A stretch of 64,000 bases of DNA, taken from assembly GCA_033439765.1 (NCBI GenBank), contig JAULSN010000005.1, positions 3,177,001 through 3,241,000 of the forward strand, written 5' to 3'. The stretch comes from Lasiosphaeria ovina. Lineage: Eukaryota; Ascomycota; Sordariomycetes; Sordariales; Lasiosphaeriaceae. Every line of letters begins with the position of its first letter. Position 1 is the stretch's first letter. Under the pieces are notes generated by a model, which was not told where the DNA came from, ran no database searches, and was given only the letters and a program-made list of their open reading frames with translations. This document shows, piece by piece, positions 1 to 64,000 of the stretch. The position numbers and the translations under genes were made by a program.

Positions 1-434
1 ATGAGTTCGGTAACGGTATCGCGCCATAGCGGTACGCGGTCGAAGTCGATGTAGAGATAGAGACCCTCGAGGTCCCTTCTCTAATGCGATGACGGGGTCG
101 CCTCTGGCACTTTTGGTGCATCCTGGAAGGTGACGGTAACATGCCACCTAACGTCCGGGCGACGTACTAATAGTCTAAGTGACCGTTTCTGAGGCTCGCC
201 TGGCCATTGTCTATAGGTCCGCCGTACAAACTCGACCACGTTCGGCGAGCGGAACCACTCGGGCCATTGCGTTCTCATCCATGTTTGTATCGTTGGGGGA
301 ATGAGGTCCAGAAGTGCGCCGTTAAGTCTCGCGGTGGGGCTGGACAAGAGACGTAGCCGGAGGATGTGGGTGTGGATGAGGTCAATAACGAAGGCGGTTG
401 CGACGACGAGGCGCGTCCCGAGCCAGAAGCGCAT
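1..434 (-). pseudogene. Unidentified membrane-anchored protein, interrupted, running off the left edge
   Basis: The reading frame starts at ATG 432-434 and runs leftwards for 117 codons to a TAG at 81-83. The same frame then continues without a stop to the window edge with protein-like sequence (GLYLYIDFDRV, LWRDTVTEL). The simplest reading is a CAG to TAG nonsense change, which fits the RIP-type changes seen elsewhere. An intron ending at this TAG is possible, but I found no good donor. The N-terminus has a hydrophobic stretch (about residues 5-20) that could be a signal anchor, followed by a basic segment. I do not recognise the family. Confidence is moderate that it is or was a gene and low on anything functional. 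Confidence 0.4.
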
Positions 435-1742
435 ATCGGAGATCCCGAGCGAATTCGATGGGACGACAAGGCCTTCTTCTGGAGCAGGATCGGAGAAGGA
501 GTCGGAGATGGCCCCGATCGTTGTTTAGAGTGATAGGCGGTAGGCTCGGGAGAGAGGCAATGGCTGAACTAAGGTCAAAGAAGCCAGGCGGCTGCTGGTA
601 ACTGGATGGCCGGGTCTGGGCGAGGATGGGAGTTGGTTTGTGGTAGCTCGATAATGTCGATAATAGAAGTGGACTGGAGGGTCATTTGAAGTGGATCGAT
701 TGACTTGGGCTGGTCGTTTGTCAAAATTGGGTCCTACAGACCACAGCTTAAAATGGATGAACCCAATTATGTGATTTTATGCACGGACTTATTGGGTAGG
801 GAGGATTCGTTCGAGCTTGGCATGCATTTTTGCCTGCCTTGTGCTAGCAAACACAGGGCGAAGTGTCACGTTGAATCCCTGCCCCAGCCGAGGGAAGCCA
901 GCCTTGTGATTGTCGGAAGTACCCTGCCATCAAACTGACTGAACGGCGGGCGGAATTCTCAGCCGCATGCAGAAAGCCCACAGGTATGCCAGCCACAGAA
1001 CCAGCCCTCCCATACCAACCGCAGATCAATGCTACATCTCGAGGTGTTTTCGTTCAAGAATGGCGAGTTTGACATACTGGTGCTCATATGCCCTTTAAGC
1101 TAACCGGTTCTCAGACCTTTCGTTAGGAACTTTCCAGGGTTCGAGATATCTCCCATAGAGCACGCCTCTCTCTGCATAAGGCACTAGTGGTGCCCTACAG
1201 GCGAGTCACCCGCCCGGTTCTAGCTCGGGGAAGCAGGGAGAGGCGCTCAGGTGACGAAATGCCGTCGGGAGAATCCATATACAGGACTGGGCGCAAACTG
1301 CAGTAGGCCGTGAGCATGTATGGCTAGGTGTAAGAACCCGCTTGCCAGCACATCCATAGATGGAAGCCACCATGCAAAGATTCACTTGGACTGTGTAGAG
1401 GCGTCTGACCGCACATTATATGCCAAAATCACAGCACTGCAGCGGCCCAATGAAGGATAAGAAGACAACGTCCTTTGCAGCCTAGGGGAAAGGTGTATTT
1501 GATCCGCTCTCCCAGTTTCTGCCTCTCGTCACAGCGCCCAGCCTTCCTATTACTCTAGTACTACGTACTAACGTTCCTGCTGAAATCCCGAACACGAGCA
1601 CCCCGCAAAATATATAGTATACCTTACTCACTACTTACTATTACTAAAATGGACGGCCATATTCTCATGTAAGTAATACCCCGGATCTTATATATACCTG
1701 TGGGGGTTAATATTTTATTAGGGAACTTGCCCTTCTTCAACA
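435..1742. other. Intergenic, no gene recognised
   Basis: Short ORFs occur on both strands (for example 705-938 +), but none has recognisable motifs or a convincing splice structure. Base composition is balanced and not RIP-like. Confidence 0.4.
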
Positions 1743-1909
1743 AGAGAAGAAGAAGAAGGAGAAGAAGGAGAAGGAGAAGGAGAAGGAGAAGGAGAAGGAG
1801 AAGGAGAAGGAGAAGGAGAAGGAGAAGGAGAAGGAGAAGGAGAAGGAGAAGGAGAAGGAGAAGGAGAAGGAGGAGAAGGAGGAGGAGGAGGAGGAAAAGG
1901 AGACAGAGA
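1743..1909. repeat. Purine microsatellite (GGAGAA)n
   Basis: About 165 bp of almost pure purine on the + strand. It begins as GAA units, becomes a regular 6-bp GGAGAA repeat and ends as GGA units. It creates an artefactual poly-Arg frame. Such polypurine tracts can form triplex DNA and usually vary in length between strains. Confidence 0.95.
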
Positions 1910-2166
1910 AAAATTGAGCGGAGGGGGGAACCGGGGGAGACTACTCTGCCAGTCTCTCGAATTAGTTATGTTAGCCTTCTACTAAGTAACTGCGCTGGGG
2001 GTTTCAATTCTGTGCCACCTGCTTACCATCTTTTCACCTCGTTGAGGGGAAAGTGTAGCAATGTGTATTTGCCAGCCAACGTTAACAAAACTCGAAGGAT
2101 CCGTCAGACTGTCTTTATCTCAAAATGATGCTTCCCGAGATCGGAAGCTCTCCTATCAGACTCACT

Positions 2167-2219
2167 CCCTCATTATATCCACCTTCGTCCTCCCCAACAA
2201 CCAGGATCTGCTCAACCTT
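2167..2219. repeat. 53-bp block repeated at 16526-16578
   Basis: This block matches 16526-16578 at 50 of 53 positions in the same orientation. On the minus strand both copies translate as KVE(Q/H)..LVVGEDEGG(Y/C)NEG, so the block may be a remnant of a coding segment shared with the unidentified minus-strand gene at 15.8-16.9 kb. Flanking sequence does not align. Confidence 0.75.
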
Positions 2220-2414
2220 GCTTGAATTGTTGTCTGTCTCTTTACCTCTCAAGTGGAAGACCAGACACATTCGCCGTTCGGTTAAGTTAGCTAGGATGGG
2301 AATGGTGCCAATGTACAGTTACACAACATTGACTGCACGCCTCACAGGGATAGTAGAGCCTGTACGGAGGATGGATCTTAAGACGCCCTGTAGCCTGCAG
2401 GATGCATGTTGCCC

Positions 2415-2438
2415 GGGGGGCGGGGGGCTGGGGGGCGG
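2415..2438 (+). other. G-run cluster (possible G-quadruplex)
   Basis: Three runs of six G, separated by C and CT, are followed by CGG within 24 bp. This is a strong G-quadruplex-like motif on the + strand, about 255 bp upstream of the zinc-finger gene start. Any regulatory role is a guess. Confidence 0.5.
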
Positions 2439-2692
2439 TGTCTTGTAGCTTGGCTGCTGGCCGTGGGCCAGACCTAGAATATATGCAGGCAGGAAAAAGC
2501 ATTTGCAAACCCAGCAAGGATTTGGGAGCCCCGGCGGTGTCCAGTCCAAATTTGCTAGGTGCAAACACTTGCTTCTCCTCGCTCCCTCAAGAAATAATCT
2601 TGCCCTCCTCCACACTTTTTGACCTGGTTACTCGTTTCCGTATCCATTGTGGCTTCTCTCTTCTCATCACAAAAAAGTAAGAAGTTGCTGCA

Positions 2693-3430
2693 ATGGTTAC
2701 GTCCCCCAGCTTGCGGAATCTCCTGAATCCGCTCGACGATACGGGCGGCCAGCCAAATCGCAACGCTCTGCCTAGCGGGTCGGATAATGATTTCATGTTT
2801 GTCACTACCTACACTCGTGAATAAAGCTCAGCACACAGGATTAACCATCTAGGATTAGGCTGCCCCTTCCAGTCTCTTCGGACAGCCCTCCCAACGACCC
2901 TAACGGCCCCGACACCTTGGACCGTTATCGCACGTTTGGAAAGACGGAGTTGGGCCCCAATGGATCTCCCGACGACCTCAATAACGTCGCTACTATCACA
3001 CCTCAGCCAGCGACTCCTGCGCTGGACGAGTAAGTAATTACCTGGGACAACGGCTCTGATATGGCCCCTACTGACCTGGGGTAATAGGTGTCAATGCCAG
3101 TACTGTGGGCGTTCGTTTCCGAAGAAGGAATTGAATGCACACCTTGGCAAGGCCTCCTGGACCTGTAAAATGCACGTCAACAAAGTAACGTATTACGACA
3201 GTTCCGATGGCATGGTAGTATGTTGTCTATGCGAAAAGCGCTTCCTGGATAGTTCAACTTGTCATAATCATTTGAGGGAGTATCATAATATTATTGGTGG
3301 TCGTGGATGCCGTGTAATGGCTACTCCCGTCTTTGAGAACTTTTTGGACCACCTTTTTCGCCGTCATTTATTGGGACGTAATTACTCGGTTAAGAAACTT
3401 CAGGAAAGTGGATGCTATATTCCGGAATAG
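2693..3430 (+). CDS. C2H2 zinc-finger protein, three exons
   Basis: Exons are 2693-2796, 2859-3029 and 3088-3430, giving 205 residues. Intron 1 (2797-2858) starts GTTTGT; an alternative acceptor at 2852 keeps frame. Intron 2 (3030-3087) has a perfect GTAAGT donor, a CTGAC branch-like site and a TAG acceptor. Exon 1-2 product is a Pro/Asp/Asn-rich, probably disordered region. Exon 3 encodes one degenerate finger (CQYCGRSFPKKELNAH...C..H, residues about 93-118) and one canonical C-x2-C-x12-H-x4-H finger (CCLCEKRFLDSSTCHNHLREYH). This suggests a small nucleic-acid-binding or transcriptional protein. Its start is chosen as the first ATG in frame with exon 1; upstream there is only the G-rich region. 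No paralogue name can be assigned. Confidence 0.72.
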
Positions 3431-3732
3431 GCAGGTAGAAATATTTAAAGAGTTGTTAGTCTAGTTCTGGGCAGTTGTGGCTCTGGTAGTTGGAAGCGCC
3501 CGCAGTCGAGGCACGCAGCAGGAAGGCTCCCGCGGTCAAGCAGTTGCACAGCACGTCTCACAAAGATAGGGTGGCGCGATGGAGGTTCTCGATTAAGTTT
3601 TCTTTTCGAGTAGGCCATGCAAAGATGGCCAAGGGACGGAGTAGGATTATAAGGTCTGGCTTTTTTGCACGGGTTCCATGGGTTCATGCATGAATACTTG
3701 CATCAACTGTCGGAAAGAATAGCCTCTCTCCT

Positions 3733-4197
3733 TTAACCGCCATTGACGGCGTGTCCTCGCACGAGGGCCATGTCCTTATTATGACTATCAATAAACCCGA
3801 TGAACTCGGCGATACGCTGGTCAGACCTGGACGAATCGATAAAAAGGTTCAGTTTAATAACGCAACGTACAAGCAAGCGATGCAGTGCTTCCAAAGAATT
3901 CACGGCGACGAGAACGAGGAGTCTAAGGAATTGGCGAAAGAGTTCGGCGGGAAGATTCCAGATGGGGCGTTCCCCATAGCCGATATCCAGGGCTTCTTAA
4001 TAGAAAATAAGAATGACTTAGCCCAAGCAATTGAGAACACAGATGGGTGGGTCTATTCTCAGCAAAAGGGGGTCTCGGCAGAAGGGGGGCTTCCAGGAAC
4101 TTCCGATTCTGGTGGCCATGGCGATGATATCCATGGTAGTGTCAGGCTAGAGAAGGACACGGCCTCCCCAAGCCCGATCGTTCCAAGCCTACCATAG
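3733..4197 (+). pseudogene. BCS1-like AAA ATPase, 3' half only
   Basis: The translated segment begins TAIDGVSSHEGHVLIMT and continues NKPDELGDTLVRPGRIDKKV. This is the sensor-1/second-region-of-homology part of the fungal BCS1-like AAA family (mitochondrial chaperone BCS1 relatives), including the arginine-finger region RPGRID. It is followed by the family's helical C-terminal part (QGFLIENKNDLAQAIE). The Walker A and Walker B regions that should precede it are absent. Upstream, matching sequence (SERIASLL) is in another frame and is then lost. I infer a 5'-truncated gene remnant, or the last exon of a gene too decayed to follow. The window ends with the 5' half of another member of this family (63690 onward, same strand). 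Confidence 0.75.
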
Positions 4198-4569
4198 CGC
4201 CAGTCGCAACAGGGCTCCAAATTTCTCACGATCCATCCCGTCTTTGGAGCCGACTGCTTAGTCGCAATATTGAAAGAAGACGGAGAGACGATAGCGACAG
4301 GTTCTGGCTAGGGCAAGCTGCGCGCAGTTCTTCCTTTCCTTCTTTCGTCTTGGTCTAGTCTTCAAGTAATATACGCACACAGCCAACTCTGAAGCATAAC
4401 TAAGGACTGGTATCCTCACACTTTCCTTATACGTACACAACTTCTGCTATTGCCTCGCTAAGACACTGCGTCTAATTCTTTGTTTCCTGCTACCCCAAGC
4501 GAGGATAACCGTTATGTGCTATATCTAGAATAAATAAGCCATCTGGCACTTCATGGCATGAATTGAGTG
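4198..4569. other. Intergenic 3' region
   Basis: Lies between the BCS1-like fragment and the 3' end of the JmjC gene. Nothing recognisable is present. Confidence 0.4.
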
Positions 4570-7320
4570 CTAAAGTAACTTGACTAGCTCCTCCAACCTA
4601 AGCTTAGCCAACTTCGAGTATGGCTGAGCTTCAAATGGCCTCTCTTGAAACTCGGAGCCAAAGATCCCTTCCTGAAAAGCTTTACCAACCTCGCATAAGC
4701 GCTGTAAATGCTCGACCTCTTGAAGCATATTACGGAACTTTGCAATGTCGGAGTTTTTCAGGTTACGTACATCCGACCTCTTCGTTCCTCCCTCACAATC
4801 ACTGAAAACAGGGGATAAAAAACAGAGAATTCCATCGAACGCATAGGCAGGGGCAGTACCACATAGACTATCCCATTTCTGATGGTTACTGAATTCCTTG
4901 ATGATTGTCTGCCGGTTCTTCCGGGTGTCTTCAAGCTTTCGGTGGTTTAGAATTATACTAATTGACTCTGAAGCGATGATGGTAACCTTGCGTTTGACAT
5001 TCCTTACAATGTTGATACAAGCTAGGATCTCTATCAAGGAAAACAGCTTCGAGTTCTCCCGAGAGGCCCCCATCACGGCGTCTAAGATTTCGAGGGAGGG
5101 GGATTTGCCGCATTTATCCATATGCGAGAGCTGCTTAAGCAAGCCGGAGCCCCTCTCGCTTCGCCATGCATGGACGACGGTCATAAACCGAAGGATCGCA
5201 TTCTGACTTGCCGCCTCATGGGCAAGGTTTACCGCCGGTTCGAAGGGCTTGTGTCTCTTGAGAGGGGATTCCAGCTGGCTAGCATGTGCCTTGCGTTTAG
5301 CGGGAACAAGTCGTTGAATCTTTGCGTGTTCCAAGTCGAAAAATCCACATTGAGAGCAGCAAGGTAGCATGCCCGGAATGGGATCCTCGTTAGGTAGTAC
5401 AAAATTTGTTGCGATCGCGAAGGAGGTGGTGTGATTGATGACAGTATGGTACTGTTTCGGCTTAGTTAAGACCATTTCTCCCGGACCAGAGCAGATAATA
5501 TCAAAATCGATGCCCTCTGCTCGTAGAATAGATGGAGGGAAAATGACTGAAGTGTGACGGAGGAACTGGTCGCAGTTGGGCTTGCATCTGGTAAGTCGTA
5601 CAACGAGAGCCTCGAATTTGCTAGTATGATAAGGTTTGACTAGAAGCCAGATCTTCCGGCCAAGAATCGTAAGGTTGAACGAGCGGGCTTTCGCATCCTC
5701 GCAATGGAACGCGGTCCCTGATGCCTCTTTACCTATATGCCCATAGACTGTAGTAACACCAGGGACGTCGCCAAGTTGACAAACTTTATCTCCAGAAGGG
5801 AATAGGAATTGGAGTGACGCAGCGGTAGATCCAGAGAGGGGACCGACATAATAAGGAATTGGTCCCTCCGGTAGGTTCTTGTACAGGTCCTCGAGGAATT
5901 GTTCTGCTTCCTCCACGGAAAGGTCCGAAAGGTCCGAAAGGTCCGAAAGGTCCGAAAGGTCGGGGAGTTGCAATTCTTTTACTGAACGAGCGTAAAGGCG
6001 CCAAATACCATCGACCAATTGATGTGTTACTTCGTATTGCCCATCAAGTTTGGATTTTCGTTTAGGCTGGAAAGTATTTACAAGTTCGGCGGAGGTGAAC
6101 CCTAGATCTTCGACTAACAACTTGCCGGAAAAGTCATTATTTTTGATGAAGGTTTCCAGTTTCTGAATTAGGTGTTGCCCTAAGTCCGAACGTCGGAGGG
6201 CGAATATGGGTTTGTGGGCATTATTGTAACTGGAACCATTGAGAGGAGTATTGGAAGCGGACGAGAGTGGTGTTATAGAAACGTTGCCTGTAGGAGGCGA
6301 GTTGACACTAGAAGAGTCGGCACTAGGCAACGCATTGTTGGAAGGAGAGTCGGCGCTAGGAGAGTCGGCGCTAGGAGAGTCTGTGCCAAGAGAGTCTATG
6401 CCATGAGAGCTAGCACTAGGCGACGGAGAGTCGGCGCCAGGAGAGTCGGCGCCAGGAGAGTCTGTGCTAGGAGAGTCTGTGCCATGAGAGCTAGTACTAG
6501 GCGACGCATTGCCGGCACTAGGAGAGTCGGCACCAGGAGAGTCGGCGCTGAGCGAAGGAGAGTCGGCACTGGGAGACTTGCTACTAGTGAAAAGAATACT
6601 GCTGGTGGAAAGAGTATTGCTAGTGGAAGGGGGATTGCTGCCGGTGGAAAGAGAGCCTATACAGAGAGAAGGCTCGGTATTGGCAGGCGACTGAACGATG
6701 GATGGGGGGGAGTTGAGGCTAGAAGACGCGGAATCAGGAGGTATACTGCCGCTCGAAGGAATGTTGCCGGTGTTTGGGTCGGTCCCAGGAGAGCCGGCGT
6801 TTGGAATGGTATTACTCCTAGAAGGAGAGCCTGAACGAGAAGACTCGCCACCGAGGGAAGTACCGCTAGGTGACTTATTGCTGATGTGGGAAGAGTTTGT
6901 ACTAGAAAACGAGACACTTGGAGCGGCGTTGCTAGTTGGAGGAATGTTGGCGGCAGTATGAGGGTTGGCACTGGGTAACGTATTGCGAACGGGAAGACAG
7001 GTATTGCTGGTGGAAGAAATGTTGTCGCTACGAGAGAGTCTGGCATTTGGTAAGGCATGGCGATAGCCAGCGTTTCCCGCGGCATAACCTCTAAGAACCC
7101 CGTCAAATTCTGCTAAACGCTTCTCAAACGTATATAGCGCTTCCTGTATAAGGATCTCGGGGCTCTTTGTGTTGGGAATTCCGTGCTGCCGCCTTGACTT
7201 TTGTTGCGTTTTAGGTTGACGGGGTCTAGCATCTAAAGACTTGACGAGAGACTTGAAGAGAGACTTGAGAATTTGACAATCATTCTGTAGATCCTGTAAT
7301 GAGGCCTGTAGATTCTCCAT
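4570..7320 (-). CDS. JmjC-domain protein with Ser-rich repeat region
   Basis: A single uninterrupted 916-residue frame from ATG 7318-7320. Residues 1-30 look coiled-coil. Residues about 105-365 are Ser/Pro/Asn-rich, with repeats of DSPGA/DSPSA and NTLPSAN-type units. Residues about 453-467 are five LSD triplets. The JmjC domain spans about 500-650: His539 and Glu541 in FHCED and His625 in KQYHTVINH form the expected Fe(II) triad, and the motif NLTILGRKIWLLVKP is typical of cupin-fold JmjC hydroxylases/demethylases. A CCSQC cluster follows it. The family uses Fe(II)/2-oxoglutarate to hydroxylate or demethylate proteins, often histones. The substrate here is unknown. No RIP stops, so the gene looks intact although it lies 270 bp from a transposon. 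Confidence is high for the domain and low for the substrate. Confidence 0.9.
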   Translation of the reverse strand: MENLQASLQDLQNDCQILKSLFKSLVKSLDARPRQPKTQQKSRRQHGIPNTKSPEILIQEALYTFEKRLAEFDGVLRGYAAGNAGYRHALPNARLSRSDNISSTSNTCLPVRNTLPSANPHTAANIPPTSNAAPSVSFSSTNSSHISNKSPSGTSLGGESSRSGSPSRSNTIPNAGSPGTDPNTGNIPSSGSIPPDSASSSLNSPPSIVQSPANTEPSLCIGSLSTGSNPPSTSNTLSTSSILFTSSKSPSADSPSLSADSPGADSPSAGNASPSTSSHGTDSPSTDSPGADSPGADSPSPSASSHGIDSLGTDSPSADSPSADSPSNNALPSADSSSVNSPPTGNVSITPLSSASNTPLNGSSYNNAHKPIFALRRSDLGQHLIQKLETFIKNNDFSGKLLVEDLGFTSAELVNTFQPKRKSKLDGQYEVTHQLVDGIWRLYARSVKELQLPDLSDLSDLSDLSDLSVEEAEQFLEDLYKNLPEGPIPYYVGPLSGSTAASLQFLFPSGDKVCQLGDVPGVTTVYGHIGKEASGTAFHCEDAKARSFNLTILGRKIWLLVKPYHTSKFEALVVRLTRCKPNCDQFLRHTSVIFPPSILRAEGIDFDIICSGPGEMVLTKPKQYHTVINHTTSFAIATNFVLPNEDPIPGMLPCCSQCGFFDLEHAKIQRLVPAKRKAHASQLESPLKRHKPFEPAVNLAHEAASQNAILRFMTVVHAWRSERGSGLLKQLSHMDKCGKSPSLEILDAVMGASRENSKLFSLIEILACINIVRNVKRKVTIIASESISIILNHRKLEDTRKNRQTIIKEFSNHQKWDSLCGTAPAYAFDGILCFLSPVFSDCEGGTKRSDVRNLKNSDIAKFRNMLQEVEHLQRLCEVGKAFQEGIFGSEFQERPFEAQPYSKLAKLRLEELVKLL
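5920..5962. repeat. 9-bp tandem repeat encoding LSD triplets
   Basis: Five copies of GGTCCGAAA in tandem, in frame with the JmjC gene, encode repeated Leu-Ser-Asp. Copy number would change protein length by three residues per unit. Confidence 0.9.
6300..6580. repeat. 15/18-bp degenerate tandem repeats in the JmjC gene
   Basis: Repeats of GAGAGTCGGCGCTAG type encode DSPSA/DSPGA on the minus strand. They form the core of the low-complexity region. All variants keep frame, which suggests length change is tolerated while the frame is maintained. Confidence 0.85.
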
Positions 7321-7590
7321 TGGGGCAAACTATCGAATTAACGCTGAAGATCACGATGGCGCAGGTGGGGGGAGGTGGACAAGCCGTCCGAGAACAAGAT
7401 CCGGTGGTGTTACGCACACAGAGAGGATACTAATGAAAATGAAAAGGAGCCTCTGTTATACGGGGAAAGCTCCAGAGCTGGGCTGTGCCAAGGTACTGAG
7501 GGGGCCCACCCACAGACAGTTGGCGCCAGATCACACGAAAGGACTGATCGGTGGGTCTCCCAGTCATGGTCCTAGCGCCAATTCTCACTA
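7321..7590. other. Intergenic, left flank of the mariner-like element
   Basis: Upstream region of the JmjC gene. It ends in TA (7589-7590), the target dinucleotide of the element that follows. No gene seen. Confidence 0.4.
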
Positions 7591-7663
7591 CTGTGCCTTG
7601 CAAACGCCAGTTTACGATCCACTTTTGGCGCTAGAGGGCCAACATTCGCAACCGGGCCACGAT
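7591..7663 (+). repeat. Left terminal inverted repeat of the mariner-like element
   Basis: Begins CTGTGCCTTGCAAACGCCAG directly after TA. It matches the reverse complement of 15321-15392 over about 72 bp, with a few differences near the inner end. Confidence 0.9.
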
Positions 7664-7998
7664 TTTTGACACGCGCGCCATCCAACAATGGCACAATTAC
7701 TACATTCGAGGCCATTTTCTTCGTCAAAACGCACTACATAGAGCCAAAAAGTAGCTCATTCGAAAGCCCTGAGCCAGACGCACATTGCCCGTGTGTCTTT
7801 TACCATGGTGCGGTACTTGAACCGCGACCAACGCGCATCGGCGTATTGCATGCTCGTAGGTAACGAATATCCCCGGGCCATTGCAGCCGCCCTGTAAATC
7901 TCCCTCGTCTACGTATATAAGCTGAAGAGGCGGTATTTGGCCTCTAGTGATCCTTTTACTGAAGCAAGAAGCTGATTCAACGCCGTTATACTGAAGGA

Positions 7999-8910
7999 AT
8001 GGGCTATGGAGGTAAGTCTAAGACTCTCTATACAATTCCCGGCGTAACTGACCATAACAAGAAGCTCTTAGACTTACTAAAAGACAAGCCCGACCTATAC
8101 CTCGATGAACTATAGTGGTTCCTAGTCCTCGAATACGATATTTACGTACAACCTTATACTATAAGCCGGCACCTCGCGCAGGCTCAGTGGACCAATAAGC
8201 GGTTGGAGTATAGGGCTGCCCAACGGAGCGAGCCTCTCAGGCTTGACTAGCTACGTAAGGTATCTATATTTACGGCGGAAATATATATCTTTTATAACGA
8301 ATCCGGTACTAATCGAAGGAATAGTGCTCGAAGGACTAGGTGGGCGCCGCGAGGTACGGTACCGTAGATATCAATAATACTAAGGCGAGGAAATCGTCAC
8401 TACTTATTACTGGCGATTATAATAGACGGCCTATTAGAGTTACTAGTATATAAGGGCATAATAGCCGCGGATAGCTTCGTTACGTAGCTTAAGAATAACC
8501 TATTACCGAAGATGAATCCTTTCCCGGTGAAGAATAGTATACTTATAATGGATAACGTATCCTTCTATTACGACCCGCGCGTATATCTAGTATGCCGCCG
8601 GTACGGTGTATTATTATAGTTCTTACCTCTATACTCGCCGGATTTTAATCCTATCGAGGTATACTTCGGGGACGTTAAAAGCTTTATTCGCTGGTATTAC
8701 TAATAGAGCGACGGCGATGCCCTTACGGAGGAAGAGTTCAAGGTATTCCTTAATAACGCCATACGCGAAGTAGGGGATAGGGTTCATACGGTACGAGGGT
8801 ACTTTAAGGTAGCGTATTTAGTATCGAGAGAGGAAGAGTATAGTATTAACTATAGTATATTATATTTAGTATATTTAGCTAAGTATATACGGACCGGAGA
8901 TATAGGTTAA
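7999..8910 (+). pseudogene. Tc1/mariner DDE transposase, RIP-inactivated
   Basis: The frame from ATG 7999 reads KKLLDLLKDKPDLYLDEL*WFL, then ERSEPLRLDWL-like, IFYNESG, ILIMDNVSFYYDPRV and LPLYSPDFNPIEVYFGD. This is the DDE_3 core of Tc1/mariner transposases, which cut and paste DNA at TA sites. The first catalytic Asp (normally FVDESG) is Asn here, as expected from a RIP-type G to A change. The second Asp and third acidic residue (PIE) remain. At least five in-frame TAG/TAA codons stand where Gln or Trp is expected. A TATA-like ACGTATATAAG lies about 85 bp upstream. It is clearly dead. Confidence 0.88.
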
Positions 8911-8949
8911 GCCGTATATAATTAGGTATTAAACCTAACTTCTTTTCTT

Positions 8950-10594
8950 AACTTCTTCCTTATTTATTTAGTCTCGCTCCCTACTTTACTACCCGGCCTT
9001 AAAGTAAACTCTAGAGTACTGGCATCGCCGGTATCGAGGTTATCGAGGTTATCGCCGTTATCGTTATCGAGAAGAGGGTCCGAAGGAGGGTTCAAGGGCC
9101 GGTCGTTAAGAAGGGAGGCTCCTATAGGGACTTATATCCGTAATAGTAATACTATTTATACGTAAATATTAGTTAGGTTTACCTAGGTAGTAGGAATGTA
9201 ACTTACCCCGAAACGATATTAAGGAAAGGACCGATACCGTATTACTCTCTCGATCCTCGAAAAGTTCGGCTTTAATCTTTAGGAATCCCTTTATAGACTA
9301 CCTGAATAAGTTTATATATTCTAAGGGTATTTCCAAACCCTAGAACCATAATACCGGGAGCCGGGAAATATCGCCCGGTACGCGACCTTCTTCGCCGAGC
9401 CGGCGTTTAATATTATATATAGACTGCCGTAGGGTAGGTCGCCCGGTATAATAAGTCCGAATAAAATGGCGGTATAAGTCGGTAATATCCTCACGAGGGT
9501 CCAGGTCGGCCGGCGGCGTAGGTGGCGATAACGACCTAATTAGTATGCCGTACTACGTAGGGCGTAGGCTAGACCGGCTTATATATAACGGCGGCCCGGC
9601 GACCGAGGGTAACTAAGAGTTATATTATAAGCCGTAATAATTACCTTATAGTAATACGTAAGACGGAGGGTAAGAGGGTGCGTAAATAGAGGGCGCGTAA
9701 GTAGAGGGCGCGTAAGTAGAGGGTGCGTAAGTAGAGGGCGCGTAAATAGAGGGTGCGTAAGTAGAGGGTATCGCCTAATTACCTAGCTACCGTACCTCGC
9801 CGGCGTTATTACTATTGTGATTCGCGTTAATATTCATAACGATTTGAGGCACCTACGGTATATAACTAGCTTTCGGTCGTCTTCCTAAGAGGTTCGGGTT
9901 CTATTTAGGATAACTGCCGGGTATGCCGGGCCCGGCTTAAGCCTCCCGGGCTGCCTGGCGTACGTTGTCCGCCTCCTTCCACTTATTATGGAGGTACTAC
10001 GGCGGCGCCGACGTTATAGCCCGGTTGAGGGCGATCTCGTCTACCTACTTATGAATATCTTTAGCCGATACGTTGCGATATATAGTTATACCGTCGTTAA
10101 TAAAATACTACTAGTAAGTCTAGTTCTATAGGTAATTCTTATATACTAAACCGAGGTTATACTTCTATAGCTTCTGGAGAGTAAGGTAGTTTAATATTGT
10201 TTTCGGTCCTTTGGCTGCCTTACGAATATGCCGGTTTTCGATGACCTTTTCTATCTCTATTATTATTAACTTACGGGGAGTCTTCGGCTTCGAAGGAGTA
10301 GCGGGCGTAAAGTATTAATAAGTAGCCTAACTAGAGAGGTGATCGCCAAATAGGTTCTTTCGTACTAAGTATATAGTAGTAGGAGTGTTCGAAATAGCTG
10401 GTATACTAGGTATACGGTTATTAAATATACTCGGTATAGATCGCGAAGGCGGTATTATAGCGGGAGGTAGGTCGAGGGTATATAGGTATATAAGGTTAAG
10501 GTAGAATATAGTCGACTTAGAGGGTAAAAGACTTCGAATAATAGCTATAATATTAATTAGTCGAGCTAGAAAGGAAGCACTTCCTTTCGCCGGC
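8950..10594 (-). pseudogene. Second ORF of the mariner-like element, C-terminal part
   Basis: Read on the minus strand from the Copia insertion leftwards, one frame gives long protein-like sequence broken only by TAG/TAA codons: LVRKNLFGDHLSS, KPKTPRKLIIIEIEKVIENRH, VSAKDIHKWVDEIALNRAI, LHNKWKEADNVRQAAREAQAGP. It then runs through a run of STYAP repeats. It is the continuation of the ORF that starts at 15237. I recognise no domain. The basic N-terminus and the helical middle could be DNA-binding, which is inference only. Convergent with the transposase. Frame continuity after mentally reversing RIP-type stops is the evidence that it once coded. Confidence 0.6.
9674..9768. repeat. 15-bp tandem repeat (STYAP units)
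   Basis: About six copies of GTAAGTAGAGGGCGC-type units. On the minus strand they encode Ser-Thr-Tyr-Ala-Pro or Ser-Ile-Tyr-Ala-Pro in frame with the second ORF of the element. Confidence 0.85.
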
Positions 10595-10599
10595 GTATA

Positions 10600-10898
10600 T
10601 ATAGGAATAACCGATCAATTAGAGTTACGGAGGCTGAGGCGGCTCGGCGGGCCGCATAGCCCTAATTGGTCAGTCAGGAAGAATAGTAGGCCTGGCCCGG
10701 ACATACGGGTCACCTGCCCTAGCACGTGACCTTAGTATACACGGACCATCTACCCTATGGATAGCCCACTCCCCTAAAACCACCAAGCACCCTATAACCC
10801 TAGTAAATAGAATAAAGCAGAATATAACCATATCACCACCCTTACCTTTCGTAACGGTTATTATAGTAACTATTATAAATGACCTTATTATTCCAATA
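10600..10898 (+). repeat. Copia 5' LTR
   Basis: 299 bp, nearly collinear with 14160-14458. The differences are mainly transitions of RIP type. Confidence 0.9.
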
Positions 10899-13800
10899 CT
10901 AATTAGTGGTTGACCGACTAGGTTAACCGTAGAATAGTAAAGAGTCCGATAGCGGTAGTGATCGTGGTCCCTACGATCGCTGGATAGGAAGCGGTACGAA
11001 GGACTGTATTCGAGAGAGCACTGAATATATAGAAAGCTCAATTGAACGTAGGATTACGAGCGCGAGAGAGACTCTTCAACGTACGGGATAACCGAGACGA
11101 AGACCTCAAGGGTAGTCGAAAGAAAGGCCTTACGCCCTACTTGGCTATCTGCGTCCATTACGTAACCAACCCCCTCGCGAAGGATCTAACTAGCTAGAAA
11201 GAAAGGCTTGACCCTACTTAGCTGATCAAGGTCCCTCGATAAAGATAAGCACGATAACGAGCCTACGTACTAGCGCCCGCGTTATTAGTATTACCGACCC
11301 GACCTAGGAAGGGAAGGACTTCGACCCTATAGATGAATAATAGGCTACGCTAAAGAGGCTCAATACCTACCTAATCGACTATATCGAGATCTATAATAAC
11401 CAGGAACTACGAGACCATACCTTATTCGCAGCCTTCCGAACCGACTTCATCGACTAGACCGAAGCCCACTTTAAAACCCTCGATAAGACCCTCCGTACTA
11501 ACCTCAAATACTTCCTTAAAGATTATAGTATCTATATTAATAACGAAGGTATTATATTATAGTAGCTCTTTATACTAGCCTAGGGCAAGAAGGCCCCCGA
11601 GTGGCCAGAAGAGGAGGTTGAACTATATAGCGAGGAGAGAGGAATGAAGTTCCAATTAAAATAGAACCCGTACTTTTCGGGATTATTAGTAAACCCCGTG
11701 AGAACCTCGGTACCGTTGAAGAGCACCCCTAGGGCCTAGTTAAGCTTAATAACCCCGGCCCCCGTACGAGTAGGAACCAATAAGCTAAATACGATTGAGG
11801 AAGATAACCCCGATATACCTCTACTCGATATAGCTAATATACCTCTATACCTGAGTAACGCGGTACTACTACCGCTATCGCGAATACTAATAGACCTTAT
11901 AAAGGTATATACCGACGAAGATAAGTTTGGAGGCGAACGCTACGATATTTTGGACTCGAAAGTCAAGATCTTCGGAGCGTACTACCAGATTATCGGTATC
12001 CCTTAATAGCTATATATTACAAACCGCTCGACTGTGTGGGTCAAGGTTGTATCGTGCACAGGCACTGGGGGTCTGAGAAGTAGATATGGAGAATGAACAA
12101 AGGGCAAGCTCCTATTGCACGTGTAATACAGTCAAACTGGGTTTGCCACTCAAAGTGTATGAGTGCAGAGAATGTGTATTGCTTGCTTGAGGAACCAAGC
12201 AAGCTCTATCTAAGACCGTGGCTACGGTCATTGTATATATCTATCTTCAGTAGCCAATAAGAGCCCAGCTCTTACTTGCCCACCGTATAAAGATTGCCTG
12301 GTGCCGGGCAAGTCATCAGGAGCGGGCAACCATATGCCCGCTGCCAAGCAAGCTTCCTTCACCGGGCATACGCTGATTGGTGGGGCGGACCCACACCGGA
12401 TCCTCCCGCACGTGCAGGCTGCCCAGTATGTGACGGGATCCGTAACACTATACTATAAGGTGTACTTAGTTATACTTAAGGATAGAGCTAAATAGTTCTA
12501 TTTCGACCGGTTAATATAGGAGAACCTTACTTTTAACGAAATGATCAACCGAACCAGAGTATTCTTCCACTCTATAGAGGATCGTCAGATATACCTCTAA
12601 GAGTGGCGATCTACGACCTTCATTCGTATTATTAAAGAGAACCCCGATAAGGATCTGTCATAGTACTTTAATATCCTCGTTAATAAGCTATAGAAGATCT
12701 TTAAAGGACTCGTAGGTAGAACGCCCGTAGGTATATACCGAATAGATGAAGATCTGGCCGAATAACTACTTAACGTATATTAGGGTATTGAAGTATATAA
12801 GCTAGTATCGATAAAACCAGCTTCCACCTTTGAGAGCGTTATCTCCGATTTGAGGAACGCTATAGGTATATATATACGCTTTAAGAAGACTACCCTATAG
12901 TAGTATAACGTTAACGAGGAAGACTTAGGTTAATATTAGGTTAATTAACGATATGAAGGCGGACGGTCTAGTAGAGGAGGCTCCTAAGCAAGCTCTTGGA
13001 GCGGTGGATTATATAATGGACTACGTAATAACGGCCCCCGTAGACTATTTAACAACAGTAACAAGAAGTGCTTCGTATACGGAAAACAGGGCTATTAGTC
13101 GAAAAAGCACCCGATCTCTGAACGCCGATCAAGGCACAACCAGTGGCGACGATATATGCAGACTGACGATACGATCGGCCTCACTGATGCAGGGTTTGAA
13201 GCCCTAGAGGAGCAGATGATTGAGGAAGCCAAGTTCATAGCCAAACCGAAATAGAAATTGACCCCGGCTAACCCGCTCGTATTCAACGGATGTATCTTAA
13301 CCTTCCAAGAGGACGGTACACTGGCCCTAAAGCAGAAGAAGTAGGGCGAGAAGCTCATGATCGCGACCAACGCTCAGGAATACGTCGAATAGCGGGCACG
13401 CGGTACCTACATCGCTTCGACCTATCAGCCTGAAGCCGCGTTCGACCTATCAGCTATAGCACAGTATAAAGAACTAACAAAAGAAGATATCGCCAGGATG
13501 AATAAGCGTATCAAATGGTAGATAGAGTACGTTGACCGAGGTATTAACTATATCCCCCTCAACCTACCTACGGCTAGGCTATTTATCTATATAGACGCGT
13601 TATTCACTAATAATAAGGACTTGAGCTTACAAATCGGATACGTAATCTTCCTAGCGAACGAAGAGATAGATAAAGGAAGCTTCATTATAATAAGGAACCT
13701 AATCTACTAGTCATCTACCAAATATAAGCGGATTATACGAAGCATCCTAGCCTTAGAGATCTACGCTATGGCTAACGGCGTTAATATAGGCATTTGTTTC

Positions 13801-14159
13801 AACGTAATGATTAATATAATCCTGGCTAAGCTAGGCATCCCGAATATCCCGATGATCGTATACACCGACTCTTTCTCGCTCTACGAATACTTGGTCAAAC
13901 TAGGCATAACGAAGGAAAAGCGGCTTATGATCGACATTATGAGTATGAGGCAGTCATACGAGAAGTAGGAGATCTTCGAAGTCCGATAGATCAACGGAAA
14001 CGATAACCCGGCCGATACGATAACGAAGTCATTACCTAATATAGCCCTATAGGCCCTTATTAATAATAATACGTTAACGATCAGGATTCAGGCTTCCGTA
14101 AAGCGGAATAAGAAGGACCATAGCGAGTAGGATCTTATAGAGGAAGAAAAGACTGCCAG
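10899..14159 (+). pseudogene. Copia gag-pol remnant
   Basis: On the + strand, gag-like sequence (DYIEIYNNQELRDHTLFAAF, from about 11370) is split by a solo LTR and resumes after 12448. A decayed zinc knuckle follows (KKCFVYGKQGY.SKKHP; family CxxCxxxGCWSxxHP) near 13055-13110. Then comes the RT/RNase H end, about 13200-14080: RLFIYIDALFTNN, YTDSFSLYEYLVKLG, ITKEKRLMIDIMSMRQSYEK, NGNDNPADTITKSLPN. This is the Ty1-type RNase H. No protease, integrase or RT palm (YVDD) region could be found between them, so this copy is internally deleted. Many in-frame TAG stops. It would have depended on a full-length relative for movement. Confidence 0.8.
12015..12447 (-). mobile_element. Solo LTR of the chromodomain Gypsy family, TSD CTATA
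   Basis: A 433-bp LTR in the orientation opposite to its coding sense, starting TATTACAAACC and ending CCGTAACA. It is flanked by the perfect 5-bp duplication CTATA (12010-12014 and 12448-12452). It matches the LTR at 18433-18865 in length and sequence, but retains CpA/TpG dinucleotides and so is far less RIPed than the other copies. It formed by LTR-LTR recombination after insertion into the Copia element. Confidence 0.9.
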
Positions 14160-14458
14160 TATAGGAATAACCGATCAATTAGAGTTACGGAGGCTGAGGC
14201 GGCTCGGCGGGCCGTATAGCCCTGATTAGTTAGTTAGGAAGAATAGTAGGCCTGGCCCGGACACACGGGTTACCTACCCTAGCACGTGACCTTAGTATGT
14301 ACGGACCATCCACCCTATGGACAGCCCACTCCCCCAAAACCACTAAGCACCCTATAACCCTAGTGAATAGAATAGAGTAGAATACAACCACATCACCACC
14401 CCTACCTTTCGCAACGGTTACTATAGTGACTATTATGAATGACCTTATCATTCTAATA
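14160..14458 (+). repeat. Copia 3' LTR
   Basis: 299-bp direct copy of 10600-10898, followed by the GTATA duplication. Confidence 0.9.
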
Positions 14459-14463
14459 GTATA

Positions 14464-15237
14464 TATATAAGTAGAATATAACGCGGCTGTATTCGAGGTT
14501 ATACTTCTTACTCTAGCCGAGTAATTAAGGCGGTAGAATATTATAATAAAGCTAGTTACTTCTCTCTCGACTACCTTCGCTATAGTATATTATACGGTAT
14601 ATACCTAATTAAGAAGGTCGTCGCTAACGAAAAGACTAAGGCCATCTTCATCTATAGGGTAATCCAGTATACCGCCTCTTTCTATTATAATCTTCTTCAT
14701 AAGGACTGTAGGTGGCGGTGCCGGCGGAGGTCCTTTAAGGCTCTAAAGGAATGGAGTTTTATACTACTATACCGTATAATTAATCCGAAGGTTGATCGAT
14801 ACCGGGAAGTTATATATAGGAAGAGTATTACTACCGGTAAAGGTAATATCGTTATCGTTAGCCTGCTCGGTATCGGTGGCCTGCTCTATATCGGTAGTAT
14901 ATTCGGCATCGGTGGCCTGCTCGGTATCGGTGGAATCGGCCACTTCGGGGGTGGGCTTCTTCTTCGCGGGCTTCTTCTTCGGGGCCGGGTTGGCCTTCGT
15001 CTTCTTAACGGCAGCAGCAGCGGCCTTTGTAGTAGGCTTCTTCGCTCGTATTCTTCGAGGCTCCGTGATAGCGTCGTCAATACTGCTTTGTGTAGGAGCC
15101 CGGCGCCGTTTGGTGGCTTTGGGAGGTATCGGAAGGTCGAATTTGACGGTGGTCCGGAGGACTCGGCGCTCGTAGTGTACGATTTTCGGGCGGCTTGGTA
15201 TACCTGGATGCTTCAAAATAGACTTGAGCACTGCCAT
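14464..15237 (-). pseudogene. Second ORF of the mariner-like element, N-terminal part (basic, Lys/Ala-rich)
   Basis: Starts at ATG 15235-15237 and stays open for 156 codons (MAVLKSILKHPGIPSRPKIV, then VLRTTVKFDLPIPPK, then KKTKANPAPKKKPAKKKP, then acidic DTEQATD repeats). After TAG TAG (probably Gln codons changed by RIP) the same frame runs on with MKKIIIERGGILDYPIDEDG and ARVRSITSN up to the Copia insertion. The Lys/Ala/Pro block resembles histone H1-like or AT-hook-like DNA-binding tails. This is a composition argument, not a family assignment. It ends 84 bp from the right inverted repeat and is transcribed towards the transposase. Confidence 0.55.
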
Positions 15238-15320
15238 GCATGAATAATAACAAATCTATTATATATATAGCTATTTTAAACTATGGAAGGCTTCAAAATG
15301 TAATATATTGGAATATTGAT

Positions 15321-15392
15321 ATCGTGGCCCGGTGCAAATATTGCCTCTCTAGCGCCAAAAGTGGATCGTAAACTGGCGTTTGCAAGGCATAG
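15321..15392 (-). repeat. Right terminal inverted repeat of the mariner-like element
   Basis: Reverse complement of the left end, ending GCAAGGCATAG and followed by TA at 15393-15394. Confidence 0.9.
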
Positions 15393-15783
15393 TATGACCC
15401 CACCAAGGATCCCAAAACCAGGATCCTGGGTGGGTCTGCACGCTCAGCCACACCAATCCCGCCACCTAGGCGCGAAATGGTGCGCATGAGGCAAGGTACG
15501 GGCATCCCCGACTGATCACACCGAGCAGCCATAGGGCCATTGCTTTAGTCCCTATAAAGGTAAACAACAGGTGTAACTCCTGCGACATACCCCGGCTCTG
15601 TAACGTGGAGGAAAAGACCCCCTCATCCAGGCCACTGGATGGTAAAACAGCAGTTCCAATCTCGTGAGGCCTTCGACCCGGCCCGCGGTTTCGATCCATA
15701 TACATGCACCGCGAGCAAGGCGGGAATGAAAGCGCCTTCAAGGATCGTGTGTATTCGCCGTCTGTAGTACCTATATAACCTCA
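15393..15783. other. Intergenic, no gene recognised
   Basis: Single-copy-looking sequence between the mariner-like element and the next gene. Only short, unconvincing ORFs. Confidence 0.4.
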
Positions 15784-16853
15784 TTACGCGGTATCTTCCC
15801 CAGTAGTGCCTTCTATATAAGTCGTGCGATGTAAAATAACGCATATACAAATATCACGAGGGTACGCCTCCTCTCTAAGGAAGACCTGCTCCCCCGCCTC
15901 AAGGAAGATCATTTCACCCACTCGACAGTTGAATATCGAATCAGTAGCGATAGGACCAGCTATCGGAGACCTAATGATACCTTCCGAGGGGGGCTCTTCC
16001 GACACTCTGATCCCTTCTGGGATAATTCCGTTCGCGTTTTGGATAGTTCCTCCGCCCCCCTTTGGTTGAGGTCTCCATTGCTTACGTGTTAGAGGAGTTC
16101 GAAGATATTTTCGGCCGCCCTTCAGATTCCCGCGCGTGGCTGTGGGAGGTTCCGCGTCTTTTTGATCTGCTTGTGTACAAATCCCCAGCCAGGTTCTTTA
16201 GCTCTTCTCTCATACGCTCGCGCATTTGCCTACACCGTCTTTTATGGCTGATTTCGTTGGAGCATTTGTGATTCAGGAACTTTTTCGCTTTAGTGAAAGA
16301 TATGTTGCAGCAGGTCTCGTCAATGGGGTAATCTGTGCGCTGAAGTGAGCCATCCCATCTGAAGCTACCGGAGGATTGGAGCCATACGTAAGGCATAATG
16401 CCGTAACAGGTCTGGGCCATAGGGGCGAGATGGAGGCACCGACTACTTCATCCACATTATCACCCCCACCGTCCACGGTGAGCTTGATTTCCGCACCGGG
16501 GGCCGCTTCCTTGGTATTGGGCTCGCCCTCATTACATCCACCTTCGTCCTCCCCAACAACCAGGGTGTGCTCAACCTTAGGTCATCATGATACTTCTTGC
16601 ACAGATCGTCATCCTCGGAGCCACCTTCGTCAAAGTTGAGAAGAGGGCGCTTGCCCTCTGCTACCGTAGTAGTGGCGCTCGTTGTTATCTCCTGCTGCTG
16701 CTCGCCATGCGCCCACTGGAACGAGCCTCCTTGGAGGACATACTCGGCAAGGCAGTGGCAGTCAATAATGTAGGAGGAGCCTTTCTTGTCGTCCTGGCGT
16801 TCTTGGAAACAGCCGGTTCCGCACGACGAACGAATAGTAAAGAGTTAAAATAA
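15784..16853 (-). pseudogene. Unidentified spliced Cys-containing gene, possibly frameshifted
   Basis: Protein-like segments on the minus strand follow in order: SCGTGCFQERQDDKKGSSYI with IIDCHCLAEYVLQGGSFQWA (from about 16830), then LNFDEGGSEDDDLCKKYHDD. In another frame KVEHTLVVGEDEGGCNEG follows, then CYGIMPYVWLQSSGSFRWDG and TDYPIDETCCN (16420-16280). A good intron (GTAAGC at about 16074, CAG near 16003) joins the 16420-16082 segment in frame to the last exon, VSEEPPSEGIIRSPIAGPIA to a stop at 15784. The frame changes near 16580 and 16470 need either very short introns or indels, so the gene may be decayed. Paired Cys residues suggest a secreted or disulfide-bonded protein, which is inference. 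The family is not recognised. Confidence 0.4.
16526..16578. repeat. 53-bp block repeated at 2167-2219
   Basis: 50 of 53 positions identical to 2167-2219. Here the block lies inside the unidentified minus-strand gene. Confidence 0.75.
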
Positions 16854-16860
16854 GCTACCT

Positions 16861-17240
16861 GGCAAGTCAGGAAGGGGTCGCTGAACGGTGCCTCCGACAG
16901 CCCTGCGGGGGCGCCTGCGGCGGGCAGCTCGCTGCGCTCGGTATTCCGCGGCTTAAGGAATCCGAGGATTATCCGATCGACCAGTCCCTATCCTGTATTT
17001 TGATACGGACGTAAACTGGCCAATTAGCGTTCGAAAAACATTCGGCACCCTCACGGTATATAGAATACAGCCTCTCTACGCCACCTCCGGCTCGCAAGCT
17101 CGCCTACGGTGGCTCCGTTCAGCTGAATAATGCGGTGTGAAATCTAGCCTTAGCGTTGAAGTTGATCTGGGCCTTAACTTCGGCGTTGATATTACAATAA
17201 GGTGGATTGACTTTGGCGTTAATATGGATAATAGCGTTGG
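16861..17240. other. Intergenic, left flank of the Gypsy nest
   Basis: No gene recognised. RIP-type composition appears in the last 100 bp as the retroelement nest begins. Confidence 0.4.
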
Positions 17241-17803
17241 TATTACAAACCGCTCGACTATGTAGGTTAAGGTTGTATCGTATACAGGCACTAGGGGTCT
17301 GAGAAGTAGATATAAAAAATGAATAAAGGGCAAGCTCCTATTATACGGGTAATATAGTTAAACTGGGTTTGCTACTTAAAGTATATAAGTATAGAGAATA
17401 TATATTACTTACTTAAGGAACTAAGTAAGCTCTATCTAAGACCGTGATCACGGTTATCGTATATATCTATCTTTAGTAGCTAATAAGAGCCCAGCTCTTA
17501 CTTACCCACCGTATCGGTATTACCCAGTACTAAGTAGTACTAGGTAGTCGGGCAACCGCTTACCCGGTGTTAAGTAATACCCTCCTACTAGGTATATCTT
17601 AATTAGTCGGGTAACTACGCGCCCGGCGCTAGCTAAGCTTTCCTCGCCGGGTAGACGCTAATTAGTAGGGCGGGTCCTATACCGGACCTCCCCGTATATA
17701 TAGGCTACCTAGTATAGGACGGGATCCGTAATACGATACCCCTCCTCTAAGGTTAGCGCCCCGATAACTAACGCTTCTTTCCTTAGCTAGCCGCTAACCC
17801 TAG
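17241..17803 (-). mobile_element. Gypsy fragment E: 493-bp LTR plus 70 bp of interior
   Basis: The LTR (17241-17733, TATTACAAACC to CCGTAATA) is the 493-bp form, same family as element A and same orientation (coding on -). It is followed by interior sequence matching 19365-19435 of A. The element is then cut off by an unrelated Gypsy fragment (F). Left flank GTTGG has no partner, so no target duplication can be shown. Confidence 0.8.
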
Positions 17804-18432
17804 TAGGTATCACCGCACAGTCGATTTAATAAGACAGGGCTGTACCAATTATCGCTATATTCGTAGAATCTAAAGCTAAGGAAAGAAAAAGAAAAGAAAG
17901 TTCCAAAAGGCTACGCGGTACGTGGAGAAGTGGGCTAGGTTTTGTGGGTCACGTAGTAGGACTTGGCACGGGCTACTAATAGCGGGGTTACTTAGTCAGC
18001 TCGAGTCGTATAGCGTACGATCGATTAGGGCCACCCAAATATCCTTCATACTTACCGTAATACTACCCCCGGGTTAGAAAAAAGCTTCGCCTCGAAGCTT
18101 AACCCCCCTAGCTTATCGACGTCGGGTTATCCTACGTAGCGGATGGCCTTTTACTATAGGTTTATTATCGTCTTAGTATAGTTCTTCGAACCTATCCCCC
18201 TTAGCTACTTATAGCTACTTATCGAGCCGTACGGGCGGTCCGGCTTTATCGGGGTAGGTATTATAATATTCCTTTAGGAGAATTAGGGAGTTCTTAAAGT
18301 CTTCAGCGTAATACTAGGTGGCGTCGGGAGCCTACCCGCGCTATTGAACTTAGTACTAGAGTTTTCTATAGTACGACCGCGATATTAATACCTATTCTAC
18401 GATCTATTCTTACTTATTATTAATCGTCTCTC
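17804..18432 (-). mobile_element. Gypsy fragment F, related to element D
   Basis: An LTR-like region (about 17804-18065) shares the purine-rich block (GCTAAGGAAAGAAAAAG) and general layout of D's LTR. It is followed by a C-rich tract (polypurine tract on the coding strand) and by sequence aligning with D's integrase-side interior (27150-27310). It is truncated by the LTR of element C. The ends are approximate. Confidence 0.55.
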
Positions 18433-18865
18433 TATTACGGATCCCGTCATATACTGGGCAGCCTGCACGTGCGGGAGGGTCCGGTGTGGGTCCGCCCCAC
18501 CAATCAGCGTATACCCGGTGAAGGAAGCTTGCTTAGTAGCGGGCACTTAGTTACCCGCTCCTATTGTCCTGCCCGGCACCGGGCAACCTTTATAAGGTAA
18601 GCGAGTAAGAGCTAGGCTCTTATTAGCTACTGAAGATAGATATATACGATAACCGTAGCTACGGTCTTAGATAGAGCTTGCTTGGTTCCTCAAGTAAGTA
18701 ATATACATTCTCTATACTTATACACTTTAAGTGGTAAACCCAGTTTGACTATATTACCCGTATAATAGGAGCTTGCCCTTTATTCATTCTTCATATCTAC
18801 TTCTTAGACCCCTAGTGCCTATATACGATATAACCTTGACCTATATAGTAGAGCGGTTTATAATA
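18433..18865 (+). repeat. 5' LTR of Gypsy element C
   Basis: 433-bp LTR, TATTACGG to TTTATAATA (RIPed TGTTAC..GTAACA), coding sense +. After it come 6 bp of C interior, then element A with its duplication ATTAC. C resumes at 33601. Confidence 0.88.
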
Positions 18866-18871
18866 TATTAC

Positions 18872-19364
18872 TATTATAAACCGCTCGACTATGTGGGTCA
18901 AGGTTATATCGTACATAGGCACTGGGGGTCTAAGATATGGATATGAAGAATGAACAAAGGGTAAGCTCCTATTATACGGGTAATATAGTCAAACTGGGTT
19001 TACCACTTAAAGTATATAAGTATAGAGAATATATATTGCTTACTTGGAGAACTAAGTAAGCTCTATCTAAGACCGTAGTTACGGTTATCGTATATATCTA
19101 TCTATAGTAACTAATAAGAGCCTAGCTCTTACTTACCTACCGTACCGGTATTACCCACTACTAAGCAGTACCCTATAGTCGGGCAACCGTTTACCCGGTA
19201 CTAAGTAATACCTTCCTACCGGGCATATCCTAATTGGCCGGGCAACTATACGCCCGGCGCTTGCCAAGCTTTCCTCGCCGGGCAGATACTAATTAGTAGG
19301 GCGGGTCCCGCACCGGACCCTCCCGTACGTACAGGCTACCTAGTATATGACGGGATCCGTAATA
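18872..19364 (-). repeat. Left (3') LTR of element A
   Basis: 493 bp, TATTATAAACC to CCGTAATA, preceded by ATTAC. Confidence 0.92.
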
Positions 19365-19572
19365 CGATGCCCCTCCTCTAAGGTTAGCGCCCCGATAACT
19401 AACGCTTCTTTCCTTAGCTAGACGCTAACCCTAGTAGGTCCTTCTTTTCCCTCCTATATTATCCGTAACCATATCCGCTAATCGTATCTCGAAACGTAAG
19501 GTAATTACTCCGCGTACCTTATCCGATCGCCGTATCGATTCTACCGACTATACCGATCTTTTTGGCTCCAAA

Positions 19573-20070
19573 ATGCCTACCTACTCTCGTTATGAGCGCC
19601 TTCACCTTACCGATTGCCGCTTATCGTCGCGTAGTAAATTCTATAACTATTATCTACGTTCGGGCGCTAAGTAGTGTAACGTATTGGGCGTTAATCCGGC
19701 TATTCTTCGTAGCCTACTCGATAAGAAACGCCGCCTTGATTCCGAAAAGAAAGAGACTTTCTCCTAGCTTCTTCGCCTTAACTCTAAGCTCCTCCGGCTT
19801 GAGACCTAGTTACGCGCTCTCGAAGCGCGCGCCGAGACCGCCTTTTCGCGCGAGTTCGCCCTTATTAAGGAGGAGGAGTAACTTACTCCTTCCGTCCCTT
19901 CTCTCGGCGAGCTCGATCCTTCCCTCTAGGCTAGGTTTTCGCCCACGCCTTCCTTCCTTAATTAGACCGGCGATATACCCTAATTAACTAAGTCCCTATA
20001 GGCACCTACCGCGAGTCCTCCGGCTAGGCCTTAATATAGCGCGTTACGCGGAGTAGTTCTTAATAATTGA
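19573..20070 (+). pseudogene. Antisense accessory ORF of Gypsy A (coiled-coil)
   Basis: ATG at 19573 opens a 166-codon frame to TGA 20068-20070, antisense to pol. It is interrupted only by TAG/TAA codons where Gln fits (GAK*CN, FS*LL, ET*LR, EEE*LT, SL*AR, LN*TG). The product starts MPTYSRYERLHLTDCRLSSR and has a strong heptad-like coiled coil (LLDKKRRLDSEKKETF, LLRLNSKLLRLET), then a Pro/Ser-rich tail. Element B carries the same ORF with identical length (42230-42727, minus strand). At one of these positions B still has CAA where A has TAA, which supports Gln-to-stop RIP. Function unknown; no domain recognised. It may be a captured host gene or a transposon accessory protein. Confidence 0.6.
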
Positions 20071-20073
20071 GTA

Positions 20074-20183
20074 GGGTCGCTAGTCTAGTAGTATAACGTA
20101 TTGCCGCGTATCTCGCTAGCCGGAAATGGCCTTGGCCATTCCGGTTAGTGGGAGCTAGTACGAGGTCGTAGGTTACGCGATCT
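20074..20183 (+). ncRNA. tRNA-like sequence in Gypsy A, damaged
   Basis: The 5' strand GGGTCGC can pair, with wobbles, with 3' GCGATCT. A D-arm-like TAGTCTAGTAGTAT follows the first. The middle holds a strong hairpin CCGGAAATGGCC-TT-GGCCATTCCGG. The T arm has lost about 9 bp compared with element B. A run of five T follows, as in Pol III terminators. It lies 3 bp after the antisense ORF and in the same direction. Probably a tRNA-derived pseudogene with a long anticodon-loop insert. Confidence 0.4.
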
Positions 20184-20379
20184 ATTATTTTTGCATTTTT
20201 CTAGATCGTCCTTAGCGCCTTAGAGCTGCCTATATAGGCTCCCTAGGCCGGTCTAGATTTCGTTAATAGAATTCTTAGATCTTCTCTAGGTAGTTTAGAA
20301 ATGAAACTAGTTCCTACGAGTTCTCCTTATTTCTATAATCGAACTATTTAATTAGGTATTAGAGCTCTCCTTTTACGAT

Positions 20380-23300
20380 TCGAGAGTCCAAAACCTAATT
20401 AATATCGTACTCTTCCTCGAAGTCCTCGACTTCGATATCCTAAGCTAGCCGCGCGTTCTTCGGCGCTAGTTCTAAAAGTGAGATATAAAAAATATTTATC
20501 CTTAGCTTTATCGTACTAGGTAGGGATAGTACGTAGTTAGATATCGTAATCCTCTTTTTAACCCTAAACGGCCTAATCCTCTTAAAGTCTAGCTTCTTAC
20601 TTGGCCGTTTTATTATCGAAAATTTAGTCGAAAGAAAAACCTTATCCCCCTCCTCTAGGCGAGGTCCCTCGAGCCTATATTTATCGTAGTACGTTTTTAT
20701 ATACTAGCGTACTTATTCTAATCTACCTTATAGATAGGTATATAGCTCCTTAATCCGATCCGTAACCACTCGAGTACGGGGTACGCTTAGTACTTCCGTA
20801 GGTGGTCCTTACTTAAGATCCGTATCGTACTTGAAGAGGTTAAAGAAAGGGGTAGTTCCGGTAGCTTCTAGAACCGCCGTATTATAACTAAATTACGCGC
20901 TTAGTAAGAGATCGACCTAGTCGTCTTACTTAAAGTTAACGTAGATCCTAAGGTACGTCTCTAGGATCTAGTTAAGCCGTTCCGTCTAACCGTCTATCTA
21001 TAGATAGTATAATATAGAGGGCTTACCTCTCGTTATTATTTCTTCTATAAGACTCTTCTAGAACTTTAATATAAAAAGCTTATCTCGGTCCGAGATAATC
21101 TCTCGTAGCTATCTATAATATAAGCCGATATACTTCTAAAAGACCTTAGCGAACTTCGTAACGTCCTAAGTCTCTTTAAACGGGATGAAGTATAAGTATT
21201 TCGTAAATCGGTCTACTACTACCTATACCGCGTCGTAGACTACGTCCATAACCGGGTCTATTAATAGTAGTAGTTTCGTAATAAAGTCTATTATAATCGA
21301 AGCGAATAGATCTTCTACGACTAGAAGTAGTTCTAAGAGTCCGTACGGTATATACCGTTTTGCCTTACTCTTATAGTACTCCTCGTATTCCGCTAGTACC
21401 TCCTTTACCTTAGCTCTAATATTAGGGAAGTCGTACTATTATTAGATTCTCGCGAGCGTCTTAGCTTATCCGAGATATCCGTTAAGTTTAGTACTATATT
21501 ATTCCTAGATTAACCCTAATTAATCGTTAGGATATATATATATCTTACTATTATACTAAACTTTACCTAGGCCGTCGATCGTAGTACCGAACGGTAGGTC
21601 TTACTCTTCCTCTAAGGTACGAGCCCTAAACTAGTATTCTTTATTATTCTCCTATTCTATATAATAAGTTATATAAACGTCGTACTAGTCTTCGATAGGG
21701 TGCCTAAGTACTTCCCTATCTTTTTATAAAAGAGGTAGTAATTCCGTCTTTTCTTCCTAGACCCGATAGTCCGGTCTTTTATTAAAAGCGTCCGCTCGAA
21801 CGTTCTCCGTTCCTTTAACGTAATAGACCTCGAAGTTAAAGGGTACGAGGAATTCTACCTAGCGTACTTATTTACTACTAAGTTTCTACTTCCTAGTCTA
21901 TTATTAAAGGTTATAATAATCCGTATATACCTTAACGGGTTACTCTATCCCGCTAAGGTAAGGTTACTAGTCTTCGAAAGCGTAGATAATCGACCTTAGT
22001 TCTTTATCGTACGTCTACTAGTTCTCTTCTACTCCTTTAAATACTTTAGAGATATAAGTAACTAGGTGGTTTTGGCCGTCGTACTTCTACTTAAGGACTA
22101 CTCCTATAGCGTAATCTAAGGTATCCGTCTCGACTTTAAAAGGTTTATTAAAGTCTAGTAGCTTTAGTACTAGGTCTTCGATTATCCTCTACTTAAGGGT
22201 CTTAAAGGCTATTTAATATTCTTCCTTCTATTCTTATAGTATATCTTTAGTAGTGAGCTTATAGAGGGGTCGCGCGATTGCCGCGAATCCCTTAATAAAT
22301 ATCTTATAGAAGCTAATAAATCCGATAAAAGACTTAATATCTATCGGGTTCTATGGTATTAGCTAGTCTCTAATTACCTCGATCTTCTTTAGGTCGATCT
22401 ATACTTCTCCTAACGAGATTTCGAAACTTAAGAAAGTCGTTTTTTAAATATAGAACTTACTCTTCGTATAATTAACCGAGAGTTTCTATTTATTAAGAAC
22501 TTATAGTACTACGTATATATACTTCTTATACTCCTTTAACGTTTTACTATAAATTAGGATATTATCGATATAGATTATAGCGAATTTATTAATATAATCG
22601 TATAGGGTATAGTTAATTATCTCCTAGAATAATACTAGAGCGTTAGTTAAGCCTATCGGTATTATTAAGTACTTAAAGTACCTATACCGAGTTCTAAAGG
22701 CTATCTTCTACTTATCTCCTTCCTTAATCCTAATATAGCCGAATCCGAAAGGGAGGTTAAGTTTAATAAACTACTTTACCCCGGATAACCGATCGCGTAT
22801 TTCGGTAATTAACGGGAGGGGATACCGGTTTTTAATAGTCTCCTTATTTAGAGTACGGTAGTTTATAACTATATATAGCTTTCCCTACTTTCGTAATACG
22901 AATAGTACGGGGTAGGCTACCTCTAATCTTAAGCGTCTAATAAAACCGTATAATAAGTTCTTATTTAGATACTCCTTTATCGCCTTATCTTACTACGGTA
23001 TAAGGTAATAAATACTATATCTCCTAAGCTTTATTCCTAGCTTTAGGTTAATTTTATAATCGAACGGTCCATATTCTAGTAGTTAGTCCCTTATTCGGTC
23101 TCTAAAGATATCGTATTTTAGGTATTCGCGGGGTATATTCTTAAACTTATCCGGTATCTTACCTAAGTCGTCCTCGTCCGGCTCGATAGCCTTAATAAGT
23201 ATAATAAATCGCCCTTCGCCGATATCTACTTCCTTCTTTAGCTTAATCGACCTACTATAATCCCTATATTGGCCTATATAGCGATCTTGGCTCCTACTCT

Positions 23301-26300
23301 CTACTTCGAGCGGCCCTTCCTCGTTATCTTAAAGGTTTTCTTCCCGAGGTTAGCGTCCTAATCTATAGTTTTTCTTCTTTCTACTAGCGAGAAATTTATT
23401 ACCTTTCTCCTACTAGATATCGGGGTTATAAGCTTCTAGCTACGGGTCCCCTAGTAGTATATCGAACTACTTTATTAACGGTAGTATATTAAATATAACT
23501 TTATAGGATTCTCCGTCTACTATAATTAATAGCGGTTAGGTCTCCTATATATAATACCCGTTATTGAATCCTATAGGAGCTCTATCGAAGGTCTTTAGCT
23601 TTAAGGGGGCCTCCTTTTCCTTCTAAGGGATTCGGAGTCGCTTTACGAGATCGGCGGAGATAATATTTCTATTACTTCCTCCGTCGATTTTCGCGATTAG
23701 GGATAATAATCCTTTATCTTTCCTAGATCCCTACTCGTACTAGGCCTAAATCTATAGCCCTCGTGAGAATCCTAGCTCCGCCTCTACTCTACTAACGATC
23801 GCTTCGTCCGAGTGGGGTAGTAATTGAGGTCTTTAGGTAGACCCGACCGTAGGATGCCTCTAATCCTTAGTATCGGTCTATTCGAATATAGGTTTTACTC
23901 GCGGTCGCCGGGCCTACTAGAGGCCCGCGAGCCGTTTCCCAAACGTTCTCTTACCTACTATAATTACTAGCGTAGTATTCATTCTCTTCGGGTCTTCTAC
24001 TAGGGTACCTTAGGTTTATACTCGATATTTACGAGTTATTATATTTCGTTCCTAAGGACTAAGCGTACGTCTCGCTTCTTTTACTACCGTACGGTCCTTT
24101 AGCGAGACCTCCTAAAATATTAACGCCGACTAGTAGTCTAAGCTATAACCTTCTAGCGCTAGTATATAGTATAGTCGATATTTTCGTACTCTCTCTAATC
24201 GGTCTTCCTATTCTAATAGTCCTTCTAGGAGAATAGCTTTACTACGATCTCTAAACTACCCTCGGCTTATAAATCGGTATCTACCTCGATCTCCTCTATA
24301 GGTACGTACCGAAATACCCTAGGTATCGCCTAGTCTCTAATTCTTACTAGGAAGTAGTCGAAATTCTACTTATATACGAGATATATCTAGTAGGTATCGT
24401 AGATATAACTCATCTAGTCTATTCCCTCGTATTCGGGATACTTAGGGTCGAGTTAGAGCGCGTCTCCTACTTCGACGTCCGCTTCCTCTATTATATCCTT
24501 AATAACCTTCCCTATCTTGGTATCTTCGGCGGGGCGTAAGGGTCGCCTAATCTCCTTATAGTCCCCTTCGTCGATCTAGCTTTCCTAAGGGGCTAATCGC
24601 TAGTCCCTATATTCCTCTAGGACTACGTACTCCTCGTTTAGTTATCCTAATAAATCCGTTTTCTACTAAGTTATATAGGCTAGAGTAAAGATATCGTCCT
24701 AATACTCTTTAGGTGATTAGTTTCCCTTATCGATCCTCCTAATTAGCTCTTCCTACTCCGTACGGTATCTCTCTAATCCTTTACGAAGGTCTAGGATTTC
24801 TCTAACCGTAGCTTTATAGCCCTATATCTAGTCCTCTTCTTCTTCATCCATAAATAGAAAGGGGACCTCCAACTCCTAGGCTTCTACTAGCCCGCGGGCA
24901 AGTCCCTATTCGCCATAGTCGGGGAGACTTCCTATCTCGTCCTATCCTTACTCTATTCGCGAGGGTGGCCGATCGCTAGTAAGCTTATAAGCTACCGTAG
25001 TATCGTCCTCTTCCTCGTCTTCCAAGACTATTCCCACGACCTAGGTATCGCTAAAGCGTAGCTTCTTATCTTCCGAGGGCCTCTAGTTACCCTATTTTCG
25101 TAGTTAGCGGTATTCCCTAGCCTAGTAGCCTTTCTTACTATAATTATTATAGGTATCGTTTTTCTTATCGCGAGGTAGGCGTACCTACTATACTAGGTTC
25201 TAAAGAAGTACTCTAACGCTCTTATCCATTAGTCCTAGGTATATACCTAAGGTAGTTAAAGGTATGGCCCTCTTCTTTTTATCGTTAGGCTTATTACCCT
25301 AGCGGCTATAGTAACCTCCTACCGGTCGTCCGTCCTTCTTTTCTCGGCGCTTCTTACTTTCGCGCTAGAACTATCGATCGTCGATATTAATTACCGCCTC
25401 GATATACTCCTATAGTATCTCCGGGCGAGGTATCTTATAGAGTTTATCCTTAACGTAGTCCTTTAGGCTATCGTAGAATATAAGTAGCTATCCCTAAACT
25501 AACTAGTTAAGGCGTAGTATATAGGTCTAGAACTTAACTATATACTCGGCTACTAAGCGAGTCTATCTTAGCTTCTTAATCTACTCTTCGGCCTTCCTCT
25601 GGATATAGCGTTCTATAAAGAATTCGCCTATTAGCTTAAGGACTCCCTCCGTACCCTCGTTAATATTTACCTAGATAACGGGGTTCCGATCCTTCACTAC
25701 TTACGTTAGCGCCTTCTAATATAGCTCGAACCAAACGGCCGCTTTCTCGACGAGTCGCGTTCCGACGTACGTTACTCTATCCTTCTGGAGTAGGAGTTCG
25801 TTAATATTATACTTAATAAAGGAGAGTATTATATCCTTCTAGTTCTCGAACTTGTCTTTATCTCCGTCGTAGAGTTTAGGGTACGGGATCTTTAGCCTCT
25901 TCCTAGGAGGAGCCGGCGGAGGTGGAGGTAGTACCGCCCTTACTACCTCCAGTCTTATAATTCTTTCTACGGCTACTCTTATATTATAGTCGTATCTCGC
26001 CGCCTACTCCCTTAGCTAGGCTAGCTTATTCTAGAGCTACTCGTTCGTAGCTATATTATTACTTATTAAAAGGGGTTCTAGTTATTATATAAGGCTAGTG
26101 ATCTCTCCGTTATTAGTTGGTTCTTCCGGTACTAGAGCGTCTACGTCCCGGACTTCCGTATCCTTAGGCTGGATTAATCCGGCTTTACTACTACTACTAT
26201 TAGACTCGTCGTCGCTAGATAATCCGACCTCTTCTTCTAGCTCGGTATCTAGAAGGACCGTATCCTCTCTAGGTATAGCTAGGTTATCGTATATATAAAA

Positions 26301-26340
26301 GTACTCTATTTAATTAATATTAAGGGTCTTAGAGAAAGTA
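20380..26340 (-). pseudogene. Gypsy A gag-pol (chromovirus), RIP-inactivated
   Basis: Read on the minus strand from 26340: gag (about 26340-25000, with a decayed CxxCxxxGHxxxxC knuckle), protease (about 23800-23400), RT (about 23150-22300), RNase H (about 22200-21800), integrase (about 21600-20600) and a chromodomain (about 20530-20400). The chromodomain targets integration to heterochromatin in this clade. The RT motif reads YIDN instead of YIDD (RIP-type G to A), and there are dozens of TAG/TAA codons. Domain order RT-RNase H-integrase identifies Ty3/Gypsy. Boundaries are estimates transferred from the better readable copy B. Confidence 0.85.
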
Positions 26341-26353
26341 GAAGTAAGTAACG

Positions 26354-26708
26354 TATTATAAACCGCTCGACTATATAGGTTAAGGTTATATCGTATATAA
26401 GTACTAGGGGTCTAAGATATAGATATAAAGAATAAATAAAGGGCAAGCTCCTATTATACGGGTAATATAGTTAAATTGGGTTTGCTACTTAAAGTATATG
26501 AGTATAGAGAATATATATTACTTACTTAGAGAACTAAGTAAGCTCTATCTAAGACCGTAGTTACGGTTATCGTATATATCTATCTATAGTAGCTAATAAG
26601 AGCCTGGCTCTTACTTACCTACCGTACCGGTATTGCCCACTACTAAGCAGTACCCTATAGTCGGGCAACCGCTTGCCCGGCACCAAGTAATACCTTCCCA
26701 CCGGGCAT
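26354..26708 (-). repeat. Right (5') LTR of element A, first part
   Basis: 355 bp of the 493-bp LTR. It is interrupted after GGCAT (26704-26708) by element D and continues at 33463. Confidence 0.9.
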
Positions 26709-26952
26709 TGTGAAGGCAGGCACATACAAGAGGCGAGGCTGCAAGTAAATAGTGACTAGATTCGTAGATAACTAAGCTAAAGAAAGGAAAAGGAAAAGAA
26801 GAAGCCTGCGTGCCCTGCAGGCTGGCAGTTTTGTGGTGGTGTGCGGGGTCGTGGCCCTAGTCCCGATTGGGAGGAGTGGGGCCTTCATATCAGGGCTTGC
26901 AGCTAGGGCATGGTTGCGGCACTACGGACCTCAGTTCGGCCGTGCCGTGATA
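26709..26952 (-). repeat. Element D 3' LTR
   Basis: 244 bp, TGTGAAGGCAGG to CCGTGATA. On the coding strand it is preceded by a polypurine tract GGGAGGGGGGGG. Confidence 0.92.
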
Positions 26953-26984
26953 TTACCCCCCCCTCCCGCGCGTAGGGTCCTTTA

Positions 26985-29900
26985 TTCATGAAGAATAAAA
27001 AATATTGGATCGCGCAGGGCTCGAACTTGTGATTACTTCTTCCTTATTAATCTTCGTAGCTTATACTCGCCCGTATTAACGGGTCTATTATCGTTATCGT
27101 GGTCGTCGGCTATCTTATCGGCTATATATATGGTTGTCCATTGCTGTAGGCGCTTTGGCGGCCCTGCTAGGTCGGGGTATTATTCGTGGAACTCGTGTAG
27201 CTTCGCGGGGGCGTTCTTGAAGTTCCTAGCTGGGTACTACGTCGGATCTGGGTCCTAGCCTCTCTATTATACTTAGTACTCGAGGCGGCCGTATATTATT
27301 CTTGAGGTTAATATGCGGTCGACTTCCCATTCTTCCTCCTTATTAACCATCTCTAAGGGATTCTCTACTTCTTATTCTGGTAGTGGGTTATTAGCATAAC
27401 GCTTAAGCCTATCTGTATGGAATATATCTATTGCCTTCTAGCTAGTAGGAACCTCTAATCTATAGGAGTGTCCAACCATCTCGACGATCCGATAGTACTA
27501 TCGTATGAGGGGGAAATCTAGCTTATCGCTAGGTCTGTCCATAGACTAATTCTTCTTAATAATAAATACTCTATCGCTAGTACCGAAGTCCGGTTCCTGG
27601 CGATATTTATTAGCTTGGTTGACCTATACTTATTATGCCTTTTGGATTATCTCCCTAGCGTAGTCGACGTACTTCTATATCGTTCTTAGAGTATCCTAGG
27701 CGTCTTCCCTATTTAGCTTCTCCCTAGTTAGTAAGCCCGCTAGCTTGGTACGTTTAGTCCAATCGTACTAGGTGGGCATTTCGAATCCGAATAGTACCTC
27801 GTGAGGTTCTATTCCCGTGCTAGCGTACGGTAGGCTATTTTGGGTGAAGTCCATAGCGGGGATCGCTCTTAACTAGTTATCTTGGTAGTGGTTCACGAAC
27901 GGTCGAAGTCATTATTTAAGGTATTGGTTTATAATCTCGACTTGGCCCGTAGTTTGGGAATACCCTAAGGAAGATAACTTCCACTTAATTCCCAGGATCT
28001 TAGATACTTCGTCTATAAAGTCTACGATGAATTAGGGTCCCCTATCGCTAATTATTTCGTCGGGGAGTCTAAGGATTCTAAAGGGTCCTTCGTAGTATAT
28101 TAGGGCAGTATCCTTGGCCGTAGCGGAGTCCCTATAAGGGATTGTCCAGGCGGCCTTACTTAGCCTATTAATTACTACTAGGGCGTTATTCTTAGTATAC
28201 TTATCCTCGGGCATCTTATAGAAGTCTACTACTAGGGACCTCTATCTACGAAGGGGTACTGGGAGGGGCTTAAGGAGGCCCGGGGTCTTGCTACGGGGCT
28301 TCTTGCTAGATTGGTATAGGCAGTTCTCGACGAATCGGTCGACTGATCCTATTAGCCGGGGCCACTAATAAAGTTTCGAGACTATTCGGCGGGTCTTGTT
28401 TCTCCCGGGGTATACGGAGGGCATCCTTGAATGTACTTCGTAGATGACCTTAGTTCTTAGATTTAGTTCCCCTCCGGAGGGTACGACTAGTCTTCCTTTG
28501 TATAATAAGATACGGTCTTCTAATATAGAGAAACCGTTAATACCCTATCTCGCCTTTATACGGTAGATATCGAGTTCGGGGTCGTTCTTATTATACCGTA
28601 GTAGAGTATCGATTATCTCGTAACCTAATAAAGAAGGGGGCTCGACGTCTTCGTCGATAATGGATATAGCTATAGGGGCTTATAAAGTTAATATTATAGT
28701 TACTACCCCTATGAGCTTGAATATTTATATAGTCCTTTATAGCTCTTACTTCTCCTTCTGGGTCTTAATATCTTCCGACTTTCGAGATAGTACGTCTATG
28801 GCTATATTCTCGGTTCCTAGTCGATAGGTAATCTGGAAATAGTATTAGGATATAAGATCGGCCTATCCGGCTTACCTTAAGTTTAGGAGTCTCTTCGTAC
28901 CGAAGTATTCTAGAGCCCTATAGTCCGTAATAATAGTAAAGGGCTGATCTCGGAGTCCTATTAGCTCGGCTCTCTAAACTATTAACCCTCTAACGACTAC
29001 TATTAACTCTTTATCGTAAATTGGGTAGTTTAACTCGGCTCCGTATATAGTTTCTAAATAGAATATAGTAGGATACTATTCCTTATCGTCCGTCTATAGT
29101 TGGGATAGTACTCCTACGTAGATACCTTCTAACGCGTCGGTTTCTATCCGGGTCGGTAGCTCGTAAGAGAAGTACCGAAGTATCGGGGCGGATATGAGTT
29201 TATCCTTCAGCTCTTCGAAGGCTACTTAATAGTCTTCGGACTATTTAAATACCTAGCCTTTCCTCGTTAAGCTAGTTAGGGGTTTGGCGATACGGCTATA
29301 ATTCTATACGAAGCGCCGGTAGAAGTTACAATATCCTAGGAATAACTATACTCCTTTAAGGTTACGGGGAACGCTCCAGTCCCTAACGGTAGCTACTTTC
29401 TCGGGGTCTACCACTATCCCAGTCGTGGAGATAATAAATCCTAGGTACTTAGTTTTAGTAACGTGGAATTCGTACTTCTTTAAGTCGGCTTAGAGTCCTA
29501 CTTATCTTAGGCGATATAGGACTTTAGCTATATAGGCCTCGTACTCTTCGGGGTTCTTAGAGAAGATAAGGATATTATCGATATAGGCGCTATAGAAGTC
29601 GTCTAGGTATCCTAATAAGATCTCGTTAATATATCACTAGAAAGTTACTAGGCCGTTAGTTAGGCCGAATAGTAAGACCCGGTATTTATAGGCCCTATAT
29701 CTCGTCCGGAAGGTTATAAGGTCCTCGTCCTCTAGGCGTATCCGGATCTTATAGAAGGCTTGCCTAATATCGATTTTAATAAAGATTTTGGCTTTCCCGA
29801 TACGAGCTATAGTCTCGTTAATAAGTAGTAGGGGATATCGATCCTTTCTCGTTATCGCGTTAAGTCTCCGGTAGTCTATATAGAAGCGTATTCCGCCTCC

Positions 29901-32760
29901 TAGCTTTGGAGCGAGTAGTATTAGCGCTACCCAGGCTACTGAACTACTAGTAATGAATCCCTTTACTAGGTTCTCTATAATATATTATTTAGCGATCTCC
30001 AATTCCTCTAGGGACATCTTATAGAGTAGACTATACCCTAAGTCTTTAGGGGCTTTACCTTTAGAGAGGGTAATCTAATAGTCGTACGTCCCCCGGTACT
30101 CGGCCAACTTGTCGGAGGTAGCTTTACTAAATACGTCGAGGTAGTTATAGTAGACCGGTAGGACGAGTTTCAGGGCTTACTCCCTAAGGTTCTATTTATC
30201 TTGAGCTAAGGGATCTGGTGGTCCCGGATCGCCGAGGGGTGTCCGCTTAACCTCGATGATTTGCTAAATCTCCTAGAGGCTGGTATATATAGTAGGGGTC
30301 TTTTTTATATAGATCGTAAAGGTTGCCTCGTTCACTACGGCGATATCGGGAGGGCGCTCCTTATACTAGCTAATATAGTCTCGCTATATCCTATACCTCC
30401 CGAACTTATCTTCTAGAGGGTAGTCTAGTTTTCGGTCCCTAGCTAGGTTCCTTCTTGAGGTAGCTAGGTCGGGGGCCTCTAGGTTCTTTAGTAGTAATTC
30501 CTACTAGAGGTCCCGTTCTATTACCTCTAGACCTTCGTCCTATAAGACCTTCTTTCTCTTCTTACTTAACTTCTAAAGGATAGTTACCGGTCCTTAGGGC
30601 GATCTGGGTCTCGGGGTTATTAAAGGGAGCATTTCTCGTTCCGCTTTCTAGTTCTCGAGCTCTTAGAGCCTCTTCTTAATTACTTCTCCATCCCTTTATC
30701 TCTTAATCTCCTTTTCCAATAGTATATTCCGGTGGTCTATATCGGCTTGATAAGATGGGTCGGGTAGAGAGTCGGTTATATAGTCTATCGATATGGTAGT
30801 CTATATAGGGGGGTCTAAGGGGAGGTCTTTGGGGAACTCGAGGACTTTAGTCTTGGATCTGGTCTTAATATTATATTTTTCTAGAAACTTATCTCCGATA
30901 ATAAGGTCGTGGTTATTACCGGTAACGATTATCGCCTCGTATCGGAAAGTCCGGCCTTAGATCTTAATATCTCCGTAGAGGATACTATTAATCTTCTACT
31001 TTCCACTCCCGTCGTACCCTCCTATCTAGGCGGGGTTAACGGCGTACTTAACTCGGTCGAGGTAGAGAAATTTCCTTAATCGTTTAGTAAAGGGGATACC
31101 GATAAAGATATACCCGGTTACTCCCGTATCTATAAGTATATTAGTAGTAGATAAAGATATTCCATTATTTACTATAGTATAATCCGCGAGGAACTTAGGT
31201 CCCCCTAATAAGGGTTTCCAATTAATAAATTTGCCTGAATCGTAATATATTAAGGATACCTTCCCTAGGAGGGAGTTTATATTCCCTAGGGTCTCTAGTT
31301 TTCCGAATCGCTAGAAGTATCGGAGCTGGTGGAACCGGAATCCGTATCGGCCGGCTTCTCCTTCTTATTCTTACTCTTACTAACGGAGGCTACCGAGGGC
31401 TTCTTTTTATCCTAAGCTACCTTATCTACGGCGGTTTTCTCGGGGTACTCCAACTTAGTATATCCGAGGTTACGGTAATAGAAGTAACGACCCTCCTTAA
31501 GGAATTGGGCGATTTCTTCCTTACTAAGTCGGCTTCTTAACGGTCCGGATCCTTTAGCCGTAGGCTACGTAGTAGGGGTACGCCTTACGTTACCGTTACT
31601 ATTCTTGGCTCCGGAAGGGGCATCCTTCCGACGCTCCTATCCTTATTTAAGACTTAGGGATATAGCTAAGGCCAAGCGAGTATACTTCTCGAAATTAATA
31701 CCAGGGTCTTCGTAAGAGACTACGAGGTTGGTCTGGAGTATAGTGGTCAACTTGCGCTTGAACTCGCGCTTCTACTTAGACTTGGGCTTCCGGTACTACC
31801 TAGCTAGGCGAACGAACTCGTTCCTGAACTTAGGAAAGTCATCTCCAGGTCGAAAGACTAGTTTCTCGTACTTAGATAGGGCTTCGTCTTCCTTAAATTG
31901 GTCGTAGTACTTATTCTATAGGTAACTTAGCAATTCCTCTAAAGTAGTAATTTGGTTGGGGGTGCCCGTTCTTATATAAGGAAGGAGGTTCAGGGCTACG
32001 TCTCTATCTAGTCGTCCCTAGATATAAAAGACTTTAGTCCTATCGGTAACGAAGTGGTCTTTATTTCCCTCTAACTTATTCTCTATTAGTTAGTACTATA
32101 TATTAAAGGTTACCTAATCCTTGGACTTGTCTACCGAGAAGACCGGGGGGTCGGTCATTTTAGTACTACGATCCATCTTGGATCTGGCTAAGACCTCCGT
32201 TACGTTAGTAAGGGGGGTGACTCTACGGCTAGTAGATCTCTATCTTAGGGGAGTAGGAGGACCTTCTATAGTACGTGGGTTCGGGAATATATTAATAAGA
32301 TGGGTCGCGATTACGGCGTTAAGGCTCGTAATTTGCTTACTTAGTTTCTTCTTATCTCCTTAGAGACTTACTACTTACTCCTAGATATCTTCTTTCTTAT
32401 TCATAATACTAAAGAGTTCATCCTTAAGACGCTTGGCCTAATCTTTAATTAAGGCTAAAAAAAGAGTTATCTTATCGTATATTTATACGATAGTACGGTC
32501 GAGGTCGATAGCAACCGAATAGAGGTCTATTACTTACTACTTATAGGTAATTATTATATTATAGTATAACTTGAACTCGATGAATATACTCTCTAGGTGC
32601 TTATGGACTAGCTTAGTGAAGTTATTATAGTCCATCTAGCCTTCGAAAGGGATCTAACCCTCGTTAGCTTCTATAAGAACCTAGAAGGGAATGACTGGGG
32701 CCGTTTTTTCCGCTCTAGGGGTTGACGTCTACCAAGGTCTATAGTCGGGCTATTAGGTCT
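26985..32760 (-). pseudogene. Gypsy D gag-pol, RIP-inactivated
   Basis: Minus-strand order: gag (about 32400-31300), protease, RT (about 30000-29500), RNase H (about 29250-28850), then zinc-binding and core integrase (about 28500-27700). A readable integrase piece at 28214-28032 gives MPEDKYTKNNALVVINRLSK and IYYEGPFRILRLPDEIISDRGP, the typical DxxT/DRLSK to SDRG core of fungal Gypsy integrases. Stops are mainly TAG/TAA. Just before the polypurine tract, 26990-27030 contains a T-arm-like sequence (TTCGAGC loop followed by GCGATCC and six T). Confidence 0.8.
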
Positions 32761-33213
32761 TTGACTAGGTCTTCTATCGTATTAGTAAAACGAATATCGG
32801 GAAGAAGACCCTTCATTCCTTAGATCCATTCCGATAGGTTCTCTAGTTTAGGTATTCCTGAACGACTACCCTGGGGACTTCCTTAGGCAGTTGCTATGGC
32901 GTAATCGATACTAATACCGACTACCGTCGATCTTCGACGTAGCGAGGTATTAGGTCGACGCTTATCGCTATTAATGAAGCTCTCTACGGCTTCTAGGTTA
33001 AACCTAACCTCCTACTGAGCACGCTCGTGCTCAGGCTTCGATATCGAAGTGCTCTAGGGCATGATGTCGGTAGTACGTGGCGATCGCGCCGCGTATTAGT
33101 TCTAGGGGGTTCTGGGTTCCTGACGATTCTTCTCGCGTGGTCGCACGCGATCGTCAATCAAGGGTGGGATATTATTTGGGCCTTCCCAGGCAAAGGAAAG
33201 GAGCTTAGTTAAA

Positions 33214-33457
33214 TATAAAGGCAGGCACATACAAGAGGCGAGGCTATAAGTAAATAGTGACTAGATTCGTAGATAACTAAGCTAAAGAAAGGAAAAGGAA
33301 AAGAAGAAGCCTGCGTGCCCTGCAGGCTGGCAGTTTTGTGGTGGTGTACGGGGTCGTGGCCCTAGTCCCGATTGGGAGGAGTGGGGCCTTCACATCAGGG
33401 CTTGCAGCTAGGGCATGGTTGCGGCACCACGGACCTCAGTTCGGCCGTGCCGTGACA
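33214..33457 (-). repeat. Element D 5' LTR
   Basis: 244 bp, TATAAAGGCAGG to CCGTGACA. It differs from the other D LTR by a handful of transitions, which suggests a fairly recent insertion. Confidence 0.92.
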
Positions 33458-33462
33458 GGCAT

Positions 33463-33600
33463 ATCCTAATTGGCCGGGCAACTATGCGCCCGGCGCTTAC
33501 CAAGCTTTCCTCGCCGGGCAGACACTGATTAGCAGGGCGGGTCCCGCACCGGACCCTCCCGCACGTGCAGGCTGCCCAGTATGTGACGGGATCCGTAACA
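33463..33600 (-). repeat. Right (5') LTR of element A, second part
   Basis: Remaining 138 bp of A's right LTR, ending CCGTAACA and followed by the ATTAC duplication. Confidence 0.9.
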
Positions 33601-34696
33601 ATTACTTACTTTCTTTCTTTCTAAGACCCTTAATATTAATTGAATAGAGTGCTCTTATATATACGATAACCTAGCTATACCTAGAGAGGATACGGTCCTT
33701 CTAGATACCGAGCTAGAAGAAGAAGTTAGATCGTCTAGCGACGACGAGTCTAATAGTAGTAGTAGTAAGGCCGGATTAGTCTAGCCTAAGGATACGGAAG
33801 TCCGGGACGTAGACGCTCTAGTACCGGAAGAGCCAACCAATAACGGAGAGATTACTAGCCTTATATAATAACTAGAACCCCTTTCGATAAGTAATAATAT
33901 AGCTATAAACGAGTAGCTCCAGAATAAGCTAGCCCAGCTAAGAGAGTAGGTAGGAAGATACGACCATAATATAAGGGTGGCCGTAGAAAGAATTATAGGA
34001 CTGGAAGTAGCAAGGGCGGCGCTACCTCCGCCTACGCCGGCTCCTCCTAAGAAGAAGCTAAAGATCCCGTACCCTGAGCTCTACGACGGAGATAAAGATA
34101 AGTTCGAGAATTAGAAGGATATAGTACTCTCCTTCCTAACGTATAATATTAACGAAATCCTACTCTAAAAGGACGGAGTAACGTACGTCGGAACGCGACT
34201 CGTCGGAAAAGCCGCCGTTTAGTTCGAACTATACTAGAAGGCGCTAGCGTAAGTAGTAAAGGATAGGAACCCCGTTATCTATACTAGTATTAATAAGGGA
34301 GTAGAGGGAGTCCTTAAGCTAATAGGGGAATTCTTCGTAGAACGCTATATCTAGAGGAAGGCCGAAGAGTAGATTAAGAGGCTAAGATAAACTCGCTTAG
34401 TGGCCGAGTACGCGGTTGAGTTCTAGACCTATATACTACGCCTTAAGTAGTTAGTCTAAGGATAGCTACTTACGTTCTACGATAGCCTGAAGGACTACGT
34501 TAAGGACGAACTCTATAAGACGCCTCGCCCGGAGACGCTATAGGAGTATATCGAAACGGTAATTAATATCGATAACCGATAGTTCTAGTATAAAAGTAAG
34601 AAGCATTAAGAAAAGAAGGACGGACGATTAGTAGGAGGCTACTATAGCTATTAAGGTAATAAGCCTAACGATAAGAAGAAGAGGGCTATACCTTTA
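33601..34696 (+). pseudogene. Gypsy element C gag, 5' portion
   Basis: Continuation of element C after A. It aligns directly with 35189-36280 of element B and inversely with the gag end of A. It encodes the gag capsid region (for example YPELYDGDKDKFE-type, FFVERYI-type segments) with RIP stops. It ends at 34696, where the LTR of B begins. The rest of C is not found to the right of B. Confidence 0.8.
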
Positions 34697-35188
34697 TATT
34701 ACGGATCCCGTCACATACTGGGCAGCCTGCACGTGCGGGAGGGTCCGGTGTGGGTCCGCCTTACTAATTAGCGTATGCCCGGTATAGAAAGCTTAGCTGG
34801 CGCCGGGCGCATAGTTGCCCGACTAATTAGGATATGCCCGGTGGGAAGGTATTACTTGGTGCCGGGCAAGCGGTTGCCCGACTATATGGTACTGCTTAGT
34901 GGTGGGTAATACCGGTACGGTGGGCAAGTAAGAGCTGGGCTCTTATTGGCTACTATAGATAGATATATACGATGACCGTAGCTACGGTCTTAGATAGAGC
35001 TTACTTAGTTCCTCAAGTAAGTAATATATATTCTCTATACTTATATACTTTAAGTGGCAAACCTAGTTTGACTATATTATCCGTATAATAGGAGCTTGCC
35101 CTTTATTTATTCTTTATATCTATTTCTTAGACCCCTAGTACTTATATACGATATAACCTTAACCTATATAGTCGAGCGGTTTATAATA
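34697..35188 (+). repeat. Element B 5' LTR
   Basis: 492 bp, TATTACGGATCCCG to TTTATAATA. Confidence 0.9.
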
Positions 35189-35199
35189 TATTACTTGCT

Positions 35200-38100
35200 T
35201 TTACCTTTTCTAAGACCCTTAATATTGATTGAATAGAGTGCTCTTATATATACGACAACCTGGCTATACCTGGAGAGGATACGGTCCTTCTAGACACCGA
35301 GCTAGAAGAAGAAGTCAGATCGTCTAGCGACGACGAGTCTAATAGTAGTAGTAAAGCCGGATTAGTCCAGCCTAAGGATACGGAAGTCCGGGACGTAGAC
35401 GCTCCAGTACCGGAAGAACCAACTAATAACGGAGAGATTACTAGCCTTATATAATAATTGGAACCCCTTTCGATAAGTAATAATATAGCCACGAACGAGC
35501 AGCTCTAGAATAAGCTAGCCTAGCTAAAAGAGTAGGTAGGGAGATACGACCATAATATAAGAGTAGCCGTAGAAAGAATTATAGGACTAGAAGTAGTAAG
35601 GGCGGCGCTACCTCCGCCTATACCGGCTCCTCCTAGGAAGAAGCTAAAGATCCCGTACCCTGAGCTCTACGACGGAGATAAAGATAAGTTCAAAAATTAG
35701 AAGGATATAGTACTCTCCTTTATTAAGTATAATATTGATGAAATCCTATTCTAGAAGGATGGAGTAACGTACGTCAGGACGCGACTCGTCGGGAAAGCGG
35801 CCGTTTAGTTCGAACCATACCAGAAGGCGCTAGCGTAAGTAATAAAGGATAGGAACCCCGTTATCCACGCTAATATTAATAAGGGAGCGGAGGGAGTCCT
35901 TAAGCTAATAGGCGAATTCTTTACGGAACGCCACCTCTAGAGGAAGGCCGAAGAGTAGATTAAGAGGCTAAGATAAACTCGGTTAGTAGTTGAGTATATA
36001 GTTAAGTTCTAGACCTATATACTACGCCTTAATTAGTTAGTCTAGGGATAGCTACTTACGTTTTACGATAACCTAAAGGACTATATTAAGGACGAATTCT
36101 ATAAGACGCCTCGCCCGGAGACGCTACGGGAGTATATCGAAGCGGTAATTAATATCGATAACCGGTAGTTCTAATACGAAAGTAAGAAGCGCCGAGAAAA
36201 GAAGGACGGGCGACCGGTAAGAGGCTACTATAGCCGCTAGGGTAATAAGCCTAACGATAAAAAGAAGAGGGCTATACCTTTAACCGCCTTAGGTATATAC
36301 CTAGGACTAATAGACGAGAGCGTTAGAGTACTTCTTTAGAACCTAGTATAATAGTTACGCCCACCTCGTAATAAGAAGAACGATACCTATAATAACTATA
36401 ATAAGAAAGGCTACTAGGCTAGAGAATACCGCTAACTACGAAAATAGGGTAATTAGAGGCCCTCGGAAGATAAGAAGCTACGCTTTAGCGATACCTAGGT
36501 CGTGGGAATAGTCTTATAGGACGAGGAAGAGGACGATACTACGGTAGCCTTTAAGCTTACTAACGATCGGCCACCCTCGCGAGTAGAGTAAGGATAGGAC
36601 GAGATAGGAAGTCTCCCTGACTATAGTATATAAGGACTTACCCGCGGGTTAGTAGAAGCCTAGGGGTTAGAGGTCCCCTCCCCGTTTACGGACGAAGAAG
36701 AAGTAGACTAGATATAGGGCTACGAAGCTACGGTTAGGGAGATCCTGAACCTTCGTAAAGGATTAGAAAGATACCGTACGGAGTAGGAAGAGCTAATTAG
36801 GAGGATCGATAAAGGAAACTAATTACCTAAAGAGTATTAGGACGATATCCTTACTTTGGCCTATTTAACTTAGTAGAAAACGGAGTTATTAGGATAGCTA
36901 AACGAGGAGTATACGGTCCTAGAAGAATATAGAGACTAGCGATTAGCCCCTTAAGAAAGCTAGATCGACGAAGGGGATCGTAAGGAGATTAGGCGACCCT
37001 TACGCCCCGCCGAAGATACTAAGATAGGGAAGGTTATTAAGGATATGGTAGAGGAAGTAGATATCGAAGTAGGAGACGCGCTCTAGCTTGACCTAGAGTA
37101 CCCCGAATACGAGGGAATGGACTGGATGAGCTATATCTACGATACCTACTAGATATATCTCGTATATAAGTGGAATTTCGACTACTTTCTGGCTAGAATT
37201 AGAGATTAGGCGATGCCTAGGGTATTTTAGTACGTACTTATAGAGGAGATTAAGGTAGATACCGATCTTTAAGTTAAAGGTAGTTTAGAGATTATAGTAA
37301 AGTTATTCTCCTAAAAGGACTATTAGAAGAGGAAGACCGATTAGAGAGAGTACGAAAATATTAATTATACTATATACTAGCGCTAGAAGGTTATAGCCTA
37401 GACTACTAATCGGCGTTAGTATCTTAGGAGGTCTCGCTAGAGGACCGTATAGTAATAATAAGAGCGAGACGTACGCTTAGCCCTTAGGAACGAAATACGA
37501 TAACTTATAAGTATCGAGTATAAACCTAAGGTACCCTAGTAGAAGACTTAAAAAGAACGAATACTACGCTAGTAACTATAGTAGGTAAGAGAACGTTTAG
37601 GAAACGGCTCGCGGGCCTCTAATAGGCCCAGCGACTACGAGTAAAACCTATATTCGAACGGACCGATACTAAGGATTAGAGGTATCCTACGGTCGGGTCT
37701 ACTTAAAGACCTCAATTACTATCTCGCTCGGACGAAGCAATCGTTAGTAAAGTAGAGGCGGAACCGGGATTCTTACGAGGGCTATAGATTTAGGCCTAAT
37801 ATAAATAGGGATCTAAGAAGGAGAAGGGATTATTATCCCTAGTTATAAAAATCGACGGAGGAAGTAATAGAAATATTATCTCCGCCGATCTTATAAAGCG
37901 ACTCCGAATCCCTTAGAAGGAAAAGGAGGCCCCCTTAAAGTTAAAGACCTTCGACGGAGCTCTTATAGGATTTAATAACGGGTATTATATATAAGAGACC
38001 TAACCGCTACTAATTACGGTAGACGGAGAATCCTATAAAGTTATATTTAATATACTACCGTTAGTAAAGTAGTTCGATATACTATTAGGGGACTTATAAC

Positions 38101-41100
38101 TAGAAGCTTATAACCCCGATATCTAGTAGGAGAAAGGTAATGAATTTCTCGCTAGTAGAAAGAAGAAAAACTATAGATTAGGACGCTAACCTCGGGAAGA
38201 AAACCTTTAAGATAACGAGGAAGGGCCGCTCGAAGTAGAGAGTAGGAGCTAAGATCGCTATATAGGCCAATATAGGGATTATAGTAGGTCGATTAAGCTA
38301 AAGAAAGAAGTAGATATCGGCGAAGGACGATTTATTATACTTATTAAGGCTATCGAGCTGGACGAGGACGACTTAGGTAAGATACCGGATAAGTTTAAGA
38401 ATATACCCCGCGAATATCTAAAATACGATATCTTTAGAGACCGAATAAGGGACTAACTACTAAAGTATAGACCGTTCGATTATAAGATTAATCTAAAGCT
38501 AGGAGTAAAACTTAGGAGATATAATATCTATTACCTTATACCGTAGTAAGATAAGGTAATAAAGGAGTATCTAAGTAAGAACCTACTACGCGGTTTTATT
38601 AGACGCTTAAGATTAGAGGTAGCCTACCCCGTACTATTTATATTATAAAAGTAGGGAAAGCTATATATAATTATAGACTACCGTACTCTAAATAAGGAGA
38701 TTATTAAAAACTAGTATCCCCTCCCGTTAATTACCGAAATACGCGATCGGTTATTTAGGGCGAAGTAGTTTACTAAACTTAACCTCCCTTTCGGATTCGG
38801 CTATATTAGAATTAAAGAAGGAGATAAGTAGAAGATAGCCTTTAGAACTCGGTATAGGTACTTTAAGTACTTAGTAATACCGATAGGCTTGACTAACGTT
38901 TTAGTATTATTTTAGGAGATAATTAACTATATTCTATACGAATATATCGATAAATTCGCCATAGTCTATATCGACGATATCCTAATCTATAGTAAAACGT
39001 TAAAGGAGTATAAGAAGTATATATATATAGTATTATAAGCTCTTAATAAGTAGGAACTCTTAGTTAACTATATAAAGAGCGAGTTCTATATTTAAAAGAC
39101 GACCTTCTTAGGTTTCGAGATCTCGCTAGGAGAAGTACGAATCGACCTAAAGAAGATCGAGGTAATTAGAGACTAGCTAGTATTATAGAACCTAATAGAT
39201 ATTAAGTCTTTTATTAGATTTATTAGCTTTTATAAGATATTTATTAAAAGATTCGTAGTAATTACGCGACCCCTTTATAAGCTTATTACTAAGGATACGC
39301 TATAGGAATAGAAGGAAGAATATTAAATAGCCTTCGAGACCCTTAGGTAGAGGATAATCGAAGACCTAGTATTAAAGCTACTAGACTTTAATAAACCTTT
39401 TAAAGTCGAGACGGATACCTTAGATTACGCTATAGGAGTAGTCCTTAAGTAAAAGTACGACGGCTAAAACCACCTAGTTACCTATATCTCTAAAGTATTT
39501 AAAGGAGTAGAAGAGAACTAGTAGACGTACGATAAAGAGCTAAGGTCGATTATCTACGCTTTTGAAGACTAGTAACCTTACCTTAGCGGAATGGAGTAAC
39601 CCGTTAAGGTATATATAGATTATTATAACCTTTAATAATAGATTAGGAAGTAAAAACTCAGCGGTAGATAAGTACGCTAGGTAGAGTTCCTCGTACCCTT
39701 TAACTTCGAGGTCTATTACGTTAAAGGGACGGAGAACGTTCGGGCGGACGCTCTTAATAGAAGACCGGACTATCGGGTTTAGGAAGAAAAGACGGAATTA
39801 CCACCTCTTTTATAAGAAGATAGGGAAGTACTTAAGTACCTTATCGAGGACTAGTACGACGTTTATATAGCTTACTATATAAAATAGGAGAACGATAAAG
39901 AATACTAATTTAAGGCTCGTACCTTAGAGGAAGAGTAAGACCTACCGTTCGGTACTATTATCGACGGTCTAGGTAAAGTTTAGTACGGTAGTAAGATATA
40001 CATATATCCTAACGATTAATTAGGATTAATCTAGGAGTAATATAGCGCTAAACTTAATGGATATCTCGGATAAGCTAAGACGCTCGCGAGAATCTAATAA
40101 TAATACGACTTCCCTAGGATTAGAATTAAGATAAAGGAGGTATTAGTAGAATACGAGGAGTACTATAAGAGTAAGGTAAAACGGTATATACCGTACGGAC
40201 TCTTAGAACTACTTCTAGTCGTAGAAGATCTATTCGCTTTAATTATAATAGACTTTATTATGAAACTACTACCGTTAATAGACCCGGTTACGGACGTAGT
40301 CTACGACGCGGTATAGGTAGTAGTAGACCGATTTACGAAGTACTTATACTTCATCCCGTTTAAAGAGACTTAGGACGCTACGAAGTTCGCTAAGGTCTTT
40401 TAGAAGTATATCGGCTTATATTACGGATAGCTAAAGGAGATTATCTTAGACCGAGATAAGCTTTTTATTTCAAAGTTCTAGAAGAATCTTACGGAAGAAC
40501 TAATAACGAGAGGTAAGCCCTCTATATCATACTATCTATAGACGGACGGTTAGACGGAACGGCTTAACTAGATCCTAGAGACGTACCTTAGGATCTACGT
40601 TAACTTTAAATAAGATAATTAGGTCGACCTCTTACTAAGTACGTAATTTAGCTATAATATAGCGGTTCTAGAAGCTACTAGAACTACCCCTTTCTTTAAC
40701 CTCTTTAAATACGATACTGTTAAAGTATGGCTAGTTACTAGGGTTGTAGGTCCTGAAGTGCAGGGCACTGCAGTAGCTGTGTTGGAGTTGTGAGTGTTGT
40801 GGCTGTTGTGTGGTGCTGAGGGCGCTATACCTAGATTGTTTACTTTGCCCCACAGCACCCTCTCGAAACCCCTATACGTCTTGGCACACGTAAGACAAGC
40901 CCACTAGAAGACTATAGAATACAGAGCTGTCTACGGAGCCTGTGGGCCTCTAGAACCTTCTAGAGAGTCCACCTTAGGTCTATATAGACCTGTCCTTTCT
41001 CTTAGATAGATTTCCTAAGTAAGTAAGCCTCTTGTTATGAGTATAAAAGAAAGCAACAAGTAAGCACTGCACTCACCACTCTTTGTACTATACTTCTTCT

Positions 41101-42060
41101 ATAATACAACTCCTCTCTGTCTTCTTCAGCACCCACAGTTGGTCCCGAAGACCCTGACTGTAGGGCAGAGTCCCCTACAGCCTACGAGGTAGACTGCTGA
41201 GCAGAGTCCTCACAGTCTGAGTGGCAGGCCTGTAGCAGAGTTCTATAGACCTGTAGTCAGTCAGCCTGCTTCCCTCAGTGCCTTGCAGAAGCACTGTTGT
41301 ATCGGACCGTAGGGCACAGCTCCTTATAGTCTACCCTGCACTTGATCGACCTACCCTGCACTTAGTTCCCGATATACGCTACACGCATTGCTTCCGCTGC
41401 GCCTGCTGCCCTGCGCACCCTGTATAGGTGCTGAGTTCAGGCCTATACAGGAACGTAGTTCAACAGATACGGATCTTAGGTAGGGACTACCTACGGAAGT
41501 ACTAAGCGTACCCCGTACTCGAGTAGTTACGGATCGGATTAAGGAGCTATACGCCTACCTATAGGGTAGATTAGAATAAGTACGCTAGTATATAAAGACG
41601 TACTATAATAAATATAAGCTCGAGGGACCTCGCCTAGAGGAGGGGGATAAGGTTTTTCTTTCGACTAAATTTTTAATAATAAAACGGCTAAGTAAGAAGC
41701 TAGACTTTAAGAGGATTAGACCGTTTAAGATTAAGAAGAAGATCGCGATATCTAACTATATACTATCCCTACTTAGTACGATAAAGCTAAGGATAAATAT
41801 CTTTTATATTTTACTTTTAGAACTAGCGCCGAAGAACGCGCGGCTAGCTTAGGATATCGAAGTCGAGGACTTCGAGGAAGAGTACGATATTAAGTAGGTT
41901 TTGGACTCTTGAATTATAAAAGGAGAGCTCTAATACCTAATTAAATAGCTCGATTATAAAAATAAGGAGAACTCGTAAGAACTAGTTTTATTTCTAAGCT
42001 ATTTAGAGAAGATTTAAGAATTCTACTAACGGAATCTAGACCGGCTTAAGGAGCCTATAT
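35200..42060 (+). pseudogene. Gypsy B gag-pol (chromovirus), RIP-inactivated
   Basis: gag (to about 36500) with a knuckle NNYNKKGY.AREYR (ancestral CxxCxxxGHxxxxC). Protease near 37840 (KIDGGSNRNILSPPIL). RT about 38560-39200 with GKLYIIIDYRTLNKE and an intact IVYIDDILIYSK. RNase H with VETDTLDYAIGVVL. Integrase about 40200-40710, interrupted by a solo LTR and continuing to about 41740. Chromodomain about 41790-41960 (VEDFEEEYDIK.VLDS, KGELQYLIK, LDYKNKENS). In-frame TAG/TAA stops are numerous and occur almost only where Gln or Trp is expected. This is the most readable copy of the family and is the basis for placing domains in A. Confidence 0.88.
40718..41465. mobile_element. Solo LTR, 748 bp, un-RIPed, TSD GATAC
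   Basis: Starts TGTTAAAGTATGG and ends GTTCAACA, flanked by GATAC at 40713-40717 and 41466-41470. It interrupts the integrase of B at a point where A is continuous. It has normal CpA/TpG content, unlike B around it, so it inserted after B was mutated. A TATA-like GAGTATAAAAG lies near 41038. It contains no coding sequence. The parent family is not otherwise present in this window. Confidence 0.88.
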
Positions 42061-42108
42061 AGGTAGCTCTAAGGCGCCGGGGACGATCTAGAAAAATATA
42101 AAAATAAT

Positions 42109-42226
42109 AGATCGCGTAGGATTCGAACCTACGACCTCGTATTAGCTCCTACTAACCGGAATAACTAAGGCTATTTCCGGCTAGCGAGATGCGTAGCGAT
42201 ACGTTATACTACTAGACTAGTAACCC
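42109..42226 (-). ncRNA. tRNA-like sequence in Gypsy B
   Basis: On the minus strand: GGGTTAC, TAGTCTAGTAGTATAA, CGTAT, about 56 nt containing a CCGGAAATAGCC hairpin, ATACG, AGGTC, a perfect T arm (GTAGG-TTCGAAT-CCTAC), GCGATCT, then a run of five T. T arm, 5-nt variable loop and 7-nt acceptor strand fit a tRNA. CGTAT/ATACG can form an anticodon stem with an intron-sized insert. The 5' acceptor no longer pairs well, as RIP would cause. No amino-acid identity can be given safely. Confidence 0.5.
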
Positions 42227-42229
42227 TAC

Positions 42230-42727
42230 TTAATTATTAAGAACCACTCCGCATAACGCGCTATATTAAGGCCTAGTCGAGGGACTCGCGGTAGGTACCT
42301 ACGGGGACTTAGTCAATTGGGGTATATCGCTAGTCTAGTTAAGGAAGGAAGGCGTAGGCGAAAAACCAGCCTAGAGGGAAGGATCGAGCTCGCCGAGAGA
42401 AGGGACGGAAGGAGTAAGTTACTCCTCCTCCTCGATAAGGGCGAACTCGCGCGAAAAGGCGGTCTCGGTACGCGCTTTAAGAGCGCGTAACTAAGTCTTA
42501 AGCTAGAGGAGCTTAGAGTTAAGATAAAGAAGCTAGGAGAAAGCCTCTTTCTTTTTAGAATTAAGGCGGCGCTTCTTATCGAGTAGGCTACGAAGGATAA
42601 TCGGATTAATACCCGATACGTCGTACTACTTAGCGCCCGAACGAAGGTAATAATTATAGAACCTACTACGCGACGATAAGCGGTAGTCGGTAAGGTGAAG
42701 GCGCTTATAACGAGAGTAGGTAGGTAT
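42230..42727 (-). pseudogene. Antisense accessory ORF of Gypsy B (coiled-coil)
   Basis: Same 498-bp frame as 19573-20070 in element A, with no indels. The ATG is ATA here (RIP-type), the terminal stop is TAA instead of TGA, and internal stops are TAG/TAA at Gln positions. Readable parts include YSRYKRLHLTDYRLSSRS, RFYNYYLRSGAK, ILRSLLDKKRRL and FSREFALIEEEE. Collinearity of both copies over the full frame, with changes that are nearly all transitions, argues that it was a real gene of the element family. It ends 3 bp before the tRNA-like sequence. Confidence 0.6.
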
Positions 42728-42934
42728 TTTGGAGCTAAAAAGATCGGTATAATCGGTAGAGTCGATACGGCGATCGGAGGAAGTACGCGGAGTAATTACC
42801 TTACGTTTCGAGATACGATTAGCGGATATAATCGCGGATAATATAGGAGGAAAGGAAGGACCTATTAGGGTTAGCGGCTAGCTAAGGAAAGAAGCGTTAA
42901 TTATTAGGGCGCTAACCTTGGAGGAGGGGTATCG

Positions 42935-43426
42935 TATTACGGATCCCGTTATATATTAGGTAGCCTATATATACGGGAGGGTCCGGTATAGGTCCGCCCT
43001 ACTAATTAGCGTATACCCGGCGAGGAAAGCTTGGCTGGCGCCGGGCGCGTAGTTGCCCGACTAATTAGGATATGCCCGGTAGGAGGGTATTACTTAGCGC
43101 CGGGTAGGCGGTTGCCCGACTATATAGTACTACTTAGTAGTAGGTAATACCGATACGGTAGGTAAGTAAGAGCTAGGCTCTTATTAGCTACTAAAGATAG
43201 ATATATACGATAACCGTAACTACGGTCTTAGATAGAGCTTGCTTAGTTCCTTAAGTAAGTAATATATATTCTCTATACTTATATACTTTGAGTAGCAAAC
43301 TCAGTTTGACTATATTACCCGTATAATAGGAGCTTACCCTTTGTTCATTCTTCATATCTACTTCTTAGACCCCTAGTACCTGTGTACGATATAACCTTGA
43401 CCCATATAGTCGAGCGGTTTGTAATA
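42935..43426 (+). repeat. Element B 3' LTR
   Basis: 492 bp, TATTACGG to TTTGTAATA. It marks the right border of the Gypsy nest. Confidence 0.9.
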
Positions 43427-43455
43427 CCATAACCACCACTTCCTATCGCGACGGC

Positions 43456-44173
43456 CTAGGCCAGCATTTGCTTTACGATACCCGACTCCCCGATCTTCAA
43501 GAAACGGTAGCTGCTATTCAAGAGAATAGCTATTCTGTTCGAGGCCCGCCGTAAACCTAGGCCTCGCTGGTTCATCTAGTATAAGCGCGCCTTCGGAGGG
43601 ACCCAACGCCATTTTGACGAGCGTAGCTAGGAGCCTTACGATCTAGTATAGGCCGAGAAATATATTACTCACGTCCCGGCTCCTAACGGCAAGGGTATCC
43701 CCATAGACTCGGAACTATATAGGCTTTACTAGTAGAAGCGCTATCCTTACTTCGTCAAAGACTACGGAGGCGACCTATACCGCTGGTATACCTGGAAATA
43801 TCACTTCGAAGGGGTACGTATACGGCGCGGAGTTAAGGGCGAGATTAATAGAGTGGACGACGATAGGCTCGCCCTTTGGGCCGGGGGCATTAAGTAAGCC
43901 GGCATTACCGACTTCTTTTAACCAACGGCGCGTATAGGCTTGGAGGAGAATAGGAAGGAATCGAGTAGGACAGCGGGCGATAAGCCGACGATTCAAACGC
44001 CGATAGGCCTGGGGTTGGGTCTCCCTCTTACCTCGCAGGTAAGCGGACCACCCCGACCCGACAAGAAGATCATAGCGTTCTACTCGCATATCGAGAAGCG
44101 GCAGGGCGTAGGGGAGAAGGCAGAGACGGACTGGACCTGGGTGGACGCTAGCGCTGGAGAAGACAGGGCTTAA
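43456..44173 (+). pseudogene. RIP-damaged gene with PIP-box-like motif
   Basis: One frame from about 43456 to TAA 44171-44173 reads as about 235 residues with several TAG/TAA codons in the left two thirds: FKKR*LLFKRIAILFEARRK, KYITHVPAPNGKGIPIDSEL, KRYPYFVKDYGGDLYRWYTW, VDDDRLALWAGGIK*AGITDFF*PTAR. The last third (EENRKESSRTAGDKPTIQTP onward to WTWVDASAGEDRA) has no stops. Restoring Gln at one TAA gives QAGITDFF, a match to the PCNA-binding PIP box (Q-x-x-I/L-x-x-F-F). RIP density falls with distance from element B, which suggests leakage from the repeat. The family is not recognised, and a DNA replication/repair link is inference from the motif only. Confidence 0.5.
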
Positions 44174-44693
44174 TGCTTGGTGGACTAATGGAATCTTGGG
44201 CCGCGACATGGGCACATATTCGATCGCGGCAGATCTATCATGACGGGCGGAATGCTCAAGGATGAAAAGAAGTTATGTGCGTAGTCCGTTGGGCCTCGAG
44301 GATTCGCGCCAGACACCAGGTCAGGAGCCGTCGGCAGAAATTCGGGATTAGTCAGCCACACCACCGAAAAATCCCTCCACAGCAGGATCCACCAAGCCAA
44401 CTCGGTCCACCGAATAGACCAATAATATTCCCTAGTAATGACCCACATCCGCTAGTTATTTTTCAACCACCAAATGCGGGGCTCATCCTCATATGCGAGG
44501 TGCAGACAGGTGACGCAAACCGCAAGCGGTTTGCCTAAAGAGCCTTGAGGAACGAAGCTGGATAACAGTGGGCGTGACAATGACAGCCAAAGCGCGGGCA
44601 TCATCCATGGTCGCAATAACCGCGTCCCGAAGACCATCTCACTGGAAATGCTTTGCAGGGTCTCTGTTTTGGTAGACTACTCTCAATCCGCCC
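44174..44693. other. Intergenic, no gene recognised
   Basis: Downstream of the PIP-box-like remnant and of the membrane protein's 3' end. Only shadow ORFs. Confidence 0.4.
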
Positions 44694-46757
44694 TCAACGC
44701 TCCTTAGCATCCCTACAAAGCAACACAAACCCCAACCACGATAAAAACGCTACGACAAAACTCATCGTCACCCCTCCCGCCCAAGGACCCTCAGCTCGCT
44801 CACTCAGATCCATAGCCCTCTTAAACAACACAATCCACGCATGATCCCCCGTTGCAAACGTCGTCCCCTCACACCAACAACTATCGTAAAACCCGACCAA
44901 CTCCCACAGCGAACTCAAAATAATCCAAAACGCATTTCCTATCGCAACCGCCCGCCCCAGGAAGCGGGTTGCCACAGCCAAAAACGCCAACTTCGATACC
45001 CCCGCGGACATGCCCACGCCGGTGATGGGCCTATCTTTGACAGACGCCGGGCCAACTGACTTTGCTGTCTCCTGTCCTTGACCCCAACTCGGGGGCGTGA
45101 TACCTGTTACACCCTCCTCTTCTCCGCCCTGCGACTGGATCGCGAGCATCGCTGCGTGCGAGAACATTGTCGAGGCGAACAGCAAAACGAATGCCACCGT
45201 CCCGGCGATACCATAGATGAGATAACTCCCCGATCTACATCCCAGCCCCTTGACATCAGTCAGATACGCGATGATAATAGCAGGGATGGTCGTCCCCCAT
45301 TGTACGGCAAGTCCAAACCCCGCAGCGACAATGATGCGCTTCCAGAGGTCCGCGTCGGCAAGGATTACGGACCAGCTGGGATACTGCTGGAAGGTGTTGT
45401 GGGGCTGGGAGGCGGTGCCGAAGCCGCAGTAGGCGCGAAGCTGGTCGGTCGTGCCGTTTAGGTCGCGCATGCGGAATGTCAGGGCACGGGGGCCTCCTGT
45501 AAAAGAGGGGTGGTGAAGGTTCGGGGAGGGTTCGCCGGCGGTTGGGGAGGGCTCGTTGATGGAGGGTTGGCTTTGGGGTTTGGAAGAGGGGTTAGAGTCG
45601 TACTCGTTGGGCCGTGTCTCGGGGGGGGGGACGTTCTTTTCGGTTAGGGTGGGAGTGGAGCCGTTGGCGCTGGCAGCTCCGGTCACTTCTGGTCGACGGC
45701 CGGAAAGGGGGTGTCGTCTTGGCGGCATGCCACCATGTAAACACTCGTGCGTAGTTGAATGTCGGCCCCTGCTGGATCTCGTCGCCGCAGATGCCGAAGA
45801 TCAGAAACTTAGGTAGTCGCTCGTTGGGGTGATGCTTGATCACCCTGAACCCTTCCTGGTTGGAGGTTCGATGCGGCGGGGCGTCTTGTTGGCCTGCCCT
45901 CAGAAGCGTGAACTCGGAGAGGGTGCCGTCGATTGTATTGGACGTGCTTTGTGTGCCAACAGCAATCCACCCCCAGATGACGGGCACCAGCCATGTCCAG
46001 AGCGCACTCGACGAGAGGACCAAGGCTTCGGTGTGGTCGCCCAGAGAGGACATGAAGGAGCCCGAGAGAGATGGTCACGGTGCGCTTGGTAGCCACCATG
46101 AATTATTGGCCTCTAGGATGATCAAGCTGCTGAGCGAGCCATCTGCGTCGGATATCCGAAGCGGCGCTTGCTGCAGGAGGACGCGAGCAGATGCCATTCT
46201 TGTCGTGTAGGGGCTTGGTATTTGGTTCTCTCCGTCCTCATACTTCGGGAGGCTGTTGCACAGCCGCCGCAGCCAGTTCTGGTTGAGGATTGTGATGACG
46301 AGGGAGTAGGTTGCGAGCGCTGGGCTCCCGAGGGACATGCAAAAGCTAAACATGTTTGCCACTGCGCCGCCGGCTTCGAATGGCAGTTGCGCTGTGAGGG
46401 CGAGCCATGGGAGGAGGTAGTTTGTGGCGCGTGCGAGAAATACCTGGTAGTTGAAGACCTGCGATTGTTAGTATCATCTAGGAGGAAGTTCAAATGCCAA
46501 CACGCACAATGGGAAATTTCGCTCGACTGCAGTACTCATAGCACGTATTGATATCAACACCCCACGCCTGCGCGAGCTCCCAAGTCGCGTTGTTGCTGCC
46601 CGTCGCGATCCCACTGACACCGTCCTCTCCGACAAGACTCGCCGTGATGTCCGCGCCATCTTCCGCTGCCTGCCGTAACTTCTCAAAAAGCGCCCCTGGC
46701 AACGGAACGCCGTCGTCCGCCGGGGTTTGCCGTGCGTGGCCGCATTTGCCTGCTTAG
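44694..46757 (-). pseudogene. Fungal polytopic membrane protein, probably decayed
   Basis: Reads leftwards from about 46757: CGHARQTPADDGVPLPGALF, LAQAWGVDINTCYEYCSRAK, then a 49-bp intron (46459-46507; GTGCGT donor, CTAAC branch, CAG acceptor), then NYQVFLARATNYLLPWLALT, SPALATYSLVITILNQNW, WTWLVPVIWGWIAVGTQ, IQQGPTFNYARVFTW, IIIAYLTDVKGLGCRSGSYL, SLWELVGFYDSCWC and AWIVLFK near the C-terminus. These blocks are in the order seen in a large family of multi-TM fungal proteins of unknown role. Two lesions are visible: an in-frame TGA at 46075-46077 and a frame change near 45725, where the open 344-codon C-terminal frame begins. Either could be an unrecognised intron. The 5' end (signal exon near 47150-46980?) is unresolved. 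Confidence 0.62.
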
Positions 46758-48960
46758 ACTACAAGGTGCAAGGCAGGACGTTGGGCCGAGTGGCTCTGGA
46801 ACTGCGCGGGACACGATCAACAGTGGTCAACGGGAAGCCGTCCCCAGCCAATGCGACCCATATAGCCTATACGTGCAGCTGCCAGCTGAGTGATGCGACC
46901 GTTAGGTTGAGCTTTGCCTTCTTTCGCGTCCTCTAGGAGCCTTTCGTTCCTCAAGGCATAAAGCTCAAGGCACCATTGGCTCACGGGAGTAGCGCACCTC
47001 AATTTCTGTCAAGTCTCGAGCGCCCGCTCGTCCCACCACTACCAACCCCAGAGCCATCAACGACAGACGGATCCGGCCACGGGGATGGCCGAAGGGACGG
47101 GCCGCAATGAACCTTGTGTCTCGCTCATCAACCACGGGGCGTTCGTGAGTCATTCCGATTGCTGTAACCGCAGGGCTGCGTCGAATGCGGTTTCCTGGAG
47201 CGTCGTGTTTTGCGAAAGGTCTCTACTTAGTGGAGACTGCTCTCTATGGCCAGCAGAAGCCCTATACCTGGCAAGTTAACATACTTCCTACTCTCCGCGA
47301 ACAAGGGCACTGTCGGCATGTATACTTGCGGCCTTGCTTACGTCCAGTTGCTTATCCTGCGAGAGGTTTGATAGTTCCAAACGAGAGCGGTGAGTACGCG
47401 GCCTGGAAACTCCGCCTCTCGTAACACGAAACGTGCCGGGTTGTAAAAGAGGGACGGGGTTTTGTACCAGCGCTCGGGCCGACACAGAGTTGTTCAATTG
47501 CCAGTTTTGGCGCTACGAAAATACCGCAGGCACCAGGTCGGATAAGAATGATTGGTTGATGGGTCCTCATGCGGGCGGCCTCCCCAACGTTGCAAACGCC
47601 AGCGGCTTGCCTTCCTATTCGCTGGAATGCGGCCGGATAGTGCTTCGTTCGACTCCCACCTACTTAATATAAGCAAAAGCATCAAATGCTGGGGCAGCTA
47701 AAATGATTGGACACTATGATACAGCGTGCCCATGCGCCCGCGGCTCGTCAGATTTGGCCCTAGGTGCGGCAGGCGGCGGGAAGAGCGGGCTCGAGCGGCC
47801 CGGCCTTTGGTAGGACATGCTGCATCCATGCTGGCGGCGAACGGAGCCTGGCCGCACACAGCCGGCTGCAGGCATGCGACCAGCCTGCTGGCATCACGCA
47901 GGAGACTCTAGTACATAGCGTGTCACCGCCCTGCTTCTACCACACCGCTCAACTGGGCCTGCGGGTCCTTGCTTTCAGGCGTGCTGAGCGGACCGCGGGT
48001 GGGGCAAGCAGAGCCTCAAACGTGAAAAAGGCACGCCCAACGACTTGTCACGCTAGCCTCGGCGCCAGCTTCCAAGGCAACCCCTAACTATGTAGGGGGC
48101 CAGCCTACTGTCTCGTGGGCCTCGTCTGATGCGGCTCAACCGACGGAACGATTTGCTTTGCGCATTTGCCCGTGAGACGAACCATGGCTGCACACCGCCT
48201 CGGGCCGCAGGTATGCAACCAGCGTGTTGGTACTGTTCAATTCTAGGAAGTAGACACCATCGGCCCGTGGCACCGCAACCATGAGCTTTCCTTGTGAATG
48301 ACCCCACTAGGGCTAGATCGCTTTGTTTGTTGGCTGGTTAGTGCGGTCAGCTAGCTGCGAGGCGCCTTCTTTCGGCCGCCGCCTTGAGTCGTAACTCGCC
48401 CCAAAGCTATCACCAAACCAAGTTGCAGCCGAAAGCCCAACGCGCCCGGTGGAGTCGATGCTGCAATTTCCTCGTATCTCAGCTAATGGTGTGAGGCAAC
48501 TAAGACGATACTGCTAACAGATGGAACCCCGATGCGGCCTTTATACGGAACCAGGCCTCCAGGAAGGCTGCCTCTAGGCAGCAGTACCATTTCCGGGGCC
48601 GTCCGGGATATCGCCCGCACGACGCCAGTGTGCTAGATGTACCCAGCAGGAACGGGGATTGTGCAGCCGCAGGTGACATTTGTGCGTGAGAATTGTCACA
48701 GAGCCTCACGAACCGATGGTATGCAACGAGTACCGTCCAGCCCCAAGACCGCTATGCCAGCTCGCATGACACATCCAGTCTACAGTCGGGCGTCTCTAAA
48801 AGCTGCGGTCGTCAAGACGACTTATGATCGCAGCAGGCTGCCATTCACTAAATATTTAAAGCAGTAGAGAACGCCGAGAGGAAATTCATCTTCTATAACC
48901 CAGAACTCCAAACTTCTCATTTCACTTGACCATTATCTCGCATCCTCAACAGTCAATCTT
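46758..48960. other. Gene-poor interval
   Basis: About 2.2 kb with many short ORFs on both strands and no recognisable domain, RNA gene or repeat boundary. A weakly similar pair (GCAGGCATGCGACCAGC near 47872 and GCAGGTATGCAACCAGC near 48210) hints at an old local duplication. Confidence 0.35.
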
Positions 48961-48969
48961 ATCGGAGCC

Positions 48970-49173
48970 ATGGCGAACCAGACCAAATCTGCTCCTGTCA
49001 CCCACATGGCGACCCAGATTGATCATGCACCTGTCAATAATAAGTCCTCAAACAATCTGGTCTGGTGCTCCAAATGTCAGACGGAGTACAAGCAGGGCAC
49101 TACCCACAACTGCAGCGGGTACGGCATTTTCCACCAAATTTCCTCATTTCCCCAATATACTAACTTGTGGTAG
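48970..49173 (+). CDS. Small Cys/His protein, 67 residues
   Basis: ATG in good fungal context (GAGCCATGGCG) after a pyrimidine-rich, ATG-free leader, with TATTTAAA about 120 bp upstream. The product has a Ser/Thr/Asn-rich N-terminus and a compact WCSKCQ...THNC motif (C-x2-C-x11-H-x-C), which could bind one zinc ion like a half knuckle. No signal peptide or membrane segment. The family is not recognised. It could be a genuine small protein or the first exon of a longer gene. Its composition and codon choice look unlike the RIPed neighbours. Confidence 0.42.
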   Translation: MANQTKSAPVTHMATQIDHAPVNNKSSNNLVWCSKCQTEYKQGTTHNCSGYGIFHQISSFPQYTNLW

Positions 49174-49681
49174 TTAAACGACGTCGGTCTAGATAGCAGC
49201 TTTGCAATTCCGGCCTCTGTCGATGGTTCTTTGTGGAAGGTGTGATGCAGGGTGACTTAGAAGGGTTGATAAGGATAGCTAAATAAATAACGCCTAAAGT
49301 CCAATTAGATCGACCGCGACACCTGTCCGCATGGGTGACTCGATAACAGTGAAGCCACGATATGACCAGACTCTAATGCCGTAAAGGCCCAAGAGCGTAA
49401 GAAACGATCCATCTACCTGGTCTGTTGGAAAGAAACGACTGTATTTAGATAGCCGTGCCCACAGCCAAGTCTGGGTAGAAAGACAATTCAGACAATTACG
49501 TGCCAAGCCGCCTTTCTGCCATCTCACACCGCCAACCGCATCGTCGTGTCACACTCACGTAAGCCACCGGGATCCATAAATCGCCGTCTCACCCGCTGTC
49601 ATCCCTTTCTCCTGTTCTGTTCTGACTCAATCTTCATACTACTCCCCGGGCACTCGAACAATTATCTGATTAAGTAGTACC
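49174..49681. other. Intergenic and promoter region of the APH-like gene
   Basis: No gene recognised. The last 100 bp are pyrimidine-rich (CCTTTCTCCTGTTCTG), typical of fungal promoters and leaders. Confidence 0.4.
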
Positions 49682-51065
49682 ATGTCCAGCGATGTGGCAG
49701 CGCCTAAGAAAATTCGGCCTAGCGAACGCTGGGCATCATATGACGATTGGAACTACGGCGGAATGAGGCAGCGCCTTGAGGGATTCATGGCGTCCATCAA
49801 CAAGACGGCGCTGACGGAACATGCCTCGATCGTGCTCGGCTCACCAGCGTCCATTAGCGAACCCTTCTCCGCTGGCCAGTACTGGTGCTGCTTTGAGCTT
49901 GTTGCGCCAGACAACCGCTTCCTCGTCGCACGAGTGAGGCTGCCGAAACATCCCGAGAGTAATGCCACAGACGCGGACGAGGAGTACTTGATCCAATGCG
50001 AAGTTGCGACAATGAAGTACCTGCGGGCGAATATCAGGACCGTCCCATTACCTAAACTCTACGCATACGAACCGCCGGGATCCGTAAGAGCTATCAGCGC
50101 AGGCACCGCGTACATGCTCATCGAAGGATTCTATGGTAATTCTCTCCAAGACATCGACCATAGTATTTATAATCTTCCTGTAAGTTTTAACCCTCCTTCG
50201 CCTTGGTTATAGACATAATTCTAACCCCTTGGAGGTCTCGACCCAAGAGCACGTTTTTACACAATGGACATCATTCCAGGCGGAGCTTGCCGCTTTTACC
50301 TTTCCACAGATTGGCTCAATCTCGCAATTTTCCACAGACACTGGTCCTATCATTGGCGCAATCGCTACATCTTCGATTGATGGTCTTCCAACTGCTGGCC
50401 CATTCCATTCCGGATGGGACTACTTCGTTGCCGTGGCGGAAGGTCTTGTCGCTCATGCACTCCGGAGGAAGCGGTCCGACACGGAGAGTAACCAGTTTGC
50501 TACTCTTGGCCCTCTCATCTTTCGAAATATCGTGCGCGACACGGAGATTTTCAAGAACAGCCAAGGGCCGTTTCACTTCAATCACATGGACATGGGCATA
50601 CAAAACATTCTCATCGATGACGACTTTAATTTCGTCGCAGTGATTGACTGGGAACTTGCGCAATCGGCGCCTTGGGAAGTTAATCACTATCCCATGCCGA
50701 TCCCGCTGATCTCCTCCGACAGAGAAACTGCAGAGATCCTGTACGACCCCGGACACAAGGCCCATCGCAATATGTCACGGCAGGTTGGGGCGAGATTACT
50801 GTACCGACAGAAATTTAAGGAGGCGGAACGAGCGCTTGAAAGGAGAGGCAATCCACTGCACTACTCAATTGCTGAAGTTCTTGAGGGAAGGGCATCTAGG
50901 ATCTACGGTTTGGTTGGAAAGATTGGCGTCTTTCACGGCATGGAGGAGGAGCTCACATACGAGCTGGTCCGACTAGGCTACGGGCTCACAGGCCCGGAAG
51001 CAGAACAGCACGTTCAGATGCTGGGAGAGGAGACGAAAGGGGCGATAACTGCTGGAGTAAATTGA
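49682..51065 (+). CDS. Aminoglycoside phosphotransferase-like (APH) kinase-fold protein
   Basis: Exons 49682-50179 and 50235-51065 give 442 residues. The 55-bp intron has GTAAGT, a CTAAC branch site and a GAG|GT acceptor, and is in phase 0. The N-terminal lobe includes VARVRLPK and a TAYMLIEGF-like hinge. The C-lobe has the catalytic HMDMGIQNILI (about residue 283, H-x-D-x(4)-N) and VIDWELAQSAPWEV (about residue 303, metal-binding D). These are the two signature motifs of fungal APH/choline-kinase-like proteins. The family phosphorylates small molecules or is of unknown substrate; expansions are common in filamentous fungi. ATG context ACCATGTCC is good. It forms a local group with two other kinase-fold genes to the right. 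Confidence 0.85.
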
Positions 51066-51108
51066 GGTGATCTAGAAATTTGCTGCAGATATAAAGGGCC
51101 TACTTGTT

Positions 51109-53238
51109 TCAGCCCCTAGTTCTTGATCCCCTCGCCGACCTCTTCGAGTGGCCTGTCCCTGCTTGCCTAGACTTTAAAATCCCTTGAGGCTTTGCGCCTT
51201 TGGCTGTTGGCTTCTTCGACAGCCGGCCGTTGCGAGCACCTGGGCTGCTCGTTTTGCGCGTATTCGAAAGTTGTAAGGAGGCTTCGTAGAGTGACCGTGT
51301 TCCACCTCGCTCTGACAGCAACCCAAACTCGGGCGGCTCGCCCGCGAGCCTTCGGCTTGCCCGCGCCTTCTTGTATGCCCTGCGTTGCCTCCTGTGACCT
51401 TGAGGTATTACTTGTGTTTTATCGCTAAGCTCCTCGGACGCGTCAGGTTTGGACGGGCGGCGCCTTCGATTAGGTAGCAGGGCTTCTGCAGTTGTCGGCG
51501 CGGACCGCCGGGATCGAGCGGCTCTGGGACTGCGGCGCTGCGGTGTATTCTTTGTGGCTTGACTGCCGCGAGCCGGAGTATCCTTTGCCGGCCGCAGTGG
51601 TGATGCCTGCGCCTGTGGCGCTACTCCGCCCTCAGCATGTCTATCCGTGCCAGCTTGCCTCGGGCCGAAACCATACATGCGAGCCAATTCGTTCTGCTCC
51701 ACGCGGCTGAGTTTCCAATTCCAGAGGCGAAACAGTTGATCCATTTCCTCCTGGTTTCTTGGCGGCAGTCTCTTCTCCATTGGAACACCGCAGAAATTGG
51801 GGTTAGGTGGTGGCCTTTCGGAGAAGCCATGCATGCGACCCAACCGGTCCTGCTCCTCGCGGCTAATCCCCGAGAGATCCCAGAGGTCGAATTTCGAATT
51901 CATCTCCTCCTGGCTCCTCGGCGGCATGTCTAACTGCCTTGGGCCGAAACCATACATGCGAGCTAATTCGTTCTGCTCCGCGCGGCTGAGTTTCCGATTC
52001 CAGAGTCGAAACAGCTGGTCCATTTCCTCTTGGTCTCTTGGTGGCGACCTCTTCTCCATTGGAGTACCGAAACGATAGGGGTCGGGTGGTGGCCTTTCGT
52101 AGAAGCCATGCATGCGACCCAACCGGTCCTGCTCCTCGCGGCTGATTCCCTGAATATCCCAGAGGCGGAATTTCGAATTCATTTCTTCTTGGGTTTTCGG
52201 CGGCGTGTTCAGTCGCTCCTCAGACTCAATCTCCCTTTTCTGAGTCGCCGCAGCTGCTGCTCGATCCTCGGCGTCGATCTGCTCCTGAGTCCATCCCTTC
52301 GCTCGAAGATTGAAGTGCCACATTCGACGTTCGTACTCGTGCGACTTCATGGCAGTGCCAGGGTAATATCGAACCTTCTCTATTTCCTCCAGCTCTTTCT
52401 CGCGTTGTCTATCGCCTTCTTGGTCTTCATGTTTTGCCCTGGCCCAGTCGATGCGCTCCTCTTTGCGGAATATCCTCTCGAATTGATATTCTTCCTCACT
52501 CCAGCAGGAACGCTTCCGTTCATACTCCAGCCTTTCCCATGCATCGCCGAAAACGGGAACGGGGCTGGGTTCGCGAGGTGAGGGAGTGGGATCATATGTG
52601 CTGAACCCGCTGAGGTTGGTATCACCGTCGCTGTCGTCGGCGTGAGAAGATGCGGGGGTGGGCGGCTGGACCCGCGGCAAGACCTTGGAGAGTCGAGACC
52701 ATAACCGTTTCCAGTCTTTGTTAGACATCTTGCCTGCTCGAAGTGCTGGTCTGAACGGCCGCCCTTCTATCTTGTGTTCTATCACCCTCAGAGCTTTCTG
52801 GCGCTCTAAGTAAACCGGGTCGGAAACACGGTAGATATTCCTTTCCCGGAGCATGGTCTCTCGTAGCTTGTACCATTCCTCGCCGAAGTGTTTTCGACCC
52901 CAAGCCGCATACGTCTCAGGATCATACGGCTCCGGCTCGGGCGTCCATGGCACCGGTCCGTCAGGATCATACGTATCGGGATCGTATGTCTGCGGAACCA
53001 GCATCTCCCTACCCAACACGTATGCATATGGCTGTTGTGGCACCATCTCCAGCTCTTCTTCTTGGGTGTGCTCTACCTCGTCGGGCTTGGAGATAAAACG
53101 GCTGGGTCTGCGATCGTCGTCGGGGCTATTGCAGTTGGGAAGCGAAGGCGCGCCATCAGCGGTAGTGTCAACTGATTGTCGAGTCGTCGATGTGCGCTGG
53201 CGCTGTGCGCGCGTGCGCGTGCGCGTGCGCGGAGCCAT
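51109..53238 (-). CDS. Basic repeat-containing protein of unknown function
   Basis: 709 residues from ATG 53236-53238. The frame is open 64 codons further upstream, but the first stretch looks like leader, and MAPRTRTRTRAQRQ is the more likely start. The Arg/Thr-rich N-terminus is encoded by a GC-alternating tract. The centre is charged and helical (YERKRSCWSEEEYQFERIF, REKELEEIEKVRYY). It is followed by about two 94-residue tandem units, each holding two related subunits (QEEMNSKFRLWDIQGISREE, DRLGRMHGF; QEEMDQLFRLWNRKLSRAEQ, ELARMYGFGPRQ). The tail is strongly basic and Ser/Pro-rich (possible nuclear localisation). No known domain. Divergent from the FHA-kinase gene, with about 310 bp between the starts. 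Confidence 0.72.
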   Translation of the reverse strand: MAPRTRTRTRAQRQRTSTTRQSVDTTADGAPSLPNCNSPDDDRRPSRFISKPDEVEHTQEEELEMVPQQPYAYVLGREMLVPQTYDPDTYDPDGPVPWTPEPEPYDPETYAAWGRKHFGEEWYKLRETMLRERNIYRVSDPVYLERQKALRVIEHKIEGRPFRPALRAGKMSNKDWKRLWSRLSKVLPRVQPPTPASSHADDSDGDTNLSGFSTYDPTPSPREPSPVPVFGDAWERLEYERKRSCWSEEEYQFERIFRKEERIDWARAKHEDQEGDRQREKELEEIEKVRYYPGTAMKSHEYERRMWHFNLRAKGWTQEQIDAEDRAAAAATQKREIESEERLNTPPKTQEEMNSKFRLWDIQGISREEQDRLGRMHGFYERPPPDPYRFGTPMEKRSPPRDQEEMDQLFRLWNRKLSRAEQNELARMYGFGPRQLDMPPRSQEEMNSKFDLWDLSGISREEQDRLGRMHGFSERPPPNPNFCGVPMEKRLPPRNQEEMDQLFRLWNWKLSRVEQNELARMYGFGPRQAGTDRHAEGGVAPQAQASPLRPAKDTPARGSQATKNTPQRRSPRAARSRRSAPTTAEALLPNRRRRPSKPDASEELSDKTQVIPQGHRRQRRAYKKARASRRLAGEPPEFGLLSERGGTRSLYEASLQLSNTRKTSSPGARNGRLSKKPTAKGAKPQGILKSRQAGTGHSKRSARGSRTRG
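51640..52210. repeat. 282-bp coding tandem duplication
   Basis: GCCGAAACCATACATGCGAG recurs at about 51662 and 51944, and the surrounding sequence aligns. It encodes the two 94-residue units of the basic protein. Confidence 0.8.
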
Positions 53239-53546
53239 CTGGAATCGATAGGGGAAGATGGGCGAAGATGAGCGAAGATGTATGTTTGAAGAACAATTGA
53301 TGGGGACGCTCGAAGTCAGTCGGCAATGGAAGGGGAAATAAATGTCGCCTGTGCTTGGGTGGGGAATGTTTTTAGGCTTAGCCCCCACGGCACCCGTTCG
53401 CGCTCGTTTTAGCGCCAGTCTCTGCGCCAATCACCAGGGCGCTTCCCCACATTGCCTCGTCGCCGCTCGCCCCTGATAAACAAGCTGCATCCCTTCCATG
53501 TCAGTGTGACCCTGGCTCCTTCCTTTACCCAACATGTTTTCCAAAG

Positions 53547-53656
53547 ATGGACGTTCCCGGGACAGTTTTCTACCTTGTCCCTTATAACAACAACAAACGT
53601 GCTACGGAGGTTGTTCGCGACCCCGCCAACGGCAATCGAAGATGCGTTGCCCCCCA
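53547..53656 (+). pseudogene. FHA-kinase gene, 5' exon portion left of the transposon
   Basis: ATG 53547 opens MDVPGTVFYLVPYNNNKRAT, then VVRDPANGNRRCVAP, ending two bases into the next codon at 53656. The transposon then begins. The last 8 bp, GCCCCCCA, are the first copy of the target duplication. Joining to 59864 gives codon CAC (His) and keeps the frame into LRIGLDQPVKTPPYL. So this is the true N-terminus (36 complete codons) of the gene continued at 59864. The divergent neighbour is the basic repeat protein. Confidence 0.85.
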
Positions 53657-53677
53657 TTATCTCAGCAAGCTCAGACC
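53657..53677 (+). repeat. Left terminal inverted repeat of the DUF6589/RecQ element
   Basis: TTATCTCAGCAAGCTCAGAC plus one base, perfect inverse of 59835-59855. Next to it lie hairpin-forming GGGGCTGCGCCCC and GC-rich subterminal motifs. Confidence 0.95.
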
Positions 53678-53992
53678 AGTACCGTGGCTCAAAGAGGGGC
53701 TGCGCCCCAGTGGGTGCCCTGCGGCCCCGATTTTTTAGATTTTAGGGGACATTGACCCACATATGACCCACAAATAGACATTTGAACCAATCACAACACC
53801 CGGGAAGAAGAGCCACTGTACTGGTCTGAGTGTATAATGTGCCCTGGACCGTAAGGGCGTCGCCAAAACCACCACCTACAATTATTTCCGGGCATTCAGA
53901 AGCAGCAGAACTGATCGCAAAACCAAGCTGTTAGTGTTATTCGAATGCGCGGATTTTTCTGATTATTCCGGTACTAATATTGTCAATAGATC

Positions 53993-56870
53993 ATGTCTGA
54001 CGCGCTAGAAAATGATGATTCCGGCCTTTCAGGTAGTAGCCAGGCATTGCCCCTACGCGGGCATGACGAGAGCTCACAGCTTACTGGCCTAGGCAGCACC
54101 CCTAGACTCACCAGCTCACCTACTAAGGCTATAGAAGCCTCACAACAAGAAGACGAAGATGACGAAGATAACGACCAGTCAGACGATTCGGTACATCCCG
54201 CTAATAATATCGTTTAGAAAACCATTCGGTTATAGTCAACAGAGCGGAAATATAACTATCAACGTATACGCCGGCACGGCGAGGAGTCTCAGAGGTATAA
54301 CCTCGATGCCTTCCTCTTTAGATGGACTGAAGAGGGCACTCCAAATGCCGGGGTACGCACTTAGGCACTCGCACAGGCTCTGATGAACCCTGCCATTCGC
54401 GATGCCCTCAAGTCACAGGGCATTATAGTCGCTAGCGATAATCACGTTGTCGAATCGGGGTCTTTCAGTACTACTATACGCAGGGAGATAAAGAGCTTGA
54501 TTAAGGAGCCGGCTTTTGGTATATTTGAACCTTTTCAGGGATAGTCTATAGTACCTACAACTATTACACAAGTCTATAACACCACCTAGCTCGAAAACAC
54601 TCTCCAAGAAGCCTGGCCAACCCTCAAAAAGGAAGCCCCGAATCTGGTGACCTTTTTATTATAGGTCCTATAGAATCAGGTATATCTCCCATTCCTATAG
54701 GTCATTGTCCTATTCCTATAGGTTATTGTCCTATTCCTATAGCCCTTTATCCTATTCCTATGAGTCTCTCTCCTATTATGGTTCTAATATTATAATAGCG
54801 TATGACCCAAAGAGAACTGGCAAATATGGACTTCGACGACGAGAAAAGCCCCCAAATCTTCCTACTCGCCTCCTTATTTATAGGCGGCTACGTACGTAAT
54901 AACAGCTCTTTCTTAAGAGATATTCTTGGCCTATATATGCTCGCGAACGGCACACTAAGGCGCGTAATAGAGATTCTCGCATATATCGGCCTTATCCCTT
55001 TATATTGGACCCTAAATAAGATGCTGAACGAGATGGTAGAGAGGGCCAAAGAAAACATTAAGAAGGTGGCTCGGGATCCGAACAGTATTATGGTCTACGA
55101 TAACTTCAACTTCATAAGCCGAATAAGAGAGCTAGTTAGCGGGAAGAAAGACGAGATAATTAATCTTATAACGGCCTACATTATATCGTACCCAGAGCTC
55201 GGGGGAGCTATTCAGAAAGCCAATTTCCGGCCTCGAACGAAGATCACGAAGAGGATAATTGTCGATTATATCCTACCGCGCCGAGAGACCGTTAACAATG
55301 CCTCAAAGTAGCTCGTAAAGCAGGCTCTTATAAAGATCTTCATAAAGAACGTCCCTAATATACCTATCGTTAAGAGAGTCAAATACAATACCTCTCCATA
55401 CCTATAGCTCGGTACTATATTTAAGGACGAAGGAACTATCGACGGCGTATACAAATTATATAAAGAGCTCTTCAAACGCAGGCTTGGACTTGATTAACAG
55501 TCTAATATCGATAAACGCCTCACTCTTATTTACGGTAATATGAAAACAACCTCCTTTATTCGCCGCATCAAGCTCTCTCAACTAGAGGCTAGCGAGAAGT
55601 AGGAGCAAAAGAAGTGGCTTATTCCTATGCCCGCTTTCTTTCATATCGAGCTTAACTATATTAAGATACTATTCAGGGTTTTCTAGGATACTAGTAACGA
55701 TAAAAATAGCGTTACTAATACTATTATTTCTTCTAATATTCAATTTTTTCACCGGGGTAAGAACATCACGAAGAATAATATAAAATATTACCAGGTTATG
55801 CCTCTATTAATGCACGGTTATAGTATACGAATCCTAGCCTTCATTCTTAACGAGTTGAAGAAGAAAAACCAGATCAATACCGACAATAACCTCAACGTCG
55901 AAACGGTCCTCGATTTACTAAAGGGCTTAGACCCCGATATTCTTAACGACGCTATCAATACTATTTAGGAGAAATTATTTACCTATAACGCCTAGATAGG
56001 GCGTTATTCCGACCTTACAGAGGGCGATATCATTAACAAGGAGTTCAGAAGCCAGTACCGGCTTCTCTAGTACACTAAGATCCTCTTCATCATTCATAAG
56101 GCCATTCGATACGGTAACTGGGGCACCCTCAGGGATATTATACCGATTCTACCATTATTATTCTAGGGAGGAAGGTCGTCGAATTACGGCCCCGAGATAT
56201 TATATTTTGCCTGGCTTCTACACCCTCGTATTAGCGAGGAGCATACAATACGGGCGATTCTAAAGGGCGGTCTAATTCGTTGCACAATAGCCGGAAGTGG
56301 CTATAAGGCCATCGATCTTATACTTAAACACATCAACGCTTCATATACGCTAGATATTAAGTATAACAAGAACTCAATATACGATATACATGCCACCTTC
56401 TCGCGGCTGGCTCTGAACGGGAACTTCCTAGCCACCATTCGTAAGTCGGTTAAGACTCTCTTCGAGAGTAAACAGAAGGGAACACACAAGGCCGGCGACC
56501 CTACAGCAGACATCATTTCGTACGCATACAAGCTATATAACGATAGCATTACCAAGCGGAATAACAAGGAGGACCGCCCTAAAGCATTTAATACCCCTAA
56601 TATCTTTAAGAGAGGGTAACAAATACTACTGGAAAAGCTTAATAACTTCAATAAGGCTATTATTAAGCCTAAGGACCTTATAGAGTAGCGTCTTGTCCCC
56701 GGGACTATACTAGGTGGCACTAAGGATAGAGAAATTGACTAGGGCGAAGAGGGCCTGCGTTTATTCGATACCGAAGATGACTTCTAGGTACAGGCTATTG
56801 ATCTCACGGGCGACTAGTTAGTAGAGCGCTTAGTAGCGGTTATAGTATAAATAAATAACCCTTAACGGCT
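53993..56870 (+). pseudogene. DUF6589-family protein (transposon ORF), RIP-inactivated
   Basis: From ATG 53993: an acidic Ser-rich N-terminus (ASQQEDEDDEDNDQSDDS), then LFRWTEEGTPNAGVRT and FSTTIRREIKSLIKEPAFGI. The frame shifts near 54645, just before a 21-bp tandem repeat. Then MTQRELANMDFDDEKS (54802) and the family core: ILGLYMLANGTLRRVIEILA, VYDNFNFISRIREL, FKDEGTIDGVYKLYKELF, LIYGNMKTTSFIRRIKLSQL, WLIPMPAFFHIELNYIKILF, YYQVMPLLMHGYSIR, HKAGDPTADIISYAYKLYND. This order matches fungal DUF6589 proteins, whose biochemical role is not established. At least ten stops are all TAG/TAA, with Gln or Trp expected. By position it is the candidate transposase of the element, which is inference. Confidence 0.85.
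54688..54774. repeat. 21-bp tandem repeat in the DUF6589 gene
   Basis: Four copies of CCTATTCCTATAGGTTATTGT-type units encode PIPIGYC-like heptads in the frame of the downstream core. Confidence 0.88.
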
Positions 56871-57159
56871 TACTTTAAGACGATTAGTAGCATTTATACG
56901 CAGGGGACCCCTTTCTTTACCCTTAGGGAGCCCCTTTTTACGCTCAGGGGCTGCCATTTGCCCCACACAGAGCCTCATTTTGGTCCATATAGAGCCTCAA
57001 TTTATAGGGAATAATATATAAATTAATAAGTAATCTAACAAGCTATAGAAATACGCCTAAGGCAGGTAATTAAGCTAGGTAGGTAGGCGAGAGCCGCTTA
57101 GGTACGGCATTTCTACGTTATATATACGACTTCGCTACTACATATACGCGCCCTATATA

Positions 57160-59274
57160 CGAGACCGTAAGGCGGTAGGAGAGTTAATAGATAGCTCTCC
57201 AACCCGCTTGCGTAATATATCGGGAGAAATACCGCCCTCTAAAGTCCTTAAGGCACGAAGGTCGGCCTTCTTCTTCTTCTAAGCACCCCAAAGCTCGTGA
57301 ATCTTATCAATAGATACGAGTAAAAACATTACCAAATTCTCGCCCTCTTCGTCTTAGTGCTCCCAGTCGTTGAGTACCAGGACCTTTACAACGAGGCCCT
57401 CCCAGTTAGTAAAAGGAAGCTCCTTTTTACCCCGGGACTTATATAGCCTTACAATTGCAACCTGGAGCCTCTCGTCCATCCATATCTCGGAGATCACGTT
57501 AAATCTCTTTCTTTCAGGGGGCACAAGAGCCTGAGCCTACTCCTTACACCACGTAGACAACTAATCTAACGCAATACCGGAAAAGGAGCCGGCTTATGGT
57601 TTGTTTTCTCCCTATTAGCGAGGGGGTAAGGGAGGAATTCGACCAAGTACATGGTTACAACTATTACAACAGAGTTATTAATCGACTGGGCGCTTATATT
57701 CGAGCCCAGGGTCATCCGTAGGCTCTTAAAGGTATTTGAGCATATACTCACGGAAGCAGGTGGCGTTGAGAAAACCGAGGAATATTAGATCCATTTTTTC
57801 CCGAGCAACAATATCAGGTTTGGTCCATTTAAGCCGCTCAGGGTAGTCAAATAAGCCCCTGAATTCCGTATCGACTGGCTCAGGAATGACAGCTTAAGAG
57901 ACATCAATAGCTTATAAAGCAATAGATACATCGCTACCGGCTTCGCTAACGGCATCGTCATCCTGCTTAACAAGCTATAGTTAGTTCTAAAGACGACTAG
58001 GTATAGCTGGTATATGAGGCTGGCGGCGGGCTCTTCTTATAGGCGGCCCTCTCGGCTTCGGTAGTAGTTTATTATGACTCCCTAGGTAATCAAATAGGTA
58101 GTAGGGGGCAAATAAATAAGCCTCCCCCTAACCTTCATACTTTCGTATTACTCTTCTAAAACGCTACCAAATGTCTAAAAGACTTTGACCCGGGGGTATG
58201 CCGAACTGAATAATACGCTACATATCGGGTATATCCATCCCTATACCGAGGGATATAGAGGCGAGGACAATACGGTAGTCGGTATCTCTATTCGCGAAGT
58301 CTTTAAAGATGATCTCTTGGTCGGTTGGGCGTACATCTACATCGTACCGGCGTATGACCTTGGCTATAAACTGACTTGTGAAGCTACAGGACTTTTGAAG
58401 GTATTTGAGAAGGATATACCGGGCCAGGATCAGCTTGGGCTTGCTATTAATATATATAATTGTTTTTTTTATCAGCCGGGCTTCGTTAGGCTTAGATCCT
58501 TCTATAAGGAAATAAAGGCGCCTAAAATCCGTAATAACCTTCCTTATTAATGGTAATAGGATGACCGTGATCTCGGGCCTATCGATCGATATATGGATTA
58601 TTCGGAGATTTCTCTAATCAAAGCCGGCATACTTAAGTATATATACCTAGTTGTCCTTGTCCAGCGTTGCCGTACAGCTAAAGAATGGAATTCTTCTCGG
58701 TATTAACGCCCTTAACGTATGTAAATAGGTGAATTCCTCCCGGAACTCTCGCTATTCGCTAATTATATGAAGTTCATCTATAGCGAAGAGTCCAAGCTTG
58801 CTATGAAAATCGGGATTACGAAGGACCGCTTTGAACTTCGGGCTAATAGCTTGTTCAGGGCTTAGAAGTATATGATTATATTGGCCAGCTTTGACTTTAT
58901 TCTAAACGTTCGGGTTCTAGATAAATTAGTTAGCCTTATTTAGGGGTTAGGGGTAAAAAGGGGCTGACCTTGAGGTTGGTGTTATTGTCAATCTAGATAG
59001 GCTTCGAAGAAGGGACTGCCCGGGTAATGTCATCCCGCTGGTTCTCGCCTAGCTTCGTGAGAGGGACTATTTGTACTATAGTAAGCATCGTGAGTGCCGA
59101 GAAGGCGTATAATACGGCGCTTTTGCCGTAGCCAGTTACGGCGACGAGGACCGTATCCTTCTTCTGGTGTACGAGCCGATATACTGCCTCAACCTGTCCC
59201 TGGCGGGCTTCCTTTACGCCTGTGATCTTACAGATCACATCGTTGATACGTTTTTTATCCGTATTTTCGTCCAT
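57160..59274 (-). pseudogene. RecQ-like DNA helicase of the transposon, RIP-inactivated
   Basis: Starts MDENTDKKRINDVICKITGV (59274; 36 further codons are open upstream). Motif I VAVTGYGKSAVL and motif Ia QIVPLTKLGENQRDD are open to 58993. Further pieces on the minus strand: SPEQAISPKFKAVLRNPDF, motif II AIDELH, SCTATLD (motif III), IIYINSKPKL, RIVLASISLGIGMDIPDM (motif V), RFRRVIRK (motif VI area) and a Cys-rich part (ATCFREYMLKYLQEP, LCCNCNH) as in RecQ zinc regions. The C-terminal tail is FNVISEIWMDERLQVAIVRL, VVKVLVLNDWEH. Frame breaks and TAG stops occur from about 58980 leftwards. The family unwinds DNA 3' to 5' with ATP. It resembles fungal telomere-linked RecQ genes, but here it lies inside a transposon. 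Confidence 0.82.
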
Positions 59275-59675
59275 TTTGGGGCGCCGTAGGCGGTCTTCCG
59301 AAAGGTCGAAAGGAAGAGGTAGGTTATAGGAGGAAAAAATTGCATGCGGAGGATGCCCTGCGCGAGGGTATTCTATGTGCAAATTTTCAGATTTTTTGGC
59401 CCAGTATTGGTGGTATAGTTGGGATGAAGCTACCGTTCAGAAGTTGGCGACGTCCATCTAATTTTTCGTTTGGAGCTAGATTTGACACTTCTACCAACAA
59501 TAAAGATATAAAAATTATACTATTCGACTTATAAGCTTCTTAGTATCTTCAGACATATATTTTTATATTAATACGATATGGTGATGTTGCGCAGTTGAAG
59601 GAAAACAAATTACCATTTTTTAGATTTGTATGGCAGTTATATCCCTCCATCCGACTACTGCAACATTTCTCTCTC

Positions 59676-59842
59676 AGACCTCTTTTTCAGGCGTTCTGAG
59701 CAATATGGGTCCAAGTGGGTCTATCTGAGCCACACCAAAAATTTGCGGGTCACAGGATACGAATGCGGTCTAGGGTGCCATTTTTTATGGGGGGTGCCGC
59801 AGGCACCTTCCTTCAATTCTACGCCTGAAAAAGAGGTCTGAG
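59676..59842. repeat. Subterminal 22-bp palindrome arms at the right end of the transposon
   Basis: CTCAGACCTCTTTTTCAGGC at 59676 has its exact inverse at 59821-59842, with about 123 bp between. The inner part holds a further hairpin GGTGCC-GCA-GGCACC. The outer arm overlaps the terminal inverted repeat. Confidence 0.88.
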
Positions 59843-59855
59843 CTTGCTGAGATAA
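59835..59855 (-). repeat. Right terminal inverted repeat of the DUF6589/RecQ element
   Basis: GGTCTGAGCTTGCTGAGATA plus one base, followed by GCCCCCCA (59856-59863), the second duplication copy. Confidence 0.95.
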
Positions 59856-59863
59856 GCCCCCCA

Positions 59864-61761
59864 CATCGCAACTGTCCCATGCTTGCGAATTGGGCTAGAC
59901 CAACCAGTTAAAACACCGCCTTACCTCGTTACCTTCGGCAGGCGTGACCACAACGATGTGATCCTCGGTCCTTACTTTTCAAGAAACGACCAGTGCTATT
60001 TCGATTTCAACAAGGAAACCGGCGAGCTCCTCCTCCACGATACATCAGTGAAGAACGACACGCAACTCTACCACGTCATCACAAACAAAACCACGAAGGA
60101 GTCGCAACGTACTGGGCAAATATGGAAGTCTCCTCGACAATGCGTCGTGGTACTTACCCCCGACCCCAACCGCGAAGTAATCCTCAAAATCGGCACAGCA
60201 GAGTTCGATCTCATAGCGCCAAGAACGCAGGGTCAAGATGGGGAAAGTCTCACCAAGCAGAAGCTTGCCTTTGCCCACCAACCCGACCCCGAGCGAACGG
60301 TCGAGGGGACTCTGGAGCGGCTCATCACGCTGGGCTTACAGTCTCTCCGATCTGAAGCAATGACAACCACCTACCAAACCGCGTCGACGATTACCTACAA
60401 CCCCCACAACACTCGGTTCAGAACCCCACTCGAGCCTGAAGCGAACGATGTGATCCGATTTACAAAGCTGAAGCCGCTGGGAAGAGGTGGACAGGGCGAT
60501 GTGCACAAGGTGGTCGACAAGTATAATGGCAACCACCACGCCTGCAAAATTATCGCTGTGAAGGCCGAGGTACCAGACTTGAACATATATTCGGAGAAGG
60601 ACTTCAGGGCAAAGGTTGAAATGGAAGTAAATTTGGTTCGGCAACTCGAGCATGTAAGCTCCTCTTTCTGCTTGTCCGCTTTCTGCTCGTCCGCTTTCAT
60701 CCTGCTCACAATTGTATTAGGACCATATCGTACCATACATACACTGCCAGGGATTCAAGAGTCAGAATATCCAGCTTTTCATGCCTATCTTGAATGGTAG
60801 CCTTCACGACCTGTTAAGGCAATATAGACCTGAAGGTCCACAAGCGGTGATGGATATGACCGACAGGATGCTCTCTCAGATCTCGGGCGCCCTCGATTAC
60901 GTACACACGCACGACCCTCCTATGATTCATCGAGATATTAAGCCTGCGAATATTCTATATGAAGGCAGCCGAGGCGTAAAGTTCCTCCTGACGGACTTCG
61001 GTATCGCAAAGGTCGTCGACACGTCAAAGACTCTGATCGGAACTCCGTGGTACGCGGCGCCTGAGGTCTGGCGGAAACTTGAGCAGACGCCTAAGGTCGA
61101 CATATACTCGCTTGGTGTGACCGTGGTGGAGTGTTTGGTGGGACTCCCAAACGAAGAAGGGAGGCGGGCGATATGGGACTGGCAGCAGTGGTACGAAGAA
61201 CTCGAGACACTTATGAACCAGCACGCACCTCAGTGCAGATCTATGCTTGCAAACGACCCTTATGAGCGCCCAACGGCTCGCGAGCTTCTCAATCAACTCT
61301 CTTTCCAGCTAACTCACGCCCCATTACGAAATCCGCAAACTGATGCCACCTGGACGAGCTTGGGAGTGTCGTTACCTGCGGACGAGGCGAACGGGGCGAC
61401 AGTGATATACCCGGCGGCACCTACTGCCATGGATTGGACGCAAAGAGTAGCTACAGCGATTTTCCAGGGAGTCTCCCAGCCTACGCAGCAGAATGAGAGC
61501 ATGCAACCGCCGCAGCCAAACCCAGGGCTAGTCCAATCACCAAAGGCGCCTCCCAATCGACCGGTACAGCTAAGAGCGCGTGGAGGGTCTGTCAAGTCCT
61601 CAAAGTCCGCAGACGAAAGGAAAGGTCACAGGCGTGGGTCGTCACAGAGTGGGCCGTCTCGACCCGCACGGGTACCAAAACGAACACCCTCAAGCGGAAA
61701 GGGGCGGCCAAAATCGAGAAGCATATACAAGGCACAGGAGTTACGTGCATTGGGAATTTGA
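59864..61761 (+). CDS. FHA-domain Ser/Thr protein kinase, main part right of the transposon
   Basis: Exons 59864-60653 and 60721-61761 (67-bp intron, GTAAGC to TTAG, phase 0). Together with 53547-53656 the intact gene would encode 646 residues. An FHA-like domain (phosphothreonine binding) is at about residues 45-110 (FGRRDHNDVILG, LLHDTSVKNDTQL); its usual SxxH reads SRNDQ. Kinase domain about 238-490: LGRGGQGDVHKV, lysine in HACKIIAVK, HRDIKPANILY (about 369), TDFGIAK (about 391), GTPWYAAPEVW, DIYSLGVTVVECL. The basic, Pro/Ser-rich tail may be regulatory. All catalytic residues are present. Split by the transposon, it has no native start; a shorter kinase-only product from an internal ATG is possible. 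The family joins FHA and kinase as in CHK2/RAD53-like or other fungal signalling kinases; orthology is not assigned. Confidence 0.85.
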
Positions 61762-62158
61762 CACAAGTCAACGTTTCCCGCACTGAAGGGCGGGGTCAAG
61801 GTGGTCGGCTTCGCTTAATTAGGTGGGTGGCCAGGTCGGAACATGTGGTCATGCTCCAGGCAACCAAACGTAGTGTATTATGTACATCCAATCGTTTTCT
61901 CAGATCTGAACGGTGAAACATCCTGTTTCCAGTGATTGGATCTCAGGCTCTCGCTCCGGGATGCGGACGGCTGGACGAGGCGGCTAGCTCTCCGGGCCGG
62001 GGTTATTGGCCCCGCCCCGCGCTGGTTTCTTGTGAGTCACAGAGTCCTCGAGATTGTAACTCGCCATTGGTTCTGGATGAAGTTGGTGTCGCGCAGCGAA
62101 GGGAGGCACCGCCGTCCTCACTGGTAGGTTATTGACCGCAGACACATTGGTACCACGG
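61762..62158. other. Intergenic between two kinase-fold genes
   Basis: No further gene recognised. Short overlapping ORFs only. Confidence 0.4.
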
Positions 62159-63124
62159 ATGAAATATAAGTTCCGAGCAGAACCACCAAGGGCGATCAGA
62201 GAATACCTTCCTCCCCAGATCTCTGAAACTCTTTCCAGGTCTGCCACTCCACCATGCCGTGAAAACTTCCATGCTAACTTCCATAGGCTAGGCAGAAGCA
62301 AGATGCCGGGCCACATAGACAACGTCGAATCGAACCCAGAAGGTCCGGGTGGACGGAGCATGGGCACGTGGCTTCAAAAGGGCGGACAAGCCACTGTCGG
62401 GCTGCTCGAGTGGACAACAGTGGAGCCAAATGCCTTCCTTGCATACCTTAAGGACGTCGAGGAAAGAATTCCCACTGGCGGAAACCGGCTGGAAGAGATT
62501 CACACGTTGAAGATCCATGGCATCTTCCGCGAAGGACCTAGGACCGCGCTCGTGTACCAGTGCTCTCAGCAGCCTGCAGATCTCCGCGATGTGCTACTCA
62601 AGGTTCAAAAGCCCTCCGGCGAGGACAGGCGCGCTCTCAGCAGGATTATCGCGACACAAGTCCGATCTCTCCATGTGCACTTTCAGCTACGTCACCCAGG
62701 TTTACGTACCGAGAGTTTCGTCTTCTTCGGTAATGTCGAGAAGCCGGACCTCACCAAGCCTTACGTCCTCGATTGGGCTCGCCCGCCGTCCACCGACATA
62801 TACCGACATCCCGAATACCAGGCAGACAAGTCTTTCTGGTTCTACCAAGCCTGGTCTTTGATGATGGTTTTATCTGAGATTGCTGAGTGGCGGCCGCTTA
62901 ACAGAGCATTTCAGGACAAGGAAGAATTGCTGAGAAGGAAAATGGAGAGGAAGCAGCTGGTGACAAGCCCGGATTGGAAGGGTGCCCCGACAGCTGAGAT
63001 TTTCAAGTATGGCTTTGGCTTCCTCGAGAAAGACCACCACACACTCGAGCGATACAGCCGGTGGGACGTCAAGCGGTTCTACGATACACTCTGTGAGCTT
63101 CTCGCGCCGTCTCCAGCACAGTAA
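62159..63124 (+). CDS. Kinase-like (pseudokinase) protein, HeLo-associated type
   Basis: 321 residues from ATG 62159. An alternative start is ATG 62303 (MPGHIDNVESN). The C-lobe reads LHVHFQLRHPGLRTESFVFF, then YVLDWARPPSTDIYRHPEYQ and FWFYQAWSLMMVLSEIAEWR. This is the pattern of the degenerate kinase domain found in fungal HeLo/het-s-associated proteins, where the DFG is replaced (DWAR) and the HRD is missing. A catalytically inactive or atypical kinase is inferred. There is no N-terminal HeLo domain in this frame, so it may be a short form or have an unrecognised 5' exon. It follows the FHA-kinase on the same strand. Confidence 0.6.
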   Translation: MKYKFRAEPPRAIREYLPPQISETLSRSATPPCRENFHANFHRLGRSKMPGHIDNVESNPEGPGGRSMGTWLQKGGQATVGLLEWTTVEPNAFLAYLKDVEERIPTGGNRLEEIHTLKIHGIFREGPRTALVYQCSQQPADLRDVLLKVQKPSGEDRRALSRIIATQVRSLHVHFQLRHPGLRTESFVFFGNVEKPDLTKPYVLDWARPPSTDIYRHPEYQADKSFWFYQAWSLMMVLSEIAEWRPLNRAFQDKEELLRRKMERKQLVTSPDWKGAPTAEIFKYGFGFLEKDHHTLERYSRWDVKRFYDTLCELLAPSPAQ

Positions 63125-63689
63125 GATGTCACTGGAAAAGAAAGAGGGGCCTGTTGTGCAAGTGTATCAGTCCGCAATTATATAGTAACCCTCATTGCGT
63201 TGTCTCGTCCCTTCTTCGGAGGTCGGTAAAGTCGTGGCACCAAGGGCGTCTTTGGATTTCATTTACGCCATTGAGTGCGGAAAGTGGACGTTATTTCCAG
63301 ACATTCTGATGGAAGGGTCACTTGGCTTGGAGATTCCGACGATGGGTACTGAGGATCAGTTGCCCTCAAATTTGGACTTTAATGCCCCGCCGCTTTCTGA
63401 GGCAACCAGACTTTCCCAGGACTTGGGGACCTGTTGAGCAAGATCCCTAAAACATGCACTGTCCACACAGGTCCGGCCGCGGTGCATCTTGCCCCATACA
63501 CGTCGAGGGGCAATGAGCCCCACATCACCCCGCTTTCGTCATACGCCCCTTTCTTGGCCCTAAGGCAAACCCTCAAGAATTGATCTTGATGCCCAAACCA
63601 ACCAAAATCCTCATCCAGAAGATTATTATTTTTGCTCTTCTTCCTACCCCTTTCCCTCTTGCAACCCCTATTCTTCTTAGCTTACGACA
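63125..63689. other. Intergenic / possible 5' exon region of the AAA gene
   Basis: No domain seen. A pyrimidine-rich tract ending TTCTTCTTAG at 63670-63679 looks like a 3' splice site, so the following gene may have an upstream exon here. Confidence 0.4.
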
Positions 63690-64000
63690 ATGGCTAAAAC
63701 TTCTATCTTCACCCATACGCAAAGCGAGTGGCGGCCACCCGTGGCCCGAAACGTGCAATCAATCTCGACTGTCATGCTAGACGACCGGGAAAAGGAAGGA
63801 CTGCTACAAGATGTCCGTGACTTCCTGGCCTCTTCCCACGAAGAACACCGTGACATTCGACACCGACGATGCTACCTATTCCATGGACCCACGGGAACTG
63901 GGAAGACATGCCTGGCTCTATCTATCGCAGGGTGTTTTGGTTTGGACACCTATATCACCGAGCTCTCTGTCAACGACAGCAGCCTGAGAGCCCTTTTTAC
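63690..64000 (+). CDS. BCS1-like AAA ATPase, 5' part, cut by the window edge
   Basis: Reads MAKTSIFTHTQSEWRPPVAR, then DDREKEGLLQDVRDFLASSH, RRCYLFHGPTGTGKTCLALS, IAGCFGLDTYITELSVN and SLRALF, then the edge. The Walker A GPTGTGKT lies about residue 69 and is preceded by the family's DDIRDYLASS-type helix. BCS1 in mitochondria translocates the Rieske protein; filamentous fungi have many BCS1-like paralogues of unknown role, some next to incompatibility-type genes. The usual N-terminal targeting and BCS1-specific region is missing in this frame, so an upstream exon is likely (splice-like TTCTTAG just before). Same family as the fragment at 3733-4197. Confidence 0.8.
   Translation, partial: MAKTSIFTHTQSEWRPPVARNVQSISTVMLDDREKEGLLQDVRDFLASSHEEHRDIRHRRCYLFHGPTGTGKTCLALSIAGCFGLDTYITELSVNDSSLRALF

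Follow-up and report, generated by a model that had tools for sequence, protein, structure and literature searches.

A RIP-damaged transposon family of Lasiosphaeria ovina carrying a probable DUF6589 transposase and a RecQ-family helicase

Here, we address the question of whether a 6,199-bp segment of the Lasiosphaeria ovina genome, located in the window (the whole stretch of 64,000 nucleotides that was analysed), is a mobile element and, if so, which of its genes would move it. A preliminary description of the window had proposed a transposon with a DUF6589 gene and a convergent RecQ-like gene between inverted ends. We consider it probable that the segment is one copy, damaged by RIP, of a class II transposon family of autonomous type in L. 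ovina, and that the DUF6589 protein would serve this family as a DDE-type transposase and the helicase as an accessory. The features of the window copy are as follows.

53382..60800, + strand: host gene split by the insertion
53649..53656, no strand: left TSD copy, GCCCCCCA, 8 bp
53657..53677, + strand: left TIR, TTATCTCAGCAAGCTCAGACC, with identical ends in other copies
53670..53690, + strand: left fold-back, outer arm
53810..53830, − strand: left fold-back, inner inverted arm, 95% complementary
53993..56859, + strand: DUF6589 gene, decayed, candidate transposase (main exon 54796-56859)
54678..54761, + strand: 21-bp tandem repeat within one presumed intron of DUF6589
57200..59277, − strand: decayed RecQ-family helicase gene, convergent with DUF6589 (57200 end approximate)
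59673..59694, + strand: right fold-back, inner arm, 22 nt, 100% complementary to the outer arm
59821..59842, − strand: right fold-back, outer arm
59835..59855, − strand: right TIR
59856..59863, no strand: right TSD copy, GCCCCCCA, 8 bp

The perfect 21-bp TIRs and the perfect 8-bp TSD of the preliminary description were borne out: the TIR arms are 21 nt each and 100% complementary, and GCCCCCCA is present without a mismatch on both sides. Allowing up to 3 mismatches, the TIR occurred twice in the window and not once in 100 shuffles, ruling out that it arose by chance. The presence of TIRs and a TSD also rules out a Helitron, defined as lacking both. Across the empty site, 90 bases per flank of the split host gene stay in one frame; a weak protein-kinase match to the right-hand portion of this gene falls short of the Pfam cut-off. 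Inside the element, no genes besides DUF6589 (+) and a RecQ-family helicase (−) were recognised and, consistent with the earlier view that both are decayed, the matches to profiles and relatives are interrupted by stops. Read through 7 TAG and 1 TAA, the DUF6589 domain (PF20231) at 54796-56859 (+) scored 158.6 bits (2.6e-46; cut-off, 27), while the start (ATG 53993) and introns of this gene were inferred by eye from relatives. The helicase is preserved in two pieces. One, 58993-59277, covers the Walker A region; the other, 58041-58850, which would span DExH to motif VI, contains 6 TAG and matches the helicase piece of the divergent family L055 (1.0e-102). That L055 piece matched the RecQ family TIGR00614 at 2.9e-21 and a further L055 piece did so at 2.0e-06, neither reaching the curated cut-off for full-length proteins; against RecQ and WRN chains, the L055 helicase gave 3.4e-12 and 5.8e-11, respectively, and the Pfam domains found are DEAD and Helicase_C. 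By these profile and chain matches, the predicted product qualifies as a RecQ helicase core.

That the segment is mobile is supported by its recurrence inside TTATCTCAG TIRs with 8-bp TSDs, for which the evidence on ends comes from a single genome, that of L. ovina. This genome has at least 65 DNA matches to the element, of which five are full length and uninterrupted, and the family ends in TTATCTCAG...CTCAGAC TIRs flanked by 8-bp TSDs of varied sequence. Among the 15 elements with both ends read, the TSD is a perfect 8 bp in 11, differs by transitions only in two, and is lacking in two. None of 210 swapped flank pairs matched perfectly, which rules out chance-matched flanks. With at most one mismatch, the TIR pattern was found at 56 places in 51.7 Mb compared with one for the reversed pattern. 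A possible end pair on C27 (4725304 and 4760135), 34.8 kb apart, was left out of the 15 elements; when counted by eye, 3 of its 8 flanking bases do not match. Elsewhere, the pattern was found in 9 stretches in 2.9 million viral contigs and 7 in prokaryote genomes, which we take as chance background; a search for relatives in viral contigs gave 34 and 3 pattern stretches, none of which is a relative. A PADLOC scan found nothing, and a PHROGs scan returned a single weak match of unassigned function (E 0.018).

The copies differ mostly by RIP-type transitions, on which the term decayed is based, although dinucleotide indices rate this element copy no more RIP-like than the remainder of the window. 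Transitions and transversions between copies number 587 and 0 for C6-C29, 271 and 0 for C6-C1, and 567 and 0 for C29-C1. Two 1,985-bp deletion derivatives, C12 and C30, which have lost most of DUF6589 together with the helicase core, are one mismatch apart at different sites with different perfect TSDs. That only transitions separate three of the copies, and that the two derivatives differ by one base at different sites, indicates that the family moved recently and was then subjected to RIP.

The preliminary description had asked whether DUF6589 genes recur with such TIRs and 8-bp TSDs and with RecQ inside, and had named as refuting cases DUF6589 copies that lack conserved TIRs and TSDs and another carrier element without DUF6589 and RecQ. 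In the L. ovina genome the recurrence held and no such carrier was seen; 13 of 21 DUF6589 hits and 16 of 27 helicase hits have a listed TIR end no more than 6 kb away. The remaining 8 DUF6589 hits, like 11 of the helicase hits, have no listed TIR end within that distance; at least three of the eight (L054, C29, and L056) have one or both ends read that the pattern misses. The same distances bear on whether the DUF6589-RecQ cassette is a passive passenger of another transposase that makes 8-bp TSDs, e.g., of a hAT element. hAT elements usually make 8-bp TSDs and have short TIRs, as seen here, and the genome has 26 hits to the hAT dimer domain; however, only one of the 26 has a listed TTATCTCAG end no more than 6 kb away, apparently as a separate remnant, none lies within the 15 elements by coordinates, and no element was seen in which the same TIRs enclose a hAT transposase without DUF6589. 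Moreover, DUF6589 and the helicase are retained in families with a common TIR type. We therefore reject a host locus moved by hAT and regard a passenger cassette as very improbable. The hAT dimerisation domain (PF05699) is also absent from the DUF6589 proteins scanned with Pfam, and the element differs from hAT in its extra helicase gene and in the lack of the C/DxxH signature. KDZ/Zisupton elements likewise occur in fungi, and Zisupton makes 8-bp TSDs, but here a RecQ helicase gene is carried, and none of the 28 DUF6589 alignment members matched the KDZ transposase domain in Pfam at E up to 0.1.

The divergent families L054 and L055 have retained TTATCTCAG-type ends, the 8-bp TSD, and the convergent gene pair. 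Between divergent families, DUF6589 transversions at codon positions 1, 2, and 3 number 104, 63, and 191, a third-position excess that is a plain count and not a formal selection test. These observations make a DDE-type transposase the most likely role for DUF6589, and a conserved accessory of the element the most likely one for the helicase. In the numbering of P0003, candidate catalytic acids are D220 (conserved in 21/23), D364 (25/27), and, ambiguously for the third acid, E578 (20/21) or E622 (21/21); P0039 of Exidia, although only 21% identical, keeps all four. We picked this D/D/E set from 22 conserved acidic columns in the alignment, in which E57 (16/16), D212 (21/22), E331 (24/26), and E762 (19/19) are equally strong. 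No solved structure matched DUF6589 below E 0.8, so that the putative DDE chemistry is assigned from motifs. Between its second D and the E, DUF6589 lacks the C/DxxH signature shared by hAT, P, Kolobok, MuDR, and Dada: H399 is kept in 25 of 26 members, and the residue three positions before it is A in 23 of 26 and C in one. A third protein search gave 10 matches, including one basidiomycete protein (P0039), and none was listed with an XPG or helicase domain. The term DUF6589 was absent from the literature searched. P0035-P0038 are small N-terminal DUF6589-like proteins of Hypoxylaceae and are possibly domesticated genes.

As for the helicase, RecQ-like genes are described at the subtelomeres of several fungi, e.g., Mycosphaerella graminicola (PMC4522978), and resemble the element in placing a RecQ-like helicase in repeated DNA. 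Here, by contrast, the helicase lies inside a TIR-bounded unit with DUF6589 and the window copy is 3.23 Mb into a 4.08-Mb contig, although two fragments (C32:41 and C6:3143) are located near contig starts; we reject a telomere-linked RecQ gene. A related idea is that only DUF6589 acts as the transposase, the helicase being a RecQ gene captured from the host or a subtelomere and having no role in movement, in line with the recent movement of the two derivatives without a helicase core, albeit possibly in trans. We find this unlikely, given that the helicase is in the identical convergent position in five families by DNA (the window, L050, L054, L055, and L056) and is 58-69% identical with a third-position excess in the three compared (the window, L050, and L055); its transversions by codon position are 44, 24, and 78.

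The preliminary description knew of no superfamily with this pair of genes, a statement that overlooks two published lineages of TIR transposons with a transposase and a helicase. AcademH is the helicase-bearing lineage of the Academ superfamily (Kojima 2020, as cited in PMC10045372 and PMC10799480), described there from fungi (Ascomycota, Basidiomycota, and Mucoromycota) and animals, and KolobokH is the fungal Kolobok lineage with a RecQ helicase (PMC9587614). Like the element, both combine a helicase with a transposase (in the element, putatively DUF6589), and DEAD and Helicase_C are their named helicase domains. In the rhodophyte Kolobok-1_CCri, RecQ is on the opposite strand (PMC9587614), as here. 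Kolobok is described with TTAA 4-bp TSDs and 5'-RR..YY-3' termini (PMC9587614), whereas the element has varied 8-bp TSDs and TT..AA termini. For AcademH the described TSD is 9 or 10 bp and for AcademX 3 or 4 bp (PMC10045372, PMC10799480), compared with the 8 bp of the element in 13 of 15 cases. Thus, going by the published lengths, the TSD separates the element from both lineages. It is a serious possibility, to which we give somewhat less than an even chance, that the element belongs to AcademH and that DUF6589 is an Academ-type DDD/E transposase under a Pfam name with a slightly different TSD length; this would be compatible with the DUF6589 transposon proposed here.

Both ends have their own fold-back of ∼20 bp in all eight bounded elements examined, and the left arms covary between families. 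The left and right fold-backs differ in sequence while each matches itself, which is not accounted for by one protein-binding site common to both ends. Folding the intervening stretches as single strands gave nothing notable (z −0.7 and −0.5). For 17 unread TIR ends, a criterion set beforehand placed the inner arm end 120-215 nt in with at least 9 of 13 matches; the scan actually covered 100-235 nt from the end. Nine of 13 was reached by four ends, three in the preset range and the fourth at 234, compared with 1 of 8,500 shuffles and 13 of 272 swapped ends (same-family pairs included). L092, a 1-mismatch end predicted to fail if it had arisen by chance, was among those that passed. Within the range read, the inner arm core was present in 6 of the 17 ends and absent in 11. 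For one end, 131 further bases read after the test revealed an inner arm at 241 (9/13). L085-L087 have a similar right-type outer arm and no inner arm in the range read, beyond which it may lie, and the remaining seven ends have no inner arm within that range. In the two TSD-bearing elements among the 17, all four ends have an inner arm (8-10 of 13, ungapped). One tentative and rather doubtful reading is an undescribed DDE superfamily with TTATCTCAG ends, an 8-bp TSD, a DUF6589 core, and an obligate RecQ, in which the covarying fold-back of each end must be able to pair, forming a hairpin or cruciform when the DNA is single-stranded or under negative supercoiling, and would be opened or remodelled by the element's own helicase in excision or end repair.

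For the DUF6589 transposon as such, we propose that the transposase would bind the TIRs, excise the element, and join it with an 8-bp stagger, that the deletion derivatives would be mobilised in trans, and that the helicase accessory would remodel ends or repair intermediates. The end-specific fold-backs, with stems of 20-22 bp, would be plausible substrates for the helicase or for a paired-site transposase complex.

Our findings give the fungal domain of unknown function DUF6589 a concrete job as a probable transposase, and gene models that carry this label can now be checked as transposons in Sordariomycetes and, perhaps, in basidiomycetes such as Exidia. Pairing a transposase with a helicase is not unprecedented, as published for AcademH and KolobokH; rather, the element adds a further case of a probable DDE-type element with a helicase. 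The end-specific fold-backs, with arms that covary between families, provide a testable clue to why the helicase is carried, and the young copies, which differ by transitions only, cleanly document transposition and the RIP that came after it.

The window element consists of the following:

53657-59855, window element, 6,199 bp, with perfect 21-bp inverted ends
Both sides of the element, target site duplication (TSD), the 8-bp GCCCCCCA

As the preliminary description held, these ends and this duplication enclose a decayed DUF6589 gene on the plus strand (158.6 bits, read through stops) and a decayed, convergent helicase gene. At 54678-54761, in a presumed intron of the DUF6589 gene, lies a 21-bp tandem repeat of four copies around TGTCCTATTCCTAT. 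When the empty site was rebuilt from 90 bases of each flank and one TSD copy, a single frame stayed open across it; because the joined flanks read through in one frame, the element probably interrupts a coding exon. A weak, sub-threshold protein-kinase match lies in the right part of the interrupted gene.

We conclude that the window family is a transposon. In the assembly holding the window (51.7 Mb, 32 contigs), a DNA search gave at least 65 matches to the family, five of which, the window copy among them, are uninterrupted and full length. Allowing one mismatch at most, the TIR pattern occurs at 56 places in this genome compared with one for the reversed pattern; without mismatch, it occurs at 41 places compared with 7 stretches in 257 billion prokaryote bases. 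We counted TSDs in 15 elements with both ends found and flanks read, having set aside beforehand single-end copies (e.g., L014, L015, L019, L023, L024, L028 and L056) and the truncated-end L050; also outside the count is a possible end pair on contig C27, 34.8 kb apart, with flanks unlike at three of eight bases. The expectation that DUF6589 copies repeatedly carry TIRs and 8-bp TSDs held in the one genome, that of the sordarialean fungus Lasiosphaeria ovina, from which all DNA-level evidence on ends derives: the TSD is perfect in 11/15 elements and near-perfect in two (C29 and C7, off by one and two transitions), while two (C6:302850 and C12:1275682) have none. A flank match at 9 bp was found in 0/15 elements, and a perfect 8-bp match in 0/210 swapped flank pairs. 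One copy (C3:534141-558042) is split over ~24 kb, presumably by later insertions, and its outer ends keep the perfect TSD GTTTGTCC. Elsewhere, two TTATCTCGG ends lie in tandem (C6:364439 and 364665; positions 2440 and 2666 of stretch L052), with identical bases (cccgcgtg) before each; a decayed DUF6589 copy follows and, further on, an apparently separate hAT remnant. Four DUF6589-related L. ovina proteins are encoded on contigs C5, C1, C6 and C32.

The window family moved recently and then underwent RIP, a source of transitions. Pairwise, the copies on C6, C29 and C1 differ by 587, 271 and 567 transitions and no transversions, and the window copy differs from that at C32:598409 by 326 transitions and 3 transversions; in a five-copy alignment, 725 of the 1,272 C/T or G/A columns are in CpA or TpG context. 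RIP is not particular to the element: by dinucleotide indices the window copy (1.22 and 0.84) is no more RIP-like than the rest of the window (1.44 and 0.66), and the C6 copy is little RIP-like (1.02 and 1.07). The most similar pair of insertions seen are two deletion derivatives of 1,985 bp, without the middle part (C12:3194855 and C30:1599926), whose sequences differ by a single base. Because they are near-identical and occupy separate sites, each with its own perfect TSD, we suggest that deletion derivatives moved in trans.

Comparison with divergent relatives argues that the DUF6589-helicase pair is a lasting unit. The convergent layout is kept in four such relatives in the same genome, L050 (C5), L054 (C12), L055 (C23) and L056 (C32), at 63-74% DNA identity to the window element over both the DUF6589 and helicase parts. 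Both L054 and L055 have TTATCTCAG TIRs at their ends and perfect 8-bp TSDs outside them; for L056 the right end alone was found, and for the L050 gene its own ends were not found. Transversions, which are not caused by RIP, fall at codon positions 1/2/3 as 104/63/191 in DUF6589 (L050 versus window) and as 44/24/78 (L055 versus L050) and 52/28/86 (L055 versus window) in the helicase. By these counts, both genes have the third-position excess that purifying selection would give. A TIR end is listed within 6 kb of 13/21 DUF6589 and 16/27 helicase matches and of 1/26 hAT matches, the sole one looking like a separate remnant. Among the 11 helicase matches further off are fragments and also parts of elements with ends missed by the pattern (one base shorter in L054, one longer in L056, mutated in C29). 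The unit is shown to recur with 8-bp duplications at new sites, in recent copies and with both genes kept. At L050, a left end of this type (L050:6889-7300; C5:209888-210299) starts ~0.5 kb past the N-terminal exon of P0003, the intact DUF6589 protein of L050; because it points away and the left end belonging to P0003 was not found there, a rearrangement is suggested. The DUF6589 parts of the L054 element are separated by an ORF (L054:6244-7236) that is gag-like (retrotransposon) by eye and may account for the element's size of 8,173 bp.

Judged by its matches, the helicase belongs to the RecQ family: two L055 pieces match TIGR00614 (2.9e-21 and 2.0e-06), and the best PDB matches are RecQ (3.4e-12) and WRN (5.8e-11). 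Past the helicase core of L050, a cysteine cluster, read by eye in the ORF, resembles the RecQ zinc motif; the best PDB matches of this piece end ahead of it. No function is curated for DUF6589 (PF20231); the word DUF6589 occurs in no paper of the literature searched, and PF20231 in none of the 30 papers listed out of 239 matches. Its named relatives, from protein searches scoring ~8,000 candidates each, are Sordariomycetes plus one basidiomycete, Exidia. Among 22 conserved acidic columns in the alignment, motif context points to D220 (VYDNFNF, 21/23), D364 (YGDxKT, 25/27) and either E578 (NYGPE, 20/21) or E622 (LEHIN, 21/21) as candidate catalytic residues (P0003 numbering); E57 (16/16), D212 (21/22), E331 (24/26) and E762 (19/19) are as strongly conserved. 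A hAT-like DDE transposase would be expected to have this order of acids, strand-like segments ahead of each D motif and a long insertion preceding the final E, as seen here. However, 23/26 sequences have A, rather than C or D, at position H-3 of the histidine motif. A PDB sequence search gave nothing below E 0.8. Four proteins of 320-343 aa (P0035-P0038; Jackrogersella, two Hypoxylon, Daldinia) correspond to the N-terminal region of DUF6589 proteins, and three of them stop short of the first D motif; either these genes were exapted or the gene models describe decayed copies.

The element ends start with TTATCTCAG, followed at position 13-15 by an arm (CTCAGAC plus ~13 bases) whose inverted return ends 128-241 bases from the terminus. 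The window element has stems of 21 and 22 bp, and the single-strand folds of its ends have z of -5.4 and -6.4 against shuffles. Inner arms are present at both ends in 8/8 bounded elements inspected, of the 15 (window, C32:598409, C6:302850, C12:3194855, L054, L055, C6:139688 and C32:131618). In a test fixed beforehand on 17 unread TIR ends (arm ending 120-215 nt in, at least 9/13 matches), four passed within the 100-235 nt scanned, three of them in the preset range, and 11/17 had no inner arm; a post hoc extension found one at all four ends of the two TSD-bearing elements among them. The fold-back claim is valid for the eight inspected elements and not for stray ends. Left and right arms are unlike, sharing 2-5/13 beyond the core. 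Left ends match themselves at 12/13 (window), 12/13 (L054), 10/13 (L055) and 11/13 (second end in L050), compared with 2-9/13 between these four; right arms (window, L054, L055) are more alike, at 9-11 between families versus 12-13 within, the between-family figures being without the C6 copy of the window family. Because each left end matches itself better than other families' left ends, we infer that left arms change together between families. Such joint change would follow from pairing, from two binding sites that are each specific to one end, or from copying of one arm to the other, and not from one binding site common to both ends.

The preliminary statement that no described superfamily has this pair fails, the pairing as such being already known: AcademH combines a transposase and a helicase, with TSDs of 9-10 bp (PMC10045372), and the fungal KolobokH has a RecQ helicase, Kolobok TSDs being TTAA (PMC9587614). 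In one rhodophyte Kolobok, RecQ is on the opposite strand (PMC9587614), as in the window element. Its 8-bp TSDs set the window family apart from Kolobok and from AcademH in its published form. That the candidate transposase DUF6589 is Academ-related, as the shared pairing would allow and the TSD length would not favor, strikes us as possible at somewhat less than even chances. Because of this potential kinship and because the pairing is known, we do not put the family forward as a new superfamily. The best joint explanation, which we regard as probable, is that the window element is a RIP-damaged transposon copy in which DUF6589 is a DDE-type transposase and the helicase is accessory. DUF6589 would cut and join, in trans as well; the helicase would unwind or remodel DNA at ends or gaps, and the fold-backs would be a candidate substrate.
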